Below, in pieces: positions 1 through 64,000 of a DNA stretch of 64,000 nucleotides. The position numbers were made by a program, and so were the translations under genes. This stretch comes from Candidatus Mycalebacterium zealandia (GTDB lineage Bacteria > Desulfobacterota_D > UBA1144 > Nemesobacterales > Mycalebacteriaceae), in contig CP046180.1 in the NCBI GenBank assembly GCA_014075295.1, positions 1,018,458-1,082,457 on the forward strand. Reading direction: 5' to 3'. Under the pieces are notes generated by a model, which made no database searches, was not told the DNA's origin, and saw nothing but the letters and a program-made list of their open reading frames with translations. The number at the start of each line of letters is the position of its first letter. Position 1 is the stretch's first letter.

Positions 1-40
1 CATTGAAAATCTTCTTCATTCTCGGCTGTGGAGCGCTCAT
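1..40 (-). CDS. rplE: 50S ribosomal protein L5 (uL5), N-terminal fragment
   Basis: Only the first 13 codons lie in the window (MSAPQPRMKKIFN...), the rest is beyond base 1. The start ATG overlaps the rplX stop by one base (TGATG). A second in-frame ATG directly upstream (41-43) could serve instead. The identity rests on position: rplE follows rplX in the spc part of the ribosomal operon in almost all bacteria. The N-terminus itself is not distinctive, so this is an inference from gene order. Confidence 0.6.
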   Translation of the reverse strand, partial: MSAPQPRMKKIFN

Positions 41-363
41 CATATCTGTTTTCCCGTTTTGCGATTCACGCGGAGTTTTTTACCTTTTTCATCGATCTTA
101 TAACCCGTTCTGATGGGAGACGATTCTTTGGAATCATAAAGCATCAGGTTTGATATGTGGAGGCTGGCCTCTTTGTCAATAATTCCGCCTGACGGATTTT
201 TCTGGTTCGGGCGCACATTGCGTTTTACCATGTTGAGTTTTTCCACAATAGCCCTGCCCCTGTCGACAACTATCTTTGACACGGTGCCCTGCTTGCCTTT
301 CTCTTTTCCGGCAAGCACGATGACTTCATCGCCCTTCTTAATGTGAAATTTCGCCGTGCCCAC
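40..363 (-). CDS. rplX: 50S ribosomal protein L24 (uL24)
   Basis: 107 residues, normal length for L24. It binds the 5' end of 23S rRNA and starts assembly of the large subunit. The N-terminal KOW motif is clear (IKKGDEVIVLAGKEKGKQG, residues 8-26), followed by the conserved VEKLNMVKRNVRP stretch. It sits between rplN and rplE. Its start immediately follows the rplN stop, so translation is probably coupled. Confidence 0.96.
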   Translation of the reverse strand: MGTAKFHIKKGDEVIVLAGKEKGKQGTVSKIVVDRGRAIVEKLNMVKRNVRPNQKNPSGGIIDKEASLHISNLMLYDSKESSPIRTGYKIDEKGKKLRVNRKTGKQI

Positions 364-732
364 TTAAACAACCTCCGGAGCAAGCGAGATAATCTTCATA
401 AACCCTTTAAATCTCAACTCTCTGGCGATGGGCCCGAAAACTCTGGTTCCTATGGGTCCGCCGTCTTTGTCAATAATCACCGCAGCGTTGTTGTCAAAAC
501 GGACATAGGTGCCGTCCGGCCTTCTGCTTTCTTTCTTGACGCGCACAACAACCGCCTTGCAGACCTCGCCCTTGGAAACTCTGGAATTCGGCATCGCATC
601 TTTTACAGACACGACTATTTCATCTCCGAGGCGCGCGTATCTTCTTCTGGAACCCTTGAGAACTTTTATGCAGTAAAGCCTTTTCGCGCCGGTATTGTCC
701 GCCGATTCAAGAAATGAACTTGACTGAATCAT
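364..732 (-). CDS. rplN: 50S ribosomal protein L14 (uL14)
   Basis: 122 residues, exactly the family length. L14 sits at the subunit interface and contacts 16S rRNA in bridges B5 and B8. It has the invariant start [17 protein letters not shown] and the core [16 protein letters not shown]. It overlaps the end of rpsQ by four bases and abuts rplX. Nothing unusual was seen. Confidence 0.97.
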
Positions 733-1028
733 TGCCCGGCACCATCCCCCGCGCCAACCGGACGCGATTTTTCAACTATCTTCCCAACCCGCCATCTTTT
801 GGTCTTGCTGACGGGTTTGGACTCGTATATCAAGGCCTTGTCGCCGACTTCACACTGGTTGTTGCCGTCGTGAACAACATAGCGCACTCTCTTCTTGATT
901 GACCTGTTGTAAACAAGGTGCTTTTTGATGGTTACCACGTCCACAATGGCGGTTTTGTCGCCGTTTGTCCGCACAACGGTTCCCGTAAGCGAAGTGAAAC
1001 GCCCTCTTTTCTTATTTTTTTCAGCCAT
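729..1028 (-). CDS. rpsQ: 30S ribosomal protein S17 (uS17)
   Basis: 99 residues. S17 is a primary 16S rRNA binder in the 5' domain of the small subunit. The core [18 protein letters not shown] (residues 14-31) and the later [18 protein letters not shown] are typical OB-fold S17 signatures. A short Gly/Ala/Asp-rich C-terminal tail (about 12 residues) makes it slightly longer than E. coli S17. It overlaps rpmC by 8 bases and rplN by 4. Confidence 0.96.
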
Positions 1029-1251
1029 TTTCTTCCTTCACACTTTCCTGTCCACTATTTCTCTTAAGCTCCGCTCTAACCGTTTTTATCCTTGCTATGT
1101 CCCTTCTCAACAGTTTGATTTGTGCGAAAGCATTGTTCTGCTTTGTCACAACCTGCATGCGGAGATTGAAAAGAGAAGTCGTCAGCTCACGCTCTTTCTT
1201 ATTGAGGTCGCCAGCCGTTAACTCCCTGAGTTTATCGGGTTTTTCAGCCAT
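1021..1251 (-). CDS. rpmC: 50S ribosomal protein L29 (uL29)
   Basis: 76 residues, two long helices. The conserved ELRELT-like start (KLRELTAGDLNKKERELTTS) and the LLRRDIARIKTVRAE helix identify L29, which sits at the peptide exit tunnel and helps dock signal recognition particle and trigger factor. An acidic tail ([10 protein letters not shown]) extends the C-terminus. Its ATG overlaps the rplP stop by one base (TAATG). Confidence 0.95.
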   Translation of the reverse strand: MAEKPDKLRELTAGDLNKKERELTTSLFNLRMQVVTKQNNAFAQIKLLRRDIARIKTVRAELKRNSGQESVKEENG

Positions 1252-1670
1252 TATACAACCTCTTCGCTCCGTTCAACCGTGCGCGTTTTTACCGGAAGTT
1301 TGTGAGCCGCCAACCTGAACGCCTCCTTTGCAAGCGCGACTGGAACACCGCTGAGTTCATAAAGCATCTGCCCGCGCCGAATTGGAGCCACGTATTCGGA
1401 AACATCACCCTTTCCTTTTCCCATTCTTGTTTCAGCGGGCTTTTTTGTCAGAGGCTTGTCGGGGAAAATCCGTATCCACAACTTCGCGCCCCTTTTGACG
1501 TAACGCGTTATGGCAATCCTGGCAGCTTCTATCTGCCGCGAAGTAAGGCGCCCGTTCTCAAGAGTCTGAAGACCGAACTGACCAAAATCTATGTCGGTCC
1601 CTCTGGTTGCCGCCCCGCGTATGCGCCCTTTGCGCATCTTGCGGTATTTTGTTTTTTTAGGCTGTAACAT
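1251..1670 (-). CDS. rplP: 50S ribosomal protein L16 (uL16)
   Basis: 139 residues, the usual length. L16 is placed near the peptidyl transferase centre and contacts the elbow of A-site tRNA. The start [19 protein letters not shown] is canonical, as is [16 protein letters not shown]. Its first 14 bases overlap the end of rpsC. The overlap is real because both the N-terminus of L16 and the C-terminus of S3 are conserved there. Confidence 0.97.
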
Positions 1671-2331
1671 CTTCGCCTCTTTGTTCGGAAGAGGTTCTCT
1701 TCTCTATGATTTCCCCTTTAAAAATCCAAGTTTTTATTCCGATAATTCCGTATTTTGTTTTTGCCTCGGCAAAACCGTAGTCAATGTCGGCTCTGAGTTT
1801 TGTAAGCGGAACACCGCCTTCCTTATACCACTCTCTCCTCGCTATCTCCGCGCCGGCAAGCCGCCCCGAAACCATTATTTTTATTCCAAGCGCGCCCGTC
1901 CTCATCGCCGATGAAATCGCCTGTTTCATCGCTCTTTTGTAAGCGACCCTGCGCTCTATCTGCAAAGCGACGTTTTCTGCGACCATTTGAGCGTCCGTCT
2001 CCGACCTGCGCACCTCTTTGATGTCCACAACCATTTCCTTGCCCGTGCGCTCCTGCAACTCCCTTCTAATCCTTTCTATTTCCTGCCCGCTGCGTCCTAT
2101 GATAATTCCGGGTCTGAGAGCGTGTATGACGACTTTTATCTTTTTCTGAACAACGCGCTCTATCTCAATTCTGGAAATGCCCGCCTGATAGAAGTCCTTT
2201 TTCAAGAACCTTCTTATCCTGATGTCCTCGTTGAGCATGTCAGTGAAGGATCTCTTCTCCGCATACCACTTGGAGTCCCAAGTCTTTGTTATGCCTATTC
2301 TCAAACCTATCGGGTTTACTTTCTGTCCCAT
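1657..2331 (-). CDS. rpsC: 30S ribosomal protein S3 (uS3)
   Basis: 224 residues from the conserved [13 protein letters not shown] start. An upstream ATG at 2352 would add seven residues but lies within rplV and has no homologous counterpart. The GGAAGGGA just upstream of 2331 is a good ribosome binding site. The type II KH domain carries [14 protein letters not shown] (about residues 73-86), and the C-terminal domain has [14 protein letters not shown]3 lines the mRNA entry channel and has helicase activity with S4 and S5. One base separates it from the rplV stop. Confidence 0.97.
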
Positions 2332-2332
2332 G

Positions 2333-2671
2333 CTACATTCCCTTCCTTTCAAGCACTATCGTTACGTGGCTTGTTTTTCTCTTTCTCTGAAACGCGCGCC
2401 CCATGGCTCTGGCTTTGAACCTTTTAAGAACAGGTCCCTCGTCCGCATAAGTCTCTTTGATGTAGAGCTCTTCGGGCTCTGAATACCCTTTCTCGGACGC
2501 ATTGGCGACCGCAGATTTGAGCAAATCGGCAAGAACAAGAGACACTCTCTTGCGCGTGAGATGCAACACTGAAAATGCCTCTTCCACATTTTTGCCTCTT
2601 ATAAGGGCAAGAACAAGGCGAACCTTATCGGGCGACATTCTGTAGTATTTAAGAATGGATTTTGAAACCAT
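2333..2671 (-). CDS. rplV: 50S ribosomal protein L22 (uL22)
   Basis: 112 residues. L22 reaches all domains of 23S rRNA, and its beta-hairpin lines the exit tunnel. RMSPDKVRLVLALIRGKNVEEA (first part) is the family signature, and the extended hairpin with AMGRAFQRKRKTSH marks the tunnel loop. No insertion of the sort that gives macrolide resistance is evident by eye. It lies between rpsS and rpsC in the standard order. Confidence 0.96.
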   Translation of the reverse strand: MVSKSILKYYRMSPDKVRLVLALIRGKNVEEAFSVLHLTRKRVSLVLADLLKSAVANASEKGYSEPEELYIKETYADEGPVLKRFKARAMGRAFQRKRKTSHVTIVLERKGM

Positions 2672-2689
2672 TTGAAAAACTCTCCGCTC

Positions 2690-2977
2690 TTATTTGCCCA
2701 CCTTTGACTTTTTGTCGCCGCCAGCATGGCTGTTGAAATTCCTTGTTGGCGAAAATTCACCGAGTTTGTGCCCTATCATGTGCTCATTAACGGAAACGGG
2801 AATAAACCTTTTCCCGTTGTGAACGGCGATTGTAAGCCCTATCATTTCGGGTATTACCATTGATGACCGCGACCATGTTTTAATGAAAACATCGCCTTGC
2901 GGCTGATTCTTCGCCGCTACCACTTTTTTGAGAAGTTTCTCGTGAATATAGGGTTGTTTTTGTAATTTTTGCGCCAT
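2690..2977 (-). CDS. rpsS: 30S ribosomal protein S19 (uS19)
   Basis: 95 residues from ATG 2977, five bases after the rplB stop. A longer reading back to 3079 would run inside rplB and is rejected. The core [21 protein letters not shown] and [16 protein letters not shown] is typical of S19, which with S13 forms the head of the 30S subunit and touches the 50S in bridge B1a. The first residues ([19 protein letters not shown]) differ from the usual MPRSLKKGPF but keep the same length. Confidence 0.95.
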
Positions 2978-2982
2978 TGTCT

Positions 2983-3825
2983 TTAATCCATTCCGTATCC
3001 AACCCTTCTGGGTTTGACGATATATTTGTCCGTCCGCTTGTTTTTCCGCGTTTTGTATCCGATTGTTATCCAGCCCCACGGAGAAACGGGATGCGGATTC
3101 CCTTTAGAGGCTTTTCCCTCTCCACCGCCGTGCGGGTGGTCAACAGGGTTCATTGCCACACCTCTGACTGTCGGTCTGCGGCGTCTATGGCGGTTTCTTC
3201 CGGCTTTTCCTATAGACACAAGTTCATGCTCTGAGTTACCCACTTTTCCGACTGTCGCCATGCATTCAAGGCTGAGCATTCTTATCTCGCCGGACGGAAG
3301 TTTCAAAAGCGCGCGGTTTCCCTCTTTCGCAGTAATCTGGACCGAACTCCCCGCCGAGCGGGCAATTTTTCCGCCGCCGCCGGGGCGAAGCTCAACGTTG
3401 TGAACAAAAACACCGGTCGGAATGTCTTTGAGTTTCAGCGAGTTGCCGACCGAAACCTCAGGCTCTCCACCAGAAAAAACCGTGTCTCCGACGGAAATCC
3501 CGTCGCACGCTATGATGTATCTCTTCTCTCCGTCCGCGTAGTTCAAAAGTGCTATTCTCGCAGACCTGTAAGGATCGTACTCTATCGAGGCAACATTTGC
3601 GGGAACCCCGACTTTGTTGCGTTTGAAATCCACAACCCTGTAACGCCTCTTGTGTCCGCCGCCGCGAGTGTAGACTGAGATTCTGCCTCCACCCCCTCTT
3701 CCCGCCTTGTTCGGAATTGAAGAAACAAGGGGTTTGTGCGGAACGGACGAGGTAAGTTCGGTGAAATCTTCACCTGTCCTGAAACGCGTGCCCGGAGATG
3801 TCGGATTAAACTTTCTTATTCCCAT
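2983..3825 (-). CDS. rplB: 50S ribosomal protein L2 (uL2)
   Basis: 280 residues, normal. L2 binds domain IV of 23S rRNA and is needed for subunit joining and peptidyl transfer. Landmarks are [11 protein letters not shown] at the start, [13 protein letters not shown] mid-protein, and the near-invariant [17 protein letters not shown] (about residues 222-238), which holds the functionally critical histidine (HPHGGGEG). The C-terminus has [13 protein letters not shown]. Its ATG overlaps the rplW stop. Confidence 0.98.
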
Positions 3826-4112
3826 TACGTGCCCTCGAATATATCTATGGTTCCCTCAACAACCTTCACATACGCCTTCTTGTAGCCGGACTTTCTGCCT
3901 GAAACACGCCCGCCTCTTTTAACGGTTTTACCCGGCATCAAAGCTGTTCTTACACCTCTTACTTTCACCCCAAAAGCCTTCTCAACTGAATCTTTTATCT
4001 GGTGTTTTTTGGATTTTTCATCAACCGAAAAAACATACCAGCCCTTTTCGCGCAGAGAAAAACTCTTCTCCGTGACAAGCGGGGCTTGAATAATTTTGTG
4101 CGGACTACTCAA
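3825..4112 (-). CDS. rplW: 50S ribosomal protein L23 (uL23)
   Basis: 95 residues. L23 sits at the exit of the peptide tunnel and docks trigger factor and signal recognition particle. [14 protein letters not shown] (residues 7-20) is the N-terminal signature, and [13 protein letters not shown] lies in the C-terminal half. The acidic residue that contacts trigger factor is plausibly in the [13 protein letters not shown] segment. It overlaps rplD by four bases. Confidence 0.96.
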
Positions 4113-4738
4113 TGCGAAAGAGCCTCCTGGACGGACTTGACCGCTTCAACGGTCATAATCAAACTCTCAAATCCCAAAGTGTCATAAACATTGACGCCTT
4201 TGTCGGCCAGCATTTTGACGCCCGGAATGTTGTTCGCGGACTTCGCGAAGTTTTCCCAGCCACTGTTCGGAACGTCAATAAAAAGCGCGCTTGAAACGCC
4301 GAAAGCACTCATTATTTCGGTAACCCGTTTTGTCTTAATCTCCGGCAACTCAAAATCTTGCACAACCGTAATAGCCCCGTCGCGGAACTTTGCAGAAAGC
4401 GCCGATTTGAGCGCCTGCTTTCTGACCTTGCGGGGAACCTTGAATGACCAGTCTTTAGGTTTCGGACCGAAGGTCACACCGCCTTTTTTCCATATGGGCG
4501 ACCTTATTGAACCGTGCCGGGCCCGCCCCGTGTGCTTCTGCTTCCACGGCTTGATGCCGCCGCCCCGGACTTCTCCACGCGTTTTTGTTGAGGCGGTGCC
4601 GCTTCTCGCCGAAGCGCGCTGCCACTTCACAACAAACTGCATCAGGTCTTCCCTTATTGGAGATTCAAATACCTCGTCTCTCAAATCAAGGGTGTCAACC
4701 TGCTTTTTGTTCATGTCATAGACTTCAACTGTCGGCAA
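4109..4738 (-). CDS. rplD: 50S ribosomal protein L4 (uL4)
   Basis: 209 residues. L4 has a globular domain plus an extended loop in the exit tunnel; in E. coli it also represses its own S10 operon. The tunnel loop GGGIKPWKQKHTGRARHG (about residues 58-75) is clear, with RSPIWKKGGVTFGP after it. The rplC stop lies within the first codons (14-base overlap). No S10-type attenuator leader can be expected here, because rpsJ directly follows tuf. Confidence 0.97.
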   Translation of the reverse strand: MPTVEVYDMNKKQVDTLDLRDEVFESPIREDLMQFVVKWQRASARSGTASTKTRGEVRGGGIKPWKQKHTGRARHGSIRSPIWKKGGVTFGPKPKDWSFKVPRKVRKQALKSALSAKFRDGAITVVQDFELPEIKTKRVTEIMSAFGVSSALFIDVPNSGWENFAKSANNIPGVKMLADKGVNVYDTLGFESLIMTVEAVKSVQEALSH

Positions 4739-5369
4739 CTTGACTGCCTCCCTTCACTGAATGTCTTATAAATATTCCCGAACCCCGGTGCCCCGGAACC
4801 GAACCTTTAACGACAACGAGGTTTTTTTCCATATCCACCGAAACAACCTTCAGCCCCTGAGAGGTGACTCCCGTCCCTCCCGACCTTCCAGCCATTTTGA
4901 TTCCTTTCCACACGCGCGCCGGATAGGACGCCTGACCGATTGAGCCGGGCCTGCGGTGCGCCTTGCCGCCGTGCGAAGCGGCCTGACCGGCAAAGCCGTG
5001 CCTTTTCATCACGCCCGTAAAACCCTTGCCCTTTGATGAACCTATCACGTCAACCTTGTCTCCCTCTTTAAACATCATCCCGGCGGTAAAAATTTCTCCG
5101 GGTTTCACTTCTCCGTCATCGCAACTGACTTCAACTATCCTCTTCATCGCGGGAAGCCCTGCGGGAGAACAATGACCTGTTGCCGCCTTATTAGCGGAAA
5201 AATCCTCTTCAAATCCAATTTGAACCGAGCAATAGCCGTCGTTCTCTTCGGTCTTTTTCTGAATCACATAGCACGGGCCCACTTCAAGCACGGTAACGGG
5301 AACAAGCACTGAACCGTCCTTAAACATCTGCGTCATCGCCACTTTTTTACCTGTAAGTCCACCTATCAT
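4725..5369 (-). CDS. rplC: 50S ribosomal protein L3 (uL3)
   Basis: 214 residues. L3 nucleates 50S assembly and approaches the peptidyl transferase centre. GLTGKKVAMTQMFKDG is the N-terminal signature. GSSKGKGFTGVMKRHGF and the conserved glutamine region GQASYPARVWKG (the site methylated by PrmB in enterobacteria lies nearby) follow. It overlaps rplD and is 14 bases after rpsJ. Confidence 0.97.
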   Translation of the reverse strand: MIGGLTGKKVAMTQMFKDGSVLVPVTVLEVGPCYVIQKKTEENDGYCSVQIGFEEDFSANKAATGHCSPAGLPAMKRIVEVSCDDGEVKPGEIFTAGMMFKEGDKVDVIGSSKGKGFTGVMKRHGFAGQAASHGGKAHRRPGSIGQASYPARVWKGIKMAGRSGGTGVTSQGLKVVSVDMEKNLVVVKGSVPGHRGSGIFIRHSVKGGSQVADS

Positions 5370-5383
5370 TGTCGTCTATCCCG

Positions 5384-5701
5384 TCATGTGAGCTTAATGT
5401 CATCAACATCAACGCCGGAAGCCAAATCCAGCTTCATAAGTTCGTCAACCGTCTGGTGGGTCGGCTCAAGTATGTAAACAACCCTTTTGTGAGTCCTTAT
5501 CTCAAAATGCTCCCTTGAGTTTTTATTCACATGGGGAGACCTGAGAACGCAAATTCTGCGAATGAGCGTGGGCAGAGGAAAGGGTCCCGAAATTCTCGCG
5601 CCCGTTCTCTTCGCCGTGTCGGCTATATCAAAAGCCGATTTGTCAATAAGCCGATGATCAAACGACTTAAGTTTTATTCTTATTTTTGAAGCAAGACTCA
5701 T
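5384..5701 (-). CDS. rpsJ: 30S ribosomal protein S10 (uS10)
   Basis: 105 residues. S10 (NusE) is part of the 30S head and also partners NusB in antitermination. [15 protein letters not shown] and ISGPFPLPT with the [17 protein letters not shown] loop are diagnostic. It starts five bases after the tuf stop, so the str and S10 groups are fused into one transcription unit here. Confidence 0.97.
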
Positions 5702-5706
5702 GACTA

Positions 5707-6882
5707 CTACTCAATAATTCCAGTAACGACGCCGGCGCCGACAGTTTTGCCTCCCTCCCTTATGGCGAAACGCAACTGCTCCTCCATCGCCACAGGCGCT
5801 ATTAACTCAACTTCCACATTTACACTGTCACCCGGCATCACCATCTCAACACCATCGGGCAACTTCACCGAACCCGTTACATCCGTCGTCCGTAAATAAA
5901 ACTGAGGCCTGTAACCCGGAAAAAACGGAGTGTGCCTTCCACCCTCCTCCTTCTTCAACACGTACACCTCGGCGGAAAACTTCTTGTGAGGCATAATGCT
6001 GCCCACTGCCGACAACACCTGCCCTCTCTCAACAGTCTCCTTGTCCACGCCGCGCAACAACACCCCAACGTTGTCACCCGCAACCGCATCGTCCAGTATC
6101 TTGCGGAACATCTCAAGACTCGTCGCAACCGTCTTAACCGTCTCCTTGAATCCCACAATCTCCACCTCGTCACCCGCGTTTATCTTGCCCCTCTCCACTC
6201 TGCCCGTAACAACCGTGCCTCTGCCCGATATAGTGAAAACATCCTCAACAGCCATAATGAACGGCTTGTCAACCTCTCTCACGGGCTCAGGTACATAACT
6301 GTCCACCGCACTCATCAACTCTTTAATCTGAGCCGCAGAGTCTCCGTCCCCCTCAAGGGCCTTGAGCGCGCTTACCTTCACTATCGGTATGTCGTCCCCG
6401 GGAAACTTGTACTCATTCAGCAAATCCCGTATCTCAAGCTCAACCAAATCCAAAAGCTCAGGGTCGTCCAGCATGTCAACCTTGTTCAACGCAACCACTA
6501 TCGACGGAACCCCCACCTGACGCGCCAACAGGATGTGCTCCCGCGTCTGAGGCATAGGACCATCCGGCGCGCTTACAACCAGTATCGCACCGTCCATCTG
6601 CGCAGCCCCCGTTATCATGTTCTTCACATAGTCCGCGTGACCGGGACAGTCAACATGCGCGTAGTGCCGTGACTCCGTCTCGTACTCAACATGCGATATG
6701 TTTATCGTTATCCCCCTGTCCTTCTCCTCAGGAGACTTGTCTATGTCCCCAAACTCCACAAACTCCGCCTTGTCCAATACCTTCGTTATCGCAGCCGTAA
6801 GGGTCGTCTTGCCATGATCAACATGACCTATCGTCCCTATATTTAAATGTGGCTTGCCCCTCTCAAACTTCTCTTTAGACAT
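5707..6882 (-). CDS. tuf: Translation elongation factor Tu
   Basis: 391 residues, slightly shorter than the usual 394-400. EF-Tu brings aminoacyl-tRNA to the A site. GTPase motifs: GHVDHGKT (19-26), switch I with [10 protein letters not shown] (52-61), DCPGH (78-82), NKVD (133-136) and VSAL for G5. Domains II and III follow, with the GGRHTPFF loop. It has a strong ribosome binding site (GAGGAGGT) after fusA. Only one tuf copy is in this window; the opposite strand of tuf has long open frames that are codon-bias shadows. Confidence 0.97.
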
Positions 6883-6921
6883 CTCTTCTTACCTCCTCAA
6901 AATGCCTGCAAATTCAACATT

Positions 6922-9006
6922 CTAAACATTCTCCGCGGTCGCTCTGAGTTCTTCAACAATATTCTTTGGAAGAACCTCGTAACAGGAAAACTCCATTGTG
7001 AAGGAACCCCTTCCCTCAGTCATCGACCTTAGCTCGGTAGCATATCCGAATACTTCGCCAAGGGGAACATCAGATTTAATAGCCTGCATCGCACCACGCA
7101 TCTCCGTACTTACTATTTTTCCCCTTCTGGAATTCAAATCACCTATGATGTTCCCCGTAAAATCCTCTGGCGCGACAACCTCAAGACTCATAACCGGTTC
7201 AAGGATTGACGGAGAAGCCTTGGAAAAACCGTCTTTGAAAGCCATTGAGCCCGCGATTTTGAAAGCGATTTCAGACGAATCAACCTCGTGGAATGAGCCA
7301 TCGTAAAGAGTAACACGCACATCCACGACCGGATAGCCCAAAACAATGCCGGTTTCCATAACTTCACGAATGCCCTTCTCCACGGCGGGAACATACTCTC
7401 TGGGTATCGCACCGCCCTTGATTTGGTCAACAAACTCAAAGCCCTCGCCCCTTTCAAGAGGGTCAACCTTGATTTTCACATGCCCGTATTGCCCGCGTCC
7501 GCCCGTCTGCCTTATGAATTTGGCTTCAACATCCGATGACCCCAGAATGGTTTCCCTGTAAGCGACCTGCGGTTTGCCCACGCTTGAGTCCACGTTAAAC
7601 TCCCTTGAAAGCCGGTCAACAATAACCTCAAGGTGAAGCTCTCCCATTCCCGATATGACAGTCTGCCCCGTCTCCTCATCGCTTTTAACTCTGAAAGACG
7701 GGTCTTCAAGCGCAAGACGGGAGAGGGAAATTCCGAGTTTTTCCTGATCGGGCTTGGATTTGGGCTCAATCGCAATGGAGATAACCGGGTCGGATATGTT
7801 CAAACTTTCAAGAACAATGGGCTTGTTCAGATCGCAAAGAGTGTCGCCCGTTACGGAGGTTTTCAGCCCCACCGCGGCAACAATTCCTCCCGCGTCTATC
7901 TCCTTGATTTCCTCTCTTTTGTTGGCATGCATTCTCACCAGACGCCCGATTTTTTCTTTCTTATCCTTTGTGGAATTGAGCACGGTGCTGCCGGAAACAA
8001 GTTTTCCGGAATAAACCCTTATATATGTAAGCTGTCCGACAAACGGGTCGTTCATAATCTTGAAAGCGAGCCCTGAGAAAGGCGCGTCCGGGTCGGAAAC
8101 CCTTGAGTCTTCGGAGCCGTCTTCTTTTGTGCCGGAAATCGGGGGAAGGTCAACCGGAGACGGAAGATAGTCAACAACGGCGTCAAGCAGAAGTTGAACC
8201 CCTTTGTTTTTGAAAGCGGAACCGCAAAAAACCGGAATGATTTTAAGCGCGGTGGTCTGTTCTCTTATGACCTTTTTCACAGTGGCCATGTCCACTTCCT
8301 CATCGCTTAGGTACGCCTCCATTATTGAGTCGTCAAAATCTGCCAGCGCTTCAAGCAACTGCTTGCGACCGGCGGTGAACTGCTCCTGATAATCTTCGGG
8401 AATATCCTGCAACTCAAACTTGGCGCCCAAAGATTCACCGTCCCAAACCGCGAGTTTGCAGGAAACAAGGTCAACTATGCCCTTGAATTCCTCACCTTCA
8501 AACCAGGGAATATGCATATAGACGGGACGCGCGTTAAGACGCTCTTCAACCTGTTTGACAACCTTGAAGAAATCCGCGCCGATTCTATCCATTTTGTTTA
8601 CAAAACAGATTCTCGGAACCCCGTAACGGTCCGCCTGTCTCCAGACGGTTTCAGTCTGCGGCTCAACGCCGCCAACGCAGTCAAACACAACAACCGCGCC
8701 GTCAAGCACCTTGAGCGAACGCTCAACCTCAATGGTGAAGTCAACATGGCCCGGGGTGTCAACAATGTTAATTCTGTGGTCGTCCCAGAAACAGGTGGTG
8801 GTCGCCGAAGTGATTGTTATTCCGCGCTCCCTCTCCTGCTCCATCCAGTCCATAGTGGCGGTTCCTTCGTGAACCTCGCCAATTTTGTAGGTCAGACCCG
8901 TGTAGAAAAGAATGCGCTCGGTGGTTGTGGTTTTGCCGGCGTCAATATGGGCTACAATCCCTATATTGCGCACCTTGTCCATGGGGACTTTGATTTCTTC
9001 CGCCAT
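6922..9006 (-). CDS. fusA: Translation elongation factor G
   Basis: 694 residues, full length. EF-G drives translocation and, with RRF, recycling. The G domain shows [19 protein letters not shown] (15-33), DTPGHVDF (about 85-92) and NKMD (about 139-142). Domain IV holds [13 protein letters not shown] and the tip loop. There is no sign of the second, spdG-like paralogue. It sits between rpsG and tuf as in the classical str operon. Confidence 0.97.
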
Positions 9007-9021
9007 TGCTCGTCCCCGTGA

Positions 9022-9495
9022 TTACCATCTGTAATGGGCAAAAGCTCTGTTGGCTTCCGCCATTTTGTGGGTGTCTTCCCTCTTTTTGATTGCGGTTCCC
9101 CGATTTTGTGAGGCGTCCAGAATTTCCAAAGCAAGTTTTTCGCGCACACCGTGCTCGGTTCTTTTGCGCGCGGCATCAAGCAACCAGCGGATTGCCAGAT
9201 AGTTTCTGCGGACGGGTTTAACTTCCATAGGAACCTGATAGGTGGCTCCGCCGACCCGTCTTGACCTGACTTCAAGAGACGGCTTGATGTTTTCCATAGC
9301 AGAGAAGAAAACCTTTATAGGCTCTTTTGTGTTCGCCTTTTCGGAAAGCAAATCAAGAACACCGTAAAAAATCTGCTCCGCTTTGCTTTTTTTGCCGTCC
9401 AGCATAAGAGAATTGAGAAACTTCGCGACAAAAACATCTCCGAAGCGCGGGTCGGACTCAACTCTGATTTTTGCTGATGAACTCTTTCTGACCAT
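9022..9495 (-). CDS. rpsG: 30S ribosomal protein S7 (uS7)
   Basis: 157 residues from [20 protein letters not shown]. An upstream in-frame ATG (9561) would extend it into rpsL and is rejected. S7 nucleates the 30S head and lines the E site. [20 protein letters not shown] and the [11 protein letters not shown] motif are family signatures, and the C-terminal helix ends [15 protein letters not shown]. It follows rpsL after 10 bases. Confidence 0.97.
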
Positions 9496-9505
9496 ATCCC
9501 TTCCC

Positions 9506-9877
9506 CTACTTCGGTTTCTTGCTACCGTATTTTGAGCGCCCTCTGCGTCTGTTCTCAACACCGGTTGTGTCGAGCGAACCTCTGACTATGTGGTATCTAA
9601 CGCCCGGAAGGTCTTTCACTCTGCCGCCTCTGACGAGAACAACCGAGTGCTCCTGCAGAGAATGCCCCTCTCCCGGAATGTATGCGGTTACCTCAATGCC
9701 GTTTGTGAGACGCACCCTTGAGACCTTTCTCATCGCGGAATTCGGCTTCTTCGGCGTGGTGGTATAAACCCTCACGCACACACCCCTTCTCTGCGGGTTG
9801 TTCTGCAATGCGGGCGAGCTGGTTTTAGCAACGGCACGCTTCCGCCCCTTCCTTATAAGTTGATTTGCACTCGGCAT
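9506..9877 (-). CDS. rpsL: 30S ribosomal protein S12 (uS12)
   Basis: 123 residues, same length as the E. coli protein. S12 monitors codon-anticodon pairing in the decoding centre. [12 protein letters not shown] (residues 40-51) and [14 protein letters not shown] (83-96) hold the lysines equivalent to K43 and K88, which are unchanged, so the sequence is of the streptomycin-sensitive type. D89, methylthiolated by RimO in some bacteria, is present. It is the first gene of the long ribosomal operon, with GGCGGAG as ribosome binding site. Confidence 0.97.
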
Positions 9878-9915
9878 TATTTTTTCATCTCCGCCTTCAA
9901 TAAAGCAGACCGCTA

Positions 9916-9944
9916 TATCTATCAGCGAACAAGCGGGTTGTCAA
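9916..9944 (-). promoter_or_regulatory. Sigma-70-type promoter of the str-S10-spc operon
   Basis: On the minus strand TTGACA (9944-9939) is followed after 17 bases by TAGATA (9921-9916). Transcription would begin near 9909, giving a leader of about 32 bases with GGCGGAG before the rpsL ATG (9877). The hexamers and spacing are close to consensus, fitting a heavily transcribed operon. Confidence 0.75.
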
Positions 9945-9964
9945 GAAATACGCGGGAATTGGAC

Positions 9965-12199
9965 TTATATGGAATCAAAAAACTTTTTGAGCTCTCGCAC
10001 GACCGTTTCAAAATGCCCTTCCAGAGTCCCGCATTGTGGGATTGAATTAATAAAATGGCGGCCGTAGTGTTTGCGCGTTATGCGGCTGTCAAGAACGGCA
10101 ACCGCGCCCCTGTCGGTCGCCGTGCGTATGAGCCGCCCGAACGCCTGACGGAAGTTAATAACCGCCACCGGAACGGCGTATTGGTTGAAGGCGTCTTTTC
10201 CGGACTGTTTTATCGCCTCCATTCGCGCCTGAAAAACCGGCTCGGCAGGCACGCTGAAAGGCAACCCCGTGATTACCACAAGCCGCAAGGCATCTCCTGC
10301 GATGTCAACGCCTTCCCTGAAACTGTCAGTGCCGAAAAGCACGGCGTTTCCGTCCGCTTTGAACTCCGCGAGAATCTTCTCCCTCGGCATGTCTCCCTGC
10401 GTCAAAACCCTGATGCCGTCCCCTTCCAGTTCGGGCGCAAGAGCCACGCTCACCTCTTTGAGAAGCCGGTATGAAGTAAAAAGAACAAGCGCGCCGCCGC
10501 GCGAAGCCCTGACGCAGTCGTAAATCGCCCGGCCGAGCCTTTCGGAATAAACGTCAGTCGCTTCAGGCGCGGGCAAATCATCCGGTAGAGCGAGAAGCGC
10601 CTGCCTCTTGTGGTCAAAAGGCGAAGGAACGGCAAGCTCGGTTATTCTTTCATTGTCTCTGAGCCCCAGAGAGTTTTTTTGAAATTCAAAACCGTCTTTT
10701 TCCCGTAGTGTCGCAGATGTCAAAATCAGGGTTTTGCACCTGTCGTAAAGCCGCTCTTTCAGATATGGGGCAATGTCAATCGGCGACATGGAAACTGAAG
10801 CAAACTTCCGGCGGTTTCTTTTGCCCGCCTCAACACTTTTCACAAAATTCACTTGCGAACTGTCACCCGCGGCAAAACCGCGTATGACGGCCGAGTGGCG
10901 GTCAATCCCCGCAAAAACGGCTTTGAGTTCCGCAACAATGCCGACCGTTTCATCGCCGCCCTCAGAGTCAAGAACGGCAAGTGCTTTTCTCACCTCGCCC
11001 GACAAATCCGCCATGCTTTCACTCACTTGAGGATACAGCGAAACCGCTTTCCCCCACCGCCCGCCGCTTTCAATCTCATCGTCCATAACGCGGATACTGA
11101 AACCGTATGAGCCATCCGGCGAACTTTCTTCAAAGGAATTGTAAAGCGATTCAAAAAAGCGTTTGGAAGCAGTTTCAACTTTTTTGATTCTCGGCGGAAA
11201 AACCTTTTGCATAGCGGAAAGGATTTCCATAACACGGCTCCGCGCGTCCGCCGCGCGAATATTATTTTTCGCCAGACGCGCCGCCCGCGCCGCCACACGT
11301 TTGAGGCGGTTCAGGGTTTTTGTGACCCCCAGGCTTGAAGTTTTCAATGTGAAATGCATAGTCGCCGAGCCGGCAACATTGTGAGCCTCATCTATAACAA
11401 CCCTGCCGACCGGCGGCAGAACACCCGCGTCGTCCCTGCCAGCGGAATGCTTTATTGAGATGTCCGAAAAAAGAAGATGGTGGTTGACAACTATCAAATC
11501 CGCTTTCGCGATTTTCCTGCGCGCCTTGAAAAAGAAACATTCGTTGTAGTGTGGACATTCCCTTCTCACACAACTTTCGCTTTCTGCGGCAAACCTGTCC
11601 CACTGTTGCTCAGACGGCGTAAAACCCATGTCAAAAACAGAACCGTCTTCGGTCTTTTCTGCCCAATCAAGAATGGCGCGCGCCTCATCAACGCCATCTT
11701 CCGCGTCCGGGTCCGGAAGCGGTAACTCGCCTTTTACCTCATCCGAGCGCAAAAGGCACAGATAGTTCCTCATTCCCTTTGCCAGAGCGAACTCCACCTT
11801 GCGCCCCAGAACTTTGCTTAAAAGCGGAATGTCTTTACTGATAATCTGGTCTTGAAGGTTGATTGTGTTTGTGGAAACAATAACTTTCTCACCGTTCAAG
11901 AGAGCCCATTTCGCGGCGGGCAGAAGGTAGGAAAGCGTTTTGCCGATACCCGTTGGCGCTTCAAGAAGTGAAAAAGAGTCGCCGTTGAAAGCCGATGTGA
12001 TTTCGCGCACAAGAGACTGCTGTTGTTTTCTGAATTCATATCCCTCGCCGAAAGTCTTTTCCACCATTCCACCGGGCAGAAAATATGACGCTATTTCATC
12101 GGGGCTCATAAAGGTTTTCTCCCCGGCAATGACCGCTTCGGGAAAAACCTCGTCCGGCTCCACGGTGGCGATTAATCTGTTTTTTTCGCTTCTGTCCAT
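9965..12199 (-). CDS. DinG-type ATP-dependent DNA helicase (XPD/Rad3 superfamily 2)
   Basis: 744 residues. Members unwind damaged or structured DNA 5' to 3' using ATP and an iron-sulfur cluster. Motif I is LEAPTGIGKTLSYLLP (about 79-94). The DEAH box is VVIDEAHNV (about 268-276). Between them are cysteines suited to the cluster (NYLCLL, then CVRRECPHYNEC). C-terminal motifs include GTDSFREGVDIAG and NFRQAFGRLIRT (motif VI). There is no exonuclease domain as in Firmicute DinG. The C-terminal end lies 20 bases upstream of the ribosomal promoter. A related enzyme such as YoaA is the alternative name. Confidence 0.88.
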   Translation of the reverse strand: MDRSEKNRLIATVEPDEVFPEAVIAGEKTFMSPDEIASYFLPGGMVEKTFGEGYEFRKQQQSLVREITSAFNGDSFSLLEAPTGIGKTLSYLLPAAKWALLNGEKVIVSTNTINLQDQIISKDIPLLSKVLGRKVEFALAKGMRNYLCLLRSDEVKGELPLPDPDAEDGVDEARAILDWAEKTEDGSVFDMGFTPSEQQWDRFAAESESCVRRECPHYNECFFFKARRKIAKADLIVVNHHLLFSDISIKHSAGRDDAGVLPPVGRVVIDEAHNVAGSATMHFTLKTSSLGVTKTLNRLKRVAARAARLAKNNIRAADARSRVMEILSAMQKVFPPRIKKVETASKRFFESLYNSFEESSPDGSYGFSIRVMDDEIESGGRWGKAVSLYPQVSESMADLSGEVRKALAVLDSEGGDETVGIVAELKAVFAGIDRHSAVIRGFAAGDSSQVNFVKSVEAGKRNRRKFASVSMSPIDIAPYLKERLYDRCKTLILTSATLREKDGFEFQKNSLGLRDNERITELAVPSPFDHKRQALLALPDDLPAPEATDVYSERLGRAIYDCVRASRGGALVLFTSYRLLKEVSVALAPELEGDGIRVLTQGDMPREKILAEFKADGNAVLFGTDSFREGVDIAGDALRLVVITGLPFSVPAEPVFQARMEAIKQSGKDAFNQYAVPVAVINFRQAFGRLIRTATDRGAVAVLDSRITRKHYGRHFINSIPQCGTLEGHFETVVRELKKFFDSI

Positions 12200-12225
12200 T
12201 CTACAAACAGCGAATTAACGGCAAT

Positions 12226-12254
12226 TTGCCCGCCGCGTCCGCCGTGTGTAACTT
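12226..12254 (+). promoter_or_regulatory. Promoter of tRNA-Ser
   Basis: TTGCCC (12226-12231), 17-base spacer, TAACTT (12249-12254). The expected start of transcription (about 12261) falls right at the 5' end of the tRNA (12262), so the precursor would have almost no 5' leader. Confidence 0.5.
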
Positions 12255-12261
12255 AACCGCC

Positions 12262-12348
12262 GGAGGGATGGCCGAGCGGACGAAGGCGCTGGTCTCGAAA
12301 ACCAGTGGGGCCTCACGGCTCTCAGGGGTTCGAATCCCCTTCCCTCCG
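12262..12348 (+). tRNA. tRNA-Ser (anticodon CGA)
   Basis: A class II tRNA folds cleanly: acceptor GGAGGGA/TCCCTCC with discriminator G, anticodon stem CTGGT/ACCAG with loop CTCGAAA (anticodon CGA, reading UCG), a long variable arm, and T-arm AGGGG-TTCGAAT-CCCCT. The long variable arm and G73 fit serine identity. The 3' CCA is not encoded (the next bases are CA). It stands alone between the divergently read helicase and the 3' end of the RNase R gene, whose stop is only four bases away on the other strand. Confidence 0.95.
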
Positions 12349-12352
12349 CACC

Positions 12353-14197
12353 TCAAACAGTCTCCATAATCGTTCTTCTTTTTTCCAAATCCGCGCCGAC
12401 CACGCGCAGTTTCAGTTCGTCTCCGAGGTTGAACCACTTTCTGCGTCCGCCGCGTTTCATTCTCTCGCGCGGGACAAAACCCTCGGCGCAAATCTCCTTC
12501 AGTTCAAGAAACATTCCGAACGGCAGAATACTGATTACCTTGCCGGTAAATTTCCTGCCCGTGAGGGTTTTCATAAAGTTCGCGGTTTCAAGTCCGACGG
12601 TTTCCCGTTCGGCTTTTTCAGCTTTCCTCTCAAGCACCGAAGCCATCTCGCACAAATTGTCAAGTGGGCCGCGTGCGTATCCGCTACGCCCTTTGCAACT
12701 GAGCCGGTCAACCATTCTGTGCGCGATGATGTCGGGATAACGCCTGATGGGCGAGGTGAAATGCGAATATCTTTCAATTCCGAGCCCGAAATGCCCGACT
12801 TCGCGCGTTGAATAAACCGCCCTCTGAAGCGATTTAAGAACCATCATTTTTACCGCGCCTTCCTGTTTTTTGTCCCTGAAATCGGCGAGCAATTTCTGAA
12901 TTGCCTTGCCCGCCAAACGCCGCTCAATGCTCGCTTTGTAACCTAGTTTCCCAAGTTCGGCGGAAAGGTCCGAAAGCGATTCAGAGGTCGGCGGCTCATG
13001 AACTCTGTAAACCCCCCACCCCTCGCCATCGCAAAGCCGCGAACCGACGGCCCTGTTTGCCGCTATCATAAACTGCTCAATAATCATGTTCGCAACACCT
13101 CGCTGAGCATTTCGCACGTCCTGCACCACACCAAGTGAATTCCTTACAAGTTCGGGCTCGGGCAGGTCAAAATCAAGTTCACCGCCCTCAAGACTGCGTT
13201 TTTTCATTTTGCCGTAAAGATTTTTCATCATACTCAAACTTTCTTTGATTTCCGGCGACAGTTTCGCGCCCTTTCCATCTTCAAGAAAAGCGGTTACCTG
13301 AGAATAGGTAAGACGCGCCGCGCTTTTGATGATGCTGTTGTAAATGTGAAAGTCCTCAAGCGTGCCGTCACGTGAAAACTCCATCTCAACAGTTTTTGTG
13401 AGACGGCCTTTGTTCGGAACAAGACTGCACAAATCGTTTGAAAGAGCTTCGGGAAGCATAGGTATGACGCGGGTGTCAAGATAGACGCTTGTGCCGCGCT
13501 TGAGCGCCTCTACGTCAAGGGGGCTTCCCTCCTTAACATAGTGGGAAACGTCCGCGATGCAGACCCACAAAGTGAATCCTGAACCCCGTTTTACAATGCC
13601 GACCGCGTCATCGTAGTCTTTGGCGTCGTCACCGTCTATCGTGAAAATGGTTTTCTTTCTGAGGTCAACCCTGCCATCGGCCGAATCAGACGGACGCCGT
13701 CTGCTCAACTCCCCGGCGTGCTTCAAAACCGTTTCGGGAAACTTGCCGGGAAGGGAATGTTTGTATTCAATAGCCTTTTTCTCGGTCTCAAACTCGCCCG
13801 CCCGTCCAATTATTTTTTCCACGCTTGCCACCGGAACAGCCTCTTTGCCACCGCTGGGGCGGGTGCCCGCATATCTAACTATCGCGAGATAGCCGTTTCT
13901 GAGTTTCGGCGCGCCGTCCTTTTTGCCGGAAACAAGGGCGTATTGAAAGTCCTCGCCTCTGGGAATAAGAACCACACCTCCTTCGGGTCCGGCAACGGCT
14001 TTGGCAAGAAAGGTTTCCGGAATCTGCCCGGGTTTTTTCGCCGCAGGTTTTGCCTTGCGTACGGACGGACGCCCGTTGCCGGGTTTGCGGCGCTTGGGGC
14101 GTTTTGTCAGCAATTTTTTATCCGGCGCGGAAAAGTTATGGAATTCAGGAAAGTCGCAAGCGCTCCTGAAATTGAAAAGATGCGCATCGGGGAACAT
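12353..14197 (-). CDS. rnr: RNase R / RNase II family 3'-5' exoribonuclease
   Basis: 614 residues as read from ATG 14197, short beside RNase R (about 700-810). It degrades structured RNA processively from 3' ends. The RNB catalytic centre has TIDGDDAKDYDDAVGI (about 207-222), with the cluster of metal-binding aspartates. An S1 domain closes the protein (KFTGKVISILPFGMFLEL, ending 11 residues after it). The N-terminal half shows one reduced OB-like region and a basic stretch (KRPKRRKPGNGRPSVRKAKP) instead of the usual two cold-shock domains and winged helix. The start is doubtful: a -10-like TACAAT overlaps ATG 14197, so a downstream TTG (near 14113) may be the real start. Confidence 0.85.
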   Translation of the reverse strand: MFPDAHLFNFRSACDFPEFHNFSAPDKKLLTKRPKRRKPGNGRPSVRKAKPAAKKPGQIPETFLAKAVAGPEGGVVLIPRGEDFQYALVSGKKDGAPKLRNGYLAIVRYAGTRPSGGKEAVPVASVEKIIGRAGEFETEKKAIEYKHSLPGKFPETVLKHAGELSRRRPSDSADGRVDLRKKTIFTIDGDDAKDYDDAVGIVKRGSGFTLWVCIADVSHYVKEGSPLDVEALKRGTSVYLDTRVIPMLPEALSNDLCSLVPNKGRLTKTVEMEFSRDGTLEDFHIYNSIIKSAARLTYSQVTAFLEDGKGAKLSPEIKESLSMMKNLYGKMKKRSLEGGELDFDLPEPELVRNSLGVVQDVRNAQRGVANMIIEQFMIAANRAVGSRLCDGEGWGVYRVHEPPTSESLSDLSAELGKLGYKASIERRLAGKAIQKLLADFRDKKQEGAVKMMVLKSLQRAVYSTREVGHFGLGIERYSHFTSPIRRYPDIIAHRMVDRLSCKGRSGYARGPLDNLCEMASVLERKAEKAERETVGLETANFMKTLTGRKFTGKVISILPFGMFLELKEICAEGFVPRERMKRGGRRKWFNLGDELKLRVVGADLEKRRTIMETV

Positions 14198-14227
14198 TGT
14201 ATATGGAATAAACGGGTTTTACACCTC

Positions 14228-14255
14228 TTGAAAAAAACACCCGTTTGTATACAAT
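14228..14255 (+). promoter_or_regulatory. Promoter in divergent region between rnr and a small membrane protein
   Basis: TTGAAA (14228-14233), 16-base spacer, TACAAT (14250-14255) on the plus strand. The -10 lies in the palindrome TTGTATACAA (14245-14254). An 8-base inverted repeat AAACGGGT (14210-14217) / ACCCGTTT (14239-14246) brackets the -35, and a minus-strand TACAAT lies at 14201-14196. The symmetry suggests a shared operator for the divergent pair, which is inference. Confidence 0.45.
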
Positions 14256-14296
14256 CGGGCGCACAAGCAAAGTCTTGTTCTACAGGGGTTTTAAAG

Positions 14297-14485
14297 TTGC
14301 TTAAAACAAACATTCCGGGAGGGATTGCCGTAGTCGCCTTTATTCTGCTCGTGGTGGGATTCGGCATTTCTCTGAACACCTCAATAAACTGGGGGCTTTA
14401 CTTCAAAATCCTCGCCGTGGTCGGGTCCATCGCGCTCGCCGTGGCGCTCATAACGCGGTTTCTCCCGTCTTCGGAAAAAAACTGA
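14297..14485 (+). CDS. Small two-segment membrane protein, unknown function
   Basis: 62 residues if read from TTG 14297, preceded by AGGGGT about eight bases upstream. Two hydrophobic segments are evident: IAVVAFILLVVGFGISL (about 10-26) and YFKILAVVGSIALAVALI (about 38-55). The C-terminus is short and charged (SSEKN). The same frame stays open far upstream over rnr, but that part is antisense shadow. It ends nine bases before the convergent secretin stop. I do not recognise the family. Confidence 0.5.
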   Translation: MLKTNIPGGIAVVAFILLVVGFGISLNTSINWGLYFKILAVVGSIALAVALITRFLPSSEKN

Positions 14486-14493
14486 CCGAATTC

Positions 14494-15888
14494 CTAACTC
14501 ACTATTCGCGGAGTGATAAAGAGAATGAGTTCTCTTTCCACCGTTTGCCTTTTTGAGCTTTTGAATATGGAGCCGAGAAGCGGAATTGATGACAAAACCG
14601 GCACTTTGGAACTGCTTTTGCTTGTGGTTGTGGTTGTGGTAACTATTCCGCCGAGCACTATCGTCTCGCCGTCTTCGGCAAGAACTCTGGTTTTCGCCTC
14701 ATTCCGCCTGATTGAGGGTTGCGAACCAACTGCAAAAGTCGCGTCCGGAGAGTTATCCGTGATGGAAATATCCATAAAGATATTGCCGTCATTTGTGATT
14801 TTCGGCTTAACCTCAAGGCTTAAAGTGGCGTCCGCAAATTCGGTTTTGGTGCCCTGTTCGGACACAGTTGAAAACGGAATTGAGATTCCTTGCTCTATTC
14901 TTGCCACCGAATTGTCAACGGTGATGATTTTTGGAGAGGAAAGTATTTTCACCTTGCCTTTGTCTTCAAGCGCGGACAGGCGGATATCAAGGTCAAAAGT
15001 GCCCGCCAGATTTCCAAGAACAACCCCGAGCACCCCTCCGCTTCCCGTGCCGACCGCGGCGGGCATATCAACAATGAAACCGTCATCAACATTGCCAAAA
15101 GCAGTGTCTATCCGCGTTCTGCCAACTTGTATGCTTGCCGGAAATCGCGCGCCGGTGTTCTTGCTTGTGTAACGTGTTCCCCATTGAATTCCGAGTTCCC
15201 TTGAAAAGTCCGTGCCCGCCTGCACGATTCTTGACTCAATAAGTATTTTCGGCGTGGGCTTGTCCAGCGACTTTACGATTCCGCCAATCCGGGCAATATT
15301 GAGCCGCGTTTCAAGAACGGCAAGACTGTTGGTTCTTTCATCAACCGAGATCCTGCCTTGTTTTGTAAGAAAAGGTTTGATGCCCGTCGCTATGTCGCGC
15401 GCCGTTGCGTAATTCACAAAAAACTGTTTGGACACGAGTTTTTCCGTTTTCTCAACAAGTTGCGCCGTGTCAGACGCCTCTCTGCGCCTTTTGCTTATGT
15501 TTTCAAGCGATGAAATCTTGACGACATTGCCCTCGACAAAAGCGCCCAAACCGTTCTCGGCAAGCACAATGGAAAGTACCTGATCCCAGGGAACATCACG
15601 CAGCTCCATATAAACAGTTCCACTCACATCGCCCGTGATGATAATGTTGAAGCCGCCAATTTGCGCTATCTGCATTATCACCTCGCGCGTGTCCGCACCT
15701 TTGTATATAAAAGTGCCTTTCCCACCCCTGTAAACCGGTTCGTCCGCACCGAAAGAGGAATAGCGGAAGTCAAACGCCCACGCCACATCGCTGTCCGGAG
15801 CGTTTTGCGCGGCGGACAATGCGGGCGCGCAGAAAACAAAAACCGCACACACAATACAGAAACTGATAAATTCCTTAGCGACTCTCAT
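14494..15888 (-). CDS. pilQ: Short PilQ-like secretin
   Basis: 464 residues, much shorter than PilQ of typical type IV pilus systems (about 650-900). A signal peptide ends near residue 26 (FCAPALSAAQ). An STN/N0 domain follows (FIYKGADTREVIMQIAQIGG, then DVPWDQVLSIVLAENGL), then one N1-type domain (FVNYATARDIATGIKPFL) and the secretin barrel with VKILSSPKIITVDN, ARIEQGISIPF and the closing VPVLSSIPLLGSIF...LILFITPRIV. No AMIN (peptidoglycan-binding) domain precedes N0. It should form an outer-membrane ring. Its ATG overlaps the upstream gene's stop by four bases. GspD-like assignment is the alternative, but the N0 and C-terminal motifs are PilQ-type. Confidence 0.85.
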   Translation of the reverse strand: MRVAKEFISFCIVCAVFVFCAPALSAAQNAPDSDVAWAFDFRYSSFGADEPVYRGGKGTFIYKGADTREVIMQIAQIGGFNIIITGDVSGTVYMELRDVPWDQVLSIVLAENGLGAFVEGNVVKISSLENISKRRREASDTAQLVEKTEKLVSKQFFVNYATARDIATGIKPFLTKQGRISVDERTNSLAVLETRLNIARIGGIVKSLDKPTPKILIESRIVQAGTDFSRELGIQWGTRYTSKNTGARFPASIQVGRTRIDTAFGNVDDGFIVDMPAAVGTGSGGVLGVVLGNLAGTFDLDIRLSALEDKGKVKILSSPKIITVDNSVARIEQGISIPFSTVSEQGTKTEFADATLSLEVKPKITNDGNIFMDISITDNSPDATFAVGSQPSIRRNEAKTRVLAEDGETIVLGGIVTTTTTTSKSSSKVPVLSSIPLLGSIFKSSKRQTVERELILFITPRIVS

Positions 15889-16298
15889 TTTCCAAATGGG
15901 ACAAACACCGTTTTTAAATCCCTCTCGGCGGAAACCCCATCCTCTTTTACTTTGGCGATTTTGAAACCGAATGCGGTCTGTCCGGGTTCAACCCAGAGCG
16001 TGCGGCCGCCAGAAACCAGCATGGCGAAATTCCGGTCGGCAAATTTTACAAAGCCCGCCACTTTGAGCGGAAACTTTCCTGGTGAGACGCGTTTGGCCTC
16101 TGCGGGCTTTTTATGCGGAGAGGAAAAAGTTTTGACGGCTGAGGTTGCCGGGCCCGGTCCTGAAAATTCGCGGACGGTTTCACCGGACCCGCTCTTCAGA
16201 TACGAAAAAGGCAACACCGCACACACGCAAAGCGCGACAACAACGGCGGCTCGCAGTTTGCGGGACTGATCCGGCTTTATGAGATTAACCTTTATCAT
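15885..16298 (-). CDS. Bitopic membrane protein with PilN-like N-terminal tail and PilP/GspC-like periplasmic domain
   Basis: 137 residues. It begins MIKVNLIKP, very like the cytoplasmic tail of PilN (consensus near MIxINLLP), the segment known to bind PilM. One membrane helix follows (AAVVVALCVCAVLPFSYL, about 17-34), then a Pro/Ser-rich linker (about 35-72). A C-terminal domain (FPLKVAGFVKFADRNFAMLV to VEPGQTAFGFKIAKVKEDGV) looks like the PilP/GspC homology region that touches the secretin. It lies between pilM and pilQ with four-base overlaps on both sides, and no separate pilN, pilO or pilP is present. I infer a fused connector from PilM to the secretin. Confidence 0.6.
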   Translation of the reverse strand: MIKVNLIKPDQSRKLRAAVVVALCVCAVLPFSYLKSGSGETVREFSGPGPATSAVKTFSSPHKKPAEAKRVSPGKFPLKVAGFVKFADRNFAMLVSGGRTLWVEPGQTAFGFKIAKVKEDGVSAERDLKTVFVPFGK

Positions 16299-17377
16299 GC
16301 GGCTTTCTTCATCATTCTGAGAGCTAGCCCGAACGCGACCGCGGATTTCGCGCTCAAACCTTCAGGGAAACCGTTTCCACTCCGCCCCGCCAGCAGAGGG
16401 TCCGCGTATTCGGCATCCACTCCAAGTGTTTCGGCGACCTTTTCCCGCAAACCATACAGCAGGGAACCTCCGCCTGAAAGAACAACTTTTCCGAGGTTAT
16501 CATTTCCGCAATCGCAGAACATCTCAAGGTTGGATTTCACTTCGTGCAGTATAGACAATGAAAAATCGGCGGCGGCGGAAAGAAACTCGCGTCTTGAAAC
16601 CGCGCCGAGAGATATTTTTTCCGCTTCCGCCTCATCAACTGTAAGGTCTCCCGCGCGCGCGATTTTAAGCGTGAGTTCGCCCGAAGCGGTGGAAAGATCC
16701 CTGGTGAAAACCGTTTTCCCGTCTTTCAAAACAGCGAGGTTTGTTACGCTGTGCCCAATGTTGAGCAAAACCGTGAGCCCTTCCGGAGAGCTAACGCGGC
16801 GGTTGTATGAGTTGATAATCGCAAAGCCGTCATAGTCCAAAACTTCGGGAACAAATCCCGAAGAACGCAGAGCGGAAACATAATCGCGGACGGCGTCTTC
16901 TCTGGCAACCGCGACAAGAACATCTTCGGGGCTTTGCGGATGTCGATAGAAACTGTGGCGGCAGCCGTCCAATCCTTCGGGAAAGAACTTGCTTAAATGA
17001 AGCAAAACCGCGTCTTCGGCAGCTCCGGAATCCGCCGAAAGCGGAATCTTTAGTTTGCTTGTAAAAACCGCGCAACCCGAAACACCAACCGCCGTGCGCG
17101 CGCCTTTGAGTTCAAAATCATCGCGCAAGGAAAGCAATCCCGAACATAAGGAATCAAAATTCTCTATTTCCTTGTCTTTGAAAACACCGGAATCCTGAAG
17201 AGATTCGCGTGCGTGAAGGGGAAAATCCGTTTCGCTCCCGGAAGCGTTGTTGAGAACCACAACTTTGGTGGAATAAGACCCTATATCAATGCCGACCGCG
17301 TTCCTGTTCCGGAAAAATCCGGCTGAAAAATCTTTGATTGAACAGTCAAATATTCTGTTCCGAAAAAGAGTCCTCAT
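16295..17377 (-). CDS. pilM: PilM-like actin-fold cytoplasmic protein
   Basis: 360 residues from ATG 17377, four bases after the preceding stop; a longer reading to 17473 runs inside the upstream gene. PilM is an FtsA-like ATP-binding protein that binds the PilN tail below the inner membrane. The phosphate-1 motif is GIDIGSYSTKVVVL (about 30-43), and the later nucleotide loops are LLNIGHSVTNLAVL and VVLSGGGSLLYGLREK. Segment HLSKFFPEGLDG matches the PilM region with QYIPF. It is the central gene of the operon. FtsA or a type II GspL cytoplasmic domain are less likely, because the neighbours are pilus-type. Confidence 0.82.
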   Translation of the reverse strand: MRTLFRNRIFDCSIKDFSAGFFRNRNAVGIDIGSYSTKVVVLNNASGSETDFPLHARESLQDSGVFKDKEIENFDSLCSGLLSLRDDFELKGARTAVGVSGCAVFTSKLKIPLSADSGAAEDAVLLHLSKFFPEGLDGCRHSFYRHPQSPEDVLVAVAREDAVRDYVSALRSSGFVPEVLDYDGFAIINSYNRRVSSPEGLTVLLNIGHSVTNLAVLKDGKTVFTRDLSTASGELTLKIARAGDLTVDEAEAEKISLGAVSRREFLSAAADFSLSILHEVKSNLEMFCDCGNDNLGKVVLSGGGSLLYGLREKVAETLGVDAEYADPLLAGRSGNGFPEGLSAKSAVAFGLALRMMKKAA

Positions 17378-17381
17378 TCTA

Positions 17382-18158
17382 TTAACTGTTTCGTGAAATA
17401 AATCTTGAAAGCGAAATAACTTTCTTTGAGCCGGTTTTTTCGGCGTCTTTGGAATCTTCCGCCGCCGTCTCAATTATTTTCGGCTCCTCGGGGCAATCAT
17501 CAATAATTTCTTCCAAAATTTTGCGCATAACCTTCAGCGCGCCGACCGAGTGCTGTTTCATGTAGGGCTTCGCGTAGTGCTTGTCTATAATCTCTTTCTG
17601 CCTTTTTGTGGCAAAGTAATGCAGAATGAAAACCTGATTGTTCAATACAACAAGAAGCGCGATATATAGAAGAAGGTTGTCTTTCAAAACCTGTTTCATA
17701 ATCAGCGTTTTTGAGGAGTTTATAGTAACAACTCCGTAGGGATTACCGTCCGTGCCCACAAGAAACGGCGCGGAAACGGTAAACACGCCACCTTTATCGC
17801 GAACGCCGTATCCCCTTTCCTCCGAATACAACTGTCTGGTCTGACGCCCCTGAAAATTCTCCTTTGTGAAAGCAACATCAAACGAAGACGGAACAACATT
17901 GAAGGTTTTAAAAACTCCGGCGGACCCGTGCTTGGTTCTGAGGAAGGAGTAAAACTCCGCGCTTGTCGGGTTGATGTTGTGAACGGCAAACTCGGCCGCC
18001 TCGTTTCCTATTAATTCGGAAGTGGCAACAGTTTTTGTGATAACGTCAGATTTCGCGCTACTGAACTGGCTGTAGAAAACCGCGCCGACAAGAAACAAAA
18101 TCGCGGCTTCTATAAAAAGAACTTTGTAAAAAAGCCCGAGACGTCCAATCAAGCGCAT
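17382..18158 (-). CDS. Two-segment membrane protein with periplasmic sensor-like domain, unknown
   Basis: 258 residues. The first membrane helix is about 12-32 (VLFIEAAILFLVGAVFYSQF), the second about 162-183 (LLLYIALLVVLNNQVFILHY). Between them a periplasmic domain of about 130 residues has the alpha/beta look of a single Cache sensor (SAPFLVGTDGNPYGVVTINS near its end). The cytoplasmic tail of about 75 residues is charged, without a kinase, HAMP or cyclase signature. It overlaps the XRE regulator by 10 bases and is followed four bases later by pilM. I do not recognise the family. A signal-input role for the secretin operon is inference. Confidence 0.7.
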   Translation of the reverse strand: MRLIGRLGLFYKVLFIEAAILFLVGAVFYSQFSSAKSDVITKTVATSELIGNEAAEFAVHNINPTSAEFYSFLRTKHGSAGVFKTFNVVPSSFDVAFTKENFQGRQTRQLYSEERGYGVRDKGGVFTVSAPFLVGTDGNPYGVVTINSSKTLIMKQVLKDNLLLYIALLVVLNNQVFILHYFATKRQKEIIDKHYAKPYMKQHSVGALKVMRKILEEIIDDCPEEPKIIETAAEDSKDAEKTGSKKVISLSRFISRNS

Positions 18159-18562
18159 TTAAGAAATTCTTCAAGTATCTTTCTAGCTTCAGTGTTCTGA
18201 TAATGTTTGAACAGCATAAATATCATGCCGTTGAAGTCCTTTTTTACCTCATCGTCAAGAACCCTGTATAACTTCACCAGATACCTCTCCTCGTCAGTCA
18301 AAATTTCAAACTCTTTTTCGCCAATCAACTCTTTTTCAAGAAATTTATGCAGTTTTTCGCGACGGGAAAGATTCCATATCTCCTCCACGCTCACACGAAG
18401 ACATTGCGCAATCTGGTGGCACCTCTCATGAGAAGGAGAATCCGCTTTTCCGGTTTCAAGCTGGTGGATATAAACCTTTGAAACATCAAGATAGCGCGCA
18501 AGCACGCCTTGAGTTATTCCCCTTTGCTTGCGCTTTGCTTTTAAATAGTCACCAAAAGTCAT
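18149..18562 (-). CDS. XRE-family transcriptional regulator
   Basis: 137 residues. An N-terminal Cro/CI-type helix-turn-helix spans residues 3-60 (YLKAKRKQRGITQGVLARYL, then VSKVYIHQLETGKADSPS). The C-terminal half (about 65-137) is helical and acidic and carries no known sensor motif. It overlaps the sensor-like gene, so it is the first gene of the pilM-secretin operon and probably controls it. The upstream region (18563-18663) has TTGACA near 18648-18643 and an imperfect inverted repeat GGAATAGAAATCTGTTCC around 18641-18658 that could be its operator. Confidence 0.85.
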   Translation of the reverse strand: MTFGDYLKAKRKQRGITQGVLARYLDVSKVYIHQLETGKADSPSHERCHQIAQCLRVSVEEIWNLSRREKLHKFLEKELIGEKEFEILTDEERYLVKLYRVLDDEVKKDFNGMIFMLFKHYQNTEARKILEEFLKCA

Positions 18563-18663
18563 TGTTATAGACCTGATTCTTGTTAAGAAAAATACCTAAC
18601 TTGTCCAAAAGTACCTTGAAACCACCAATTTTGTCAATACGGAATAGAAATCTGTTCCGAAAG

Positions 18664-18736
<73 letters not shown>

Positions 18737-18746
18737 CGGAAGATGC

Positions 18747-18774
18747 TATTCTACAATAGAAAAAGCCGGCTGCA
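18747..18774 (-). promoter_or_regulatory. Promoter of tRNA-Phe
   Basis: TTGCAG (18774-18769), 16-base spacer, TAGAAT (18752-18747), with the tRNA 5' end 11 bases further on. The -35 and spacer lie inside the hairpin that terminates the porin operon, so terminator and promoter share DNA. Confidence 0.5.
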
Positions 18775-18791
18775 AACGCGACCGGCTTTTT
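18758..18791 (-). terminator. Rho-independent terminator after the porin gene
   Basis: A G+C-rich hairpin AAAAAGCCGG...CCGGCTTTTT with a loop of about 12 bases. On the minus strand it lies about 30 bases after the porin stop and ends in a T run. It is symmetrical, so it could act in both directions. It is one of very few clear intrinsic terminators in the window. Confidence 0.75.
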
Positions 18792-18817
18792 GAACAAAGT
18801 TAAAGATTTCTCTTTTT

Positions 18818-20143
18818 CTATATTGAATAGAGCAACTGAAAAAGCAACCCGTGCTGGTCTTTCTTGTCGCCGCTGTCGCTCGGAAAGTAGTGGACATCCG
18901 CTCTGTCCCAACGGTATTCAAAACGGGTTTCAAGGGTTCCCTTGTCGCCACCGTCTCCAAACGGCTTCCAACCCACTGTCGGCGTCAACTCAAACAGTTT
19001 CACGCCGTTGCCGTCCGTATCAGAGTCGTCAACATATTCCGCTCTCAATGAAAGTGTTGTGCCCTTATTCGCCTCATAAATCAGATAACCGCCAACGCCC
19101 CAACGGAAGAAATCGTTGTAAGCAACACCCGTGGGTCCTATAAAGGTAGTTTCCGTAGTATCCGCTGTTCGCGGGTCGTCTCCGGTAATGGTTTCCAAAA
19201 CGGGTTCGGCAAGACCATCGCCCACCCATGTGAATTCCACATCACCGACAAATGTGAGTTTGCCCGAAGTCATGCTTCCGACAAGCGTCAAAAGCGTGCG
19301 CGTTTTGTTGTCGGAGGGGTTCGCGGACACCATACTAGTAGAAGCGTCAGACATTTCATAGGCCGTAAAATCCGCCAGAGAGCCGTCATCGTCTCTTGCA
19401 AAAGCTTTACTCTCAAGAAAATCGCTTTTCCCCACATAAAGAGTCGCGCCGAGCCAGAGGTCGTTTATAAATCCAGTTTCGGACCCGTGCGAATACGCCG
19501 TCTGAAACTCAAAGGTTTTGCCATCATCATTATCGTCAACTGCGTCCCAGTCGTTGCTTATGCCAAAGGTCAAATCAACGCCGGACGCGCTGTAAGACGC
19601 TCTGGCGCCCGAATGAGCAAACGGGATTCTGTAAAACAGAAGCGAACGGCTGATGTTTGTGTTGTTTTTCGCCTCTATGAGTTCCCAGCCCGCAAGCGTT
19701 GTGAACTGCCCCGCGATTATGCTGAAATTCTCCGAAGGGGCAATGCTGATGTATGCCTGATAAGGACTTACCGCACCGTCTCCGTCCGAATTGAATCCGA
19801 ACCCGAGACGCTCCGCCTGTTCTCCGAAAAGGATGTCCGCCCTGAAACCGACCTTGTCCATCGGAGACGCGCCAGTCGCGTCCGCCTCTTTTTCAAGCGA
19901 CAGCGTGAAGGAGTCTATTGAGAAGTCGTTGTGTTCGGGATAAAGCCCTCTTTCCCCGGGGCAACCCGCCACAGTCTCATTGTCGCAGTTGAAAACATAC
20001 TGGTATGTCGTGTCAAGAGACGCGCCCACATTCACCATGCCAATAAAAGTTGACACTGGAATATCCGCTTTTGCCACCGCCGCAGAAAACTGCAGAACAA
20101 CCGCAACCGCGAAAATACTTAAAAACCTGTTAAAAACTTTCAT
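18818..20143 (-). CDS. Outer-membrane beta-barrel porin, BBP2 (OmpL-like) family
   Basis: 442 residues from ATG 20143 (AGGGGG five bases upstream; ATGs at 20146 and 20173 fit the ribosome binding site less well). A signal peptide ends near residue 26 (AAVAKA/DIPV). The segment IIAGQFTTLAGWELIEAKNN followed by NISRSLLFYRIPFAHSGARA is typical of the putative beta-barrel porin-2 family. Alternating strands run to the C-terminal LLFQLLYSI. It would let small solutes across the outer membrane. It lies 30 bases after amtB, so it may serve ammonium or small nitrogen compounds, which is inference from context. Confidence 0.8.
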   Translation of the reverse strand: MKVFNRFLSIFAVAVVLQFSAAVAKADIPVSTFIGMVNVGASLDTTYQYVFNCDNETVAGCPGERGLYPEHNDFSIDSFTLSLEKEADATGASPMDKVGFRADILFGEQAERLGFGFNSDGDGAVSPYQAYISIAPSENFSIIAGQFTTLAGWELIEAKNNTNISRSLLFYRIPFAHSGARASYSASGVDLTFGISNDWDAVDDNDDGKTFEFQTAYSHGSETGFINDLWLGATLYVGKSDFLESKAFARDDDGSLADFTAYEMSDASTSMVSANPSDNKTRTLLTLVGSMTSGKLTFVGDVEFTWVGDGLAEPVLETITGDDPRTADTTETTFIGPTGVAYNDFFRWGVGGYLIYEANKGTTLSLRAEYVDDSDTDGNGVKLFELTPTVGWKPFGDGGDKGTLETRFEYRWDRADVHYFPSDSGDKKDQHGLLFQLLYSI

Positions 20144-20172
20144 CATATCCCCCTTAAGGTCTAAAAATTGCA

Positions 20173-21510
20173 TTATTTAATTTTATACGCTTCCATTCCG
20201 TGCTCGCCGACATCAAGTCCGATGTATTCTTCCTCTTCGGAAACACGAAGCCCGAATATCGCTTTTATAAGATAGAAAAGCACGAAAGCGCTAACCGCGC
20301 AGAAAATCGCGAACGCTCCGATGCCGATAAGCTGTTTGCCGACTGTGTGCTCGGGATTTGAACTGAAAATCCCAACCGCGAGCGTCCCCCAGATTCCGCA
20401 AGTCAAGTGAACGGAAATCGCTCCGACCGGATCATCGATGGTCAATTTGTCTATAAAGAGAACCGAGAGAACAACCAAAACACCGGCAACCAAACCTACA
20501 AGCACGGAATTCCCCGGACTTATGACGTCGGCGCCTGCGGTTATTCCGACAAGACCCGCGAGAGAGCCATTAAGAATCATTGAAAGGTCGGGCTTTTTGT
20601 TGATAATCCAGGCCGCCGCCATCGCGCCGCAAATTCCCGCCGCCGCGGCAAGCGAAGTGGTTACAAACACAAGCGAAACCAGACCCGGGTCGGCGGAAAG
20701 AACCGAGCCGCCGTTAAATCCATACCATCCGAACCAGAGCAGAAAAACCCCGATTGTGGCAAGCGGCAAACTATGCCCCGGAAGAACCTTGACTTTTCCA
20801 CCGGCCGAATACCTGCCTTTACGTGCGCCGAGAAGAATCGCGCCCGCAAGTGCTCCCCACCCGCCAACGCTGTGAACTATCGTTGAACCGGCAAAGTCGT
20901 AAAAACCAAGCGCGTCAAGCCACCCGCCGCCCCACTTCCATGAACCGGCGACCGGATATACAAAAGCGACATAAACCGTGGCAAAAATAAGAAAACTTCC
21001 GAGTTTAATTCTCTCCGCAACCGCGCCCGAAACTATGGTCGCGGCGGTGGCGGCGAACATCGCCTGAAAAATAAAGTCGGAAAAATACGTGTAACTGCCA
21101 TCCGCATATCCTATAAGACCGGCAACCCCTTCCGGGGAGGAAATTCCAAATCCGGCAAACCCGAAGTAGCCCGCCGCGCCCTCGGCAAATCCCGGATACA
21201 TAAGATTGAACCCGCAAAGCGCGTAAGTGAGAATTCCTATAGCAATAATTGAAACATTTTTGAAAAGTATGTTGACGGTGTTTTTTGATCTTGTGAGCCC
21301 GCTTTCAAGACACGCAAACCCCAGATGCATTATAAAAACAAGAATTGCCGCCAGAAGAATCCACAGGTTATTAACAGTGAACATTTCAGGGCTCACATTG
21401 GCGGCGTAGGCGGAAGTTGTTGATAACAGCAGAGCACCCGCGAAGAACAGAAGCGTTCTTGAAATTCCCAAATCTACGTCCGCACGCCCACGGAATTTTT
21501 CATAAAACAA
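20173..21510 (-). CDS. amtB: Ammonium transporter, Amt family
   Basis: 445 residues with 11 predicted membrane helices after an N-terminal signal-like helix (LLFFAGALLLSTTSAYAA). Family signatures are clear: GFACLESGLTRSKN near the start, DFAGSTIVHSVGGWGALAGA with one pore histidine, and the second pore histidine in ISVHLTCGIWGTLAVG. It conducts ammonium into the cell and is closed by PII binding. glnK lies 42 bases upstream, the classical pairing, and the porin follows. Confidence 0.95.
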   Translation of the reverse strand: MFYEKFRGRADVDLGISRTLLFFAGALLLSTTSAYAANVSPEMFTVNNLWILLAAILVFIMHLGFACLESGLTRSKNTVNILFKNVSIIAIGILTYALCGFNLMYPGFAEGAAGYFGFAGFGISSPEGVAGLIGYADGSYTYFSDFIFQAMFAATAATIVSGAVAERIKLGSFLIFATVYVAFVYPVAGSWKWGGGWLDALGFYDFAGSTIVHSVGGWGALAGAILLGARKGRYSAGGKVKVLPGHSLPLATIGVFLLWFGWYGFNGGSVLSADPGLVSLVFVTTSLAAAAGICGAMAAAWIINKKPDLSMILNGSLAGLVGITAGADVISPGNSVLVGLVAGVLVVLSVLFIDKLTIDDPVGAISVHLTCGIWGTLAVGIFSSNPEHTVGKQLIGIGAFAIFCAVSAFVLFYLIKAIFGLRVSEEEEYIGLDVGEHGMEAYKIK

Positions 21511-21552
21511 AAAACCTTCCCTCCTGTTGATTTGTAATGGCCGGACAAAAAC

Positions 21553-21918
<366 letters not shown>

Positions 21919-21944
21919 TCATAATCCCCGCTGTCCGCGTGGGA

Positions 21945-21972
21945 AATGTAACAGAGGTGGAAAAACTGTCAA
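21945..21972 (-). promoter_or_regulatory. Promoter of the glnK-amtB-porin operon
   Basis: TTGACA (21972-21967), 16-base spacer, TACATT (21950-21945). The start would be near 21938, a 47-base leader. The -35 overlaps the last codons of ispH. No sigma-54 -24/-12 pattern (GG-N10-GC) was seen, although such operons often have one. Confidence 0.6.
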
Positions 21973-22922
21973 GAATCTCGAAAAAAGTTTTTAGGCACGC
22001 TGAAATGCACGTCTTCGGTAACCGCATCCGGATCCCGCGTGATTTCCCATCCCGTCCATTCGCGCAGGCGGGAAGCGACTTTTTTAACTACGTCTTCGGG
22101 AGCCGAAGCGCCTGCGGTGAGTCCGATTTTCTCCGCGCCGCGAAGCCACTCGCGGTCTATGTCATCCGGTCCGTCCACAAGATAGGCGCGCGCGCCAAGC
22201 AATTTGGCGACCTCTTTCAGACGGTTTGAATTGGAACTTGTCTCCGACCCGACCACAAAAACCACATCGCAATCCGCCGCCATTTTTTTTACGGCATCCT
22301 GACGGTTTTGAGTCGCGTAGCAAATGTCATCTTTTTTCGGCAGGCGTATTTGCGGAAATCTGTCGCGCAACAGATTTACAAGCACGCGTGTGTCATCAAC
22401 CGAGAGAGTGGTCTGTGTAACATAGGCGAGTTTTGACGGGTCTTTTACTTCCAGCGCGGCAATGTCTTTCTCGTTCTCCACAAGATAAACCCCGCCTTCG
22501 GACTGACCGAGAGTTCCCTCAACTTCGGGATGCCCCTTGTGCCCTATCATCACAATTTCATAGCCGTTTGAACGCAGGCGCGAAACCTCGGAATGAATCC
22601 TTGAAACCAGGGGGCATGTGGCGTCATAGATTTTGAGCCCCCTGCCTTCGGCGATTCTGCGGACGTGGCGCGAAACGCCGTGCGCGGAATACACAATCGG
22701 CAAACCGGATGGAACGTCCGAGGGGTCTTCAATAAAAACAACGCCGCGCTTTTTGAAATCCTCAACAACGGTTTTGTTGTGAACAATTTCGTGTTTTACA
22801 TAAACCGGCGCGCCGTGTTTTTCCAAAACCTTTTCAACAATCGCTATGGCCCTTTCCACTCCGGCGCAAAAACCGCGCGGACTGACAAGCGAAACGGTGT
22901 TTGCCGACACGGAACCACTCAC
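21969..22922 (-). CDS. ispH: 4-hydroxy-3-methylbut-2-enyl diphosphate reductase
   Basis: 317 residues. The last step of the MEP pathway makes IPP and DMAPP with a [4Fe-4S] cluster. The three cluster cysteines are C19 (SPRGFCAGV), C103 (YDATCPLV) and C201 (DDICYATQNR). The catalytic-glutamate motif GHKGHPEVEGT is present near 127-137, as are the substrate-binding SAHGVS and SSNSNRL. It overlaps the miaB stop by four bases. A duplicated-domain (S1-fused) form is absent. Confidence 0.96.
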   Translation of the reverse strand: MSGSVSANTVSLVSPRGFCAGVERAIAIVEKVLEKHGAPVYVKHEIVHNKTVVEDFKKRGVVFIEDPSDVPSGLPIVYSAHGVSRHVRRIAEGRGLKIYDATCPLVSRIHSEVSRLRSNGYEIVMIGHKGHPEVEGTLGQSEGGVYLVENEKDIAALEVKDPSKLAYVTQTTLSVDDTRVLVNLLRDRFPQIRLPKKDDICYATQNRQDAVKKMAADCDVVFVVGSETSSNSNRLKEVAKLLGARAYLVDGPDDIDREWLRGAEKIGLTAGASAPEDVVKKVASRLREWTGWEITRDPDAVTEDVHFSVPKNFFRDS

Positions 22923-24268
22923 GCGACAATCTCCTCGCCCGCAATTTCGCCGCGAAGGGAGTTCGCGAGCCCATCCGTTACACGCACTTTTACAAGACTT
23001 CCCGCAAGAGAAGCGTCTCCGATGAAATTCACTATTCTGTTGTGCGTGGTTCGCCCCGTCATCCAGCCGTTTCCGTGTTTGCCTTCGCCGGACACAAGAA
23101 CTTCCTCGTCTCTGCCCTCGCGCGCGCGATTGCTCTCAAGAGTAATTTCGCGCTGGCGCTCCTGAAAAACTGCGAGCCGCCCGTCTGAGGTTTCAGAGCT
23201 TATCTGTTCGTCCGCGGCTGCGGCTGGAGTTCCGGGACGCGGCGAAAACTTAAACGAAAAAGAGCTGTCAAAACGCGCTTTTTCAAGCAAATCCATTGTT
23301 TGCGCAAAATCGTCCCCGTTCTCTCCGGGAAAACCAACTATGACGTCAGTTGAGACCGCGATATCGGGAATGGCGTCTCTGAGACGGTCAACCGCTTCAA
23401 GGTACCACCCGGACGTGTATGTGCGGTTCATGAGTTTCAAAACCCTGTCCGAACCGGACTGAACGGGCAGATGTATGTGGCGACACACCTTCGGGGTGTC
23501 CCGCATTGCTTCAATCATTTTCCTCGTTATGTCACGCGGGTACGGCGTTGTGAAACGGATTCTTTCAAGCCCTTCAGTCTCCGCCGCCGCGCGCAGAAGG
23601 TCGGAGAATTTTTCGCCTTCGCCTTTCCATGAATTGACCGTCTGCCCCACAAAGGTTATCTCTTTCGCCCCTTTGGATACGAGCATTCGCGTCTCCGACA
23701 GTATGTCCGCGAGAGGTCTGTTGACCTCATCGCCTCTCACGGTTGGCACAATGCAGTAGGCGCATCGTTTGTTACATCCCTGCTGAACGGAAACAAACGC
23801 GCTGACTCTGGATTTGTCATGGGCGGGGGAAATCGCGAAGGTTTCCTCAACATCAAAAGAGGTTTCGGATTTTCTTATGCGTTCGCTCTCTCTGCTCTGC
23901 TCAATGTCGGCAATGAGCGCGGGAAGTTTCGGTATCGCCCGGGGACCGATAACAAAATCAAGATGCGGATTTTTTTTAAGCATCGCGTCCCCGTATAATT
24001 GAGCGACGCAACCCGCCATTCCGATTACCACTTCGGGTTTCGCGGCTTTCAGCCCCTTGAACTTTCCAACGCTGCTGAACGCCTTGTGGTCAGCTTTCTC
24101 CCTTATAGCACAGGTATTGACAACTATGTAGTCCGCCAAAGACGGCTCGGGCGTCTTTTCGGCTCCGAGAGCGGACGCGATTCTGTCCGAGTCATACTCA
24201 TTCATCTGGCACCCGTAGGTTTCAATGTAGAGTAGCGACGGATTTTTTTCTGAATTTCTTTCCCTCAT
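22919..24268 (-). CDS. miaB: tRNA-2-methylthio-N6-dimethylallyladenosine synthase
   Basis: 449 residues. A radical SAM methylthiotransferase, it adds the methylthio group to i6A37 of tRNAs. The UPF0004 domain carries three cysteines for the auxiliary cluster (ETYGCQMN at C20, VVNTCAIR, GMAGCVAQ). The radical SAM motif is CNKRCAYC. A TRAM domain closes the protein (NRIVNFIGDASLAGSLVKV). The start residues IETYGCQMNEYDS fit MiaB better than MtaB or RimO. It is co-transcribed with ispH, and the substrate of MiaA depends on that pathway's DMAPP. Confidence 0.94.
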   Translation of the reverse strand: MRERNSEKNPSLLYIETYGCQMNEYDSDRIASALGAEKTPEPSLADYIVVNTCAIREKADHKAFSSVGKFKGLKAAKPEVVIGMAGCVAQLYGDAMLKKNPHLDFVIGPRAIPKLPALIADIEQSRESERIRKSETSFDVEETFAISPAHDKSRVSAFVSVQQGCNKRCAYCIVPTVRGDEVNRPLADILSETRMLVSKGAKEITFVGQTVNSWKGEGEKFSDLLRAAAETEGLERIRFTTPYPRDITRKMIEAMRDTPKVCRHIHLPVQSGSDRVLKLMNRTYTSGWYLEAVDRLRDAIPDIAVSTDVIVGFPGENGDDFAQTMDLLEKARFDSSFSFKFSPRPGTPAAAADEQISSETSDGRLAVFQERQREITLESNRAREGRDEEVLVSGEGKHGNGWMTGRTTHNRIVNFIGDASLAGSLVKVRVTDGLANSLRGEIAGEEIVA

Positions 24269-24307
24269 TTGTAAAACCGGGCGATATTATTACATAATAT
24301 ATGTTCT

Positions 24308-24335
24308 ATTATAAAGCCGGGCGGGACTTGAGCAA
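24308..24335 (-). promoter_or_regulatory. Promoter of miaB-ispH
   Basis: TTGCTC (24335-24330), 16-base spacer, perfect TATAAT (24313-24308), giving a leader of about 33 bases. The region is A+T-rich and lies between the divergent miaB and the small transporter subunit. Confidence 0.55.
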
Positions 24336-24539
24336 TTGAAAAGCCGAAACCTCTGGAAAATCACGATTCCCCTCGCCGTCGCGCTCGCGGCGCTGGCGTT
24401 TATACCGTCAATCATTCCTGCCGGGGTCGCCGAGCCGTTTGTGTTTGGCATTCCGAGAACCCTGTGGGCGAGTATGGCAATTTCCCTTTCAATCTATCTT
24501 GTGCTCATCATCGCGATGATTTTATCAAAGGAAAACTGA
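24336..24539 (+). CDS. Small two-helix membrane protein, likely partner subunit of the adjacent symporter (DUF3311-like)
   Basis: 67 residues from TTG 24336. Helices are about 9-28 (ITIPLAVALAALAFIPSIIP) and 43-62 (LWASMAISLSIYLVLIIAMI). The pattern, including FGIPRTLWASM before the second helix, recalls the small subunits encoded next to sodium:solute symporters (DUF3311 and similar). The symporter starts only five bases after its stop. Start codon and family are uncertain; the size and context are clear. Confidence 0.65.
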   Translation: MKSRNLWKITIPLAVALAALAFIPSIIPAGVAEPFVFGIPRTLWASMAISLSIYLVLIIAMILSKEN

Positions 24540-24543
24540 TTTT

Positions 24544-25956
24544 TTGAGCAAAGGAACAACATTTATAGCGGTCGCGTTTGTTTATATAGCGGTTCTGATA
24601 ACCCTCGCTCTTGTGGGCAACAGAAAAAACAAGGGCGATGAGAAGGAGTTTTTCCTTGCGGGCGGAAACCTCGGAACAATAATCGGCTTCCTGACGTTTT
24701 TCGCCACCCTTTACAGCACGTTCATTCTGATAGGAATGCCGAACTTTTTTAGGGTTCACGGGGTTGGAACGTGGATATTTCTCGGCGTAACAGACATGGC
24801 GCTTGCCGTTTTCACTCTATGGCTGTGCTTCAAACTCAAAGACAGAATCGCGTCAAAGGATTTCCGCAGCATGTCGGATTTGATAAGAGATTCATTCGGC
24901 GGCTGGGGCGTGGTGGTCTATGTCATGGGGCTAGTAATTTTTCTGATTCCGTATATCGCCATTCAAATCAAGGGCGCGTCCGGGCTTCTGTCGGCGATTG
25001 TGCCGTATTCCATTCCGCAATGGGGCTGGGCGCTGATAATTCTCGTGCTGATGTTTCTCTACTCGTCAATCGGGGGTTTGCGCGGAATTATGTATTGCGA
25101 TGCGTTGCAGGGAATTATGCTTTTCAGCGTCATATGGATAATGGCGGCAGTTGTTTTATCAAAATTCGGCGGATTGGGCCCTCTTTTTCAGGCGGTCGCC
25201 GAAACCGATGAGCGATTACTTTCCGTTCCGGGACCAAAGGGGTTATTGTCTACTCAGTGGCTGATTGCGGGATTTATCTCAATAGTTCTTCTGCCCGTAT
25301 CGCAACCACAACTCACTTCGCGTCTGTCTATTCTCAAAGGTGTAAATGAAAGGCGCAAAGTGCCCGTTCTGCACGCCTCTTTCACTTTTCTGCTTTTAAT
25401 CGCCGGGTTGATAATCGGTCTTTACGGAGCGGTGGCAATCACGGCGAACTCCGGTCCCGAATTCATAGGAAAACTCATACTTGAACAAAACGCGGTGATT
25501 GGCGCGATAGCGCTCATCGGAATTCTCGCGGCGGCAATGTCAACTTCGGATTCACAATTTTTCGCGCTCGGCTCGGAAATAAACAACGCGCTCGGAAGAA
25601 TCAGTGAAAAACTGAAAATCTCGGCGGTCGTGTTCGTAAAATTCATAATTCTGATATTCTGCGCGGCGGCTTTTGCCGTGGCGATGAAAAGCTCCCAGGG
25701 CATCATATCTCTCGCCATATCGGGCTTTATGGGAACCGCGCTGATGGCTCCGATGGTTATGGCGTCCACGCTTATCAAGGAAAGAAAGTTGAGTACCGTT
25801 ATTCCGGCAATCACGGCGGCGAGTCTGGTTTTCTTTCTGCTTTCCTTGTTCGGCGTAACGCCGAAAATCGCGTGGGGCCTACGCACGGACCTGCTGCTTC
25901 TCGCGTTCAACTCCGCCGCCACAATTCTGATTGTTTCCTCAGACGGAGATTCATAG
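24544..25956 (+). CDS. Sodium:solute symporter (SSS family)
   Basis: 470 residues, 12-13 hydrophobic segments. The SSS signature SIGGLRGIMYCDALQGIML is present (about 178-196), as is the sodium-site helix AAAMSTSDSQFFALGSEI (about 333-350). The family takes up organic acids, amino acids, sugars or vitamins with sodium; the substrate cannot be told here. The start is TTG, a few bases after the small subunit. The pair probably forms one transporter, like other SSS systems with a small accessory subunit. Confidence 0.88.
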   Translation: MSKGTTFIAVAFVYIAVLITLALVGNRKNKGDEKEFFLAGGNLGTIIGFLTFFATLYSTFILIGMPNFFRVHGVGTWIFLGVTDMALAVFTLWLCFKLKDRIASKDFRSMSDLIRDSFGGWGVVVYVMGLVIFLIPYIAIQIKGASGLLSAIVPYSIPQWGWALIILVLMFLYSSIGGLRGIMYCDALQGIMLFSVIWIMAAVVLSKFGGLGPLFQAVAETDERLLSVPGPKGLLSTQWLIAGFISIVLLPVSQPQLTSRLSILKGVNERRKVPVLHASFTFLLLIAGLIIGLYGAVAITANSGPEFIGKLILEQNAVIGAIALIGILAAAMSTSDSQFFALGSEINNALGRISEKLKISAVVFVKFIILIFCAAAFAVAMKSSQGIISLAISGFMGTALMAPMVMASTLIKERKLSTVIPAITAASLVFFLLSLFGVTPKIAWGLRTDLLLLAFNSAATILIVSSDGDS

Positions 25957-25963
25957 TCCGGTT

Positions 25964-27622
25964 TTGAAACTCGTCTCTCAAGAATCAGATTTTTTTCCTT
26001 CCTCCCTGCCCTCTTCCTGCGGCGTCTATATGATGAAAAACCCGAACGGGAGGATAATTTACATCGGCAAAGCGGCTAACTTGAAAAGCCGCGTGCGGTC
26101 ATATTTCAGCGCGAAAAACGATTCAAGACCGCAAGTGTCATACCTTATGCGCGAAGCGGCGGACATTGACTACATCGTGTCGGTTGACGAGCACGAAGCG
26201 CTTATTCTTGAAAACTCGCTCATCAAAAAACACAAACCGAAATTCAACATTCAGCTCAAAGACGACAAAACCTACGCGTCTTTGCGCCTGTCAATGAACG
26301 AGGAGTTTCCGCGCCTTTCGGTAACGCGCAAAGTGCGCGCGGACGGCGCGTCTTATTTCGGCCCCTTCTCGCACGGCGGCGCGCTGAAACAGAGCGCGAA
26401 ACTCGTCCACCGGCTTTTCACGGTGCGCGACTGCTCAAACAGCAAATTCAAACGGCATTCAAGCCGCCCGTGCCTGAACTACGACATGGGGCTGTGTTCG
26501 GGACCGTGCGCGGGAATGACGGAAAAATCCGAATACCGCGCTCTTTGCCTCAAAGCCGAAGCATTCTTGAGGGGCGACAGAAAAGGCGTGGCGGCGTGGC
26601 TGAAAAAGAAGATGAAAAAGGCGTCCGATGAAACAAGGTACGAAGACGCTTCGCGTTACAAAGACCTTTTGTCCGCGCTTGGGACCGGCGGTCTTGAAAA
26701 GGTCGTGTCGTCAAGTTTCACCGACAGGGACATCATAGAAATGGCGGCGGACGAAAAAAGTTTTGAATTTGTCGTTCTCTTTCACAGAGGCGGCGGAGTT
26801 GTGGACAAAGCGGAGATTTCCGCGAAAAACACGGGCGCGGACGTGCGCTCCGCGTTCGCCGAATTTCTGGGAAGGTTCTACGACGAAGGCAGGCAGGTTC
26901 CGCCCGAAATTATTGTGCCTTCCGAGCCGGAACACAAGCGGACATACGAAAAATGGCTTTCGGAAAAACGCGGCGGCGCGGTCAAAATAGTCGCGCCGAA
27001 AAAAGGAATGAAAACAAAACTTCTGCGTCTCGCGGCGGACAACGCGAGGGAATCTATCAGAAAAAAACGTGCGGGGGAGGAGAAAAACCGCGATGTTCTG
27101 TTCGGACTGAAAAAGGCGTTGAAACTGTCAAAGGTTCCGCGCGAAATAGAGTGTTTTGACATATCCAACACTCAAGGGAAAGAAACAACGGGCTCGGCGG
27201 TACGGTTTAGCGGCGGCGCGCCCGATAAAAAACGCTACAAACGCTACAAAATAAAAACAGTCGCGGGGCAGGATGATTTCGCGGGCATAAAAGAGATGCT
27301 TTCACGGCGGCTCAAAAGAGCGGGTGAAACGAGCTATGAACTGCCTGATTTAATCCTCATAGACGGCGGCAAAGGGCAATTATCCGCCGCAGTTGAAGCG
27401 ATAAGGGAACTTGGATTTTCCGGCGCGGCGGACATCGCGGCGATTGCGAAAGGACGCGGGAGAGAACAGGGAGATTCCATCTACACTCCCGGAAGAAAAA
27501 ATCCATGGACGCCCGTCAAAAACCGCGAAGGCCTCTTTCTTCTTATGAGGATACGGGACGAGGCGCACCGCTTCGCGCTCGGCTACCACAAAACCCTGCG
27601 CGGCAAACGGTTTTTCCGGTAA
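25964..27622 (+). CDS. uvrC: UvrABC system protein C lacking the C-terminal HhH domain
   Basis: 552 residues from TTG 25964; another TTG at 25931 would overlap the symporter by 26 bases. The GIY-YIG nuclease domain comes first (CGVYMMKN...IIYIGKAANLKSRVRSYF). The cysteine-rich CLNYDMGLCSGPC, a UVR domain (KKASDETRYEDASRYKDLL) and the RNase H-like 5' nuclease follow, with catalytic residues in CFDISNTQG, LILIDGGKGQLSAA and IRDEAHRFA. The protein ends at HKTLRGKRFFR, where UvrC normally continues into the (HhH)2 domain of about 60 residues. No HhH-coding frame follows in the 32 bases before rarA. Both cuts should be possible, but DNA binding may differ. Confidence 0.92.
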   Translation: MKLVSQESDFFPSSLPSSCGVYMMKNPNGRIIYIGKAANLKSRVRSYFSAKNDSRPQVSYLMREAADIDYIVSVDEHEALILENSLIKKHKPKFNIQLKDDKTYASLRLSMNEEFPRLSVTRKVRADGASYFGPFSHGGALKQSAKLVHRLFTVRDCSNSKFKRHSSRPCLNYDMGLCSGPCAGMTEKSEYRALCLKAEAFLRGDRKGVAAWLKKKMKKASDETRYEDASRYKDLLSALGTGGLEKVVSSSFTDRDIIEMAADEKSFEFVVLFHRGGGVVDKAEISAKNTGADVRSAFAEFLGRFYDEGRQVPPEIIVPSEPEHKRTYEKWLSEKRGGAVKIVAPKKGMKTKLLRLAADNARESIRKKRAGEEKNRDVLFGLKKALKLSKVPREIECFDISNTQGKETTGSAVRFSGGAPDKKRYKRYKIKTVAGQDDFAGIKEMLSRRLKRAGETSYELPDLILIDGGKGQLSAAVEAIRELGFSGAADIAAIAKGRGREQGDSIYTPGRKNPWTPVKNREGLFLLMRIRDEAHRFALGYHKTLRGKRFFR

Positions 27623-27653
27623 CGGACGCACACTACAAAATTTCGCGGTTTTC

Positions 27654-28907
27654 TCATTTTCTCTTTTTCCATTTCTCATCAAGATATTTTTTAAGCGCGG
27701 CTTCGCGTCCGCGTTCGGACGGTTTGTAGTAAATCCGATTTTTCAGTTTGCCGGGTAGATTTTCCTGACCCGCGAAAGCGTCCTGCTCATCGTGCGGATA
27801 CTGGTAGCCCTTTCCGTAACCCATATCTTTCATCAGGCGCGTGGGCGCGTTTCGTATGTGCATCGGGATTTCAAGGTCGGGATGTTTTTTTACATCGCGT
27901 TCCGCTTCTCTCAAACCCGAATACGCCGCGTTACTTCGCGGGCAACTTGCCAGATAGGTCGCCGTTTGCGCGAGAACAATCCGCGCTTCGGGCATTCCTA
28001 TGTAATTGACCGCCGTGAAGCAGTCCGTTGCGAGTGTAAGCGCGTATGGCTCGGCGTTGCCGATGTCTTCGGACGCGAGCACTATCAACCGCCGCGCGAT
28101 AAAAAGCGGTTCTTCGCCGGCGGCAAGCATTCGCGTGAGATAGTGGAGCGCGCCGTCCGGGTCGCTCGCACGCACGCTTTTTATGAAAGCCGAGATTGTG
28201 TTGTAATGCTCGTCGCCGTCTTTGTCATAACGCGCCCCTTTTTGAAAAACATTTCTGACGGTTGCCGATTCCACTTCACCTCCTGAAAGTGAAACGGCGA
28301 CCTCAAGCGCGTTCAGAAGCGCCCGCGCGTCTCCGCCGCACAGCGCGATTAAATTGTTTCGCGCGTCCGGGGATATTTTCGCGTTGTTGAGCGCAGCGTC
28401 CTTTTCAAGCGCTCTGTCAATTATCAGCGACAAATCATTTTCGCCGAGCGGTTCAAGGCGGTAAACGGCGCACCGCGAAAGCAGGGGCGAGATTACCTCA
28501 AAAGACGGATTTTCCGTTGTCGCGCCAATGAGCACGATTTCGCCTTCCTCAACGCTTTTGAGCAAGGTCGCCTGTTGGGCTTTGTTGAATCTGTGTATTT
28601 CGTCTATGAAAAGCACCGCGCCGCCTTTTCCCTTTGCTTTTGCCGCGCGGGAAAGCGCGTCTCTTATTTCCTTAACACCCGAAGAAACGGCGTCCATATG
28701 GATAAATTCGGCTTCATTTTCCGCCGTGAGAACGCGCGCAAGAGTGGTTTTTCCGGTTCCGGGCGGTCCCCATAAAATCATTGAGCGCGCGCCGCCGCGT
28801 CCGTCCGGGGCGCGCAAAACGCCGTCTCGTCCGAGCAGGTGGCGCTGCCCCGCGATTTCATCAAGGGATTGTGGTCGCATACGCTCTGCAATAGGGGTGT
28901 TTTCCAT
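27654..28907 (-). CDS. rarA: Replication-associated recombination protein A (MgsA/RarA AAA+ ATPase)
   Basis: 417 residues. It acts at stalled replication forks with SSB and the recombination machinery. The start PIAERMRPQSLDEIAGQRHL, Walker A GPPGTGKT (47-54), Walker B AVLFIDEIHRF and sensor GATTENPSFEV are clear. The C-terminal helical tetramer region has RNAPTRLMKDMGYGKGYQYP, typical of RarA and absent from RuvB. It lies tail-to-tail with uvrC. Confidence 0.94.
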   Translation of the reverse strand: MENTPIAERMRPQSLDEIAGQRHLLGRDGVLRAPDGRGGARSMILWGPPGTGKTTLARVLTAENEAEFIHMDAVSSGVKEIRDALSRAAKAKGKGGAVLFIDEIHRFNKAQQATLLKSVEEGEIVLIGATTENPSFEVISPLLSRCAVYRLEPLGENDLSLIIDRALEKDAALNNAKISPDARNNLIALCGGDARALLNALEVAVSLSGGEVESATVRNVFQKGARYDKDGDEHYNTISAFIKSVRASDPDGALHYLTRMLAAGEEPLFIARRLIVLASEDIGNAEPYALTLATDCFTAVNYIGMPEARIVLAQTATYLASCPRSNAAYSGLREAERDVKKHPDLEIPMHIRNAPTRLMKDMGYGKGYQYPHDEQDAFAGQENLPGKLKNRIYYKPSERGREAALKKYLDEKWKKRK

Positions 28908-28962
28908 GTCCGTATTATACCGGAGCGCCTCCGCGCCTTTTTCCGCCGCCTGCTTTTTGGGT

Positions 28963-28968
28963 TATAAT
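28963..28968 (+). promoter_or_regulatory. -10 box eight bases before the M42 peptidase start
   Basis: A perfect TATAAT at 28963-28968 is followed by eight bases and then the ATG at 28977. The -35 is weak (T-rich, about 28940-28945). The predicted transcript start is at or one to two bases before the ATG, so the mRNA may be leaderless. No Shine-Dalgarno sequence is seen. Confidence 0.5.
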
Positions 28969-28976
28969 GCGACTTC

Positions 28977-30005
28977 ATGAACATCAAACTGCTGAAACAA
29001 CTGTGCGACATTCCCGGCATACCCGGAGACGAGGGCGCGGTTAGGGATTTCGCGGTTTCCGAACTGCGTAAATACACGAAAGACATCTCCGTTGATGTGC
29101 TGGGCAACGTCATCGCGCGCATTGGCGGCAAAGGGAAAAAACTTGTTGTTGACGCCCACATGGACGAGGTGGGCTTTATGGTAAGCCATATTGACGCTCA
29201 CGGTTTTGTCCGGGTTTGTGCGCTCGGAGGGATTGACGCGAAGGTTTTTTACGGACAGCGCGTTGTGGTTCACGGCTCAAAACCGCTGGGCGCGATGGTG
29301 GGGGCGATTCCCCCGCACATAAGCAAAACCGGCGGAGACAGGGGAGTTCCCGAAATTGAGGACTGCGTGCTTGACCTCGGTCTTTCCGCGGCGAAGGTGA
29401 AAAAATATGTCAAAATCGGCGACCCCGTTATCTTTGACACCGAACTGCGGGAAACCGAAGATGCCGTAATCGCCCGCTCCATTGATGACCGGGTCGGCAT
29501 TTTTGTCATTCTTTCCGCGCTCGCGGCAAAACCGAAACCGGCTTGCGACCTGTTTGTTACGCTCACGGTTCAGGAAGAGCCGGGCTTGAGAGGTGCGCGC
29601 GTAATCACGCCCGCGATTGAGCCGGATTTTGTTATCGCGCTTGAAGGAACGGTCGCGATGGATTTGCCCGGAGTCGCACCGCACAAAAGTCTCGCAAATA
29701 TCGGCAAAGGTCCCGAAGTGCGTCTTTCAGACCGCTATCTCGTTGCCGACAGGGGTTTGAGTTTTTTCATAAAATCAGTCGCGGACAAAAAGAAAATTCC
29801 GTGTCAAATCACGGTTAAAAAAGCGGGCGGAACAAACGCGACCGCGATGCAGGTAACCGGAAAGGGAACCAGAGCGGCGGTTGTTTCCGTGCCGACACGG
29901 TATCTGCACAGCCCCGGCTCGGTTGCCTACAAAAGCGACATTGAAGCCGCAATCAAACTGATGAAAAGCGTGATTGAGGGAATTGGCGCGGTGAAAACCG
30001 CGTAA
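28977..30005 (+). CDS. M42 family metallo-aminopeptidase
   Basis: 342 residues. Members are cobalt or zinc aminopeptidases forming tetrahedral dodecamers that finish off peptides in the cytoplasm. Metal ligands appear in VVDAHMDEVGF (H and D), RSIDDRVG (D), the catalytic VQEEPGLRGA (E-E), EGTVAMDLP (E/D) and RYLHSPGSV (H). The insert domain HGSKPLGAMVGAIPPH is typical. The specificity (glutamyl, leucyl or others) cannot be decided from the sequence. Confidence 0.92.
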   Translation: MNIKLLKQLCDIPGIPGDEGAVRDFAVSELRKYTKDISVDVLGNVIARIGGKGKKLVVDAHMDEVGFMVSHIDAHGFVRVCALGGIDAKVFYGQRVVVHGSKPLGAMVGAIPPHISKTGGDRGVPEIEDCVLDLGLSAAKVKKYVKIGDPVIFDTELRETEDAVIARSIDDRVGIFVILSALAAKPKPACDLFVTLTVQEEPGLRGARVITPAIEPDFVIALEGTVAMDLPGVAPHKSLANIGKGPEVRLSDRYLVADRGLSFFIKSVADKKKIPCQITVKKAGGTNATAMQVTGKGTRAAVVSVPTRYLHSPGSVAYKSDIEAAIKLMKSVIEGIGAVKTA

Positions 30006-30019
30006 CAGAAACCAGTGAA

Positions 30020-30349
30020 ATGTGCGCTTCAAACCTCACCGTAATTTTCAAATCGTGCCTCACGGAGGTGGAAGGCGAAGCACCCGATTCGGTTTTTTCC
30101 GATTTTGAAACCGCGATAAGGAATAAAAAATACGATGTCCAGGACACAACAATTATTGAAGCGGTTGTGAAAGAGGAAGCGGATTCGCTTAAACAGTCAT
30201 TTCTTGAAAGTTTCGCGGATTACGAAAAATCCGCTCCCGCTGGCTGGAATGCGGAAAAATCCGCAAAATCGGTTGAGATTTTCTGCGGTTGCCTTGAAAT
30301 TCTTATAAACTACTACTACAACAACACTATCGCGGGGCAGTTTTCATGA
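30020..30349 (+). CDS. Conserved-looking hypothetical protein, helical and acidic
   Basis: 109 residues, mostly helical and acidic (EEADSLKQSFLESFADYEKS). There is no membrane segment, no signal peptide and no recognised motif. The C-terminus NYYYNNTIAGQFS is polar. It lies 14 bases after the M42 peptidase and overlaps gloA by four bases (ATGA), so the three are probably one operon. I do not recognise the family. Confidence 0.7.
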   Translation: MCASNLTVIFKSCLTEVEGEAPDSVFSDFETAIRNKKYDVQDTTIIEAVVKEEADSLKQSFLESFADYEKSAPAGWNAEKSAKSVEIFCGCLEILINYYYNNTIAGQFS

Positions 30350-30732
30350 AATATTTGCACACAATGATACGAGTTGGCGAGTTGGAAAGGTCAATCCGTT
30401 TCTACACCGAGGTTCTAGAGCTTGTTCACCACCGCACAACGGACTATCCGGACGGCGAATTTTCGCTCGCTTTTCTCGGATACGGCGGCGACTCCGAGCC
30501 GTTTCTTGAACTCACATACAACTACGGAGTGAGCGAATACGAACACGGCGGCGCGTATGGGCACATGGCTTTCGCCGTGGAAGACATCAAAGCCGCATGC
30601 GACAAAATCACCGAACTCGGCGGCAGGGTTACGCGCCCTCCGGGTCCGATGAAACACGGCAAAACTGTTCTCGCCTTCATTGAAGACCCTGACGGCTACA
30701 AGGTTGAACTCATAGAGAGAGGAAATCCCTGA
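30346..30732 (+). CDS. gloA: Lactoylglutathione lyase (glyoxalase I)
   Basis: 128 residues, the length of bacterial GlxI. It isomerises the hemithioacetal of methylglyoxal and a thiol to a lactoyl thioester. The metal ligands fall where expected: H5 (MKYLHTMIRV), E55 (EPFLELTYNY), H73 (YGHMAFAV), E121 (YKVELIE). RSIRFYTEVLEL and IEDPDGYKVELIER are the family motifs. The nickel-type pattern without eukaryotic inserts is seen. Confidence 0.95.
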   Translation: MKYLHTMIRVGELERSIRFYTEVLELVHHRTTDYPDGEFSLAFLGYGGDSEPFLELTYNYGVSEYEHGGAYGHMAFAVEDIKAACDKITELGGRVTRPPGPMKHGKTVLAFIEDPDGYKVELIERGNP

Positions 30733-30746
30733 AAACAAGGGCGACT

Positions 30747-30756
30747 CCCCCCCCCC
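30747..30756 (+). repeat. Homopolymer run of ten C
   Basis: Ten consecutive C, then T and four more C, 15 bases after the gloA stop and upstream of the damaged reading frame at 30793-31306. Such runs slip in replication and in sequencing. Confidence 0.9.
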
Positions 30757-30792
30757 TCCCCAAAAAACAGGTTAATTTTCAATCGGCTAAGA

Positions 30793-31306
30793 GTGCCACT
30801 GAAACAGACAAGCGCGAATGCATTTGTGGATGCTATTCTCCAATCATCCGAATTTACACATGCGGATGCCAACTCTGATGATTTGCTGACACTGGCAAGT
30901 AATATTGACAGCCAAGCATCATTGTCCATTATCGACGACCTTTTTGCTGAAGATCTCTCCTCCTTAGACACTCCGCAGGGAGATGTCTTTTACCAGAATC
31001 TTGATACGGAGCCGACACTTTTCCACTTGACGTTCCCCATTTACGTCACGGCATTTTCCACTCCGAAGGAGGAGTGAACGCGTCTGGAAGCGTAGGAACG
31101 GGAATTATGTTTGCGATGTTGGAGATGAGGTGGGAGGCGGAGCAACATGGCCTGTTTTCGCGAAGGAGGGAATTTCAATTCCCGTAACGGAAAAATCCGA
31201 AGTTTCGCTTGACGGCAGGTTTCATTATTCTCTCACAACTCCAAGGGCGGTTGAAAACATCTGGAGTCTGAGCGTAAGCGCCGGATTTTCATGCTTTTTT
31301 AGATAA
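30793..31306 (+). pseudogene. Decayed gene, possibly an outer-membrane or surface protein remnant
   Basis: A 94-codon frame (GTG 30793 to TGA 31077) has no recognised domain. Two further frames seem to continue it: FHLDVPHLRHGIFHSEGG and NASGSVGTG in a second frame over about 31021-31110, then NYVCDVGDEVGGGATWPVF and on to SLSVSAGFSCFFR in a third, ending TAA 31304-31306. Each change equals one missing base. The final segment, with alternating polar and hydrophobic residues and an aromatic end, resembles a last beta-barrel strand. Base composition is lower in G+C than around it. It may instead be one short real gene plus noncoding DNA. Confidence 0.45.
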
Positions 31307-31322
31307 CACAAACACAACTTGT

Positions 31323-31351
31323 AGATGACGGAAAACTCTTTTCCGTCATCT
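31323..31351. terminator. Perfect 13-bp inverted repeat with 3-base loop
   Basis: AGATGACGGAAAA-CTC-TTTTCCGTCATCT forms a perfect hairpin between the decayed gene and the convergent zinc-ribbon gene, overlapping the latter's stop codon (31346-31348). There is no long T run outside the stem, but the A/T pairs next to the loop could work as a weak two-way terminator or an RNA stability element. Confidence 0.5.
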
Positions 31352-31546
31352 GTAGGTGTGTTCCTTCAAATGCTTTTTGTCGGTAATCACCTTTAGCGTT
31401 TCACCGCAGTTTTCGCAGGCAAAGGTTACTTTTACGGGCGCGTGGCTTATGCCGAGCGTTACAAGAAACCAGCCAAGCGCGGAATAGGACGATTTGGGAG
31501 ACACAAGCGGCGCGCCGACTTTGTTCCCGCATTTACAGGCTTTCAT
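31346..31546 (-). CDS. Small zinc-ribbon protein, unknown
   Basis: 66 residues from ATG 31546, one base after the aldo-keto reductase stop; the longer reading lies inside that gene. Two cysteine pairs suggest a zinc ribbon: CKCGNK near the start and CENCGETLKV at about 45-54. Between them is a short hydrophobic stretch (YSALGWFLVTLGIS). The tail is basic. It is the last gene of an aquaporin-reductase-ribbon set. Function unknown. Confidence 0.7.
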   Translation of the reverse strand: MKACKCGNKVGAPLVSPKSSYSALGWFLVTLGISHAPVKVTFACENCGETLKVITDKKHLKEHTYR

Positions 31547-31547
31547 A

Positions 31548-32345
31548 TTAAAACGCCTCGCACAGGGCGCGGAACTGCGCATCATCAAGACGCCAGCCGG
31601 AACAGCCGCAGTTTTCAACCGTTCGCTCAATACTGTCTGATTTAGGAATAACAACCACACAGTCCCGGCACAAACACCAGTTTAGCGCGACTTGCGCTTC
31701 GGTTTTGTCGGTTTCCCGAGCTATTTTACTCAAAAGCCCGTATCCGCCGCCCGATGACTCGCGGCACAGACGCCCGCTGTCAAGCGGCGTGTAGGCAATA
31801 AGCGTAACACCGTTTCGCTCGCAAAACGGAAGTAAATCGTCCTCAATCTGCCTGTCATTCAAACTGTAGCGAACCTGATTTGAAACAATCCGGGCGTTCG
31901 GCATATAACTCTGCGCCTCCTCAAACTCTGCGACCGAAAAATTGCTCACGCCTATATAACGCGCGAGTCCGTTGTCCAGAAGTTTACTCATAGCCCGCAT
32001 TGTATCTTTTATCGAAAAAACTGGATTAGCCCAGTGGATTTGATAAAGGTCAATCACATCGACGCCAAGTTTTTCCAGACTCGCGTCCGCGGACTTGAGA
32101 ACGTTGTCATAGCCGAGATTGCGCCCCGAAACCTTTGTCGCCATAAAAACATCGCCGCACGCGCGCCGCGCTGCTTCTCCCGAAACCCTTTCCGTGCCAT
32201 ACCCCTCGGCGGTGTCTATGAAGCGCGAGCCAAGTTTGATTCCGGCTTCAAGCGGCGCGGTGTCAGCTGTGTAGTTCCATGTTCCGAGACCGATTTCCGG
32301 AATTTGCGCGCCCGTGCCTCCAAGGGTTTTGAGTCCGATTTTCAT
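31548..32345 (-). CDS. Aldo/keto reductase
   Basis: 265 residues from MKIGLKTLGGTGAQIPEIGL, the conserved AKR start; the longer frame to 32483 overlaps the aquaporin. It is an NADPH-dependent carbonyl reductase with a TIM barrel. The catalytic tetrad is visible: Asp in FIDTAEGYG with its Tyr, Lys in MATKVSGR, His in YQIHWANP. The cofactor site VVIPKSDSIERTVEN lies near the C-terminus. The substrate is unknown. It follows the aquaporin by 13 bases. Confidence 0.9.
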   Translation of the reverse strand: MKIGLKTLGGTGAQIPEIGLGTWNYTADTAPLEAGIKLGSRFIDTAEGYGTERVSGEAARRACGDVFMATKVSGRNLGYDNVLKSADASLEKLGVDVIDLYQIHWANPVFSIKDTMRAMSKLLDNGLARYIGVSNFSVAEFEEAQSYMPNARIVSNQVRYSLNDRQIEDDLLPFCERNGVTLIAYTPLDSGRLCRESSGGGYGLLSKIARETDKTEAQVALNWCLCRDCVVVIPKSDSIERTVENCGCSGWRLDDAQFRALCEAF

Positions 32346-32358
32346 TCGGGAGTAAAAC

Positions 32359-32787
32359 TCACTTTTCCCCTTTTGTGAACAGGAAAACAAACGCCGCGGC
32401 AACTCCGCCCGCAAGACTCGCCGCCGTGTAAAGACCGAGCATGGATAAATCCGTCGCGCTTCTGACAAAAAGTCCCGCCGCAACCGCCGGATTAAAAACC
32501 GCGCCCGAAACGGGACCCACCAATATCATGCCGCCAAAAATCACAAACCCTATCGCGAGCCCGTATGGAAAAACCTCGCGCACGGGCGCGCTTCCGCGCA
32601 GAAACAGTGAAACCGTTACGGCGGGATTGTAATGAGCGCCCGATATGTGAGCACCCGCGAATATCATCGCTATCAAAACGCCCGTGATTGCGAACGGAGC
32701 TAAATCTCCCGATGAGATTCCAATTGCGAAAACAAGAAAGAAAGCGTCGATAAATTCAACGACAAGTTTTTTCGCCAGAATGTGCAT
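32359..32787 (-). CDS. Very short MIP/aquaporin-family protein with two NPA motifs
   Basis: 142 residues from ATG 32787 (AAGGTGG upstream); usual members have about 230-270. Helix 1 is about 8-26, helix 2 about 31-49, then HISGAHYNPAVT (first NPA 54-56), a single helix about 74-92, FNPAVAAGLF (second NPA 99-101), and a last helix about 116-137. The two NPA motifs are 45 residues apart, against about 120 in AqpZ, so the end of helix 3, all of helix 4 and the start of helix 5 are missing. The Arg that usually follows the second NPA is absent (NPAV). It may be a pore of unusual build or a non-functional relic. Confidence 0.7.
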   Translation of the reverse strand: MHILAKKLVVEFIDAFFLVFAIGISSGDLAPFAITGVLIAMIFAGAHISGAHYNPAVTVSLFLRGSAPVREVFPYGLAIGFVIFGGMILVGPVSGAVFNPAVAAGLFVRSATDLSMLGLYTAASLAGGVAAAFVFLFTKGEK

Positions 32788-32865
32788 TAAATTTCCACCT
32801 TTTGACAAGGAAAACCGGAGTTTTATTATCCATTTGAGAGGGGCGTTATTCAAGTTCGCGCCGTT

Positions 32866-32894
32866 TTGACAATACGGGGCGGGGTGGCTACACT
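32866..32894 (+). promoter_or_regulatory. Promoter immediately before the SufT-like gene
   Basis: TTGACA (32866-32871), 17-base spacer, TACACT (32889-32894). The ATG at 32903 is eight bases after the -10, so the predicted start (about 32901) makes the message leaderless. The only GGAG-like run is within the spacer, upstream of the transcript. Confidence 0.6.
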
Positions 32895-32902
32895 CAAAAC
32901 AA

Positions 32903-33310
32903 ATGGCGATGAAAAAAATCATAACGATTCAGCCCGACTCTCAGGAAGGCGAAAAAGCCCCCGATTCGGGAGTTCAATTCAAGAAATTCGAGAAAAAAGA
33001 CACCGCTCCCGCCGAATTGACCAAAGAGACGGTTTTTGAAGCGCTCGGGCAGGTGAACGACCCCGAGCTTCCGGTGAGCATTGTTGACCTCGGACTGATT
33101 TACGATGTGCAGATTTCGGGCAACGACGTGGGATTGAAAATGACCCTCACAACTCCGGGCTGTTCAATGGGCGGAATGATATCGGGACAGGCGGAAGAAG
33201 CGCTGAAAGCCATTGGCGCAAGAAATGTTCTTGTGCAAATGGTTTGGGACCCGCCATGGAATCCGGACATGATGTCACCAGAAGCAAAGCGCAAACTCGG
33301 CGTGGAGTAA
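32903..33310 (+). CDS. SufT/MIP18-like DUF59 iron-sulfur assembly protein
   Basis: 135 residues. After a 38-residue charged N-terminal part, the DUF59 domain has VNDPELPVSIVDLGLIYDV (about 51-69), LTTPGCSMGGMIS with the conserved cysteine, and MVWDPPWNPDMMSPEAKRKL. The family helps iron-sulfur protein maturation (SufT, PaaD, MIP18). It precedes Mrp, another cluster carrier, by 13 bases. A paa-type role is unlikely, because no phenylacetate genes are near. An alternative ATG is six bases downstream. Confidence 0.9.
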   Translation: MAMKKIITIQPDSQEGEKAPDSGVQFKKFEKKDTAPAELTKETVFEALGQVNDPELPVSIVDLGLIYDVQISGNDVGLKMTLTTPGCSMGGMISGQAEEALKAIGARNVLVQMVWDPPWNPDMMSPEAKRKLGVE

Positions 33311-33323
33311 TTTCTTTACCGAT

Positions 33324-34385
33324 ATGAGTCTTACACCCGAAACCGTTTCAAGACGGTTAAAAATGGTTAAATATCCAGGCTTTACGCGCGATATTGTTTC
33401 ATTCGGAATTGTCAAGGATATAAGCGTGGACGAAAAGTCTGCGGTAAAAATCTCGCTTGTTCTGCCCAAACCCGACCCCGATGTTCAAAAACGCATAGAG
33501 GATGATGTCAGAACCGCCGTTCTTGAAACGCCCGGCGTGGAAGGGGTTTCAATAGAAACGCAGGTGCGGGCTTCCTCAGGCGCGCAGTCCGCGGGCGCAG
33601 CCCAGCAGCAACCGGCGCAGTCAAAACTGCCAGGCATCAAGCACTACGTTGCGGTGGCAAGCGGAAAAGGCGGCGTGGGCAAATCCACGGTCGCGGTAAA
33701 CCTCGCGGTCGCCATTGGCAAAAAAAGACAGAATGTGGGACTGATGGATGCGGACATCTGGGGACCTAGCGCGCCGATGATGACCGGAACTCAGGGCGAA
33801 AGACCGATTGCCACACCGGAAAAGAAAATTCTTCCGATAGAGAAATACGGGCTGAAAATGGTTTCAATCGGCTATCTAATCAAGGAAGAGGAAACCGTTA
33901 TCTGGCGTGGACCGATGGTTCACGGCGCGGTGAAGCAGTTTATTGAGGACGTTGAGTGGGGAAACACTGATTATCTCGTCATAGATCTGCCTCCGGGAAC
34001 CGGAGACGCCCAACTTTCAATCGCACAAACCGCGCCCTTGAGCGGCGGCGTTATTGTTACAACCCCTCAGGAAGTTTCACTTATAGACGTGCGGCGCGGA
34101 ATACTGATGTTTGAAAAACTGAACATTCCGGTCATCGGAATTGTTGAAAATATGAGTTATCTGGACATACCGGGCGGCGAGAAGATGGACATATTCGGAC
34201 GCGGCGGCGGGAAACAGATGGCGGAGAAGTTCAATGTGCCGTTTCTCGGCGAGATTCCGATTGACCCGGAAATAAGGAAAGGGGGAGACAGCGGAGTGCC
34301 GATTGTGGAATCAACCCCCGATTGCACCTCTTCGCTCGCGTTTATGAGGATAGCCGATGAAGTTTTGGACCATGTTGAAAAATAA
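33324..34385 (+). CDS. mrp: Mrp/ApbC-type iron-sulfur cluster carrier ATPase
   Basis: 353 residues. An N-terminal DUF59 domain (about 1-88) is joined by an Ala/Gln-rich linker to the P-loop ATPase with deviant Walker A SGKGGVGKST (about 113-122), Walker A' MDADIWGPSAP and DLPPGTGDAQLS. It delivers Fe-S clusters to apoproteins. The CxxC that bridges a cluster in NBP35/ApbC is not present: the matching place reads ENMSYLDIPGGEKMDIFG. The only C-terminal cysteine is in TPDCTSS. It is coupled to the SufT-like gene. Confidence 0.93.
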   Translation: MSLTPETVSRRLKMVKYPGFTRDIVSFGIVKDISVDEKSAVKISLVLPKPDPDVQKRIEDDVRTAVLETPGVEGVSIETQVRASSGAQSAGAAQQQPAQSKLPGIKHYVAVASGKGGVGKSTVAVNLAVAIGKKRQNVGLMDADIWGPSAPMMTGTQGERPIATPEKKILPIEKYGLKMVSIGYLIKEEETVIWRGPMVHGAVKQFIEDVEWGNTDYLVIDLPPGTGDAQLSIAQTAPLSGGVIVTTPQEVSLIDVRRGILMFEKLNIPVIGIVENMSYLDIPGGEKMDIFGRGGGKQMAEKFNVPFLGEIPIDPEIRKGGDSGVPIVESTPDCTSSLAFMRIADEVLDHVEK

Positions 34386-34409
34386 AAACACACAACTACG
34401 GAGATTTTT

Positions 34410-34760
34410 ATGAGCAAAGAAAAGAAAAAAAGCAAAGGCGCGGAGAAACCCGAAGACGCGAAAAAACCTGAACAGGAAAATCCGCAAACGGACGAATTGA
34501 AAATGGATTTTTCCAATTTCGTTCTTTCGCTGAACGCCTCGGCAATTATGCATCTGGGAGACATTCCCGACCCGAACACAAAGGAGCGCAACGTCAATCT
34601 GCCCGCCGCCAAGCACACGGTGGACATTCTTGAAATCCTTCAGGATAAAACAAAAGGTAACCTGTCGGACGAAGAACAAAAACTCATAGACGACGTGCTT
34701 TACGGTTTGAGACTCCGCTATGTTCAGGCGACAGCGCCGAGAGAGGAAAAAGACGGTTAA
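34410..34760 (+). CDS. DUF1844 domain protein
   Basis: 116 residues. The first 30 are Lys/Glu/Pro-rich and probably disordered. The DUF1844 core follows: FSNFVLSLNASAIMHLGDIP, then LPAAKHTVDILEILQDKTKG and LIDDVLYGLRLRYVQ. Function of this family is not known. It lies between mrp and prfB with short gaps, which I read as a housekeeping neighbourhood. Confidence 0.85.
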   Translation: MSKEKKKSKGAEKPEDAKKPEQENPQTDELKMDFSNFVLSLNASAIMHLGDIPDPNTKERNVNLPAAKHTVDILEILQDKTKGNLSDEEQKLIDDVLYGLRLRYVQATAPREEKDG

Positions 34761-34806
34761 AACCGTTTTTTATAATTTCCGGGCAACTGCGAAGGAAAAC
34801 TCGTAA

Positions 34807-35914
34807 ATGAAAGACACCGACAAACCCGACATTCAAAACATCAAAAACCGCGTTGAATCCATACGAGGGTTTCTTTGACCTGCCGGACAAACGGAAACGT
34901 GTTGAAGAAATAGACGAAATATCAAACGGCGCGGACTTCTGGGACGACCGCGAAAAAGCGCAAAGTGTTCTGTCCGAACGCTCCGCTCTCAAACAGACAA
35001 TTGACGACTGGGAGGAATTTGACTCCACCGTCAAAGACGCCGAAGCCCTTGCCGAGTTGTGCGCCGAAGAACCGGACGGCGAACTGGAAGCGGAGCTTTT
35101 ATCCGTTCTCGCCCTGCTCACTGAAAAAGCGGAGCGGTTTGAGTTCCAGAGAATGCTCGGCGGCGAAGACGATTCCAAAGGCGCGATTGTTGAAATCAAT
35201 TCGGGCGCGGGCGGAACCGAAGCGCAGGACTGGGCGGATATGCTTTACAGAATGTATCTGCGTTATTGCGACAGAAGCGGATTTTCGGTGAGCGTTCTTG
35301 GTTGTCAGGACGGCGATGAAGCGGGCATAAAAAGCGCGACAATGATAGTTTCGGGCGACCACCCCTACGGCTACCTCAAAGGGGAAAGCGGAGTGCACCG
35401 GCTTGTGAGAATATCGCCTTTTGACGCGAACAAAAGGCGGCATACTTCTTTCGCGTCCGTTTTTATCTCTCCCGAAATAGACGATTCCGTGGAGGTCAAC
35501 ATAGACGAAAAGGATTTGCGCGTAGACACTTTCAGAGCCGGCGGCAAAGGCGGACAGCATGTGAACAAAACAGATTCCGCGGTGCGCATAACACACACTC
35601 CGACCGGCACGGTCGTGAGTTGCCAGAACGAAAGGTCTCAACACCAGAACAAGGAGTCCGCGATGAAGGTTCTCAAAGCCCGCCTGTATAAGATTGAAAG
35701 AGAAAAGAAAATGGAAAAATTGAGCAAGCTCTCCTCGTCAAAAAAGGAGATAGGCTGGGGAAGTCAGATAAGATCTTACGTTATGCACCCGTATAGAATG
35801 GTGAAAGACCACAGAACGGATTTTGAGAGCAGCGATGTGGACGCGGTGCTTGACGGCAAGTTGGAGGATTTTGTGAGAAACTACCTGACTTCCGAGGAGT
35901 CAGCTCCAAAATAG
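34807..35914 (+). CDS. prfB: Peptide chain release factor 2 (programmed +1 frameshift)
   Basis: Translation starts at ATG 34807 and meets TGA at 34876-34878 after 23 codons. The context GAGGG-TTT-CTT-TGA-C is the classical autoregulatory slip: an internal Shine-Dalgarno (34865-34869), slippery CTT (34873-34875), then +1 to read GAC from 34877. The joined protein (34807-34875 plus 34877-35914) has 368 residues. Domain 2 holds SPF (VRISPFDANKRR), which reads UGA/UAA, and domain 3 has AGGKGGQHVNKTDSAV with the GGQ that triggers hydrolysis. When RF2 is scarce, slow termination at TGA favours the shift. Confidence 0.96.
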
Positions 35915-35927
35915 CGGGAAAAGTGAA

Positions 35928-36815
35928 ATGGCAAAAAAAGTGAAAAAAATCGGCATTGTGGGAATGAGCAAAAACAAAGACGTCAGGAATATGACCGTCA
36001 AACTCTGCTCAATCTTCAAAAAAGCCGGAATTCGGCACATCGTTGAAACCGAACTCGGAAAAGCGTCCGGCATTTCTTCGGGGCTTGCCGAAGCGAAGAA
36101 AATTCCGTCTCTCGCGGACATGGTATTTTCCCTCGGCGGAGACGGCACTTTCTTGAGCGCGGCTCGCCTGCTCAGCAGAAGCAACACACCGATGCTTGGC
36201 ATAAATCTCGGCGGGCTTGGGTTTCTTGCCGAATGCAAGGTTGATGAAGTGGGGAAGATGATGAAAAAAATCGCCAGCGGCGATTACGACATTGAACGCA
36301 GAAGCATGTTCGCCGTGCGCGTTGAGAAAAACGGCTCAAAAGTTTTCTCAGGCGAGGCTCTAAATGAGATTGTCGTAAACGGCGGCAAAGCGACAAAAAT
36401 CATAGACCTTGAACTGCACATAGACGGCTCGCACATAACAACCTTCAAGGCGGACGGAATGATTTGCTCAACCCCCACCGGCTCAACCGGCTATTCGCTA
36501 TCGGCGGGAGGTCCCGTTGTGCATCCAACCCTTCCGCTCACCGTGATAACGCCCATATGCCCGCACACGCTCGCGAACCGTCCGCTTGTGGTTTCAAACA
36601 AAACCGAAATCCGCTTCCGCTGTCCGCCGAACGCACGGGCTCGCGAACTGAACGCGACCCTTGACGGACAGATTGATTTTTTGGTCGGCCCCGCGATGGA
36701 GGTTGTCGTAACAAAATCCAAATCGTCAATAAACCTTGTAAAATCGCCCTTTATGGACTACTTCACCATTCTGAAAACAAAACTGATGTGGGCCACGCGG
36801 CACAAGGAAAAATAG
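35928..36815 (+). CDS. nadK: NAD kinase
   Basis: 295 residues. It phosphorylates NAD to NADP. The GGDGT motif (MVFSLGGDGTFLSAARL, about 66-82) with its catalytic aspartate and the NE/D loop (GEALNEIVVNGG) are present. The conserved glycine-rich CSTPTGSTGYSLSAGGP follows at about 181-197. The C-terminus ends in a short basic tail. It starts 13 bases after prfB and ends three bases before the convergent fmt stop. Confidence 0.95.
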   Translation: MAKKVKKIGIVGMSKNKDVRNMTVKLCSIFKKAGIRHIVETELGKASGISSGLAEAKKIPSLADMVFSLGGDGTFLSAARLLSRSNTPMLGINLGGLGFLAECKVDEVGKMMKKIASGDYDIERRSMFAVRVEKNGSKVFSGEALNEIVVNGGKATKIIDLELHIDGSHITTFKADGMICSTPTGSTGYSLSAGGPVVHPTLPLTVITPICPHTLANRPLVVSNKTEIRFRCPPNARARELNATLDGQIDFLVGPAMEVVVTKSKSSINLVKSPFMDYFTILKTKLMWATRHKEK

Positions 36816-36818
36816 TTT

Positions 36819-37730
36819 TCAGCCGAGAACGGTTCCGGCGGGAAGTTTCGCGCCAAGAAGAAAATCTGCGCCGGACATCTTTTTTCTGCCCTCAATCTGA
36901 ACCTCGCGAATTTCAAGCGCGCCCGCGCCCGAGGCGACCATGAATTTTTTCCGCGAATTCAAAACCTCGCCCGGCTTTCCCACGCCTTCGGCAAAGTCCG
37001 CTCCGATTATTTTCAGCGTTTTCCCCCCGAGTTTTGTAAACGCTCCGGGCCACGGCGCGGTTCCACGAATGAGATTGCGGATTATTCCGGAGGGCTGTTT
37101 CCAGTCTATTGTCCCGTCATCTTTGGAAAGCATCGGCGCGTATGTCGCTCTGGAATGGTCTTGAGGCACGGGAGAAACTGAACCGTCTTCAATGCTAGCG
37201 AGGGTTTTGAGCAAAAGTTCCGCCCCTTCGGCGCTCATGCGGCGCGCGAGGATTTCCGAGTCTTCATCGTCTTTTATCGCGATTTCCTTTTGAAGCAGAA
37301 TGTCTCCCGAATCGAGTTTGTCGTTCACGAGCATTGTTGTAACGCCGGTTTTTCTCTCCCCCTCCATAACGGCACGGTTGATGGGCGCGGCGCCTCTGTA
37401 GGCGGGAAGCAAAGAGGCGTGCAGATTGATGAATCCGCTCGGAGAGAAAGAGAGAATGTGAGACGGAATTATTTTTCCGTAAGCCACAACACAAACCGCT
37501 TCGGGCTTGAGGTTTTCAAAATCCACCGTGATTTCATCAAGATTTTCCGGCTGAAGAACCGGAATTGAAAGTTCGCCGGCGACCTTTTTCACATCGGGCG
37601 GCGACACCTTTCTGCCGCGTCCGGCGGCGCGGTCAGGCATGCAAATCGCCTTCATAACCTTATGCTCACGTGCGATGGCAATAAGAGACGCCGAAGCGAA
37701 TTCAGGGGTTCCCATAAAAAACAGATTCAT
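36819..37730 (-). CDS. fmt: Methionyl-tRNA formyltransferase
   Basis: 303 residues. It formylates initiator Met-tRNA using 10-formyl-THF. FFMGTPEFASASL opens the Rossmann domain. The catalytic Asn/His are in FINLHASLLPAYRGAAPINR and the Asp in the LDSGDILLQKE loop. The C-terminal OB domain ends with ADFLLGAKLPAGTVLG. It is the last of hisIE-aspS-fmt; def is not next to it. Confidence 0.95.
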   Translation of the reverse strand: MNLFFMGTPEFASASLIAIAREHKVMKAICMPDRAAGRGRKVSPPDVKKVAGELSIPVLQPENLDEITVDFENLKPEAVCVVAYGKIIPSHILSFSPSGFINLHASLLPAYRGAAPINRAVMEGERKTGVTTMLVNDKLDSGDILLQKEIAIKDDEDSEILARRMSAEGAELLLKTLASIEDGSVSPVPQDHSRATYAPMLSKDDGTIDWKQPSGIIRNLIRGTAPWPGAFTKLGGKTLKIIGADFAEGVGKPGEVLNSRKKFMVASGAGALEIREVQIEGRKKMSGADFLLGAKLPAGTVLG

Positions 37731-37754
37731 ACAACTTCCCCGTTCCGCTCCGTT

Positions 37755-39521
37755 CTACCTTTCTACTTTTCTGAGCCCCAACTGCGCCATTTGCTCCGAA
37801 TCTATTTCAGACGGAGCTCCCGTGAGCGGGCACGCGCCCCTCTGGGTTTTTGGAAACGCGGTAACCTCGCGTATGGTTCCGCACCCGGCAATCATCATCA
37901 CAATCCTGTCAAGCCCCAAAGCCACCCCACCGTGCGGAGGCGCTCCAAACTCAAGCGCTTTGAGGAAAAACCCAAACTGTTCCTCGGCTTTTTTCCCGTC
38001 AATCCCTATCGTCCTCAAAACTGCTTCCTGCATGTCCCGCTCGTGAATCCTTATACTGCCTCCGCCCACCTCCACGCCGTTGAGCACAATGTCATATGCT
38101 CTTGAAAGTGCCTCGGCCGGAGCGGTTTCAATCTTGTCCACGCTGTCCTCCGCCGGAGCGGTGAAAGGATGATGAACCGCTTTCAGAGCACCTCCCTCGC
38201 TCTCAAACAGGGGAAAGTTTTCAACCCACACAAATTTGTGCTCATCTTCTTTGATGAGCCCGAGCCGCCGTGCGACTGAAACCCGCACGCCCGCGAGAAC
38301 AGTGTTAACGGTTGAGGAGTCGCCCGCGCCGAAAAAGATGAGCGCGCGTTTTGAATCCGTGAGTCCGGTTTTTTCCAAAAGCGCGGTTTTTTCATCTTCA
38401 GAAAGAAACTTCGCTATGGGAGACTGCCATTTCCCGTCCGTAATTCTTATCCACGCAAGCCCGCCAGCGCCCATCGCAATTGCCTCTTCGGTCAATTCGT
38501 CTATGTCTTTTCGCGCAAGCCCGGCATCATCTCCGGTGAGCGCGAGCGCTTTCAAAATCCCGCCTTTTGACAGAGCGGACGAAAAAACCTTGAACTCCGT
38601 GCCCCGAAAAACATCGGAAACTTCGCACAGTTCAAGCTCAAACCTTGTGTCGGGGCGGTCTGTGCCATAGAGAGAGCGCGCACGCGCGTAATCAATCCGC
38701 TTGAAAGGTGGCTCCACTTTTATTCCGGCGACCGCGAAACACTCTTTTATAACCCCCTCCACAATTCCGATAACTTCGTTCTCGTCAACAAAAGCCATCT
38801 CAATGTCTATCTGCGAAAACTCCGGCTGCCTGTCCGCCCTTAAATCTTCATCGCGAAAACAGCGTGCTATCTGATAGTAGCGGTCAAAACCTGAAGCCAT
38901 CAAAATCTGTTTGAGAAGCTGTGGAGACTGGGGCAGAGCGTAGAACCCGCCATCCGCCTGACGGCACGGAACAACAAAATCTCTTGCGCCTTCAGGCGTG
39001 GCTTTTGTCAGCATGGGAGTTTCTATTTCAACAAATCCCGCGGACTCAAGATACGAGCGCGCCGAAGAAACAACGCGGTGACGCAGAAGAATCGCGTCCC
39101 GCATCACGGGGCGGCGAAGGTCAAGAAACCGGTATTTCATTCTTATAGGCTCATCAGCATTTATGTCGTCCTCAACGGGAAACGGCAATTCGGGGCAGGT
39201 GTTGAGCGTTTGCACCTGCGAAGCGACAATCTCAATCTCTCCGGTCGGCATTGAATCATTAACCATCTCCGCGTCCCTTTTGACAACCTTCCCTCTGATG
39301 GCGACAACCCATTCGCTCCGGAAAGCGTCCGCGGTTGAGTGAGGACTTCCGCGCGAGGGGTCAAAAACTGCCTGAATGATGCCGTTGTGGTCGCGTATGT
39401 CTATGAAAATAACCCCGCCGTGGTCGCGACTTGACTGAACCCAGCCCATAACTGTAACCTCGCGCCCTTCATCAGACGCGCGCAAATCCCCGCAACTGTC
39501 TGTTCTTTTCCAATCAGTCAT
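37755..39521 (-). CDS. aspS: Aspartyl-tRNA synthetase (probably nondiscriminating)
   Basis: 588 residues from MTDWKRTDSCGDL; an extension to 39707 lies in hisIE. The order is anticodon OB domain (VTVMGWVQSSRDHGGVIFID), class II core with motif 2 FRDEDLRADRQPEF, the bacterial GAD insert (about 290-415), and motif 3 ALGLDRIVMMIAG. In the anticodon loop the residue in RDHGG is His, as in nondiscriminating enzymes that also charge tRNA-Asn; discriminating ones usually have Leu there. If so, GatCAB must finish Asn-tRNA. The call of type is inference. Confidence 0.94.
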   Translation of the reverse strand: MTDWKRTDSCGDLRASDEGREVTVMGWVQSSRDHGGVIFIDIRDHNGIIQAVFDPSRGSPHSTADAFRSEWVVAIRGKVVKRDAEMVNDSMPTGEIEIVASQVQTLNTCPELPFPVEDDINADEPIRMKYRFLDLRRPVMRDAILLRHRVVSSARSYLESAGFVEIETPMLTKATPEGARDFVVPCRQADGGFYALPQSPQLLKQILMASGFDRYYQIARCFRDEDLRADRQPEFSQIDIEMAFVDENEVIGIVEGVIKECFAVAGIKVEPPFKRIDYARARSLYGTDRPDTRFELELCEVSDVFRGTEFKVFSSALSKGGILKALALTGDDAGLARKDIDELTEEAIAMGAGGLAWIRITDGKWQSPIAKFLSEDEKTALLEKTGLTDSKRALIFFGAGDSSTVNTVLAGVRVSVARRLGLIKEDEHKFVWVENFPLFESEGGALKAVHHPFTAPAEDSVDKIETAPAEALSRAYDIVLNGVEVGGGSIRIHERDMQEAVLRTIGIDGKKAEEQFGFFLKALEFGAPPHGGVALGLDRIVMMIAGCGTIREVTAFPKTQRGACPLTGAPSEIDSEQMAQLGLRKVER

Positions 39522-39537
39522 TGTGAACAACCACCCC

Positions 39538-40218
39538 TCACGGTTTTTTACTTTTTTTCTCCAAACCGGAAACGCCGATGCGGTTTTCAAGTTCTCTGTC
39601 AATGTCTGCGGGGCTGAGTCCGCGCTCGGCGAGCATAATGAGGCAGTGAAACCACAAGTCCGCCATTTCGGAAACAATTTCGTCCGGGTCTTCGTTCTTG
39701 GCGGCAATAATCGTTTCGCCGGCTTCTTCCGTTATTTTCCGCGCTATTCTGTCCGTTCCGCCCTCAAAAAGAGCACTCGTGTAAGAGTTCTTTTTCGGGT
39801 TGGCTTTTCTGTCTTTCACGGTTTGAAAAACCTTGCCCATCGCCACCATCGCGCCGCTTTCGGACACGGAAGAGCCAAAATCGGGAGAAAGCGCCCTTTC
39901 CCCGTCCGCATCGGTGTAAAAACAGGTCTGCTCTCCGGTGTGGCACGAAGGTCCCTGCGGCTCAACAAGCACAAGAACGCAGTCGTGGTCGCAATCAACA
40001 AAAATTTCGCGAACCTTCTGCCAGTTGCCGGACTCTTCGCCCTTTTTCCACAGTTTTCCGCGCGAACGGCTCCAGAAATGGGTCTGACCGGTCTGCTCGG
40101 TTTTGAGCAACGCTTCCTCGTTCGCCCATGCCATCATAAGCACTTTTCCGTTTTCGCAGTCCTGAACAATCACGGGCACAAGCCCGTTTTCTCCGAATTT
40201 TATTTTTCCTACATCCAT
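39538..40218 (-). CDS. hisIE: Bifunctional phosphoribosyl-AMP cyclohydrolase / phosphoribosyl-ATP pyrophosphatase
   Basis: 226 residues, two domains for histidine biosynthesis steps 2 and 3. HisI (about 1-115) has VLMMAWANEEAL, THFWSRSRGKLWKKGEESGN and the zinc/magnesium site VDCDHDCVLVLV with PSCHTGEQTCFY. HisE (about 125-215) has the acidic helices KITEEAGETIIAAKNEDPDE and EMADLWFHCLIML. The two are in one chain as in enterobacteria. No other his genes are near. It precedes aspS by 16 bases. Confidence 0.94.
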   Translation of the reverse strand: MDVGKIKFGENGLVPVIVQDCENGKVLMMAWANEEALLKTEQTGQTHFWSRSRGKLWKKGEESGNWQKVREIFVDCDHDCVLVLVEPQGPSCHTGEQTCFYTDADGERALSPDFGSSVSESGAMVAMGKVFQTVKDRKANPKKNSYTSALFEGGTDRIARKITEEAGETIIAAKNEDPDEIVSEMADLWFHCLIMLAERGLSPADIDRELENRIGVSGLEKKSKKP

Positions 40219-40244
40219 TGACGCCTTTCCAACAACCTGATTTG

Positions 40245-40253
40245 TGCTATATT
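40245..40253 (+). promoter_or_regulatory. Extended -10 promoter before rpoZ
   Basis: TGC (40245-40247) directly followed by TATATT (40248-40253), an extended -10. The -35 is poor (TTTCCA, 16 bases upstream). The leader is about 38 bases with a strong GGAGG before rpoZ. Confidence 0.5.
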
Positions 40254-40297
40254 ACACGCACAAACGGCGGATTGAAACCGCCCCACGGAGGCAAGAA

Positions 40298-40606
40298 ATG
40301 GCAAGAGTTACCATAGAAGACTGCATGGAAATCGTGGAAAACAGATTTGCCCTGTCTGTTGTTGCGATGAAAAGAGCCAAGCAAATTGTGATGAAAAAGG
40401 TTGAAGAACGTGAAAAGGAAAAGAAACTCATGGCGGCCGAAGCTGACCCGTCGTCCGATGGGGAAATTCCGTCTCCCGAAGTCATTGAAAAAAATCTGGA
40501 CAAGAGTTCGCGTGTCCAGGACGAATACAAACCCGTTATCAGCGCTCTAAAAGAGATAGCGGCTGGAAAAATTGAGTTTTCAAGCCCCGAAGACGGAAAA
40601 TCCTGA
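40298..40606 (+). CDS. rpoZ: DNA-directed RNA polymerase omega subunit
   Basis: 102 residues from MARVTIEDCMEIVENRFALS, preceded by GGAGG; an in-frame ATG at 40244 lies in the promoter and is rejected. Omega stabilises beta-prime and carries part of a ppGpp site. FALSVVAMKRAKQIV is the core helix pair that clamps the beta-prime C-terminus. The acidic middle (AAEADPSSDGEIPSPEV) and the C-terminal PVISALKEIAAGKI are normal. gmk, often next to it, is absent. Confidence 0.9.
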   Translation: MARVTIEDCMEIVENRFALSVVAMKRAKQIVMKKVEEREKEKKLMAAEADPSSDGEIPSPEVIEKNLDKSSRVQDEYKPVISALKEIAAGKIEFSSPEDGKS

Positions 40607-40631
40607 AACTTCAGTAATTACACCGCTGGCA

Positions 40632-42578
40632 ATGAGCGCCACGCTCAAAATAGGAGTTGATGTCGGAGGAACATTCACCGATTTAATTCTGTTTGACGGC
40701 AATGAGGCGCAAATTCATAAAGTTCCCTCCACTCCCCGCTCACAGGTGCTCGCCGTAATCGCGGGCGTTGAACATTTCTCAAAAAAACACCGCGGACCCG
40801 TTGAAATCATTCACGGAACAACGGTGGCGACAAACGCACTTCTTGAAAGAAAAGGAGCAAAAACCGTTTTAATAACAACCCGTGGATTTGAAGACGTAAT
40901 TGAAATAGGAAGGCAGAATCGCGAAAAACTTTACGACCTTTTCTGGGAAAAAAGCGAGGGGCTTGTGCAGCGTAAAATGAGAATAGGCGCGAAAGAGAGA
41001 ATTGACTCGGACGGCGCAGTGCTTGTCGCGCTTTCCGAAAAAGAGGCGAAAAAACTCGCCGCCGCCGCGCGCAAAACCGGAGCGAAAGCCGCCGCGGTCT
41101 GCTTCCTTCACTCATATGCAAATCCCGCGCATGAGGAAATGGTGGAGAAACAACTGAAAAAACTCGGCGTACCCGTCTCGCTTTCATCAAAGGTGTCGCC
41201 TGAGTTCCGGGAGTTTGAAAGGACTTCCACAACGGTCTCCAACGCCTACCTGATTCCTAAAGTGGCGAACTATATGAAGGCGTTGTCATCATCGGACTCG
41301 GTGAGCAAAGTTTCCATAGTTCAGTCAAGCGGTGGCGTTACATCACCCGAAAAAGTCGCGGACGAGCCTGTGAGAATCGCGACATCGGGTCCCGCGGCTG
41401 GAGTTGTGGGCGCTTTCAAAATCTCCGAACTAATGGGCGAAAAAAAAATCATAACCCTTGATATGGGAGGCACTTCAACCGATGTCTCGCTTTGCGACGG
41501 CGCCGTTGCATTCGCGTCTCAAAACAACGTGGGCGGAATTCCTCTGCGCGCCCCCTGTGTGGACATCTCAACCATCGGCGCTGGTGGCGGTTCCATAGCG
41601 CGCGTGGACTCGGGAGGGATTTTGAAAACCGGTCCTCAAAGCGCCGGAGCTGAACCCGGACCCGCTTGCTACGGCAAGGGGAAACTCCCGACCATTACGG
41701 ACGCCAATCTCGCGCTCGGCAGGATTGAACCCGCACGGTTTCTCGGCGGAAGAAAAAAGGTTTCCGCGAAAAAAGCGCGCGACGCGATTGAAACTCTGAA
41801 AATGGAGTCAAAGAATACCCTTCAAAAAGCGGAGTCGGTTATCAAGGTTGTCAATTCGTCCATGGAGAGGCTCATACGGGTCATTGCCGCGGACAGAGGG
41901 GTTGACCCCAGAGAGTTCGCGCTTTTCGGATTCGGCGGCGCGGCGGGTATCCACTGTTGCGAACTCGCGGTCGCGGTTGGAATGAAAAAGGTTGTTTTCC
42001 CCGTTCATCCCGCCGCTCTTTCCGCTCTGGGAATGCTCCTTTCAGATGTTTTTAAAGACTATGTGAAAAGTTGTTTCGCGGTCGCGCCGGCGCAAATGAA
42101 TATTATTTCGAACGGGCTCGCGAAACTTGAAGAAAGCGCGCGCGCGGAGGAAAAAGACGTCCGCAACGCCGAGCGCTTTGTTGACGCAAGATACGAAGGA
42201 CAGTCTCATGAAATCACAGTCCCTTTTTCGCGGCGATTTGTTTCAGACTTTCATCGCGCGCATTTCAAGAGGTTCGGATACGAAATGCGGGGCAAGCCGG
42301 TTGAAACAACGGCGGTGAGAGTCCGCCTTCACGGCGAAAAAAGCGGCGTCCGTCTGCCGGAAATCCCGCGCGGGAAGAAACCGATCGCGCGCGAAAAGCA
42401 GATATGGCTCGGCGATACGCCGAAAAAATTCAAACTGTATAATCGTGCGGAAATGGGCGCGGGCTTCAAATTCAAGGGACCCGCGCTGGTTCTGGAAGAC
42501 AATTCCGTTGTGATGATAACGCCGGAGTTCATTTGTGAAATTGACAAATGGGGAAATATAATCGCGGTTGTAAAATAA
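40632..42578 (+). CDS. Hydantoinase A / 5-oxoprolinase family protein
   Basis: 648 residues from MSATLKIGVDVGGTFTDLIL. It is an ASKHA-fold ATPase; the family opens hydantoins or 5-oxoproline, and acetone carboxylase and acetophenone carboxylase subunits are relatives. Motifs: GVDVGGTFTDLILFD, HGTTVATNALLERKG, TLDMGGTSTDVSL, ISTIGAGGGSIA, GAEPGPACYGKG and FGFGGAAGIH. A hydantoinase B partner normally lies beside it but is absent here; the next gene is a Nudix hydrolase one base away. The substrate is therefore open. Confidence 0.88.
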   Translation: MSATLKIGVDVGGTFTDLILFDGNEAQIHKVPSTPRSQVLAVIAGVEHFSKKHRGPVEIIHGTTVATNALLERKGAKTVLITTRGFEDVIEIGRQNREKLYDLFWEKSEGLVQRKMRIGAKERIDSDGAVLVALSEKEAKKLAAAARKTGAKAAAVCFLHSYANPAHEEMVEKQLKKLGVPVSLSSKVSPEFREFERTSTTVSNAYLIPKVANYMKALSSSDSVSKVSIVQSSGGVTSPEKVADEPVRIATSGPAAGVVGAFKISELMGEKKIITLDMGGTSTDVSLCDGAVAFASQNNVGGIPLRAPCVDISTIGAGGGSIARVDSGGILKTGPQSAGAEPGPACYGKGKLPTITDANLALGRIEPARFLGGRKKVSAKKARDAIETLKMESKNTLQKAESVIKVVNSSMERLIRVIAADRGVDPREFALFGFGGAAGIHCCELAVAVGMKKVVFPVHPAALSALGMLLSDVFKDYVKSCFAVAPAQMNIISNGLAKLEESARAEEKDVRNAERFVDARYEGQSHEITVPFSRRFVSDFHRAHFKRFGYEMRGKPVETTAVRVRLHGEKSGVRLPEIPRGKKPIAREKQIWLGDTPKKFKLYNRAEMGAGFKFKGPALVLEDNSVVMITPEFICEIDKWGNIIAVVK

Positions 42579-42579
42579 A

Positions 42580-43164
42580 ATGTCCGACGAACTTTTTACG
42601 AGAACTTTTGAGAAAAATCTGGCGCGGCGGCCCTTGCGCGAACTCAGTCTTGCAAACGGCGCGGCGCGAGCGGCGGTTATGGCGATTGTCAGACGCGCGA
42701 ACGGCGGCGTGGAAATCTGTTTCATAAAAAGATCCCGGCATCCGCTTGACAGGTTTTCAGGGCACATCGCTTTTCCGGGCGGAGCCAGAGAGGAAAACGA
42801 CCCGGACATGCTCGCGACCGCGATAAGGGAAACACGCGAAGAAACCGGTATGGAAGTTGAAAACCACGGAAAAATTCTCGGGCGTCTTGACGATGAAACC
42901 CCGCGCGGCAACACGGACAAAAACCGGAGGGAATATCTGGTAAATGTTTTCGTGTGCGCCCTCTTTTCAGATACCGGAGTTTCAGACCTTGAAATGCGGA
43001 TAAGCGACGATGAAGTTGATGAAATTTTCTGGATACCCGCGGACGAATTGCGGCGCGGCGGAAGTCCCGAAAAACCGGAGTTTTTTCACCACGAGCGGAG
43101 AATATGGGGAATGACGGCGAGAATTGTTGACAAACTGCTGGAATGCATACCGCCGCAAGCGTAA
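42580..43164 (+). CDS. Nudix hydrolase, CoA pyrophosphatase (NudL/YeaB) type
   Basis: 194 residues. The Nudix box GGAREENDPDMLATAIRETR-EETGM (about 67-91) is complete. Just before it, RHPLDRFSGHIAFPGG matches the UPF0035 motif of coenzyme A pyrophosphatases, which cut CoA to 4'-phosphopantetheine and ADP. The start ATG is one base after the hydantoinase stop. Specificity is family knowledge, not shown here. Confidence 0.88.
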   Translation: MSDELFTRTFEKNLARRPLRELSLANGAARAAVMAIVRRANGGVEICFIKRSRHPLDRFSGHIAFPGGAREENDPDMLATAIRETREETGMEVENHGKILGRLDDETPRGNTDKNRREYLVNVFVCALFSDTGVSDLEMRISDDEVDEIFWIPADELRRGGSPEKPEFFHHERRIWGMTARIVDKLLECIPPQA

Positions 43165-43172
43165 GGAGCCAT

Positions 43173-43201
43173 TTGGAAAGGGTTTGTTATGCGTATAGAA
43201 T
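43173..43201 (+). promoter_or_regulatory. Promoter just before ssb
   Basis: TTGGAA (43173-43178), 17-base spacer, TAGAAT (43196-43201). The ssb ATG (43212) is ten bases after the -10, so the expected transcript start (about 43208) gives a leader of about four bases, too short for a Shine-Dalgarno. Confidence 0.5.
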
Positions 43202-43211
43202 TTGAGACATT

Positions 43212-43646
43212 ATGAGAGGAGTAAATAAGGCAACTGTAATCGGAAATGTGGGAAGTGACCCCGAAATGAAATACACCGGTTCGGGGCAGGCGGTCGCTAA
43301 TTTTTCGGTCGCCACAAACGAATCATGGACTTCAAAAGACGGTGAAAAACGCGAGAGAACCGAATGGCACAGAATTGTCGCGTGGGGGCGGCTGGCGGAG
43401 ATTTGCGGACAATATCTCTCCAAAGGCAAACCCGTTTACATTGAGGGCTCAATACGAACAAGGACATGGGAAGACAAGGAAGGAAACACCAGATACACAA
43501 CCGAGATACATGCCAAAGAGATGCAGTTTCTGGGCGACTCAAGAGACAGCGCCTCAGCAAACACGGGCGGCGAGCAATCACAACCCCAGAACAGCACCCC
43601 TCTTGAAATACCCGAAAACAACATGGATGACGACATTCCGTTTTAG
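43212..43646 (+). CDS. ssb: Single-stranded DNA-binding protein
   Basis: 144 residues. The OB fold spans about 1-108: [41 protein letters not shown] and [18 protein letters not shown] Gln/Asn/Ser-rich linker leads to the acidic tail MDDDIPF that recruits repair partners such as RarA, RecG and PriA. Length and tail are normal. Confidence 0.96.
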
Positions 43647-43670
43647 CATTTCCTAACCGGACCTGAAACT

Positions 43671-45059
43671 GTGCCTTTGTATGCCGTAATTCTCTGCGCG
43701 GGAAAAAGTTCCAGAATGGGAGGCAAACGCCAGAAGGCGCTTCTTCCGGTTCTGGGAACGCCGATTATCCGGCATATCACGCTCGCGACTGACACCGTAA
43801 AACCGAAAAAAACTTTCGCCGTAGTCGGGTTTGACTCAGACTCGATGGTCCAATACCTGTCAAACAACGGAACCGGAAACTTTGAGTTCGCTTACCAACG
43901 CGAACAACGGGGCACGGGGCACGCGCTGTCAAGCGCGATGAAAAAGATTTCCGCACGGGACGGCGAGGTTGTTGTCGTAAACGGCGACATACCCGGCGTT
44001 ACCGGAACGCTTATCAAAAAACTTGTCGCGAACCGGAAGAAAAAAGGCGCGGCTCTGTCGTTTGTAACCGCTATTGCGGACAATCCGGACGGATACGGGC
44101 GTGTAGTTCGTTCAAAAAACGGAGACCCGGAAAAAATAGTTGAGCATCGGGACGCATCTGTTAAGGAAAAACGTATAGATGAGATAAACGCGGGCATTTA
44201 CTGTTTCAAAATTTCTTTCCTGCGCCGCGCTCTCGCGTTGTTGAACAAAAAAAACGCCAAAGGCGAATACTACATAACCGACCTTGTTGAGATAGCCCTG
44301 CGGACGGGCGAAAGGACGGGAACGGTCAAAACGGCGGACTTTAATGAAATCACCGGTGTTAACACACCTTCGGAACTCGCGGCCGCTCAGAAATATATGA
44401 GAGAAAGAACAAATGCCCGCCTCATGAGCGCGGGAGTTATAATTGCCGACCCGTCAACCACGTATATATGCCCCGAAACAAAAATCAGAAAAGGCGCGCT
44501 CATACAGCCGTGCTGTTTTATCAACCGCAGCTTCATAGGAACCAACTGCGTAATAGAACCCTGTTCGCAAATTACGAACAGCAAACTCGGCGCGGATTGC
44601 AGAGTGGAATTTTCCTCAATTCTTGACAGTTGCGACATGCGCGCGGGCTCGGCGGCGGGTCCGTTTGCGAGAATTCGCCCTGAAACGGTTTTGATGGAAG
44701 GCGCGCGTGCGGGCTCTTTTGTTGAAATCAAAAAATCGTTGGTCGGCAAAAACTCAAAAATCCCCCACTTGTCGTATGTCGGAGATTCGGCGCTCGGAGC
44801 GCACGTAAACATAGGAGCGGGAACAATCACCTGCAACTACGACGGCAACAAAAAACACCGCACAATAATCGGTGATGAAGTGTTCATTGGTAGCGACACA
44901 ATTCTTGTCGCGCCCGTGAAAGTGGACAAAGGCGCGTCAACCGCGGCAGGCTCGGTCATAACAAAAAACGTTTCCCCGCGCTCACTCGCAATTGGCAGAA
45001 GCAAACAGAAAGAAGTTCGCGGATGGCGCAAACCCGGCGACAAGGCGGCGAAAAACTGA
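43671..45059 (+). CDS. glmU: Bifunctional GlmU: glucosamine-1-phosphate acetyltransferase / UDP-GlcNAc pyrophosphorylase
   Basis: 462 residues, GTG start. The pyrophosphorylase domain opens LCAGKSSRMGGKRQKALLP (the uridyl-binding loop, a bit divergent from AAGxGTRM), with FAYQREQRGTGHALSSA. The C-terminal left-handed beta-helix has ARIRPETVL, KSLVGKNSKIPHLSYVGD and GAGTITCNYDGNKKHRT. It makes UDP-GlcNAc for peptidoglycan and lipid A. Its TGA overlaps the glmS ATG by one base. Confidence 0.94.
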   Translation: MPLYAVILCAGKSSRMGGKRQKALLPVLGTPIIRHITLATDTVKPKKTFAVVGFDSDSMVQYLSNNGTGNFEFAYQREQRGTGHALSSAMKKISARDGEVVVVNGDIPGVTGTLIKKLVANRKKKGAALSFVTAIADNPDGYGRVVRSKNGDPEKIVEHRDASVKEKRIDEINAGIYCFKISFLRRALALLNKKNAKGEYYITDLVEIALRTGERTGTVKTADFNEITGVNTPSELAAAQKYMRERTNARLMSAGVIIADPSTTYICPETKIRKGALIQPCCFINRSFIGTNCVIEPCSQITNSKLGADCRVEFSSILDSCDMRAGSAAGPFARIRPETVLMEGARAGSFVEIKKSLVGKNSKIPHLSYVGDSALGAHVNIGAGTITCNYDGNKKHRTIIGDEVFIGSDTILVAPVKVDKGASTAAGSVITKNVSPRSLAIGRSKQKEVRGWRKPGDKAAKN

Positions 45060-46897
45060 TGTGCGGAATAGTTGGCTACGTGGGTTTTGCCGAGCGAACA
45101 TGCAATGTTCTGTGCAACGGGCTTGGAAAACTTGATACCCGGGGCTACGACTCCGCAGGCATCTGTGTTGTTGGAGAGAACGGCGCGTCAGTTTTCAAAA
45201 CTCCGGGCAAAATCAACCGGCTTGTGGAGGAAATTGGCTCAAACCCTCCCGAAGGAAAAGTCGGAATAGGACACACACGCTGGGCAACTCAGGGCGACCC
45301 CGAAAGCCGCGAAAACGCTCATCCGCACACTGCGGGCGCGGTAAGCGTGGTTCACAACGGCGTTGTTGAAAACTGGAAACCTCTGCGCGAGCGTCTTGAA
45401 TCCGCCGGAAGGGTTTTCCTGTCTGACACTGATACCGAAGTCATCGCGCACCTTATTGATGAGTTTCACGGTGCGGGAGACACCCTTCTTGAAGCAGTGA
45501 AGAAAACATTTGCCGAAATAACGGGCTACTCGGCAATCGCGGCGGTTTCGGAAAAAGAACCGGATACTATCGTGGCGGCAAAACGGTTTTCGCCCATTGT
45601 GCTCGCGGATTCGGGAGATGAGAAGTTTGTTTCCTCCGATGTGCCCGCTCTGGCGCAGTGGTGCGGCGAGGTTACGGCGCTCGGAGAGGGCGAATTTGCC
45701 GTCATAAAACCCGGCGGCATCACGATAACGGACTCGGAAGGCAACACGGTAAAACGCCCCGCCAGAAAGATTGAAGACGGCGGTTACGCCGTTGACGCGG
45801 ACAAAAACGGCTTCCCTCACTATATGCTCAAAGAGATTTATGAACAGCCACGCGCGGTCGCTGACACACTCAGAGGCAGAATTCACACAGGTGGCGTACC
45901 GGTTCTTGACGATCTGGACCCCGAACTTATCCGCTCCGTTGAAAGGGTCGTTTTTGTGGGTTGCGGCACCTCTCACTACGCCTCCATAGCGGGACGCTAT
46001 CTGGTTGAATCTATCGCGCAGATACATGCGGATTCGGAAATCGCCTCGGAGTTCTGTTACCGCCGCACAAAAGCGGGTCCCGAAACACTTGTGGTAGCCG
46101 TGTCGCAATCGGGCGAAACGGCGGACACCCTGCTCGCCTTGTCCAAAGCGGCGGAAAGCGGCGCCAAAACAGTTGTCGTGACAAACAATCCGTTCGGGAA
46201 AATAATTGACGCGGGGCGGAACGTCATTCTGACCAAAGCCGGAAGAGAGGTTTCTGTCGCCTCAACAAAAACGTTCACTACTCAGGTTGCGACTTTCGCG
46301 GCGCTCGCGCTTTTTATCGGCAGAGCGCGCGGAACACTTCCGCAAAACCGCGCGGCGGAAATTGAGAAAGAGTTGCGCTCAATCTCGGCGCTTCAGTCCG
46401 AATGCCTAGCACTTGACGATGAAATCGCCAAAATCGCAGTGGAATTCTCAGAGCACTCAAACTTTCTTTTTCTGGGACGGGGGCTCGGCTATCCGGTTGC
46501 GCTTGAAGGCGCTCTGAAGTTGAAGGAAATTTCCTACATTCACGCCGAGGGTGCGGCGGCGGGAGAGATGAAGCATGGGCCCATCGCGCTTATTGACGGA
46601 AAAATGCCCGTGGTTTTCGTGTTTCCATCCCGTGAAGAGCCGTCTTTTGAAAGACTTCTTTCCAACATGGCGGAAGTGAAGGCGCGGCGCGGCAGGGTAA
46701 TAGCCGTTATGCCGGATTGTGAAGCGCCGAATTTGGATGAAGAAGACAGAATAATCCGCGTGCCAGAATGCGGACTGATTGCGAACCCGCTTGTTTCCGT
46801 CATTCCGCTGCAACTTTTCGCCTATCATGTGGCTCGCTCGCTCGGAAAGGATGTTGACCAGCCGCGAAATCTCGCCAAAGTGGTAACTGTTGAATGA
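45059..46897 (+). CDS. glmS: Glutamine--fructose-6-phosphate aminotransferase (isomerising)
   Basis: 612 residues from ATG 45059. The glutaminase domain starts MCGIVGYVGF with the catalytic Cys after Met; LDTRGYDSAG and GIGHTRWATQGDP follow. Two SIS domains carry VFVGCGTSHYASIAG, VSQSGETADTLLAL and ASTKTFTTQV. The C-terminus ends DVDQPRNLAKVVTVE, which contains the sugar-isomerase signature. The previous gene leaves no room for a glmS riboswitch-ribozyme. Confidence 0.96.
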   Translation: MCGIVGYVGFAERTCNVLCNGLGKLDTRGYDSAGICVVGENGASVFKTPGKINRLVEEIGSNPPEGKVGIGHTRWATQGDPESRENAHPHTAGAVSVVHNGVVENWKPLRERLESAGRVFLSDTDTEVIAHLIDEFHGAGDTLLEAVKKTFAEITGYSAIAAVSEKEPDTIVAAKRFSPIVLADSGDEKFVSSDVPALAQWCGEVTALGEGEFAVIKPGGITITDSEGNTVKRPARKIEDGGYAVDADKNGFPHYMLKEIYEQPRAVADTLRGRIHTGGVPVLDDLDPELIRSVERVVFVGCGTSHYASIAGRYLVESIAQIHADSEIASEFCYRRTKAGPETLVVAVSQSGETADTLLALSKAAESGAKTVVVTNNPFGKIIDAGRNVILTKAGREVSVASTKTFTTQVATFAALALFIGRARGTLPQNRAAEIEKELRSISALQSECLALDDEIAKIAVEFSEHSNFLFLGRGLGYPVALEGALKLKEISYIHAEGAAAGEMKHGPIALIDGKMPVVFVFPSREEPSFERLLSNMAEVKARRGRVIAVMPDCEAPNLDEEDRIIRVPECGLIANPLVSVIPLQLFAYHVARSLGKDVDQPRNLAKVVTVE

Positions 46898-48171
46898 AAG
46901 TGATGGTGGTTGGCGGAGGAGGCAGAGAAGATGCGCTTTGCTGGAAAATAGCGCGTAGTCCGCTGGTTTCGGAAATTGTCTGCGCTCCGGGAAATGCGGG
47001 AATAACAAAACGCGCCCGGTGCGTTGCTGTTGCGGCGGCGGACACTGAAGCAATGGTTGCGCTCGCGCTCAAAGAGAAACCGGAGCTCGTGGTCATAGGT
47101 CCGGAAGTTTCCCTGTCTCTCGGGCTTGCGGACGCGCTTGAAGCGAAAAAAATCAGGGTTTTCGGCCCCTCAAAAGCGGCGGCGGAAATTGAGGGAAGCA
47201 AGGTTTTTTCAAAACAGTTTATGCGCAGACACTCCATTCCAACCGCTGATTTTGATGTGTTTGAAAATGTTGATGACGCGATTCGCGCGCTTGGAGAAAC
47301 GGATTTCCCGGTTGTCATAAAGGCGGACGGTCTTGCGGCGGGGAAAGGGGTTTTTGTGTGCCAGAAAAGAAAGGATGCCGAAAATGCGTTGCGCTCAATC
47401 ATGAGCGACAAGGTGTTTGGGGAGTCCGGAAACCGCATTGTGATGGAGCAGTTTTTGCCCGGCGCGGAGCTTTCATTTTTTGCCATATCGGACGGGCAAA
47501 CCGTTATTCCGCTTGAACCGTCTCAGGATCACAAGCGGCTTCTTGACGGCGACTGCGGACCCAACACCGGCGGCATGGGAGCTTACACTCCCGCGCCAAT
47601 CGCGACAGGCGAAATCAGGGAGAAAATAATGAATGAGTTTATGAAACCCGCCATTGAGGGAATGGCGGAGGAAGGAAAACCCTACAAAGGCGTTCTTTAT
47701 GCGGGGCTTATGATAGACGGCGCGGACATAAAACTGCTTGAATTCAACTGCCGCTTCGGAGACCCCGAAACCCAACCGCTTATGATGAGGATGAAATCCG
47801 ACATCGTGCCGCTTCTTGCCGCTGCGGCGGACGGAACGCTGGCAAACCAGAAGCCGCCCGAATGGAATGAAAGCGCGGCTGTGTGCGTGGTAATGGCTTC
47901 AAACGGCTACCCTGGAAAATACGAAAAAGGCGCGGAATTGAAAGGGATTCCGAATGACGGGGAGGAGTCGGTGGTTTTTCACGCCGGAACGGCGGAAAAA
48001 GACGGAAAAGTCGTTACCGGAAGCGGAAGAGTTTTGGGAGTGACGGCTCTTGGAGATACAATAAGAAAAGCGGCGGCACGCGCTTATGAAACGGTGGAAC
48101 GAATTGACGGAGAAACCGGTTCCGGTACGCTTGTCTACAGAAAAGACATCGGGAACCGTAGCGGCGGCTGA
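46894..48171 (+). CDS. purD: Phosphoribosylamine--glycine ligase
   Basis: 425 residues, purine biosynthesis step 2. The start MKVMVVGGGGREDALCWKIA is canonical. The ATP-grasp domain has VVIKADGLAAGKGVFVC and DHKRLLDGDCGPNTGGMGAY, and the metal site LLEFNCRFGDPETQ. It overlaps glmS by four bases (ATGA). No other purine gene lies here, so the linkage to glmS is probably for glutamine/amine-sugar balance or chance. Confidence 0.96.
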   Translation: MKVMVVGGGGREDALCWKIARSPLVSEIVCAPGNAGITKRARCVAVAAADTEAMVALALKEKPELVVIGPEVSLSLGLADALEAKKIRVFGPSKAAAEIEGSKVFSKQFMRRHSIPTADFDVFENVDDAIRALGETDFPVVIKADGLAAGKGVFVCQKRKDAENALRSIMSDKVFGESGNRIVMEQFLPGAELSFFAISDGQTVIPLEPSQDHKRLLDGDCGPNTGGMGAYTPAPIATGEIREKIMNEFMKPAIEGMAEEGKPYKGVLYAGLMIDGADIKLLEFNCRFGDPETQPLMMRMKSDIVPLLAAAADGTLANQKPPEWNESAAVCVVMASNGYPGKYEKGAELKGIPNDGEESVVFHAGTAEKDGKVVTGSGRVLGVTALGDTIRKAAARAYETVERIDGETGSGTLVYRKDIGNRSGG

Positions 48172-48190
48172 CACGCGGGAGGTTTGAAAG

Positions 48191-48541
48191 ATGGCTGATA
48201 TTTTCTACTTTTCAGTTGAGGACAAAGAGGCATCCGAAAACAAACGGATGTTTCAAATTCCGCTCAAGGACTGTGTTCATTTTTTTGACTTGAGGCCGTG
48301 GCAGAGAGAGTGCGGGCTTGAAGAGTTCCCCAACCTGCTCACGGGAGACCCTCTTGTTGACGCGAGCGGCTACGTCTTTGTGCTGATGAGAATTTCCGCC
48401 GAAGAGATAGAGGAAAACAAAGAAGGCAGTTACGAACCGGGATGGTATAAGATGAATATGACGGTGATAGAGGTTCAATCCGTAATCGCCGAGGCGCAGA
48501 AACGGGGAGAAAAGAAACGACCGCCGCGCTCAAAACCCTAA
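48191..48541 (+). CDS. Hypothetical protein with a clustered Trp/Phe core
   Basis: 116 residues, soluble, no signal peptide. Notable stretches are DCVHFFDLRPWQRECGLEEF and GSYEPGWYKMNMTVIEVQSV; the C-terminus is Lys/Arg/Pro-rich. It has two cysteines but no zinc pattern. It is the last gene after glmU-glmS-purD, 19 bases on, with a fair ribosome binding site (GGGAGG). I do not recognise a family. Confidence 0.7.
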   Translation: MADIFYFSVEDKEASENKRMFQIPLKDCVHFFDLRPWQRECGLEEFPNLLTGDPLVDASGYVFVLMRISAEEIEENKEGSYEPGWYKMNMTVIEVQSVIAEAQKRGEKKRPPRSKP

Positions 48542-48559
48542 AAAACTTAGTTTTCAAGG

Positions 48560-48574
48560 GGTCAAGTCTTGACC
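48560..48574 (+). repeat. Perfect 15-base palindrome GGTCAAG-T-CTTGACC upstream of the transposase
   Basis: GGTCAAG (48560-48566) and CTTGACC (48568-48574) pair perfectly around T48567. The right arm contains the -35 hexamer of the transposase promoter. REP-associated transposases commonly have such a hairpin beside them, which is both a likely binding site and a possible mobile palindrome. Confidence 0.75.
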
Positions 48575-48598
48575 TTTTGAATTTAAAAATCTTATAAT
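48569..48598 (+). promoter_or_regulatory. Promoter of the RAYT transposase
   Basis: TTGACC (48569-48574), 18-base spacer, perfect TATAAT (48593-48598). The ATG at 48608 is nine bases beyond the -10, so the transcript would begin two or three bases before it. The -35 sits in the palindrome, so binding of the transposase or of a repressor would block transcription. Confidence 0.6.
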
Positions 48599-48607
48599 CG
48601 TGCCAGC

Positions 48608-49447
48608 ATGGCAAGACCGCTCAGAGTAGAGTATCAAAACGCCTATTACTTCGTAACCTCAAAGGGGAACGCGTCCCAGAGGGTGTTTATCAGTTCCGAT
48701 GACGGCAAGTTGTGGATGAACACTTTTGAGTCCGTGTGCTCACGATTCGGATGGATTTGCCACGCCTACTGCCTGATGGGCAACCATTACCATATTGTCG
48801 TTGAAACTCCCAAAGCCAACCTTTCAGCCGGAATGAGGCAGTTGAACGGAGTTTACACACAAGCATTTAACAGAAAGCACAACCGGTCGGGGCATCTTTT
48901 CACGGGCAGGTTTAACTCCGTAATTTTCCAGAAGGAAAAATATCTGAAACGAGTTATCAGGCACACGCTCTCAAATCCGGTCAGAAAAGGGCTTATCACC
49001 TCACCTGTTCAGTGGAAATGGAGCAGTTGCCGCGCCTCAAGCGGAAAGGAAAGCGTTTCTTTTATAAATCCGTTGGCAATATCGTCAATTTTCGGCGGCG
49101 GCACGGAGTTTGAAAAATTTATTTCAACCCCGGAGCAGAACAGCATCAGGTCGGAAATCAAGAACCAGATTTATCTGGGCGACAGAGACTTTATTGAAAG
49201 ATCCTCAAAGTTCGCGTCCGTAAAACACTCAAAAGAGATTCCGGCGGAGCAGAGAATGACGCTCAAAAGCGTCAAGCGTTTCGTCAGTGGCATCACGGAC
49301 AGAAATGAGGCGGTTTTCGCGGCGTATCGCTCGGGCGAATTCTCAATGAAGGAAATATCAGACCATTTCGGAATTCACTACTCAACCGTAAGCAGAATTG
49401 TGAGCGAACACGAAAACTCATTCTCGGAGTTTCGCAAAACCGGATAG
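48608..49447 (+). mobile_element. REP-associated tyrosine transposase (RAYT, Y1/TnpA-REP family)
   Basis: 279 residues. The Y1 transposase domain has VEYQNAYYFVTSKGNASQRVF, the HUH motif MGNHYHIVVETP (His60, His62) and FTGRFNSVIFQKEKYL. The catalytic Tyr candidate is Tyr112 (EKYLKRVIR), about 50 residues after HUH as in the family. In the usual RYIxLNPVRAG signature the Tyr is His here (RHTLSNPVRKG). A C-terminal helix-turn-helix (MKEISDHFGIHYSTVSRIV) ends the protein. These single-copy genes act on REP palindromes rather than move as an IS; no IS ends were found. It is a coding gene, listed as mobile-element type. Confidence 0.9.
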
Positions 49448-49452
49448 CCGCT

Positions 49453-50121
49453 CTAATCTTCGCGGCGCGAATTGATACGCCGCCTCAAAGTTTCAATCCT
49501 CTCGCGCTCGCGCAAAATCAGCACGAACAAAAAAACAAACGCCGCAATATTGACAAGCAGTGTGTGCATCATTTCAGGCGCAATGCCCTCTCCGCCCGGA
49601 CCGAAAACAACGGGGGAAATGTCTCTTTTCACAACGCGCGCGGACACATAAACCCATGGCAGGTCTATAAAAGCGAGGCACGCGAACACGGCTGTAAGCA
49701 CGGAGCTTTTTTCGCCTTCGGGAAGCGCTCTTCTGAGAAGCAAGTAGCCGCAATAGAGCAAAAACAGGATAAAGGTGGCTTGAAGCTGAGCGTCCCACCA
49801 AACCCACCACGTTCCCCACGACTGCTTCGCCCATATCGCGCCCGTCAGCATAGTTATAAGCGTGAAAACAACTCCGACCTCCGCCGCGGATACGGCGCGC
49901 ACATCCCACCCGGACTTTCTTGAACGCAGAAAAGCGACGCTTGAAACAAACACGATTATAAAAGCCACGGTCATCGCGGCAACCGCGCCCATATGAAAAT
50001 AGAAGATTCTTTGCGTGTGCCCCATCTTGAGTTCGGTCGGCGCGTAAAAAATTCCCATCCAGACCGCGACCGCGGTAAGAAGCAACGCGAAAGCAAAAAC
50101 AATTTTCTTTGAAACGCTCAA
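49453..50121 (-). CDS. ccmC: Cytochrome c maturation protein CcmC (haem handling)
   Basis: 222 residues, six membrane helices. The tryptophan-rich WWD motif WGTWWVWWDAQLQATFIL (about 102-119) is complete, flanked by the haem-ligand histidines in FYFHMGAV and PEMMHTLLVN. It hands haem to CcmE in the periplasm. It is the last gene of ccmABC. ccmD, E, F, G and H are not in the window, so they must lie elsewhere. It ends five bases from the RAYT stop. Confidence 0.93.
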   Translation of the reverse strand: MSVSKKIVFAFALLLTAVAVWMGIFYAPTELKMGHTQRIFYFHMGAVAAMTVAFIIVFVSSVAFLRSRKSGWDVRAVSAAEVGVVFTLITMLTGAIWAKQSWGTWWVWWDAQLQATFILFLLYCGYLLLRRALPEGEKSSVLTAVFACLAFIDLPWVYVSARVVKRDISPVVFGPGGEGIAPEMMHTLLVNIAAFVFLFVLILRERERIETLRRRINSRRED

Positions 50122-50130
50122 AAAATCCCC

Positions 50131-50805
50131 CTAAACATCATCAATTATATATCCGTAAACCAGTGTGCCGGCCGCAAGAAAAGCAAAATCAAAACTGATG
50201 AGCGCTTTCATGTGGCGCGGAAAATCACCTGCGGGCGCACCGCCGAGCACCGCGGACAAAGATTCGGACGCGCTTATTAAAACCGGAATCAGAAGCGGAA
50301 ACAGCAAAACCGGAAAGATAGCCCCTTTCATGCTGGTTTGTGCGGAAAGTGCGGAAAGCGCGGTTCCCACCGCCGCCACTCCAACCGTTCCCGCGAAAAC
50401 AGTCGCGGCAAACGGTCCCAGAACCGGCAATACGTCCAGAGAGAAAAAAAGAGCGAAAACCGGAACAAAAACTGCTTGAACGGCGGTGAGAAGAAACAGG
50501 TTGGCGAGAGTTTTACCGATAAAAACCGCACCTCTGTCAACAGGCGACATAAGAACCATGCGAATGGCTTCGGATTTTCTCTCAACCTCAAATGAGCGCT
50601 CAAATGCAATCGTGGCGGCAAACAGGGTGGAAATCCAGAACACCGCCGGAGCGGCATTTGTCACGGCGGGCGCAGAGGGAAAAACATTTGTAAAGTGCAG
50701 AACGGACGCTATGACGACCGCAAAAGCCGCTACGGCGGGAAAAACGCCCCCGCCCGAAGTCTCAATGGAGAGATCTTTGAAAAAAACAGTCCAGATGGCT
50801 CTCAC
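50131..50805 (-). CDS. ccmB: Haem exporter permease CcmB
   Basis: 224 residues from GTG 50805, whose GTGA overlaps the ccmA stop; an ATG at 50856 lies inside ccmA. Six hydrophobic segments are seen. The opening AIWTVFFKDLSIE and the loop ERSFEVERKSEAIRMVLMSP with VFIGKTLANLFLL are typical of CcmB. With CcmA it forms the ABC complex that releases holo-CcmE. Confidence 0.9.
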   Translation of the reverse strand: MRAIWTVFFKDLSIETSGGGVFPAVAAFAVVIASVLHFTNVFPSAPAVTNAAPAVFWISTLFAATIAFERSFEVERKSEAIRMVLMSPVDRGAVFIGKTLANLFLLTAVQAVFVPVFALFFSLDVLPVLGPFAATVFAGTVGVAAVGTALSALSAQTSMKGAIFPVLLFPLLIPVLISASESLSAVLGGAPAGDFPRHMKALISFDFAFLAAGTLVYGYIIDDV

Positions 50806-51464
50806 AAAACGCTCCCGCTCCGGTCCGCTCGACCGCTGGTAATAACCACCGTCCAATCCGCAATATCGGAACCCTCAAAATTTCCATGAGTTGAAACAAG
50901 CGCGGCCGCGCCGGAGTTTTTTAAACGCTCAAATTCTTGCGAAAGAATCTCGCTCCCTCTACGGTCAAGACCGGAAAATGGTTCGTCAAGAAGAAGCACT
51001 TCGGGGTTGTGCGACACGGCACGCGCTATTGAAATCCGTTTTTTCATTCCCGCCGACAGCGAACCGCAACCCTGCCGCCGGGAAAACGGAATTTCAAAGA
51101 TTTCAATCAACTCTTCCGCCCTAAACGCCGCGTTCCCGATGCTCTGGAGTTCGCAGAAAAAACGCAGATTTTCAAATGCGCTTAAACCTTCGTAAAGACA
51201 GTCTTCGTGAGAAACAAACCCCACTCTACGCCTCACCTGCTCCGGCGAAGAAACGGTGTCAAAACCCGCGACTTGAGCTCTTCCGGCAGCCGGTCTTGAC
51301 AGCGCGGCGGCAATTTTCAACACCGAAGTTTTGCCCGAACCGTTTTCGCCTTTGATGAAAACCGTTTCGCCCTTCCCTACACGCAAATCCAGACCGTCAA
51401 GAACACGCCGCCCGGCGTAATCTTTGCGGATTTTCTCCATAACGATAGAGTGTGCCTGAGACAT
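50802..51464 (-). CDS. ccmA: Cytochrome c biogenesis ATP-binding protein CcmA
   Basis: 220 residues from MSQAHSIVMEKIRKDYAGRR; a longer frame exists but its first 38 residues look noncoding. Walker A is GENGSGKTSVLKI, the signature is GSLSAGMKKRISIARA, Walker B is VLLLDEPFSGLD, and the H-loop is ALVSTHG. It powers the CcmAB-C complex. It is divergent from the epimerase gene, with a 161-base gap. Confidence 0.9.
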   Translation of the reverse strand: MSQAHSIVMEKIRKDYAGRRVLDGLDLRVGKGETVFIKGENGSGKTSVLKIAAALSRPAAGRAQVAGFDTVSSPEQVRRRVGFVSHEDCLYEGLSAFENLRFFCELQSIGNAAFRAEELIEIFEIPFSRRQGCGSLSAGMKKRISIARAVSHNPEVLLLDEPFSGLDRRGSEILSQEFERLKNSGAAALVSTHGNFEGSDIADWTVVITSGRADRSGSVL

Positions 51465-51625
51465 GGGATTTCTCGCGCGCGGCGGCTGTTCCAGAATATA
51501 TGAGGCGGCAAACACAGGCAAGACGCTCCCCCGCGGCGGACGGGGCAAATCAAATAACCGTTGACAACTCCATCTCAAACTTCTAACTTCTAATTCATCG
51601 GATTCTAATCGGGAGGCGTTTTAAC
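51465..51625. promoter_or_regulatory. Divergent intergenic region with promoter for the epimerase gene
   Basis: On the plus strand TTGACA (51561-51566), 17-base spacer, TAACTT (51584-51589); the leader of about 30 bases carries GGGAGG before ATG 51626. A clear ccmA promoter was not identified. The rest is plain intergenic sequence. Confidence 0.5.
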
Positions 51626-52615
51626 ATGGCAGTTTTAATGACCGGAGCAACTGGGTTTATCGGCTCTCATATAGCGCGAAAACTGAAAACTAAAGGAGAC
51701 GAAGTTCGCGCCCTTGTGCGCGCAACCAGCGACACCGGAGACCTTGACCGCGCCGGCATAACAAAAATAAACGGCGATATAACGGACCGCGCATCGGTGT
51801 TGAAAGCCCTTGAAGGATGCGAAACCGTTTATCACTGCGCGGGCTTTGTTTCGTTCAAAAAAAGAGACTACGGGAAAATGGTGGAGATAAACGTTGAGGG
51901 AGCACGGAATGTTTTGTCCGCCGCTCTTGAAACGGGCGTGCGAAAAGTGGTTTTCACAAGCAGTGTGGCGGCGCTGGGGCCGGCGGTTAAGGACGGGTTT
52001 ATAACGGAAGACTCTGAAACCGACACGGATTTTCAAGGCGCGAACATCGGATATATGAACGTGAAACGGGCCGCCGAAGCCGCGGCGCTTGATTTTTGCG
52101 AAAAAGGGCTTGATGTCGTGATAACGAATCCTTCGGTTGTTATCGGAGCCGGAGACAAATATCTGTCCAGCGTGGGATCGGTTCTGTGGTATTGCAAAAG
52201 GCGTTTCCCCGGATACATGGACGGCACTCTCAACCTTACCGATGTTGAAGACGTGGCGGAAGGACACATACTTGCCGCGGAAAAGGGTAAAACCGGAGAA
52301 TGTTATATCCTGAGCAACACAAACCTGACGGTGCTTGAGTATTTCACCCTGCTTGAAAAAGTAACAGGGGTGCCCGCGCCGAAATTGAAAATCCCCTACC
52401 CGGCGGCATACGTGTCCGCGTTTTTCGCCGAACGCGTTCTCGGACTGGCGTTTCCGAACTACTCAACAATGGATTTGGATTCCGTCAAACTGTCGCGCTA
52501 CAACTGGCACACAGACTGTTCAAAAGCCGAGAGGGAACTGGGATACAAGCGCGGTTCGGTGGAGGAAAGTCTGCGCAAGACCGTTGAATGGTTTAAGTCG
52601 CGCAGATTGCTCTGA
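51626..52615 (+). CDS. NAD(P)-dependent sugar epimerase/dehydratase-like protein (extended SDR, HpnA-like)
   Basis: 329 residues. The Rossmann motif is TGATGFIGSH (6-15). The catalytic pair is in YMNVKRAAEA (Tyr and Lys, near 143-147), with VFTSSVAALG giving the Ser. PSVVIGAGD is typical of the dihydroflavonol reductase/HpnA group. HpnA acts in hopanoid side-chain synthesis, but no hopanoid genes are near, so the substrate stays open. It is followed 21 bases later by aroC. Confidence 0.82.
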   Translation: MAVLMTGATGFIGSHIARKLKTKGDEVRALVRATSDTGDLDRAGITKINGDITDRASVLKALEGCETVYHCAGFVSFKKRDYGKMVEINVEGARNVLSAALETGVRKVVFTSSVAALGPAVKDGFITEDSETDTDFQGANIGYMNVKRAAEAAALDFCEKGLDVVITNPSVVIGAGDKYLSSVGSVLWYCKRRFPGYMDGTLNLTDVEDVAEGHILAAEKGKTGECYILSNTNLTVLEYFTLLEKVTGVPAPKLKIPYPAAYVSAFFAERVLGLAFPNYSTMDLDSVKLSRYNWHTDCSKAERELGYKRGSVEESLRKTVEWFKSRRLL

Positions 52616-52636
52616 AGAAGCGGGTATTATATCCAA

Positions 52637-53707
52637 ATGGCCGGAAACACATTCGGAAAAGTTTTTAGAATCACAACATGGGGAGAGTCGCACGGAAGCG
52701 CCATCGGGGTTGTGCTGGACGGCTGTCCGGCGGGACTCAGAATCTCCGAAACCGACATTCAGAACGAACTTGACCGCCGCCGCCCCGGGCAAAGCAAGGT
52801 TACGACACAACGCAAAGAGGCGGACAAGGTTGAGATTTTGTCCGGCGTGTTCAAAGGCAAAACGCTTGGCACACCGATTTCCATGCTTGTGCGCAACACC
52901 GATGTCATCTCGTCTTCATATGAGAAAATAAAAGACACCTACCGCCCCGGACACGCCGATTTCACATACGATGAAAAATACGGATTCAGAGACTACCGAG
53001 GCGGAGGCAGGGCTTCGGCAAGGGAAACGGCCGGTCGGGTCGCGGCGGGCGCTATTGCGAAAAAACTGCTTGAAAAGCGCGGAATTAAAACGCGCGGATT
53101 TGTCAGAAGTGTGGGCGACATAGTTGCGGAAAAAGTCAATTTTAGTGAAATAGAAAAAAATCCCGTGCGCTGTCCGGACGCAAAGAAAGCGAAACAGATG
53201 TTTGACCTCATAGACTCCGTCCGGCGGCAGGGAGACTCAGTCGGGGGAACGGTTGAGGTTATAACACAGGGACTTCCCGCAGGGCTTGGCGAGCCGGTTT
53301 TTCACAAACTTGACGCGGATTTGGCTTCCGCTCTGATGAGCATCGGCGGCATAAGAGGTTTTGAAGTGGGAAGCGGGTTTGATGTGGCGAAAAAGAAAGG
53401 ATCTGAAGTAAACGATTTGATGTTCAAGCGCAAAGACGGCTCTCTGGGATTCAAAACAAACAACGCGGGCGGGTTGCTCGGCGGCATAACAAACGGCGAA
53501 AATCTCGTGGTCAGAATCGCCATAAAGCCCACTTCGTCAATATCAAAAACCCAGAAAACGGTTGACAAAAAGGGCTCTCCAAAGAATCTGGTAGTCAAAG
53601 GCAGACATGACCCGTGCCTGTGCCCGCGGGCGGTTCCCATTGCCGAAGCGATGGTTAATCTTGTGCTCGCGGATCATATCCTTATGAGCCGGACAGCAAA
53701 ACTGTGA
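52637..53707 (+). CDS. aroC: Chorismate synthase
   Basis: 356 residues. It makes chorismate from EPSP with reduced FMN. The motifs [36 protein letters not shown] and [20 protein letters not shown] are present. The catalytic His region is in [12 protein letters not shown], and the C-terminal [17 protein letters not shown] has Cys for the usual Ala. It stops in a four-base overlap with the next gene. Confidence 0.96.
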
Positions 53708-54057
53708 CGGCGCGCAATTTCGGCGTGTATGCCTCAACAGGCGAGCGTGTGTATCTGGGAGACTTCAGTGAAGTTCCCGAACCCCACAGACGGAAACTGA
53801 TAGAGGCGATTGACCAGTGGGGAGACGTAATGGTCGGCTGGGGCGTCAACGAGTTGATTTACTCTTTGATGCGCTGGCATGATGAAACGGTTTTCCGGTG
53901 CGCGCCGTGTGGTTTTTCATCCGCATCGTCAAACCGGTGCGCCGGGTGCGGAAAAACGCTTGAGAAAAAATCCGCGTATAAAAAGAACGAAAAAATCGCG
54001 CGTTTGCTTATGTGCGTCGGTTCGCTCAACCAAATCAGATACGAGGAGAACGGATGA
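53704..54057 (+). CDS. Hypothetical protein with a C-terminal zinc ribbon
   Basis: 117 residues from GTG 53704 (GTGA overlap with the aroC stop). The first 75 residues are alpha-helical with three Trp. A four-Cys ribbon follows: [20 protein letters not shown] (about 72-91). After a basic stretch it ends [15 protein letters not shown]. It overlaps the next gene by four bases. No family was recognised. Tight coupling with aroC suggests co-expression only. Confidence 0.7.
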
Positions 54058-54350
54058 AAATTCAGGTTCACGGGCAGATATTCCCGTACGCTCTGCAAGA
54101 AACGATCAAAGTAAAAAAGATCGGCGAGAAGCGCAGAAATTTTAACCTCGGTTCGCAAACCCTGTCCTTTTCAATCTATGAAGTTGAAATGCCGGACGGT
54201 TGCGAAATTTCCGGCAACTACATTAAAACGCCTTCGGGAACGCGTCTTTATCACAACCGCGGCGGGCAGTACGAAGCCGCGTATCTAATCTCAGAAAAAG
54301 ATGAAGACCCACTCGCAGACAAACATTTCAGTTCGCTCAAAGAAATATAA
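54054..54350 (+). CDS. Hypothetical small beta-rich protein
   Basis: 98 residues from ATG 54054, four-base overlap with the zinc-ribbon gene; a reading from 54012 lies within that gene. It is rich in beta-type stretches (LSFSIYEVEMPDG, YEAAYLISEKDED). It has no membrane segment, no signal peptide and only one cysteine. Function unknown. Confidence 0.65.
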   Translation: MKIQVHGQIFPYALQETIKVKKIGEKRRNFNLGSQTLSFSIYEVEMPDGCEISGNYIKTPSGTRLYHNRGGQYEAAYLISEKDEDPLADKHFSSLKEI

Positions 54351-54374
54351 AAATCCCGCGCTTGCGCCGAATGT

Positions 54375-55517
54375 TTACAGGTTTTCACTGATTATGCGGG
54401 CGGCGGCTTCAGCACCGGAGCCGAAATCAAACCCGTGCCCGAGTTTTTTCAAACTCTGCTCAACCGCAGACACAACCGCGACTGTGTCCGAACGGTCTAT
54501 GTATCCGATGTGGGAAACGCGGAAAATCTTCCCCTTTGCCTGATCCTGACCGCCCGCGACCGTTATTCCAAAATCCTCTTTGAGGGTTTTTATCAGCGGT
54601 CCCGCGCCGATATCAGGCGGCGCGACCGCGACTGAAAGCGCGGGGCTGGGCTCATCCTTTGTGAACAACTCCATTTCCATCGCTTCAAAAGCGCTTCTGG
54701 TCGCGGAAGAAAAAACCGCGTGCCGTTTGTGCATATTTTCAAGCCCTTCTCCGACAAACATTTTCAAAACCTGCGACAGCCCTCTTACAAGACTGACCGC
54801 CGGTGTCCACGGAGTTGTGTTTTTGTCCGCGCTTTTTGCCGCGGCTTTGAAATCAAAATAAAACTTCGGAAGGTCCGAGGTTTTGTTGAACTCCCACGCC
54901 TTGGTGCTCATTGCCGCAAAAGACAGCCCCGGAGGAAGCATAAAAGCCTTCTGCGAGCCCGCGACAAGCACGTCAATGCCAAGTTCGTCAAACGGCAACG
55001 GAAAAACGCCCACGGCAGTTATGCCGTCCACTATCAGAATCACGTCGTCCCGTTCGCGCGTAATTGCGGCTATTTTGGCGGTCGGGTTTTTTATGCCCGT
55101 TGAGGTTTCGCTCGCCTGCATCAGAACCGCGCGTATGGAGGGGTTTTTGTCGAGTTTTTGCCGTATGAGCGCGGGATCAACCGCCCTTCCCCACTCAACC
55201 GTGATTTCCTCAACTTCAATGCCGAAAGCGCCGCAGATTTTTTCCCATCTTTCTCCGAACTTCCCGCTGTTGACGACAAGAACCCTGTCGCCCCGGCAAA
55301 GTGTGTTTGAAACCGCGCCCTCCATCGCTCCCGTGCCTGAGGAAGCAAGTACCAGAACCTCGCCGGAAGTCTGAAAAATCTGTTTCAGGTCGGCGCGTAT
55401 CTGTTCAACTATTGACTCAAATTCGGCGGTTCTGTGGTGGATGATGGGCCTTGCCATCTCAATCAGAGCATCGCTCGGAACCGGAACTGGACCGGGTGTA
55501 AAAACATAATCTTTCAA
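54375..55517 (-). CDS. Class V aminotransferase (serine-glyoxylate / alanine-glyoxylate type)
   Basis: 380 residues, TTG start with GGGGGAA upstream. PLP fold type I. The pyridoxal lysine is in VAGSQKAFMLPPG (about 190-202), DGITAVGVFPLPFDELGIDV lies before it, and SSGTGAMEGAVSN binds the phosphate. The start FTPGPVPVPSDAL is typical of the serine-pyruvate / soluble hydrogenase small-subunit-like group. It may provide serine, glycine or glyoxylate chemistry; serA is not beside it, so the role is open. Confidence 0.88.
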   Translation of the reverse strand: MKDYVFTPGPVPVPSDALIEMARPIIHHRTAEFESIVEQIRADLKQIFQTSGEVLVLASSGTGAMEGAVSNTLCRGDRVLVVNSGKFGERWEKICGAFGIEVEEITVEWGRAVDPALIRQKLDKNPSIRAVLMQASETSTGIKNPTAKIAAITRERDDVILIVDGITAVGVFPLPFDELGIDVLVAGSQKAFMLPPGLSFAAMSTKAWEFNKTSDLPKFYFDFKAAAKSADKNTTPWTPAVSLVRGLSQVLKMFVGEGLENMHKRHAVFSSATRSAFEAMEMELFTKDEPSPALSVAVAPPDIGAGPLIKTLKEDFGITVAGGQDQAKGKIFRVSHIGYIDRSDTVAVVSAVEQSLKKLGHGFDFGSGAEAAARIISENL

Positions 55518-55542
55518 AGAATTCCCCCTGTCCCGCGATGTT

Positions 55543-55566
55543 TTTTGCGCACATGCGCGGGCAAAA
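55543..55566. repeat. Inverted repeat between the aminotransferase and era
   Basis: TTTTGC (55543-55548) and GCAAAA (55561-55566) flank an inner GCGC-ACAT-GCGC. It is 26 bases upstream of the aminotransferase start and 84 upstream of era, a suitable place for an operator. Nothing else supports the role. Confidence 0.35.
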
Positions 55567-55649
55567 TCTCACTCTATACCAACTTTACTGATTTTCAACC
55601 TGTCCGAGCGGTTTGCTCTTGGCGGCCGAATACGCCATTCTTGTCAGAA

Positions 55650-56537
55650 ATGTCAGGTGGCGGAAAATACAGATTCGGCTTTGTGTCGGTGGTCGGCGGA
55701 ACGAATGTGGGAAAATCCACACTTGTGAACACGCTTGTGGGACGGAAAATCTGCGCCACATCCTCAAAACCCAACACAACGCGCAACCGCATAAATGGCA
55801 TATTCACGGACGACGAAGCACAGATAGTTTTCACTGACACGCCGGGAATAGTCCGCCCGAAGGGAGAACTGCTCAAAAAAATGACCGCGTCCGCGCTCGG
55901 AGCGCTGGAGAGCGGCATAACACTTGCCGTTACGGACAGTTCCGCCGCCTTTGGCGCGGGCGAAGTCAGGGCAATCAGGGATTCTTCGCGCCCCGTGATA
56001 GTGGCTCTGAACAAAACCGACATCGCGAGCAGACAGTCTGTTCTTGAAGCGATAAAAAAATCGGAACAATTTGGCGACAAAATCGCCGATATTGTTCCGG
56101 TTTCGGCGCTCAAAAAAACCGGTACTGAGCGCCTGCTTGAAGTTTTGAAAAAATCCCTGCCAGAAGGCGAAAAACAGTTCCCCGATGACAACGGCACGGA
56201 CGCGATGGACGGATTTATCGCGGCGGAATTTGTCAGAGAAAAAATCTTTCGCCTCACTCACGGAGAAGTGCCCTACCAATCGGCTGTTGTGGTCAGGGAA
56301 ATGCGGCGCGGAAAAGGTGGCATTCTCTACATAAACGCCGAAGTGCTTCTTGAAAAAGAGTCTCATAAAAAAATCGTTATAGGAAAAGGCGGCGAGATGC
56401 TGAAAAAAATTGGTTCGCGCGCGAGGAACGATATTGAGAATTTTCTCGAAACAAAAGTTTTTCTGGAACTGAACGTGATGGTAAAACCGGGCTGGAGCAA
56501 AGACAGAGATTTTATTGAAGATATTTACGGGCGGTAA
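55650..56537 (+). CDS. era: GTPase Era
   Basis: 295 residues from MSGGGKYRFGFVSVVGGTNV; a longer frame back to 55434 crosses the aminotransferase promoter and is rejected. G1 is GGTNVGKS (16-23), followed by FTDTPGIVRP, LNKTD and VSALKKTG. The KH domain has KIVIGKGGEMLKKIGSRARN and the LELNVMVKPGWSKD tail. Era matures 16S rRNA on the 30S. It ends one base before the convergent enoyl-CoA hydratase stop. Confidence 0.95.
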   Translation: MSGGGKYRFGFVSVVGGTNVGKSTLVNTLVGRKICATSSKPNTTRNRINGIFTDDEAQIVFTDTPGIVRPKGELLKKMTASALGALESGITLAVTDSSAAFGAGEVRAIRDSSRPVIVALNKTDIASRQSVLEAIKKSEQFGDKIADIVPVSALKKTGTERLLEVLKKSLPEGEKQFPDDNGTDAMDGFIAAEFVREKIFRLTHGEVPYQSAVVVREMRRGKGGILYINAEVLLEKESHKKIVIGKGGEMLKKIGSRARNDIENFLETKVFLELNVMVKPGWSKDRDFIEDIYGR

Positions 56538-56538
56538 A

Positions 56539-57345
56539 TCAACGCCCTTTGAAAACCGGCTTTCTTTTTTCGGCAACCGATTTCATTCCCTCTTTGAAAT
56601 CGGCGCTTTCGCAGACTTTTTCAAACATTGCGCGCAGAGAGGTGGAATCTTTCGCGGAAGGTTTTGAGGATTTCGCAAGAATGTTGAGCCCCTGTTTGGA
56701 GGCTTGGATTGACAGAGGCGCGCCCTCCGCGATTTTGCGGGCGAGCGCGTAAACGGTGTCTTCAAGAGCTGAAGGTGAAGTTACTTCGCTTACAAGCCCC
56801 GCCTGAAACGCTTCTTGAGCCGTAAAGGTTTCCGCGCCGAAAAACATCCGTTTTGCGCCCGCAATCCCGACCGCACGGGCAATTCTACGCAAACCCGAAA
56901 ACGGATAGGCGATTCCGAGCTTTGAAGGAGGCATGGAAAACTTTGAATCGTCCGAGCAGATTATGAGGTCGCAAGCGGCGGCAAGCTCAAGCCCTCCGCC
57001 AACCGCGTAGCCGCGCACAAGCGCCAGAACGGGGCGCGGGAAATTCTCCACCGCGTCGCAGGCGGCGGCAAGCGGATGTTTTTTTCTGCCATAATCGCGG
57101 GTTATGTCTCCGGGGGCCACAAAGGAAAAATCGTATCCCGATGAAAACGCCTTGCCCCCCCGCCCTGAAAGCACAACGCAACGCGCCGAGTCGTCTTTTT
57201 TCAATTTTTCAAGCGCGCGGACAATACTCCGCAGAACGTCGGGAGACAGAGAGTTTCTCTTTTCAGGTCTGTTTATTTCAAGCGAAATGACCGCTCCGGT
57301 CCGCCGGACAATCAATTCCGTGCTGTTTTCCGGTAATAATTTCAA
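56539..57345 (-). CDS. Enoyl-CoA hydratase/isomerase family protein
   Basis: 268 residues, TTG start with AAGGA upstream. The crotonase fold has ISLEINRPEKRNSLSPDVL, the oxyanion-hole loop GKAFSSGYDFS and GYAVGGGLELAAACDLI. The catalytic Glu/Asp positions cannot be set by eye, since SKFSMPPSKLGIAYPF replaces the usual FxxPEvxlGl. It may act in beta-oxidation or another CoA pathway; no thiolase or dehydrogenase is adjacent. Confidence 0.85.
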   Translation of the reverse strand: MKLLPENSTELIVRRTGAVISLEINRPEKRNSLSPDVLRSIVRALEKLKKDDSARCVVLSGRGGKAFSSGYDFSFVAPGDITRDYGRKKHPLAAACDAVENFPRPVLALVRGYAVGGGLELAAACDLIICSDDSKFSMPPSKLGIAYPFSGLRRIARAVGIAGAKRMFFGAETFTAQEAFQAGLVSEVTSPSALEDTVYALARKIAEGAPLSIQASKQGLNILAKSSKPSAKDSTSLRAMFEKVCESADFKEGMKSVAEKRKPVFKGR

Positions 57346-57396
57346 GACTTGTTCCTTTTAATAAACGGCAAATATATGTAGAATCTCGATTCTATT

Positions 57397-57894
57397 ATGC
57401 CTCTTTATGAGTATGAATGCGAAGGATGCATGGACAGGTTCAACAAAGACATCTCAAGTCTTGTTGAGAACCTGAACAAAAAAAACGCTTCGCGGATATC
57501 AAAGGAAAACCCCGGCTTCCTCTATATAGAGGTCGCGAAGGAAAAAAAGGAAGCGCCGATGTTTTCTCTCGGCGAAAAAATGCCTGCGCGGTCGCGAAGC
57601 ACGCGCCGTTTCAAATACTCGCTTGAAGGGGGAAAATCGCTCTACCTTGAACTTAAAGACTTCAAATTCAGCGAACTGATGGAACCCGGAGAGCCGCCGC
57701 CGAAATGCCCGTTGTGCCAAGGCGGAAAGGTGCAGAGGGTTTTTTCAACCTTCAAGGCGATTTTTGATAAAAGAGACAGGGAACCCGGTCCCGGAGACGA
57801 CTTCGGCTGGCATAAGGACTACAAAGTGCAAAAAGACGAGGAGCGCCAGAACTGGGTCGGGCAGGACACCCTGAATCAGTATTTCAAAAGGTAG
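57397..57894 (+). CDS. FmdB-like zinc-ribbon protein with a long insert, copy 1
   Basis: 165 residues. MPLYEYECEGC (C8, C11) is the normal FmdB start, but the second pair CPLC (C104, C107) is 93 residues later instead of about 15-25. The insert has a basic middle (ARSRSTRRFKYSLEGG) and ends with FKFSELMEPGEPP. After the second pair comes KVQRVFSTFKAIF, the usual end of the family. A charged tail (DREPGPGDDFGWHKDYKV) follows. FmdB-type proteins are small putative regulatory zinc-ribbon proteins. Copy 2 follows nine bases later. A TAGAAT lies 12 bases before the ATG. Confidence 0.8.
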   Translation: MPLYEYECEGCMDRFNKDISSLVENLNKKNASRISKENPGFLYIEVAKEKKEAPMFSLGEKMPARSRSTRRFKYSLEGGKSLYLELKDFKFSELMEPGEPPPKCPLCQGGKVQRVFSTFKAIFDKRDREPGPGDDFGWHKDYKVQKDEERQNWVGQDTLNQYFKR

Positions 57895-57903
57895 GAAGAA
57901 ATT

Positions 57904-58383
57904 ATGCCGTTGTTTGAATATGAATGTGTACCTTGCAGAACAAGCGCGGAAAAAGCGATAAGCAACATTATGAAAGGCGGCGGGAAGTCCGTGCCTAAAA
58001 CCGTAAAAGACAACTCAGTTGTGCGTAGCGCGCAGATAATTGACCTCCAAAAAGGCAAAATTGAAGCCGAAGCCGGAAAACCTGCGGAAAACGGGCAGGA
58101 CATAATCCGGTATTCCGAAGACGGCTCGACGATGTTTGTTATGAACACTGATGTTTTCCGTTTTTCCGAACTGATATATGAAAAAGGCGATGAAAAAAGG
58201 GTGAAGTGTCCCTCATGCGGTTCAAAAAAAGCGAAAAAGGTGGTATCGTCATTCTCTTTCACAAGTGACCTTTCAACGGATATGCCCAAACCGGATTTGA
58301 GCAATCTGCCACCCGAAATCAGAGGCAAAGTTCAAATCGGGGAATACATAGAGGAAAAAGACAGACCCAAAAAAAACAGGTAG
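57904..58383 (+). CDS. FmdB-like zinc-ribbon protein with a long insert, copy 2
   Basis: 159 residues. It begins MPLFEYECVPC (C8, C11), and the second pair CPSC (C102, C105) is 91 residues later, nearly the same spacing as in copy 1. The inserts differ in sequence but share FRFSELIYEKGD just before the cysteines. KVVSSFSFTS follows. The tail ends EYIEEKDRPKKNR. Tandem duplication with divergence is the simple reading; the pair is likely co-transcribed, with AGGAAG as ribosome binding site. Confidence 0.8.
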   Translation: MPLFEYECVPCRTSAEKAISNIMKGGGKSVPKTVKDNSVVRSAQIIDLQKGKIEAEAGKPAENGQDIIRYSEDGSTMFVMNTDVFRFSELIYEKGDEKRVKCPSCGSKKAKKVVSSFSFTSDLSTDMPKPDLSNLPPEIRGKVQIGEYIEEKDRPKKNR

Positions 58384-58422
58384 GGAAGCGCGCAAATCAG
58401 TGAAAAATTGTTCAGAGACATA

Positions 58423-58451
58423 TTGTCTATGACTGAATTCTGTATTACTAT
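58423..58451 (+). promoter_or_regulatory. Candidate promoter for sucAB
   Basis: TTGTCT (58423-58428), 17-base spacer, TACTAT (58446-58451), in the 104-base gap before sucA. Both hexamers match consensus at four of six positions. Confidence 0.4.
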
Positions 58452-58487
58452 TGCTCTGCTTTCCGAAAACGGAAAAACGCCGTTCCG

Positions 58488-61361
58488 ATGGCAAAACAAA
58501 ACCACACTTCTATGATGCTGGAAGATCTCTTTCACGGGCCCAATTCGGGGTTCGCTATGGAGATTTACAGCCACTACCTGCAAGACCGCTCTTCGGTCAG
58601 CCCCGAAGCGCGCGCTTTTTTTGACGCGTGGACTCCGACTGAAAATGGTTTGTCGAAAGCGCAAAACGGCACAGGCGCCGCCGCGCAGACACAAACAGCG
58701 GACTCATCCGGCGCCACAGTCGCGACGACAAATCTCGCTCAGGCCATACGGCTGAACGGGCATCTTGACAGCAAACTGGACCCCCTCGGAACTTCCCCGG
58801 CGGGAGACAAACTCCTTTCAAACGAATTTCACGGACTGACCGAAAAAGACCTTGCCGGGCTTCCGCCATCAATAATTGAAAGCCCGGTTACGGAAAAATG
58901 CTCAAACGCGGCGGAGGTTATCAGGAAACTCAGAGAGGTTTACTCGTCCTTTTCCGGCTACGATTTTCATCATATCTACTACTCAAATGAACGGCTTTGG
59001 ATGATGGGCGCGGCGGAGTCCGGGAAGTTCAGACCCCCGCTTAATCCCATTAACCTGAAATCAATCCTTGAACAGCTTTGCAAAGTGGAGGCACTTGAAA
59101 AGTTTCTGCACAAAGTGTTTCCGGGCAAGTTCCGTTTTTCCATTGAGGGAATGGACATGCTTGTGCCGATGCTTAATGAATTTATGTCCCTCGCGGCGGA
59201 CTCAGGCGTCTATCACGTAACGCTTGGAATGGCTCACCGGGGGCGGCTCAATGTGATGCACAATGTTATGGACAAGCCGTGCGAGCAGTCTCTTGTGAAG
59301 TTCAAAGACCCTGTCTATGAAAGGGATTTCAGAGACGACATGGGCTGGACAGGCGATGTTAAATACCACGAGGGAGCCGTAAAACCGCTGAGAATGAACG
59401 GAATCTCAAGCGGGGACAAAATGCTGGAAATCGTGCTCGCGCCCAACCCCAGTCATCTGGAATCGGTTAATCCGGTCATACAGGGAATGGCGCGCGGAGC
59501 GGGAACGGATTCTTCATCTCCCGGAGAGCCGAAGTTTGACCCGATGTATTCCCTGCCAGTCATTGTTCACGGGGACGCCGCGTTTCCGGGACAGGGCATA
59601 AACGCGGAAACTCTGAACATGTCTTTGATACCCGGATACAGCACGGGCGGAACACTGCACATAATCACAAACAACCAGATTGGCTACACAACTATTCCTA
59701 AAGACAGCAGAAGCACACTTTACTCAAGCGATCTGGTCAAAGGGTTTGAAGTGCCCGTAATCCATATCAACGCCGATGAGCCCGAAGCTTGCATGGAGGC
59801 GATAAGGATAGCGTTTTCCTACATACGCAAATTCAATAAAGACTTCCTCATAGACCTAGTTGGCTACCGCAGACACGGACACAATGAGGGAGACGAGCCG
59901 AAATTCACCCAGCCGTTGCTGTACGAGAAAGTCAATCGGCAGCCGACCGTGAGGGGAAAAATCGCAGAGCGTTGCGCAAAAGAGGGAGTAATGGACAAGA
60001 GCTCTTCGGACAAACTCTTTGAACAGCAGATGGCGGAACTGACAAAAACTTTTGAAACGCTTCCGGAAAAACTGAGCGACAGCGACGTGCCGGTTGTCAT
60101 TCCCAAAGAGGGGGCGGCGAAAAATTCAAAAACCGTGTTTCCGGTGTCAAAACTGAAAGAGATTAATAAAGCCCTGCTTGAAGTGCCGGACGGTTTTTCC
60201 GTGAACTACAAAGTAAGCAAAACCCGTGAAAAAAGGCGGGACGCGCTCAAAGACCCCAAAGCCAAATCAATAGACTGGGCATTGGGAGAAGAACTCGCCT
60301 ACGCCTCAATTCTTGCCGACGGAGTGCCCATACGGCTCAGCGGGCAGGACTGTCAGAGGGGAACTTTCAGCCACAGGCACGCTGTTCTTCATGACGCGAA
60401 CACGGGGAAAGAATATATTCCGTTGCGGGAAATTCCTCAGTCAAAAGCGGCTTTTGAAATCATCAACAGCCCGCTGACTGAAAACGCGTGCATTGGTTTT
60501 GAATACGGATACAGCATCCAAAAGCCCGACACTCTTCTAGTCTGGGAGGCTCAATACGGGGACTTCATAAACGGAGCCCAGCCACTGATAGACGAATATC
60601 TGGTTTCCGGACGCTCAAAGTGGGGGCAGATATCCTCGCTTGTGCTGCTTCTGCCGCACGCTTACGAGGGACAAGGACCTGACCATTCAAGCGGACGACT
60701 CGAAAGATTTCTTGGAATGGCGGCGGAAAAAAACATCAGGATTGTGAACTGCACAACTTCCGCGCAGTTTTTCCATGTTTTGAGACGTCAGGCGGTTTTG
60801 CTGAAAACAGACCCGCTTCCCCTCGTAGTGATGACTCCGAAAAGTCTGCTTAGAAACCCGCTTGCCTCATCGTCGCTTGAAGAACTGTCTTCGGGGCGGT
60901 TTATACCCGTCATTGACGACCCCGTAGATAAAAAAGGCGCAAGCAAGGTGCGTAGAGTTGTTTTGTGCAGCGGCAAAGTTGCGGTAGACCTTGAAATGTC
61001 CGAATTGAGAAAGAAACACCCCGAAGTCGCGATAATAAGGGTTGAACAGATTTACCACCCGCCCGTTGAAGAAATTGAGAAGGCGGTGAGCAGATACGGC
61101 GGAGCAAAAGAGATAATCTGGCTTCAGGAAGAACCGGTGAACATGGGCGCGTGGGATTTCATGCATCCGTTTCTGCGCAAAATCGCGCGACCGCGAAACA
61201 TTCCTCTGGGTTTTATAGCGAGAAAACGGAACTCAAGTCCCGCGGAGGGCTCAATGTCAATGCACAAGGCCAATCAAACTATCCTGCTTGAGCAGACGTT
61301 CAGCGCAAAAGAAATTGATAAAATTGAAAAAAGCGGTGTTATGATAGCAATAGATGTTTAA
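58488..61361 (+). CDS. sucA: 2-oxoglutarate dehydrogenase E1 component
   Basis: 957 residues, typical length. It decarboxylates 2-oxoglutarate with thiamine diphosphate and passes the succinyl group to E2. The N-terminal motif is FAMEIYSHYLQDRSSVSPE. FEVPVIHINADEPEACMEA and the TPP/Mg site VHGDAAFPGQGINAET are present, with TNNQIGYTT. The active-site GMAHRGRLNVM and C-terminal HAYEGQGPDHSSGRLERFL are conserved. It marks a full oxidative TCA cycle. No lpd (E3) follows. Confidence 0.96.
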   Translation: MAKQNHTSMMLEDLFHGPNSGFAMEIYSHYLQDRSSVSPEARAFFDAWTPTENGLSKAQNGTGAAAQTQTADSSGATVATTNLAQAIRLNGHLDSKLDPLGTSPAGDKLLSNEFHGLTEKDLAGLPPSIIESPVTEKCSNAAEVIRKLREVYSSFSGYDFHHIYYSNERLWMMGAAESGKFRPPLNPINLKSILEQLCKVEALEKFLHKVFPGKFRFSIEGMDMLVPMLNEFMSLAADSGVYHVTLGMAHRGRLNVMHNVMDKPCEQSLVKFKDPVYERDFRDDMGWTGDVKYHEGAVKPLRMNGISSGDKMLEIVLAPNPSHLESVNPVIQGMARGAGTDSSSPGEPKFDPMYSLPVIVHGDAAFPGQGINAETLNMSLIPGYSTGGTLHIITNNQIGYTTIPKDSRSTLYSSDLVKGFEVPVIHINADEPEACMEAIRIAFSYIRKFNKDFLIDLVGYRRHGHNEGDEPKFTQPLLYEKVNRQPTVRGKIAERCAKEGVMDKSSSDKLFEQQMAELTKTFETLPEKLSDSDVPVVIPKEGAAKNSKTVFPVSKLKEINKALLEVPDGFSVNYKVSKTREKRRDALKDPKAKSIDWALGEELAYASILADGVPIRLSGQDCQRGTFSHRHAVLHDANTGKEYIPLREIPQSKAAFEIINSPLTENACIGFEYGYSIQKPDTLLVWEAQYGDFINGAQPLIDEYLVSGRSKWGQISSLVLLLPHAYEGQGPDHSSGRLERFLGMAAEKNIRIVNCTTSAQFFHVLRRQAVLLKTDPLPLVVMTPKSLLRNPLASSSLEELSSGRFIPVIDDPVDKKGASKVRRVVLCSGKVAVDLEMSELRKKHPEVAIIRVEQIYHPPVEEIEKAVSRYGGAKEIIWLQEEPVNMGAWDFMHPFLRKIARPRNIPLGFIARKRNSSPAEGSMSMHKANQTILLEQTFSAKEIDKIEKSGVMIAIDV

Positions 61362-61388
61362 TCTTGAAAAAACAATCCGGAGGACAAG

Positions 61389-62606
61389 ATGGCAACTCAG
61401 ATAGTCGTGCCCGAACTTGGCGACTCAGTTATAGACGCAACCGTAGTCAAATGGCTCAAGCATGAAGGCGACCCCGTGAAAACAGGGGAAACCGTTGTTG
61501 AGCTTGAGACCGAAAAAGCAAACTTTGAAGTACCCGCAATAACAAGCGGTGTGGTTTTGAAGATAGGAAGAAATGAAGGGGACGAGGTGAAAGTTGGAGA
61601 CGCTCTTGGAGAGATAGATGAATCCGCCTCCGCGGAGACTGAAACTCCGCAAAGCGAATCCGGTAAAAGTGAAGCGCCGCCTGAACCCGCACCCGCTTCG
61701 GACGCTGGAAAAGCGAGCGCCACACCGGTCGCGAAAAACATAGCCCGCAATGAGAACATAGATCTGTCAAAGGTTGAGCCGAAAACCGAAGGCGGACGCA
61801 TAACAAAAGCCGATGTTGAACAAGCCGCAGCAGACAAAGCGGCGGGCGGAGAAGAAACGCCTGCGGGAGCGGGAAGCGATATATTCCCCTCTCTGTCGGC
61901 TCTGCACCGCGGAGAAACAAGGGTGAAGATGACCCCGCGCCGCAAGACCATCGCGCGGCGTATGCTCGCGGCCCAACACGAAGCGGCAATTCTTTCCACT
62001 TTCAACGAAGTGGATATGGGCGCGGTTATGGAACTGCGAAAACGGCGCAAAGACGCCTTCAAGGAAAAACACGGCGTGTCTCTGGGAATGTCGTCCTTTT
62101 TCATCAAAGCGTCAGTTGGCGCGCTCAAAGCGTTTCCGCAGATTAACTCGGAAATTCAAGGAGACGAGATTCTCTACAAGAATTTCTACGACATTGGCAT
62201 AGCCATCGGCGCATCAAGCGGACTTGTTGTTCCCGTCATACGAGACGCGGACAAAAAGAGCTTTGCCGAACTTGAAAAAGAGGTCAGGGAGCTCGCCGAA
62301 AAAGCCGAAGAGGGAAAATTAAAAATAGACGAACTCATGGGCGGAACCTTCTCCATAACAAACGGAGGGGTTTTCGGCTCAATGCTCAGCACCCCGATAC
62401 TAAACCCGCCGCAAGTGGGAATACTGGGGCTTCACGCGATTAAACAGCGTCCGGCGGTTGTGGATGGCGAGGTCGTCATCCGCCCTATAATGTTTGTCGC
62501 GCTCAGTTATGACCACAGGGTTGTGGACGGCAGAGAAGCGGTGCAGTTCCTCGTGCGCCTCAAAGAACTTGTGGAAGACCCTGAGTCTCTACTGGTTGAC
62601 GGGTAA
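61389..62606 (+). CDS. sucB: Dihydrolipoyl succinyltransferase E2 component
   Basis: 405 residues, with GGAGG before the ATG. One lipoyl domain (about 1-76) has the modified lysine in [14 protein letters not shown] Pro/Ala-rich linker leads to the E1/E3-binding domain ([16 protein letters not shown] with [12 protein letters not shown], about 115-150). The catalytic domain starts [15 protein letters not shown] and ends with [16 protein letters not shown], holding the His and Asp of the active site. It ends 15 bases from the convergent recG. Confidence 0.95.
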
Positions 62607-62621
62607 TCGGCGCGCGGCGGC

Positions 62622-64000
62622 TCATCTGAACGCAATCTCATCAACCATTTCGCGCAATTTCGGATAGTTCTCAAGTTCGGGGTCTTTGTCCAGAATCTCC
62701 CGCGCGGCTTCTTTTGCCTCAACCAAAACGTCGGAATCCATTACCAAATCGGCGAAGCGAAAATCGGGCATTCCCGACTGCTTCACGCCCAGAAACTCAC
62801 CGGGTCCCCTCATGGCCAAATCCGCTTCGGCAATTGAAAATCCGTCCGGATTTTTGCAGACCTCTTCAAGCCGGCGGGCGCCGGGCGCCGTTATACCGGG
62901 TGATTTAAGCAGAATGCAACGGGACTTCTCCGCGCCGCGCCCCACTCTGCCGCGCAGTTGGTGAAGTTGCGAAATACCGAACCTGTCCGCATTTTCAATC
63001 ACCATAAGTGTCGCGTTCGGCACGTCAATCCCAACTTCAATAACGGTTGTGGAAACAAGAACTTGAGTGCCGCCCGCGACAAACTCCTCCATCGCGGAGT
63101 CTTTTTCATCGGGCGGCATGCGCCCGTGCAAAATGCCGACCCGCGCGCCGGCAACCTCCCGCCGAATTGCCGCGGCGGTTTCTTCAACACGCGCGATGCC
63201 GTCATCACTTTCCGCGCCATTTTCCCCGCCCTCTATAAAAGGGCAAACGACATAACACTGCCGCCCCGCTTCAATACTGTCTTTGATGGCACCGTTCATT
63301 ACGTACCGGTCTTCGGGCGAGGAGCCGAGCGCGACCGTTTCAATCTTTTTTCTGCCTGCGGGGAGCGTGTCTATAACCGCGACATCAAAATCACCGTAAA
63401 CCGTCATCGCGAGCGAACGCGGAATCGGGGTCGCCGTCATTACAAGAATGTCCGGACTGGAGCCCTTGCGGTTGAGTTTCTCCCTCTGCGCTACTCCGAA
63501 TTTATGCTGTTCGTCTATGACCGCGAGACCGAGATTATTGAACTTCACCCTGTCCTGAATAAGAGCGTGAGTGCCGATAACAATCCTTGCCTCGCCGCTT
63601 TCCACCTCGGACAACGGAGCCGAGCGGTCTCCACCTTTGAGCAGAAACGGTTTTATTCCTATCTCCGCGGTGTATCGCGCGATGACTCTCGCGTGCTGTT
63701 CCGCGAGTATTTGTGTGGGGGCCATAATCGCCGCTTGACAGCCCGAATCAAGCGCTTTTGCTATTGCGAGTGTGGCAACAACCGTTTTGCCGCTTCCGAC
63801 ATCACCTTGAAGCAAAATGTTCATGGGAACGGGTTTTTCCATGGCCGAATTTATCAAAGAGAACGCCTTTTCCTGTGCGGCGGTCAGTTTGAAAGGCAGG
63901 GCTTGAACCAAACGGCGCGATATGTCGCCCGAAGGTGCAAATGATATTCCGCCCACGCCTTCGCGTTTGTTTCTGCCTATCCCAAAAGCGAGCTGTAAAA
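62622..64000 (-). CDS. recG: ATP-dependent DNA helicase RecG, C-terminal portion (5' end outside the window)
   Basis: The frame is open to the window edge (…QLAFGIGRNKREGVGG…), so the wedge-domain N-terminus lies beyond base 64000. Helicase motifs: LTAAQEKAFS (Q-like), LLQGDVGSGKTVVATLA (Walker A), VIDEQHKFGVAQREKL (DEQH), VMTATPIPRSLAMTVYG, and QLRGRVGRGAEKSRCIL (motif VI). The RecG-specific C-terminal FLGVKQSGMPDFRFADL ends the protein. RecG regresses stalled forks and processes R-loops. Confidence 0.95.
   Translation of the reverse strand, partial: LQLAFGIGRNKREGVGGISFAPSGDISRRLVQALPFKLTAAQEKAFSLINSAMEKPVPMNILLQGDVGSGKTVVATLAIAKALDSGCQAAIMAPTQILAEQHARVIARYTAEIGIKPFLLKGGDRSAPLSEVESGEARIVIGTHALIQDRVKFNNLGLAVIDEQHKFGVAQREKLNRKGSSPDILVMTATPIPRSLAMTVYGDFDVAVIDTLPAGRKKIETVALGSSPEDRYVMNGAIKDSIEAGRQCYVVCPFIEGGENGAESDDGIARVEETAAAIRREVAGARVGILHGRMPPDEKDSAMEEFVAGGTQVLVSTTVIEVGIDVPNATLMVIENADRFGISQLHQLRGRVGRGAEKSRCILLKSPGITAPGARRLEEVCKNPDGFSIAEADLAMRGPGEFLGVKQSGMPDFRFADLVMDSDVLVEAKEAAREILDKDPELENYPKLREMVDEIAFR

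Follow-up and report, generated by a model that had tools for sequence, protein, structure and literature searches.

A probable PilN–PilP fusion between PilM and PilQ at a reduced type IV pilus locus of Candidatus Mycalebacterium zealandia

If a pilus locus encodes PilM and a secretin and yet holds no separate gene for PilN, PilO or PilP, what could bridge the two membranes? The question is raised by five intact genes on the minus strand, at positions 14494–18562 of the window (the whole 64,000-nucleotide stretch of DNA analyzed, to which all coordinates lacking a contig label refer), encoding an XRE-family regulator, a membrane sensor-like protein, PilM, a 137-residue protein and a secretin. 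The initial annotation had described them as one tight unit and its measurements are confirmed throughout: the XRE and sensor genes overlap by 10 bases, 4 bases separate the sensor stop from PilM, and the gene of the small protein overlaps by 4 bases both with that of PilM and with that of the secretin. The source organism has a small genome and belongs to the uncultured Candidatus Dadabacteria group. Its genome (G000), a single contig of 1,162,547 bases that is 96.7% complete, was compared within a set of 58 genomes of the class, among which G001 is the only other member of the genus and is called here the congener; the genus and family labels of the relatives (g1–g22 and f1–f8) are arbitrary codes.

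The two outer partners of the putative bridge can be identified from their profiles. PilM (16295–17377, minus strand) matches Pfam PilM_2 with 131 bits (8.6e-38), is the only PilM of the source genome and is ~28–32% identical to the PilM proteins of the order; its reading frame is open up to a TTG at 17473, and the in-frame ATG at 17377 yields a protein of 360 amino acids and the exact 4-base gap. The secretin (14494–15888, minus strand; 464 amino acids) matches Pfam Secretin (154 bits, 4e-45), Secretin_N and STN, and scores 367 bits with the NCBIfam model IV_pilus_PilQ, above the cut-off of 284, the HofQ model being the second-best NCBIfam match and the GspD model remaining below its own cut-off. 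By BLAST it is 48–53% identical to the PilQ proteins of the order, as opposed to 26–29% with their GspD. It consists of N0, one N1 and the secretin pore, whereas the PilQ proteins of the relatives (604–820 amino acids) also carry an AMIN domain; the secretin is therefore a true PilQ that has lost its AMIN domain. Neither a second secretin nor a second pilM was found in the source genome, and separate pilN, pilO and pilP genes were likewise not found.

The 137-residue protein between PilM and PilQ

The small protein, hereafter the hybrid, is encoded at 15885–16298 of the minus strand, directly between pilM and pilQ, i.e., in the slot that pilN, pilO and pilP occupy in the relatives. It has no match in Pfam or NCBIfam and is laid out as a PilN-like tail (residues 1–13), a transmembrane helix (~14–34), a flexible linker (~35–74) and a PilP/GspC homology-region (HR) domain (75–137). 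Plain HMM searches of the hybrids with the PilP and PilN profiles of the order were not significant (E 2.9 for the congener hybrid, and 0.24), so that the case for its identity is built on profile comparison, fold, start motif and position.

As to the tail, the source hybrid begins with MIKVNLI and that of the congener with MIEINLI; by hhalign, residues 1–13 align with residues 1–13 of PilN (E 8.5e-5; profile of 20 PilN of the order), and a screen of 990 different ORFs found the motif near the start of 20 PilN, of the two hybrids and of one unrelated ORF, attributed to chance. The conserved N-terminal tail of PilN is precisely the element that PilM is seen to grip in crystal structures (PMC5805733; binding also in PMC4471445). 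At the other end of the protein, residues 78–126 align with the homology region of PilP (E 0.0047, 27% identity over 49 columns; hhalign against 18 PilP of the order). The AlphaFold model, built from only two sequences, reaches a pLDDT of ~90 over residues 81–120 and 80–87 from there to the end, with six strands in the domain and low confidence in the tail and linker. Compared with the PDB by Foldseek, the domain retrieves PilP or GspC/PulC homology regions at ranks 1 through 8, with a TM-score of 0.82 to the GspC-HR 3oss; the E-values start at only 0.002 because the model is small.

A PilN-type tail joined to an end having the PilP fold indicates that PilN and PilP have been reduced and fused in one protein, a reading that we hold to be very probable. 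In light of this, the premise that the operon has no PilN, PilO or PilP genes holds for separate genes, while parts of PilN and PilP survive inside the hybrid; similarly, the product had rightly been called bitopic, having one membrane helix, yet this term misses both its PilN tail and its PilP homology region. The presence of the latter implies that the PilP function is not missing. No homologue of the hybrid was found elsewhere in the class, and nothing relevant to PilN–PilP fusions or to Dadabacteria pili was found in the literature searched, which lacked most subscription journals.

The rest of the machine and the parts not found

The initial annotation envisaged a minimal envelope-spanning complex built from three structural proteins. 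PilM, a single linker and the secretin do indeed make up such a unit, but a search of the genome located PilB, PilC, PilD and pilins as well, at four other loci, so that the machine is larger than its base. A PilB–PilC pair lies at L009 8818–11574, a PilA-like pilin at L016 7253–7903, a gene for the prepilin peptidase PilD is present, and the genes of PilV, PilW, PilX and FimT stand in a row (in L015 of the source and in L018 of the congener). The FimT-like gene of the source (L015 4960–5483; G000:376960–377483) is frameshifted at a run of six A, due to either a sequencing error or a real break, its counterpart in the congener being intact. In both genomes metG and the minor pilin genes are adjoined by genes for very long, repetitive, secreted-looking proteins of 1639 and >1850 amino acids (L015 8445–13364 and L018 55–5616).

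Could these components belong to a type II secretion system or to another secretin device, with the 137-residue protein acting as its GspC? The hybrid has the topology of GspC, namely a short tail, one helix, a flexible arm and an HR domain that would contact the N0 of the secretin, and among complete folds it matches that of GspC-HR most closely; furthermore, the GspE model gives the ATPase of the congener a slightly better score, and a tree of the ATPases places the source PilB beside GspE (support 86/98), albeit with a possible long-branch attraction. On the other hand, the hybrid has neither PDZ nor coiled coil, its tail is PilN-like and its partners are PilM and PilQ instead of GspD. Besides the PilQ scores given above, comparison with the paralogues of the same order by BLAST gives 44–47% identity of PilB to PilB as opposed to 38–41% to GspE, and ~36% of PilC to PilC as opposed to ~30% to GspF. 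The operon has a separate PilM and not a GspL, the minor pilins are of the PilV/PilW/PilX/FimT type, and the genome has one PilQ-type secretin and one PilB-type ATPase, no gspG-H-I-J-K or other gsp cluster being seen at the pil loci. The secretion reading is thus highly improbable and was rejected on the PilQ, PilB and PilC comparisons, notwithstanding the position of the long-branched ATPase in the tree. Of the two possibilities left side by side at the outset, a reduced type IV pilus base or another secretin device, it is the former that prevails.

The kinship with the type IVa pilus of Pseudomonas aeruginosa, Neisseria and the Dadabacteria relatives, in which PilM, PilN, PilO and PilP work with PilQ, extends to orthologous PilM, PilQ, PilB, PilC, PilD and pilins, to the PilN start motif and the PilP HR fold, and to a chromosomal place that is the same as that of the pilMNOPQ genes of the relatives. 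The source differs in having PilN and PilP elements in one 137-residue protein, a PilQ deprived of AMIN and no PilT, and in that PilO and the periplasmic domain of PilN were not found. Indeed, Pfam PilO detects no protein in either genome of the genus while 21 relatives score above the cut-off, and the order-specific PilN and PilP profiles, each of which finds 21 relatives, detect no separate PilN or PilP in these same two genomes; overall, PilN, PilO and PilP are present in 21 of the 58 genomes of the class. What is left of PilN is the N-terminal motif of the hybrid. The source genome has a single PF00437 ATPase, where the relatives have PilB, PilT and GspE (the PilT-bearing ones serving as positives), and hence has neither PilT nor GspE. 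The statements on PilN, PilO and PilP refer to the two genomes available for the genus, that on the ATPases to the source genome.

It could be objected that PilN and PilO, or functional stand-ins for them, are encoded elsewhere in the genome, having diverged past recognition, and that the alignment complex is complete. The profiles that find no PilN, PilO or PilP in these genomes also miss the hybrid, which escapes Pfam and the PilP profile of the order and so reveals how fast small membrane proteins of this kind change in this lineage; a PilO that had diverged to the same extent could therefore escape too, and the assembly may lack 3.3% of the genome. Nevertheless, no unexplained small bitopic gene is seen beside pilM, pilB–pilC, the minor pilins, pilA or pilD, the operon overlaps too tightly to leave room for one, and the two genomes of the genus agree, so that a hidden PilN/PilO pair appears unlikely.

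History of the locus

The five genes recur in identical order in the congener (L010 946–4901), with 42–73% amino-acid identity and a larger number of changes in third codon positions, so that the arrangement is not due to chance. Recurrence ends with the genus: relatives outside it carry pilM-N-O-P-Q at this place, from which it follows that the five-gene arrangement is derived. Most families of the order have genes for XRE, sensor and a small lipoprotein followed by pilM-N-O-P-Q, with rnr nearby. An RNase R-like gene and genes for porin-like and ammonium transporter proteins flank the source locus (12353–14197 and 18818–21510), and since several other families of the order share these flanking genes, the whole neighborhood must be old.

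The first two genes of the unit had been taken for a regulator and a sensor belonging to the pilus itself. The XRE protein (18149–18562, minus strand; 137 amino acids) matches Pfam HTH_3 with 43 bits (3.4e-11) and is 73% identical to that of the congener and 55–56% to a homologue in G019. The second protein (17382–18158, minus strand; 258 amino acids) has no Pfam or NCBIfam match; its AlphaFold model displays two helices and a periplasmic PDC/Cache-like domain, with no kinase domain, and its best Foldseek matches, all of them weak, are extracellular domains of WalK, CpxA and chemoreceptors. A contig profile search with the sensor of the source genus returned no matches; the same type of search with an order-wide XRE alignment yielded 37 related loci, and each of the Dadabacteria XRE loci includes a homologue of the sensor. 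The locus of genera g6 and g9 lacks pilN, pilO, pilP and pilQ, searches of their genomes yielded no PilN, PilO or PilP protein, and an orphan pilM stands beside the XRE–sensor–lipoprotein trio in 19 of their 21 genomes; in the distant loci L097–L100 (about 7990–9455) the trio is kept with no PilM within the flanks. The pair being retained where pilNOPQ or pilM is gone, it is a feature of the neighborhood rather than of the pilus, and the idea of a dedicated regulator and sensor is rejected in favor of a general Dadabacteria module that may regulate PilM or other genes.

The module also occurs without PilM at L096 1255–2477 and L101 1253–1621, two deltaproteobacterial contigs in which the XRE gene adjoins a divergent GspC-like gene. 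The orphan PilM proteins (e.g., L040 8357–9442, L041 8263–9270, L042 8014–9051 and L043 8391–9425) persist in genomes where PilN, PilO and PilP are not found, and no PilB/PilT pair was seen among the orphan-PilM genomes searched. One genome with an orphan PilM, G006, has a gspC-D-E-F-G-H-I-J-K cluster (L017 6498–16104) with no adjacent gspL or gspM, and it is our guess that there PilM might stand in for GspL.

The orphan PilM of the other Dadabacteria genera devoid of PilNOPQ lends some credit to the idea that the source locus is a remnant on its way to the loss seen in these sister genera, with pilNOPQ going first and pilM next, and the frameshifted FimT, the small genome and the lack of PilT could be read in the same sense. 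Decay, on the other hand, hardly accounts for five intact genes accompanied by intact pilB, pilC, pilD, pilV, pilW, pilX and pilA, nor for a PilQ that is still ~50% identical to its full-length relatives, and the congener homologues are intact as well, at 40–70% identity and with the third-position excess. Decay is improbable, and the source genus appears to have taken a path separate from that of its sister genera, namely fusion instead of loss.

Proposed mechanism and its meaning

The locus is most reasonably, and with good probability, interpreted as the base of a reduced type IVa pilus capable only of extension, in which the ancestral pilM-N-O-P-Q set has collapsed to a fusion. Starting from the ancestral operon, loss of pilO, of the periplasmic part of PilN and of the front part of PilP would have left a single protein whose cytoplasmic tail, judging from its motif, is held in PilM, whose one helix would span the inner membrane and whose flexible arm would cross the periplasm, allowing the PilP domain, as its fold suggests, to dock on the N0 ring of PilQ. 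The homology region of PilP is known to bind the N0 of the secretin (PMC4471445), and the PilM of Thermus binds its pilus ATPase (PMC6325625); here PilM may likewise bind the single PilB and relay its action. PilB and PilC would polymerize the pilin, and the fiber would be made by PilD, the PilA-like pilin and PilV/PilW/PilX/FimT, all encoded elsewhere. Lacking the periplasmic domains of PilN and PilO, the machine would form no cage around the growing fiber, which, for want of PilT, probably extends only, or else retracts slowly with no dedicated motor. Of this picture, the genes present, their orthology and the PilP-domain fold are established, the contacts and the lack of powered retraction being putative.

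The role of PilN and PilO, fiber assembly or just alignment and retraction, is disputed, for the double mutants of Neisseria and Pseudomonas disagree (PMC4471445). According to Takhar 2013, as cited in PMC4471445, low piliation of P. aeruginosa survives the loss of PilM, PilN, PilO or PilP once PilT is gone (e.g., in pilN/T and pilO/T double mutants), and Leighton 2015, to which PMC5805733 refers, links PilNO with retraction in its title; taken together, these indications fit the joint loss of PilNO and PilT. In N. meningitidis, by contrast, PilMNOP are reported to be required for assembly even without PilT (PMC4471445). That a type IV filament works here without the ferredoxin-like domain of PilN and PilO, the hybrid tying PilM to PilQ, and that this became possible once PilT was given up, is a proposition for which we see the balance as even.

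Concerning the task of the pilus, a gene for the ComEC channel is present in the source genome (288619–289467 of G000) and in the congener. Its retention alongside the pilus genes makes DNA uptake the leading, if still tentative, candidate. ComEC occurs in 19 of the 21 PilN-bearing genomes, in both genomes of the source genus, in five of the seven of g9 and in none of the 28 of g6 and f8; the five of g9 possess it without PilN, PilO, PilP or PilQ, so that ComEC alone is no proof of a DNA-uptake pilus. A similar coupling of the ATPase through PilM to a PilN-type tail, and a similar proposed task, characterize the Thermus DNA translocator, consisting of PilMNO and the ATPase PilF, which however keeps full PilN and PilO. 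The compact competence operons hofMNOPQ and comABCDE resemble the source locus in beginning with PilM and in having a short secretin; unlike it, they encode the N, O and P proteins separately.

PilO, the periplasmic domain of PilN and PilT having been dropped together, with PilM, the PilP domain, PilQ, PilB, PilC and the pilins retained, this lineage offers a natural test of the dispute over PilN and PilO. A bridge of four proteins between the membranes has shrunk to a fusion and PilM, apparently the smallest alignment bridge yet observed. With a linker of 137 residues, the whole bridge should be easy to reconstitute, and nature may already have tested the need for PilN and PilO.

Follow-up and report, generated by a model that had tools for sequence, protein, structure and literature searches.

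In the type IVa pilus of P. aeruginosa, the long N-terminal region of PilP holds PilN-PilO and its HR domain holds the N0 domain of the secretin PilQ, while the tail of PilN is clamped by PilM (PMC5285504). For T. thermophilus it is reported that PilM must be bound to PilN in order to stimulate the ATPase PilF, and that it needs Lys-26 for ATP binding (PMC6325625); we read this residue as the lysine of the DIGxxxxK motif. Why PilMNOP should exist at all is a question raised in a review of type 4 filaments, given a Com pilus that manages with an ATPase and a platform alone; the review adds that PilMNOP may score as essential only by stabilising other parts (PMC10191384). According to the same review the Com pilus of monoderms is assembled without PilN and PilO, as we propose here for a diderm genus, but a monoderm cell offers neither an outer membrane nor a secretin nor PilM for such a bridge. 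Mergers within this assembly have a precedent in GspL/PulL, where PilM is joined with PilN (PMC10191384), whereas in the protein described here a PilN tail is joined to PilP. Another relative in position is PilW of Thermus thermophilus, which stands in PilP's place before pilQ and carries a GspC-HR-like domain; PilN and PilO are present in that organism, however, and the account of PilW in that source describes no PilN tail on it (PMC13039148). For a merger of PilN with PilP, full-text searches of open PMC papers gave no report.

The locus that we compare with these systems lies in a window of 64,000 nucleotides, the whole stretch of DNA analysed, from Candidatus Mycalebacterium zealandia (contig CP046180.1). 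Its genome (G000 below) is a single contig of 1.16 Mb, and the genome of one further species in that genus (G001) was available for comparison. The central gene, which we call protein X, stands among the following features.

14494..15888, minus strand: PilQ secretin, 464 aa, with N0/STN, Secretin_N and Secretin (E 4.2e-45) domains
15514..15705, minus strand: PilQ N0 region, residues 62-125 (type_II_gspD_N0 E 7.8e-4, STN E 1.1e-6)
15885..16298, minus strand: protein X, candidate bridging protein of 137 aa with a PilN-type N-terminal tail, one transmembrane helix, a linker and a probable HR domain of PilP/GspC type
16278..16298, minus strand: protein X residues 1-7, MIKVNLI, PilN-type and probably cytoplasmic tail, with the start of PilN from L082 and L091
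16191..16256, minus strand: protein X residues 15-36, single transmembrane helix (residues 10-31 helical in the full-length model)
16071..16190, minus strand: protein X residues 37-76, linker rich in P/S/T/A/G, RDPF motif absent
15888..16070, minus strand: protein X residues 77-137, predicted HR domain of beta strands, aligned with the PilP C-terminal domain
16295..17473, minus strand: PilM, 392 aa from a TTG or 361 aa from the ATG at 17377 (Pfam PilM_2, E 8.6e-38)
17382..18158, minus strand: membrane protein (MEM), class-conserved upstream of pilM, no Pfam match
18149..18562, minus strand: HTH_3 regulator, class-conserved upstream of pilM

In our reading protein X is a merger, in reduced form, that stands in for PilN, PilO and PilP and bridges the PilM/motor side to the secretin of a minimal type IVa-like pilus; we put the probability of this reading at roughly three in four. 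With PilN of type IVa pili it shares the MI[KR][IV]NL[IL] cytoplasmic tail, the single transmembrane helix and a gene directly after pilM; the coiled coil and the ferredoxin-like periplasmic domain of PilN (PF05137) are absent. With type IVa PilP it shares the HR domain, the place directly before pilQ and the expected link to the secretin N0 domain, but it lacks the RDPF motif and the long N-terminal region that holds PilN-PilO, has a PilN-type tail and one helix instead, and falls below the Pfam PilP model. GspC/PulC of type II secretion resembles it in topology, with one helix, a linker and a secretin-binding HR domain; in contrast, protein X has no PDZ domain, the class GspC profile is unmatched, and the accompanying PilM and PilB are of the pilus type.

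A preliminary description, made from the DNA of the window, had placed at 15885-16298 a protein that looks like PilN fused to PilP, giving no strand. The location is correct, and the frame is that of the minus strand, the plus strand of the same interval having 4 stops. The open reading frame encodes 137 aa and begins, as described there, with MIKVNLIKP. The single membrane helix and the Pro/Ser linker were also borne out: there is one hydrophobic peak on the Kyte-Doolittle scale, at residues 17-35 (mean 2.1), after residue 45 the best value is 0.8, and P, S, T, A and G make up 59% of residues 37-75. The C-terminal part is all-beta by prediction. The gene overlaps both pilM and pilQ by 4 bases (ATG/TGA overlaps). 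Pfam has no match to the protein, including PF04351 (PilP) and PF05137 (PilN), and NCBIfam yielded nothing useful, apart from a weak GspC_delta match (E 0.0042, far below the cut-off) to the copy in the second species.

The two ends of the protein were compared by aligning the two available sequences, as a profile, with PilN and PilP profiles of the same bacterial class; profiles of PilO, PilM, PilQ and GspC (the last from 14 class sequences) served as negatives. Columns 1-13 of protein X align with columns 1-13 of class PilN at E 5.2e-5 (score 35.3). The first 40 columns by themselves score 33.3; the highest scores reached by 300 column shuffles and by 19 real ortholog pairs are 17.7 and 19.3. 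The starts of the 19 extracted class PilN proteins follow MI[KR][IV]NL[IL], apart from a single MV and a single NLV variant, and the first seven residues of protein X are identical to those of PilN from L082 and L091. The pattern M[IV].[IV]NL[IL] opens 50 of the 3008 open reading frames of at least 60 aa in the DNA surveyed for it; 49 of these read as PilN (several genes being counted repeatedly) and the remaining one is protein X, which is also the only such start among the 285 open reading frames of the window. The copy in the second species starts with MIEINLI and is outside this count because the longest open reading frame there begins upstream. A plain HMM of class PilN is less discriminating: it ranks the window protein first with E 0.48, where one of the shuffles reached 0.72, and puts the G001 copy at rank 57. 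The tail at residue 1 and the gene directly downstream of pilM are both features of PilN, and we regard membership of the N-terminal end in the PilN family as supported by these sequence comparisons.

For the C-terminal half, the first hint came when the class (57 genomes) was searched with a profile built from both proteins. The search found both members and one other, weak match (E 0.021); that match falls inside the PilP gene of G017, hence the suggestion that this half is PilP. In the profile-profile comparison, columns 78-126 align with the HR region of class PilP (151-202) at E 0.0029, and the C-terminal 72 columns alone do so at E 0.001. The full alignment gave E 0.047-0.63 with the PilO, PilM, PilQ and GspC profiles, and the C-terminal part gave E 0.35 or worse with five non-PilP profiles, GspC included; the GspC values are 0.33 for the full protein and 0.53 for the C-terminal part. 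The HR score was 25.4 against a best of 19.6 in 400 shuffles, and 25.2 against a best of 22.4 in 174 windows of real ortholog pairs. Taken alone, this likeness to PilP is modest. A plain class-PilP HMM puts an unrelated open reading frame of the window on top (E 0.049) and the G001 copy at rank 5, below shuffles, and does not list the window protein; a profile search of PDB sequences returned as sole match an unrelated ProQ chain (E 0.35).

Structure comparison was more informative. A single-sequence model of the full-length protein is poor (pLDDT 53.5), so a model of residues 70-137 alone was used as the basis; it consists of strands only and has pLDDT 72.5, with 81-86 in the core. Searched with Foldseek against 350,542 PDB chains, it returned HR domains of PilP or GspC at all of ranks 1-7 (probability 0.93-1.00), with E values of 0.0069-0.28, none of them at or below 0.001. 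In VIA the first 12 rows have Z 4.8-9.3 (9.3, 8.4, 8.1, 7.9 and lower) and the next row, an unrelated one, 3.3; they comprise ten PilP/GspC entries, together with a GspB from Dickeya and a chain of a Dot/Icm system. The chains of 3jc8 and 4av2 among these rows are ones we take to be PilP. The best match is the HR domain of ETEC GspC (Z 9.3) rather than a PilP. Matches of the full-length model point the same way, though none is significant by itself (best E 1.0; Z 3.6). No single comparison with PilP is overwhelming (E 0.001-0.003), and it is the modelled fold that decides the assignment to HR domains of the PilP/GspC type, which we regard as supported. The preliminary description had named another fold of this domain as grounds for giving up its reading, and the structures gave no such fold; its C-terminal beta domain of PilP/GspC look thus agrees with the all-beta prediction, the Foldseek ranks and the VIA scores, and its composite of PilN and PilP with both profile comparisons and with the gene order. 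An HR-fold C-terminal domain encoded directly upstream of pilQ is as in PilP, and one transmembrane helix, a linker and an HR domain are as in GspC, whereas the RDPF motif that precedes the HR domain in 19 of 19 class PilP proteins is missing.

The second species has a copy of protein X at the same place, 42% identical, and the same five genes stand in the same order in both genomes. Identity between the two copies is uneven: 5/7 in the tail, 1/6 in residues 8-14, 8/22 in the transmembrane helix, 9/34 with 6 gaps in the linker and 27/50 in the HR core. Scans of the contigs of named genomes with protein X and with the upstream membrane protein confirmed no relative, and viral contigs and plasmids yielded none. 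Two sequences are therefore the only known members in everything searched.

Across the class, 21 of 57 genomes have PilO and PilP matches that exceed the cut-offs of Pfam, and the same 21 have PilN, counted as a protein separate from the GspL type of about 500 aa; pilM, pilN, pilO and pilP were extracted from 19 of these 21. The usual order in the loci read is HTH regulator, membrane protein, lipoprotein, pilM, pilN, pilO, pilP, pilQ. Both genomes of the window genus have instead HTH regulator, membrane protein, pilM, protein X, pilQ, a small protein and RNase R. By Pfam, PilN, PilO and PilP domains are absent from both of these genomes (rated 96.7% and 95% complete), while each of the other genomes of the order (41/41) has at least one PilN-domain match, the GspL type counted. 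A further arrangement occurs in the genera g6 and g9, where the five loci examined (L056, L058, L067, L093 and L094) run HTH regulator, membrane protein, lipoprotein, pilM, small protein, RNase R; here everything from pilN to pilQ is gone and pilM stands alone, which suggests another partner for PilM in those genomes. The small lipoprotein upstream of pilM, conserved in the class, is missing in the window genus.

Of the neighbours of protein X, PilM is divergent in this genus. The TTG start of its listed open reading frame lies inside the upstream gene and the ATG at 17377 a few bases past the end of that gene; the ATG is likelier, because homology begins there. The window PilM keeps the DIGxxxxK nucleotide-site motif, and 40 of 87 class-conserved columns are retained in both species. 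A comparison of PilM columns between genomes with PilN, with protein X and with neither brought out four positions of ambiguous meaning, to which we give no weight. NCBIfam model TIGR02515 identifies the secretin as PilQ, at 367 bits where the cut-off is 284; this protein is 66% identical between the two species, and its N0 region is the expected partner of the HR domain of protein X. An AMIN domain is absent from PilQ of both genus genomes; PilQ of L061, from a full class system, has one (E 7.1e-7).

The genome as a whole contains the type IVa set of PilB, PilC, pilins, prepilin peptidase, PilM and PilQ. G000 keeps one T2SSE ATPase, which is PilB-type by tree (it groups with PilB of the class and of outgroups, branch support 0.93, and not with the GspE of the class), and the platform protein PilC adjoins its gene. 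There is one prepilin peptidase, one secretin, ComEC and four N-methylation matches, and a minor-pilin cluster is common to both species. G001 has three T2SSE matches; among the matches listed, one is a full ATPase, also PilB-type, and one is weak (E 6.7e-4). A second ATPase was not found in G000 (a single T2SSE match), hence no PilT, and retraction through PilT was dropped from consideration. Nor was a type II secretion set (GspD, GspE, GspL) found alongside protein X, G000 having one secretin, one PilB-type ATPase and no PF05137 match. ComEC is present in 21 of 23 class genomes with PilNOP or protein X and in 5 of 34 others, all five exceptions belonging to genus g9; a Fisher value for this association is not a fair probability, as the genomes are related and relatedness was uncorrected. 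Family f8 (G043-G056), of small genomes, has no match to secretin, pilin, PilN, PilO, PilP, prepilin peptidase or ComEC; the window genus is similar in genome size, yet keeps a minimal pilus set.

Several other explanations deserve consideration. Protein X could be a PilP whose signal anchor has drifted toward a PilN start, with PilM held otherwise or working alone. The local alignment with PilN is limited to residues 1-13, and g6 and g9 relatives hold a lone PilM with no adjoining PilN, so PilM can persist without that partner. We nevertheless think such drift unlikely, as the first seven residues match two PilN proteins of the class exactly, the pattern is otherwise restricted to PilN in this material, and the start is kept in both species (5/7) while residues 8-14 are not (1/6). 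It is also conceivable that a bridging protein of GspC type, from type II secretion, has moved beside pilM and resembles PilN at its start by chance. The short tail, single helix, Pro-rich linker and HR domain are GspC topology, the top structural match is the ETEC protein, and the weak GspC_delta match of the G001 copy points the same way. Gene position and tail already disfavour this, the tail fitting PilN and not GspC; moreover, the class GspC profile gives E 0.33-0.53 against 0.001-0.003 for class PilP, a PDZ domain is lacking, a second secretin and a GspL-type PilN domain are missing from both genomes of the genus, and the ATPases found are PilB-type, so that we hold a GspC origin to be quite improbable.

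Protein X might also be a decaying, functionless remnant of a deleted pilNOP region in a shrinking genome: G000 has a size of 1.16 Mb and what looks like a frameshift in a minor pilin gene of this system, and the f8 genomes have lost PilN, PilO, PilP, secretin and pilin matches altogether. However, two species at 42% overall identity keep the frame at full length, with its tail and HR core (27/50), while the linker varies freely, the 4-base overlaps with the neighbours are in place and PilQ is 66% identical between the species; decay therefore seems to us very improbable.

If protein X is the merged replacement we propose, its function can be pictured as follows. The cytoplasmic MIxxNLI tail would sit in PilM as the PilN tail does, bringing PilM to the membrane and perhaps setting it to stimulate PilB, the extension ATPase that PilM in turn is expected to touch. 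The single helix would span the inner membrane and anchor the chain; the flexible linker would cover part of the periplasm, and the HR domain would reach the N-terminally shortened PilQ and grip its N0 domain as PilP does. PilB and PilC may polymerise the pilins as in the Com pilus, with protein X keeping the secretin in register, so that one chain would tie the motor side, the inner membrane and the outer-membrane pore with no periplasmic PilN-PilO ring. What the computation shows is the family of either end and the place of the gene; binding to PilM and PilQ is inferred. Since the RDPF motif and the AMIN domain are lost, and given the contacts known from P. aeruginosa, the parts facing PilN-PilO appear to be gone and those facing PilM and PilQ kept; the RDPF motif itself would be the PilN-PilO contact of PilP.

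The gene occupies the pilN-pilO-pilP site, with the start of pilN and the end of pilP, and the simplest route to it would be an in-frame deletion that began within pilN and ended within pilP. A PilP that gained the tail later is another possible origin, and it would work the same way. The pilus of this genus may serve DNA uptake, as the retention of ComEC suggests. For the complete picture, a diderm pilus, probably for DNA uptake, that dispenses with PilN and PilO and in which a single 137-residue product of a pilN-pilP deletion couples PilM and the motor to the secretin, we see about even odds.

Of the PilMNOP chain, the genus seems to retain the contacts at the two ends, with PilM on one side and PilQ on the other, and to have given up the middle; it would thereby separate in nature the bridging role from the PilN-PilO role. 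If this is true, it amounts to a natural knock-out, in which the periplasmic PilN-PilO ring is dispensable and the tail contact with PilM and the secretin contact are not. Protein X would offer a short, expressible protein for measuring each contact.

Two observations concern the minor-pilin cluster. A FimT/FimU-like minor pilin is a single open reading frame of 163 aa in G001 (L142:7592-8083) and two overlapping frames in G000 (L141:6961-7484), which may reflect a frameshift, decay or a sequencing error. Near metG and the minor pilins, both species also encode a large protein of GGTDTLAFGDGNH-like repeat units (L141:10446-13547 and L142:46-4617).
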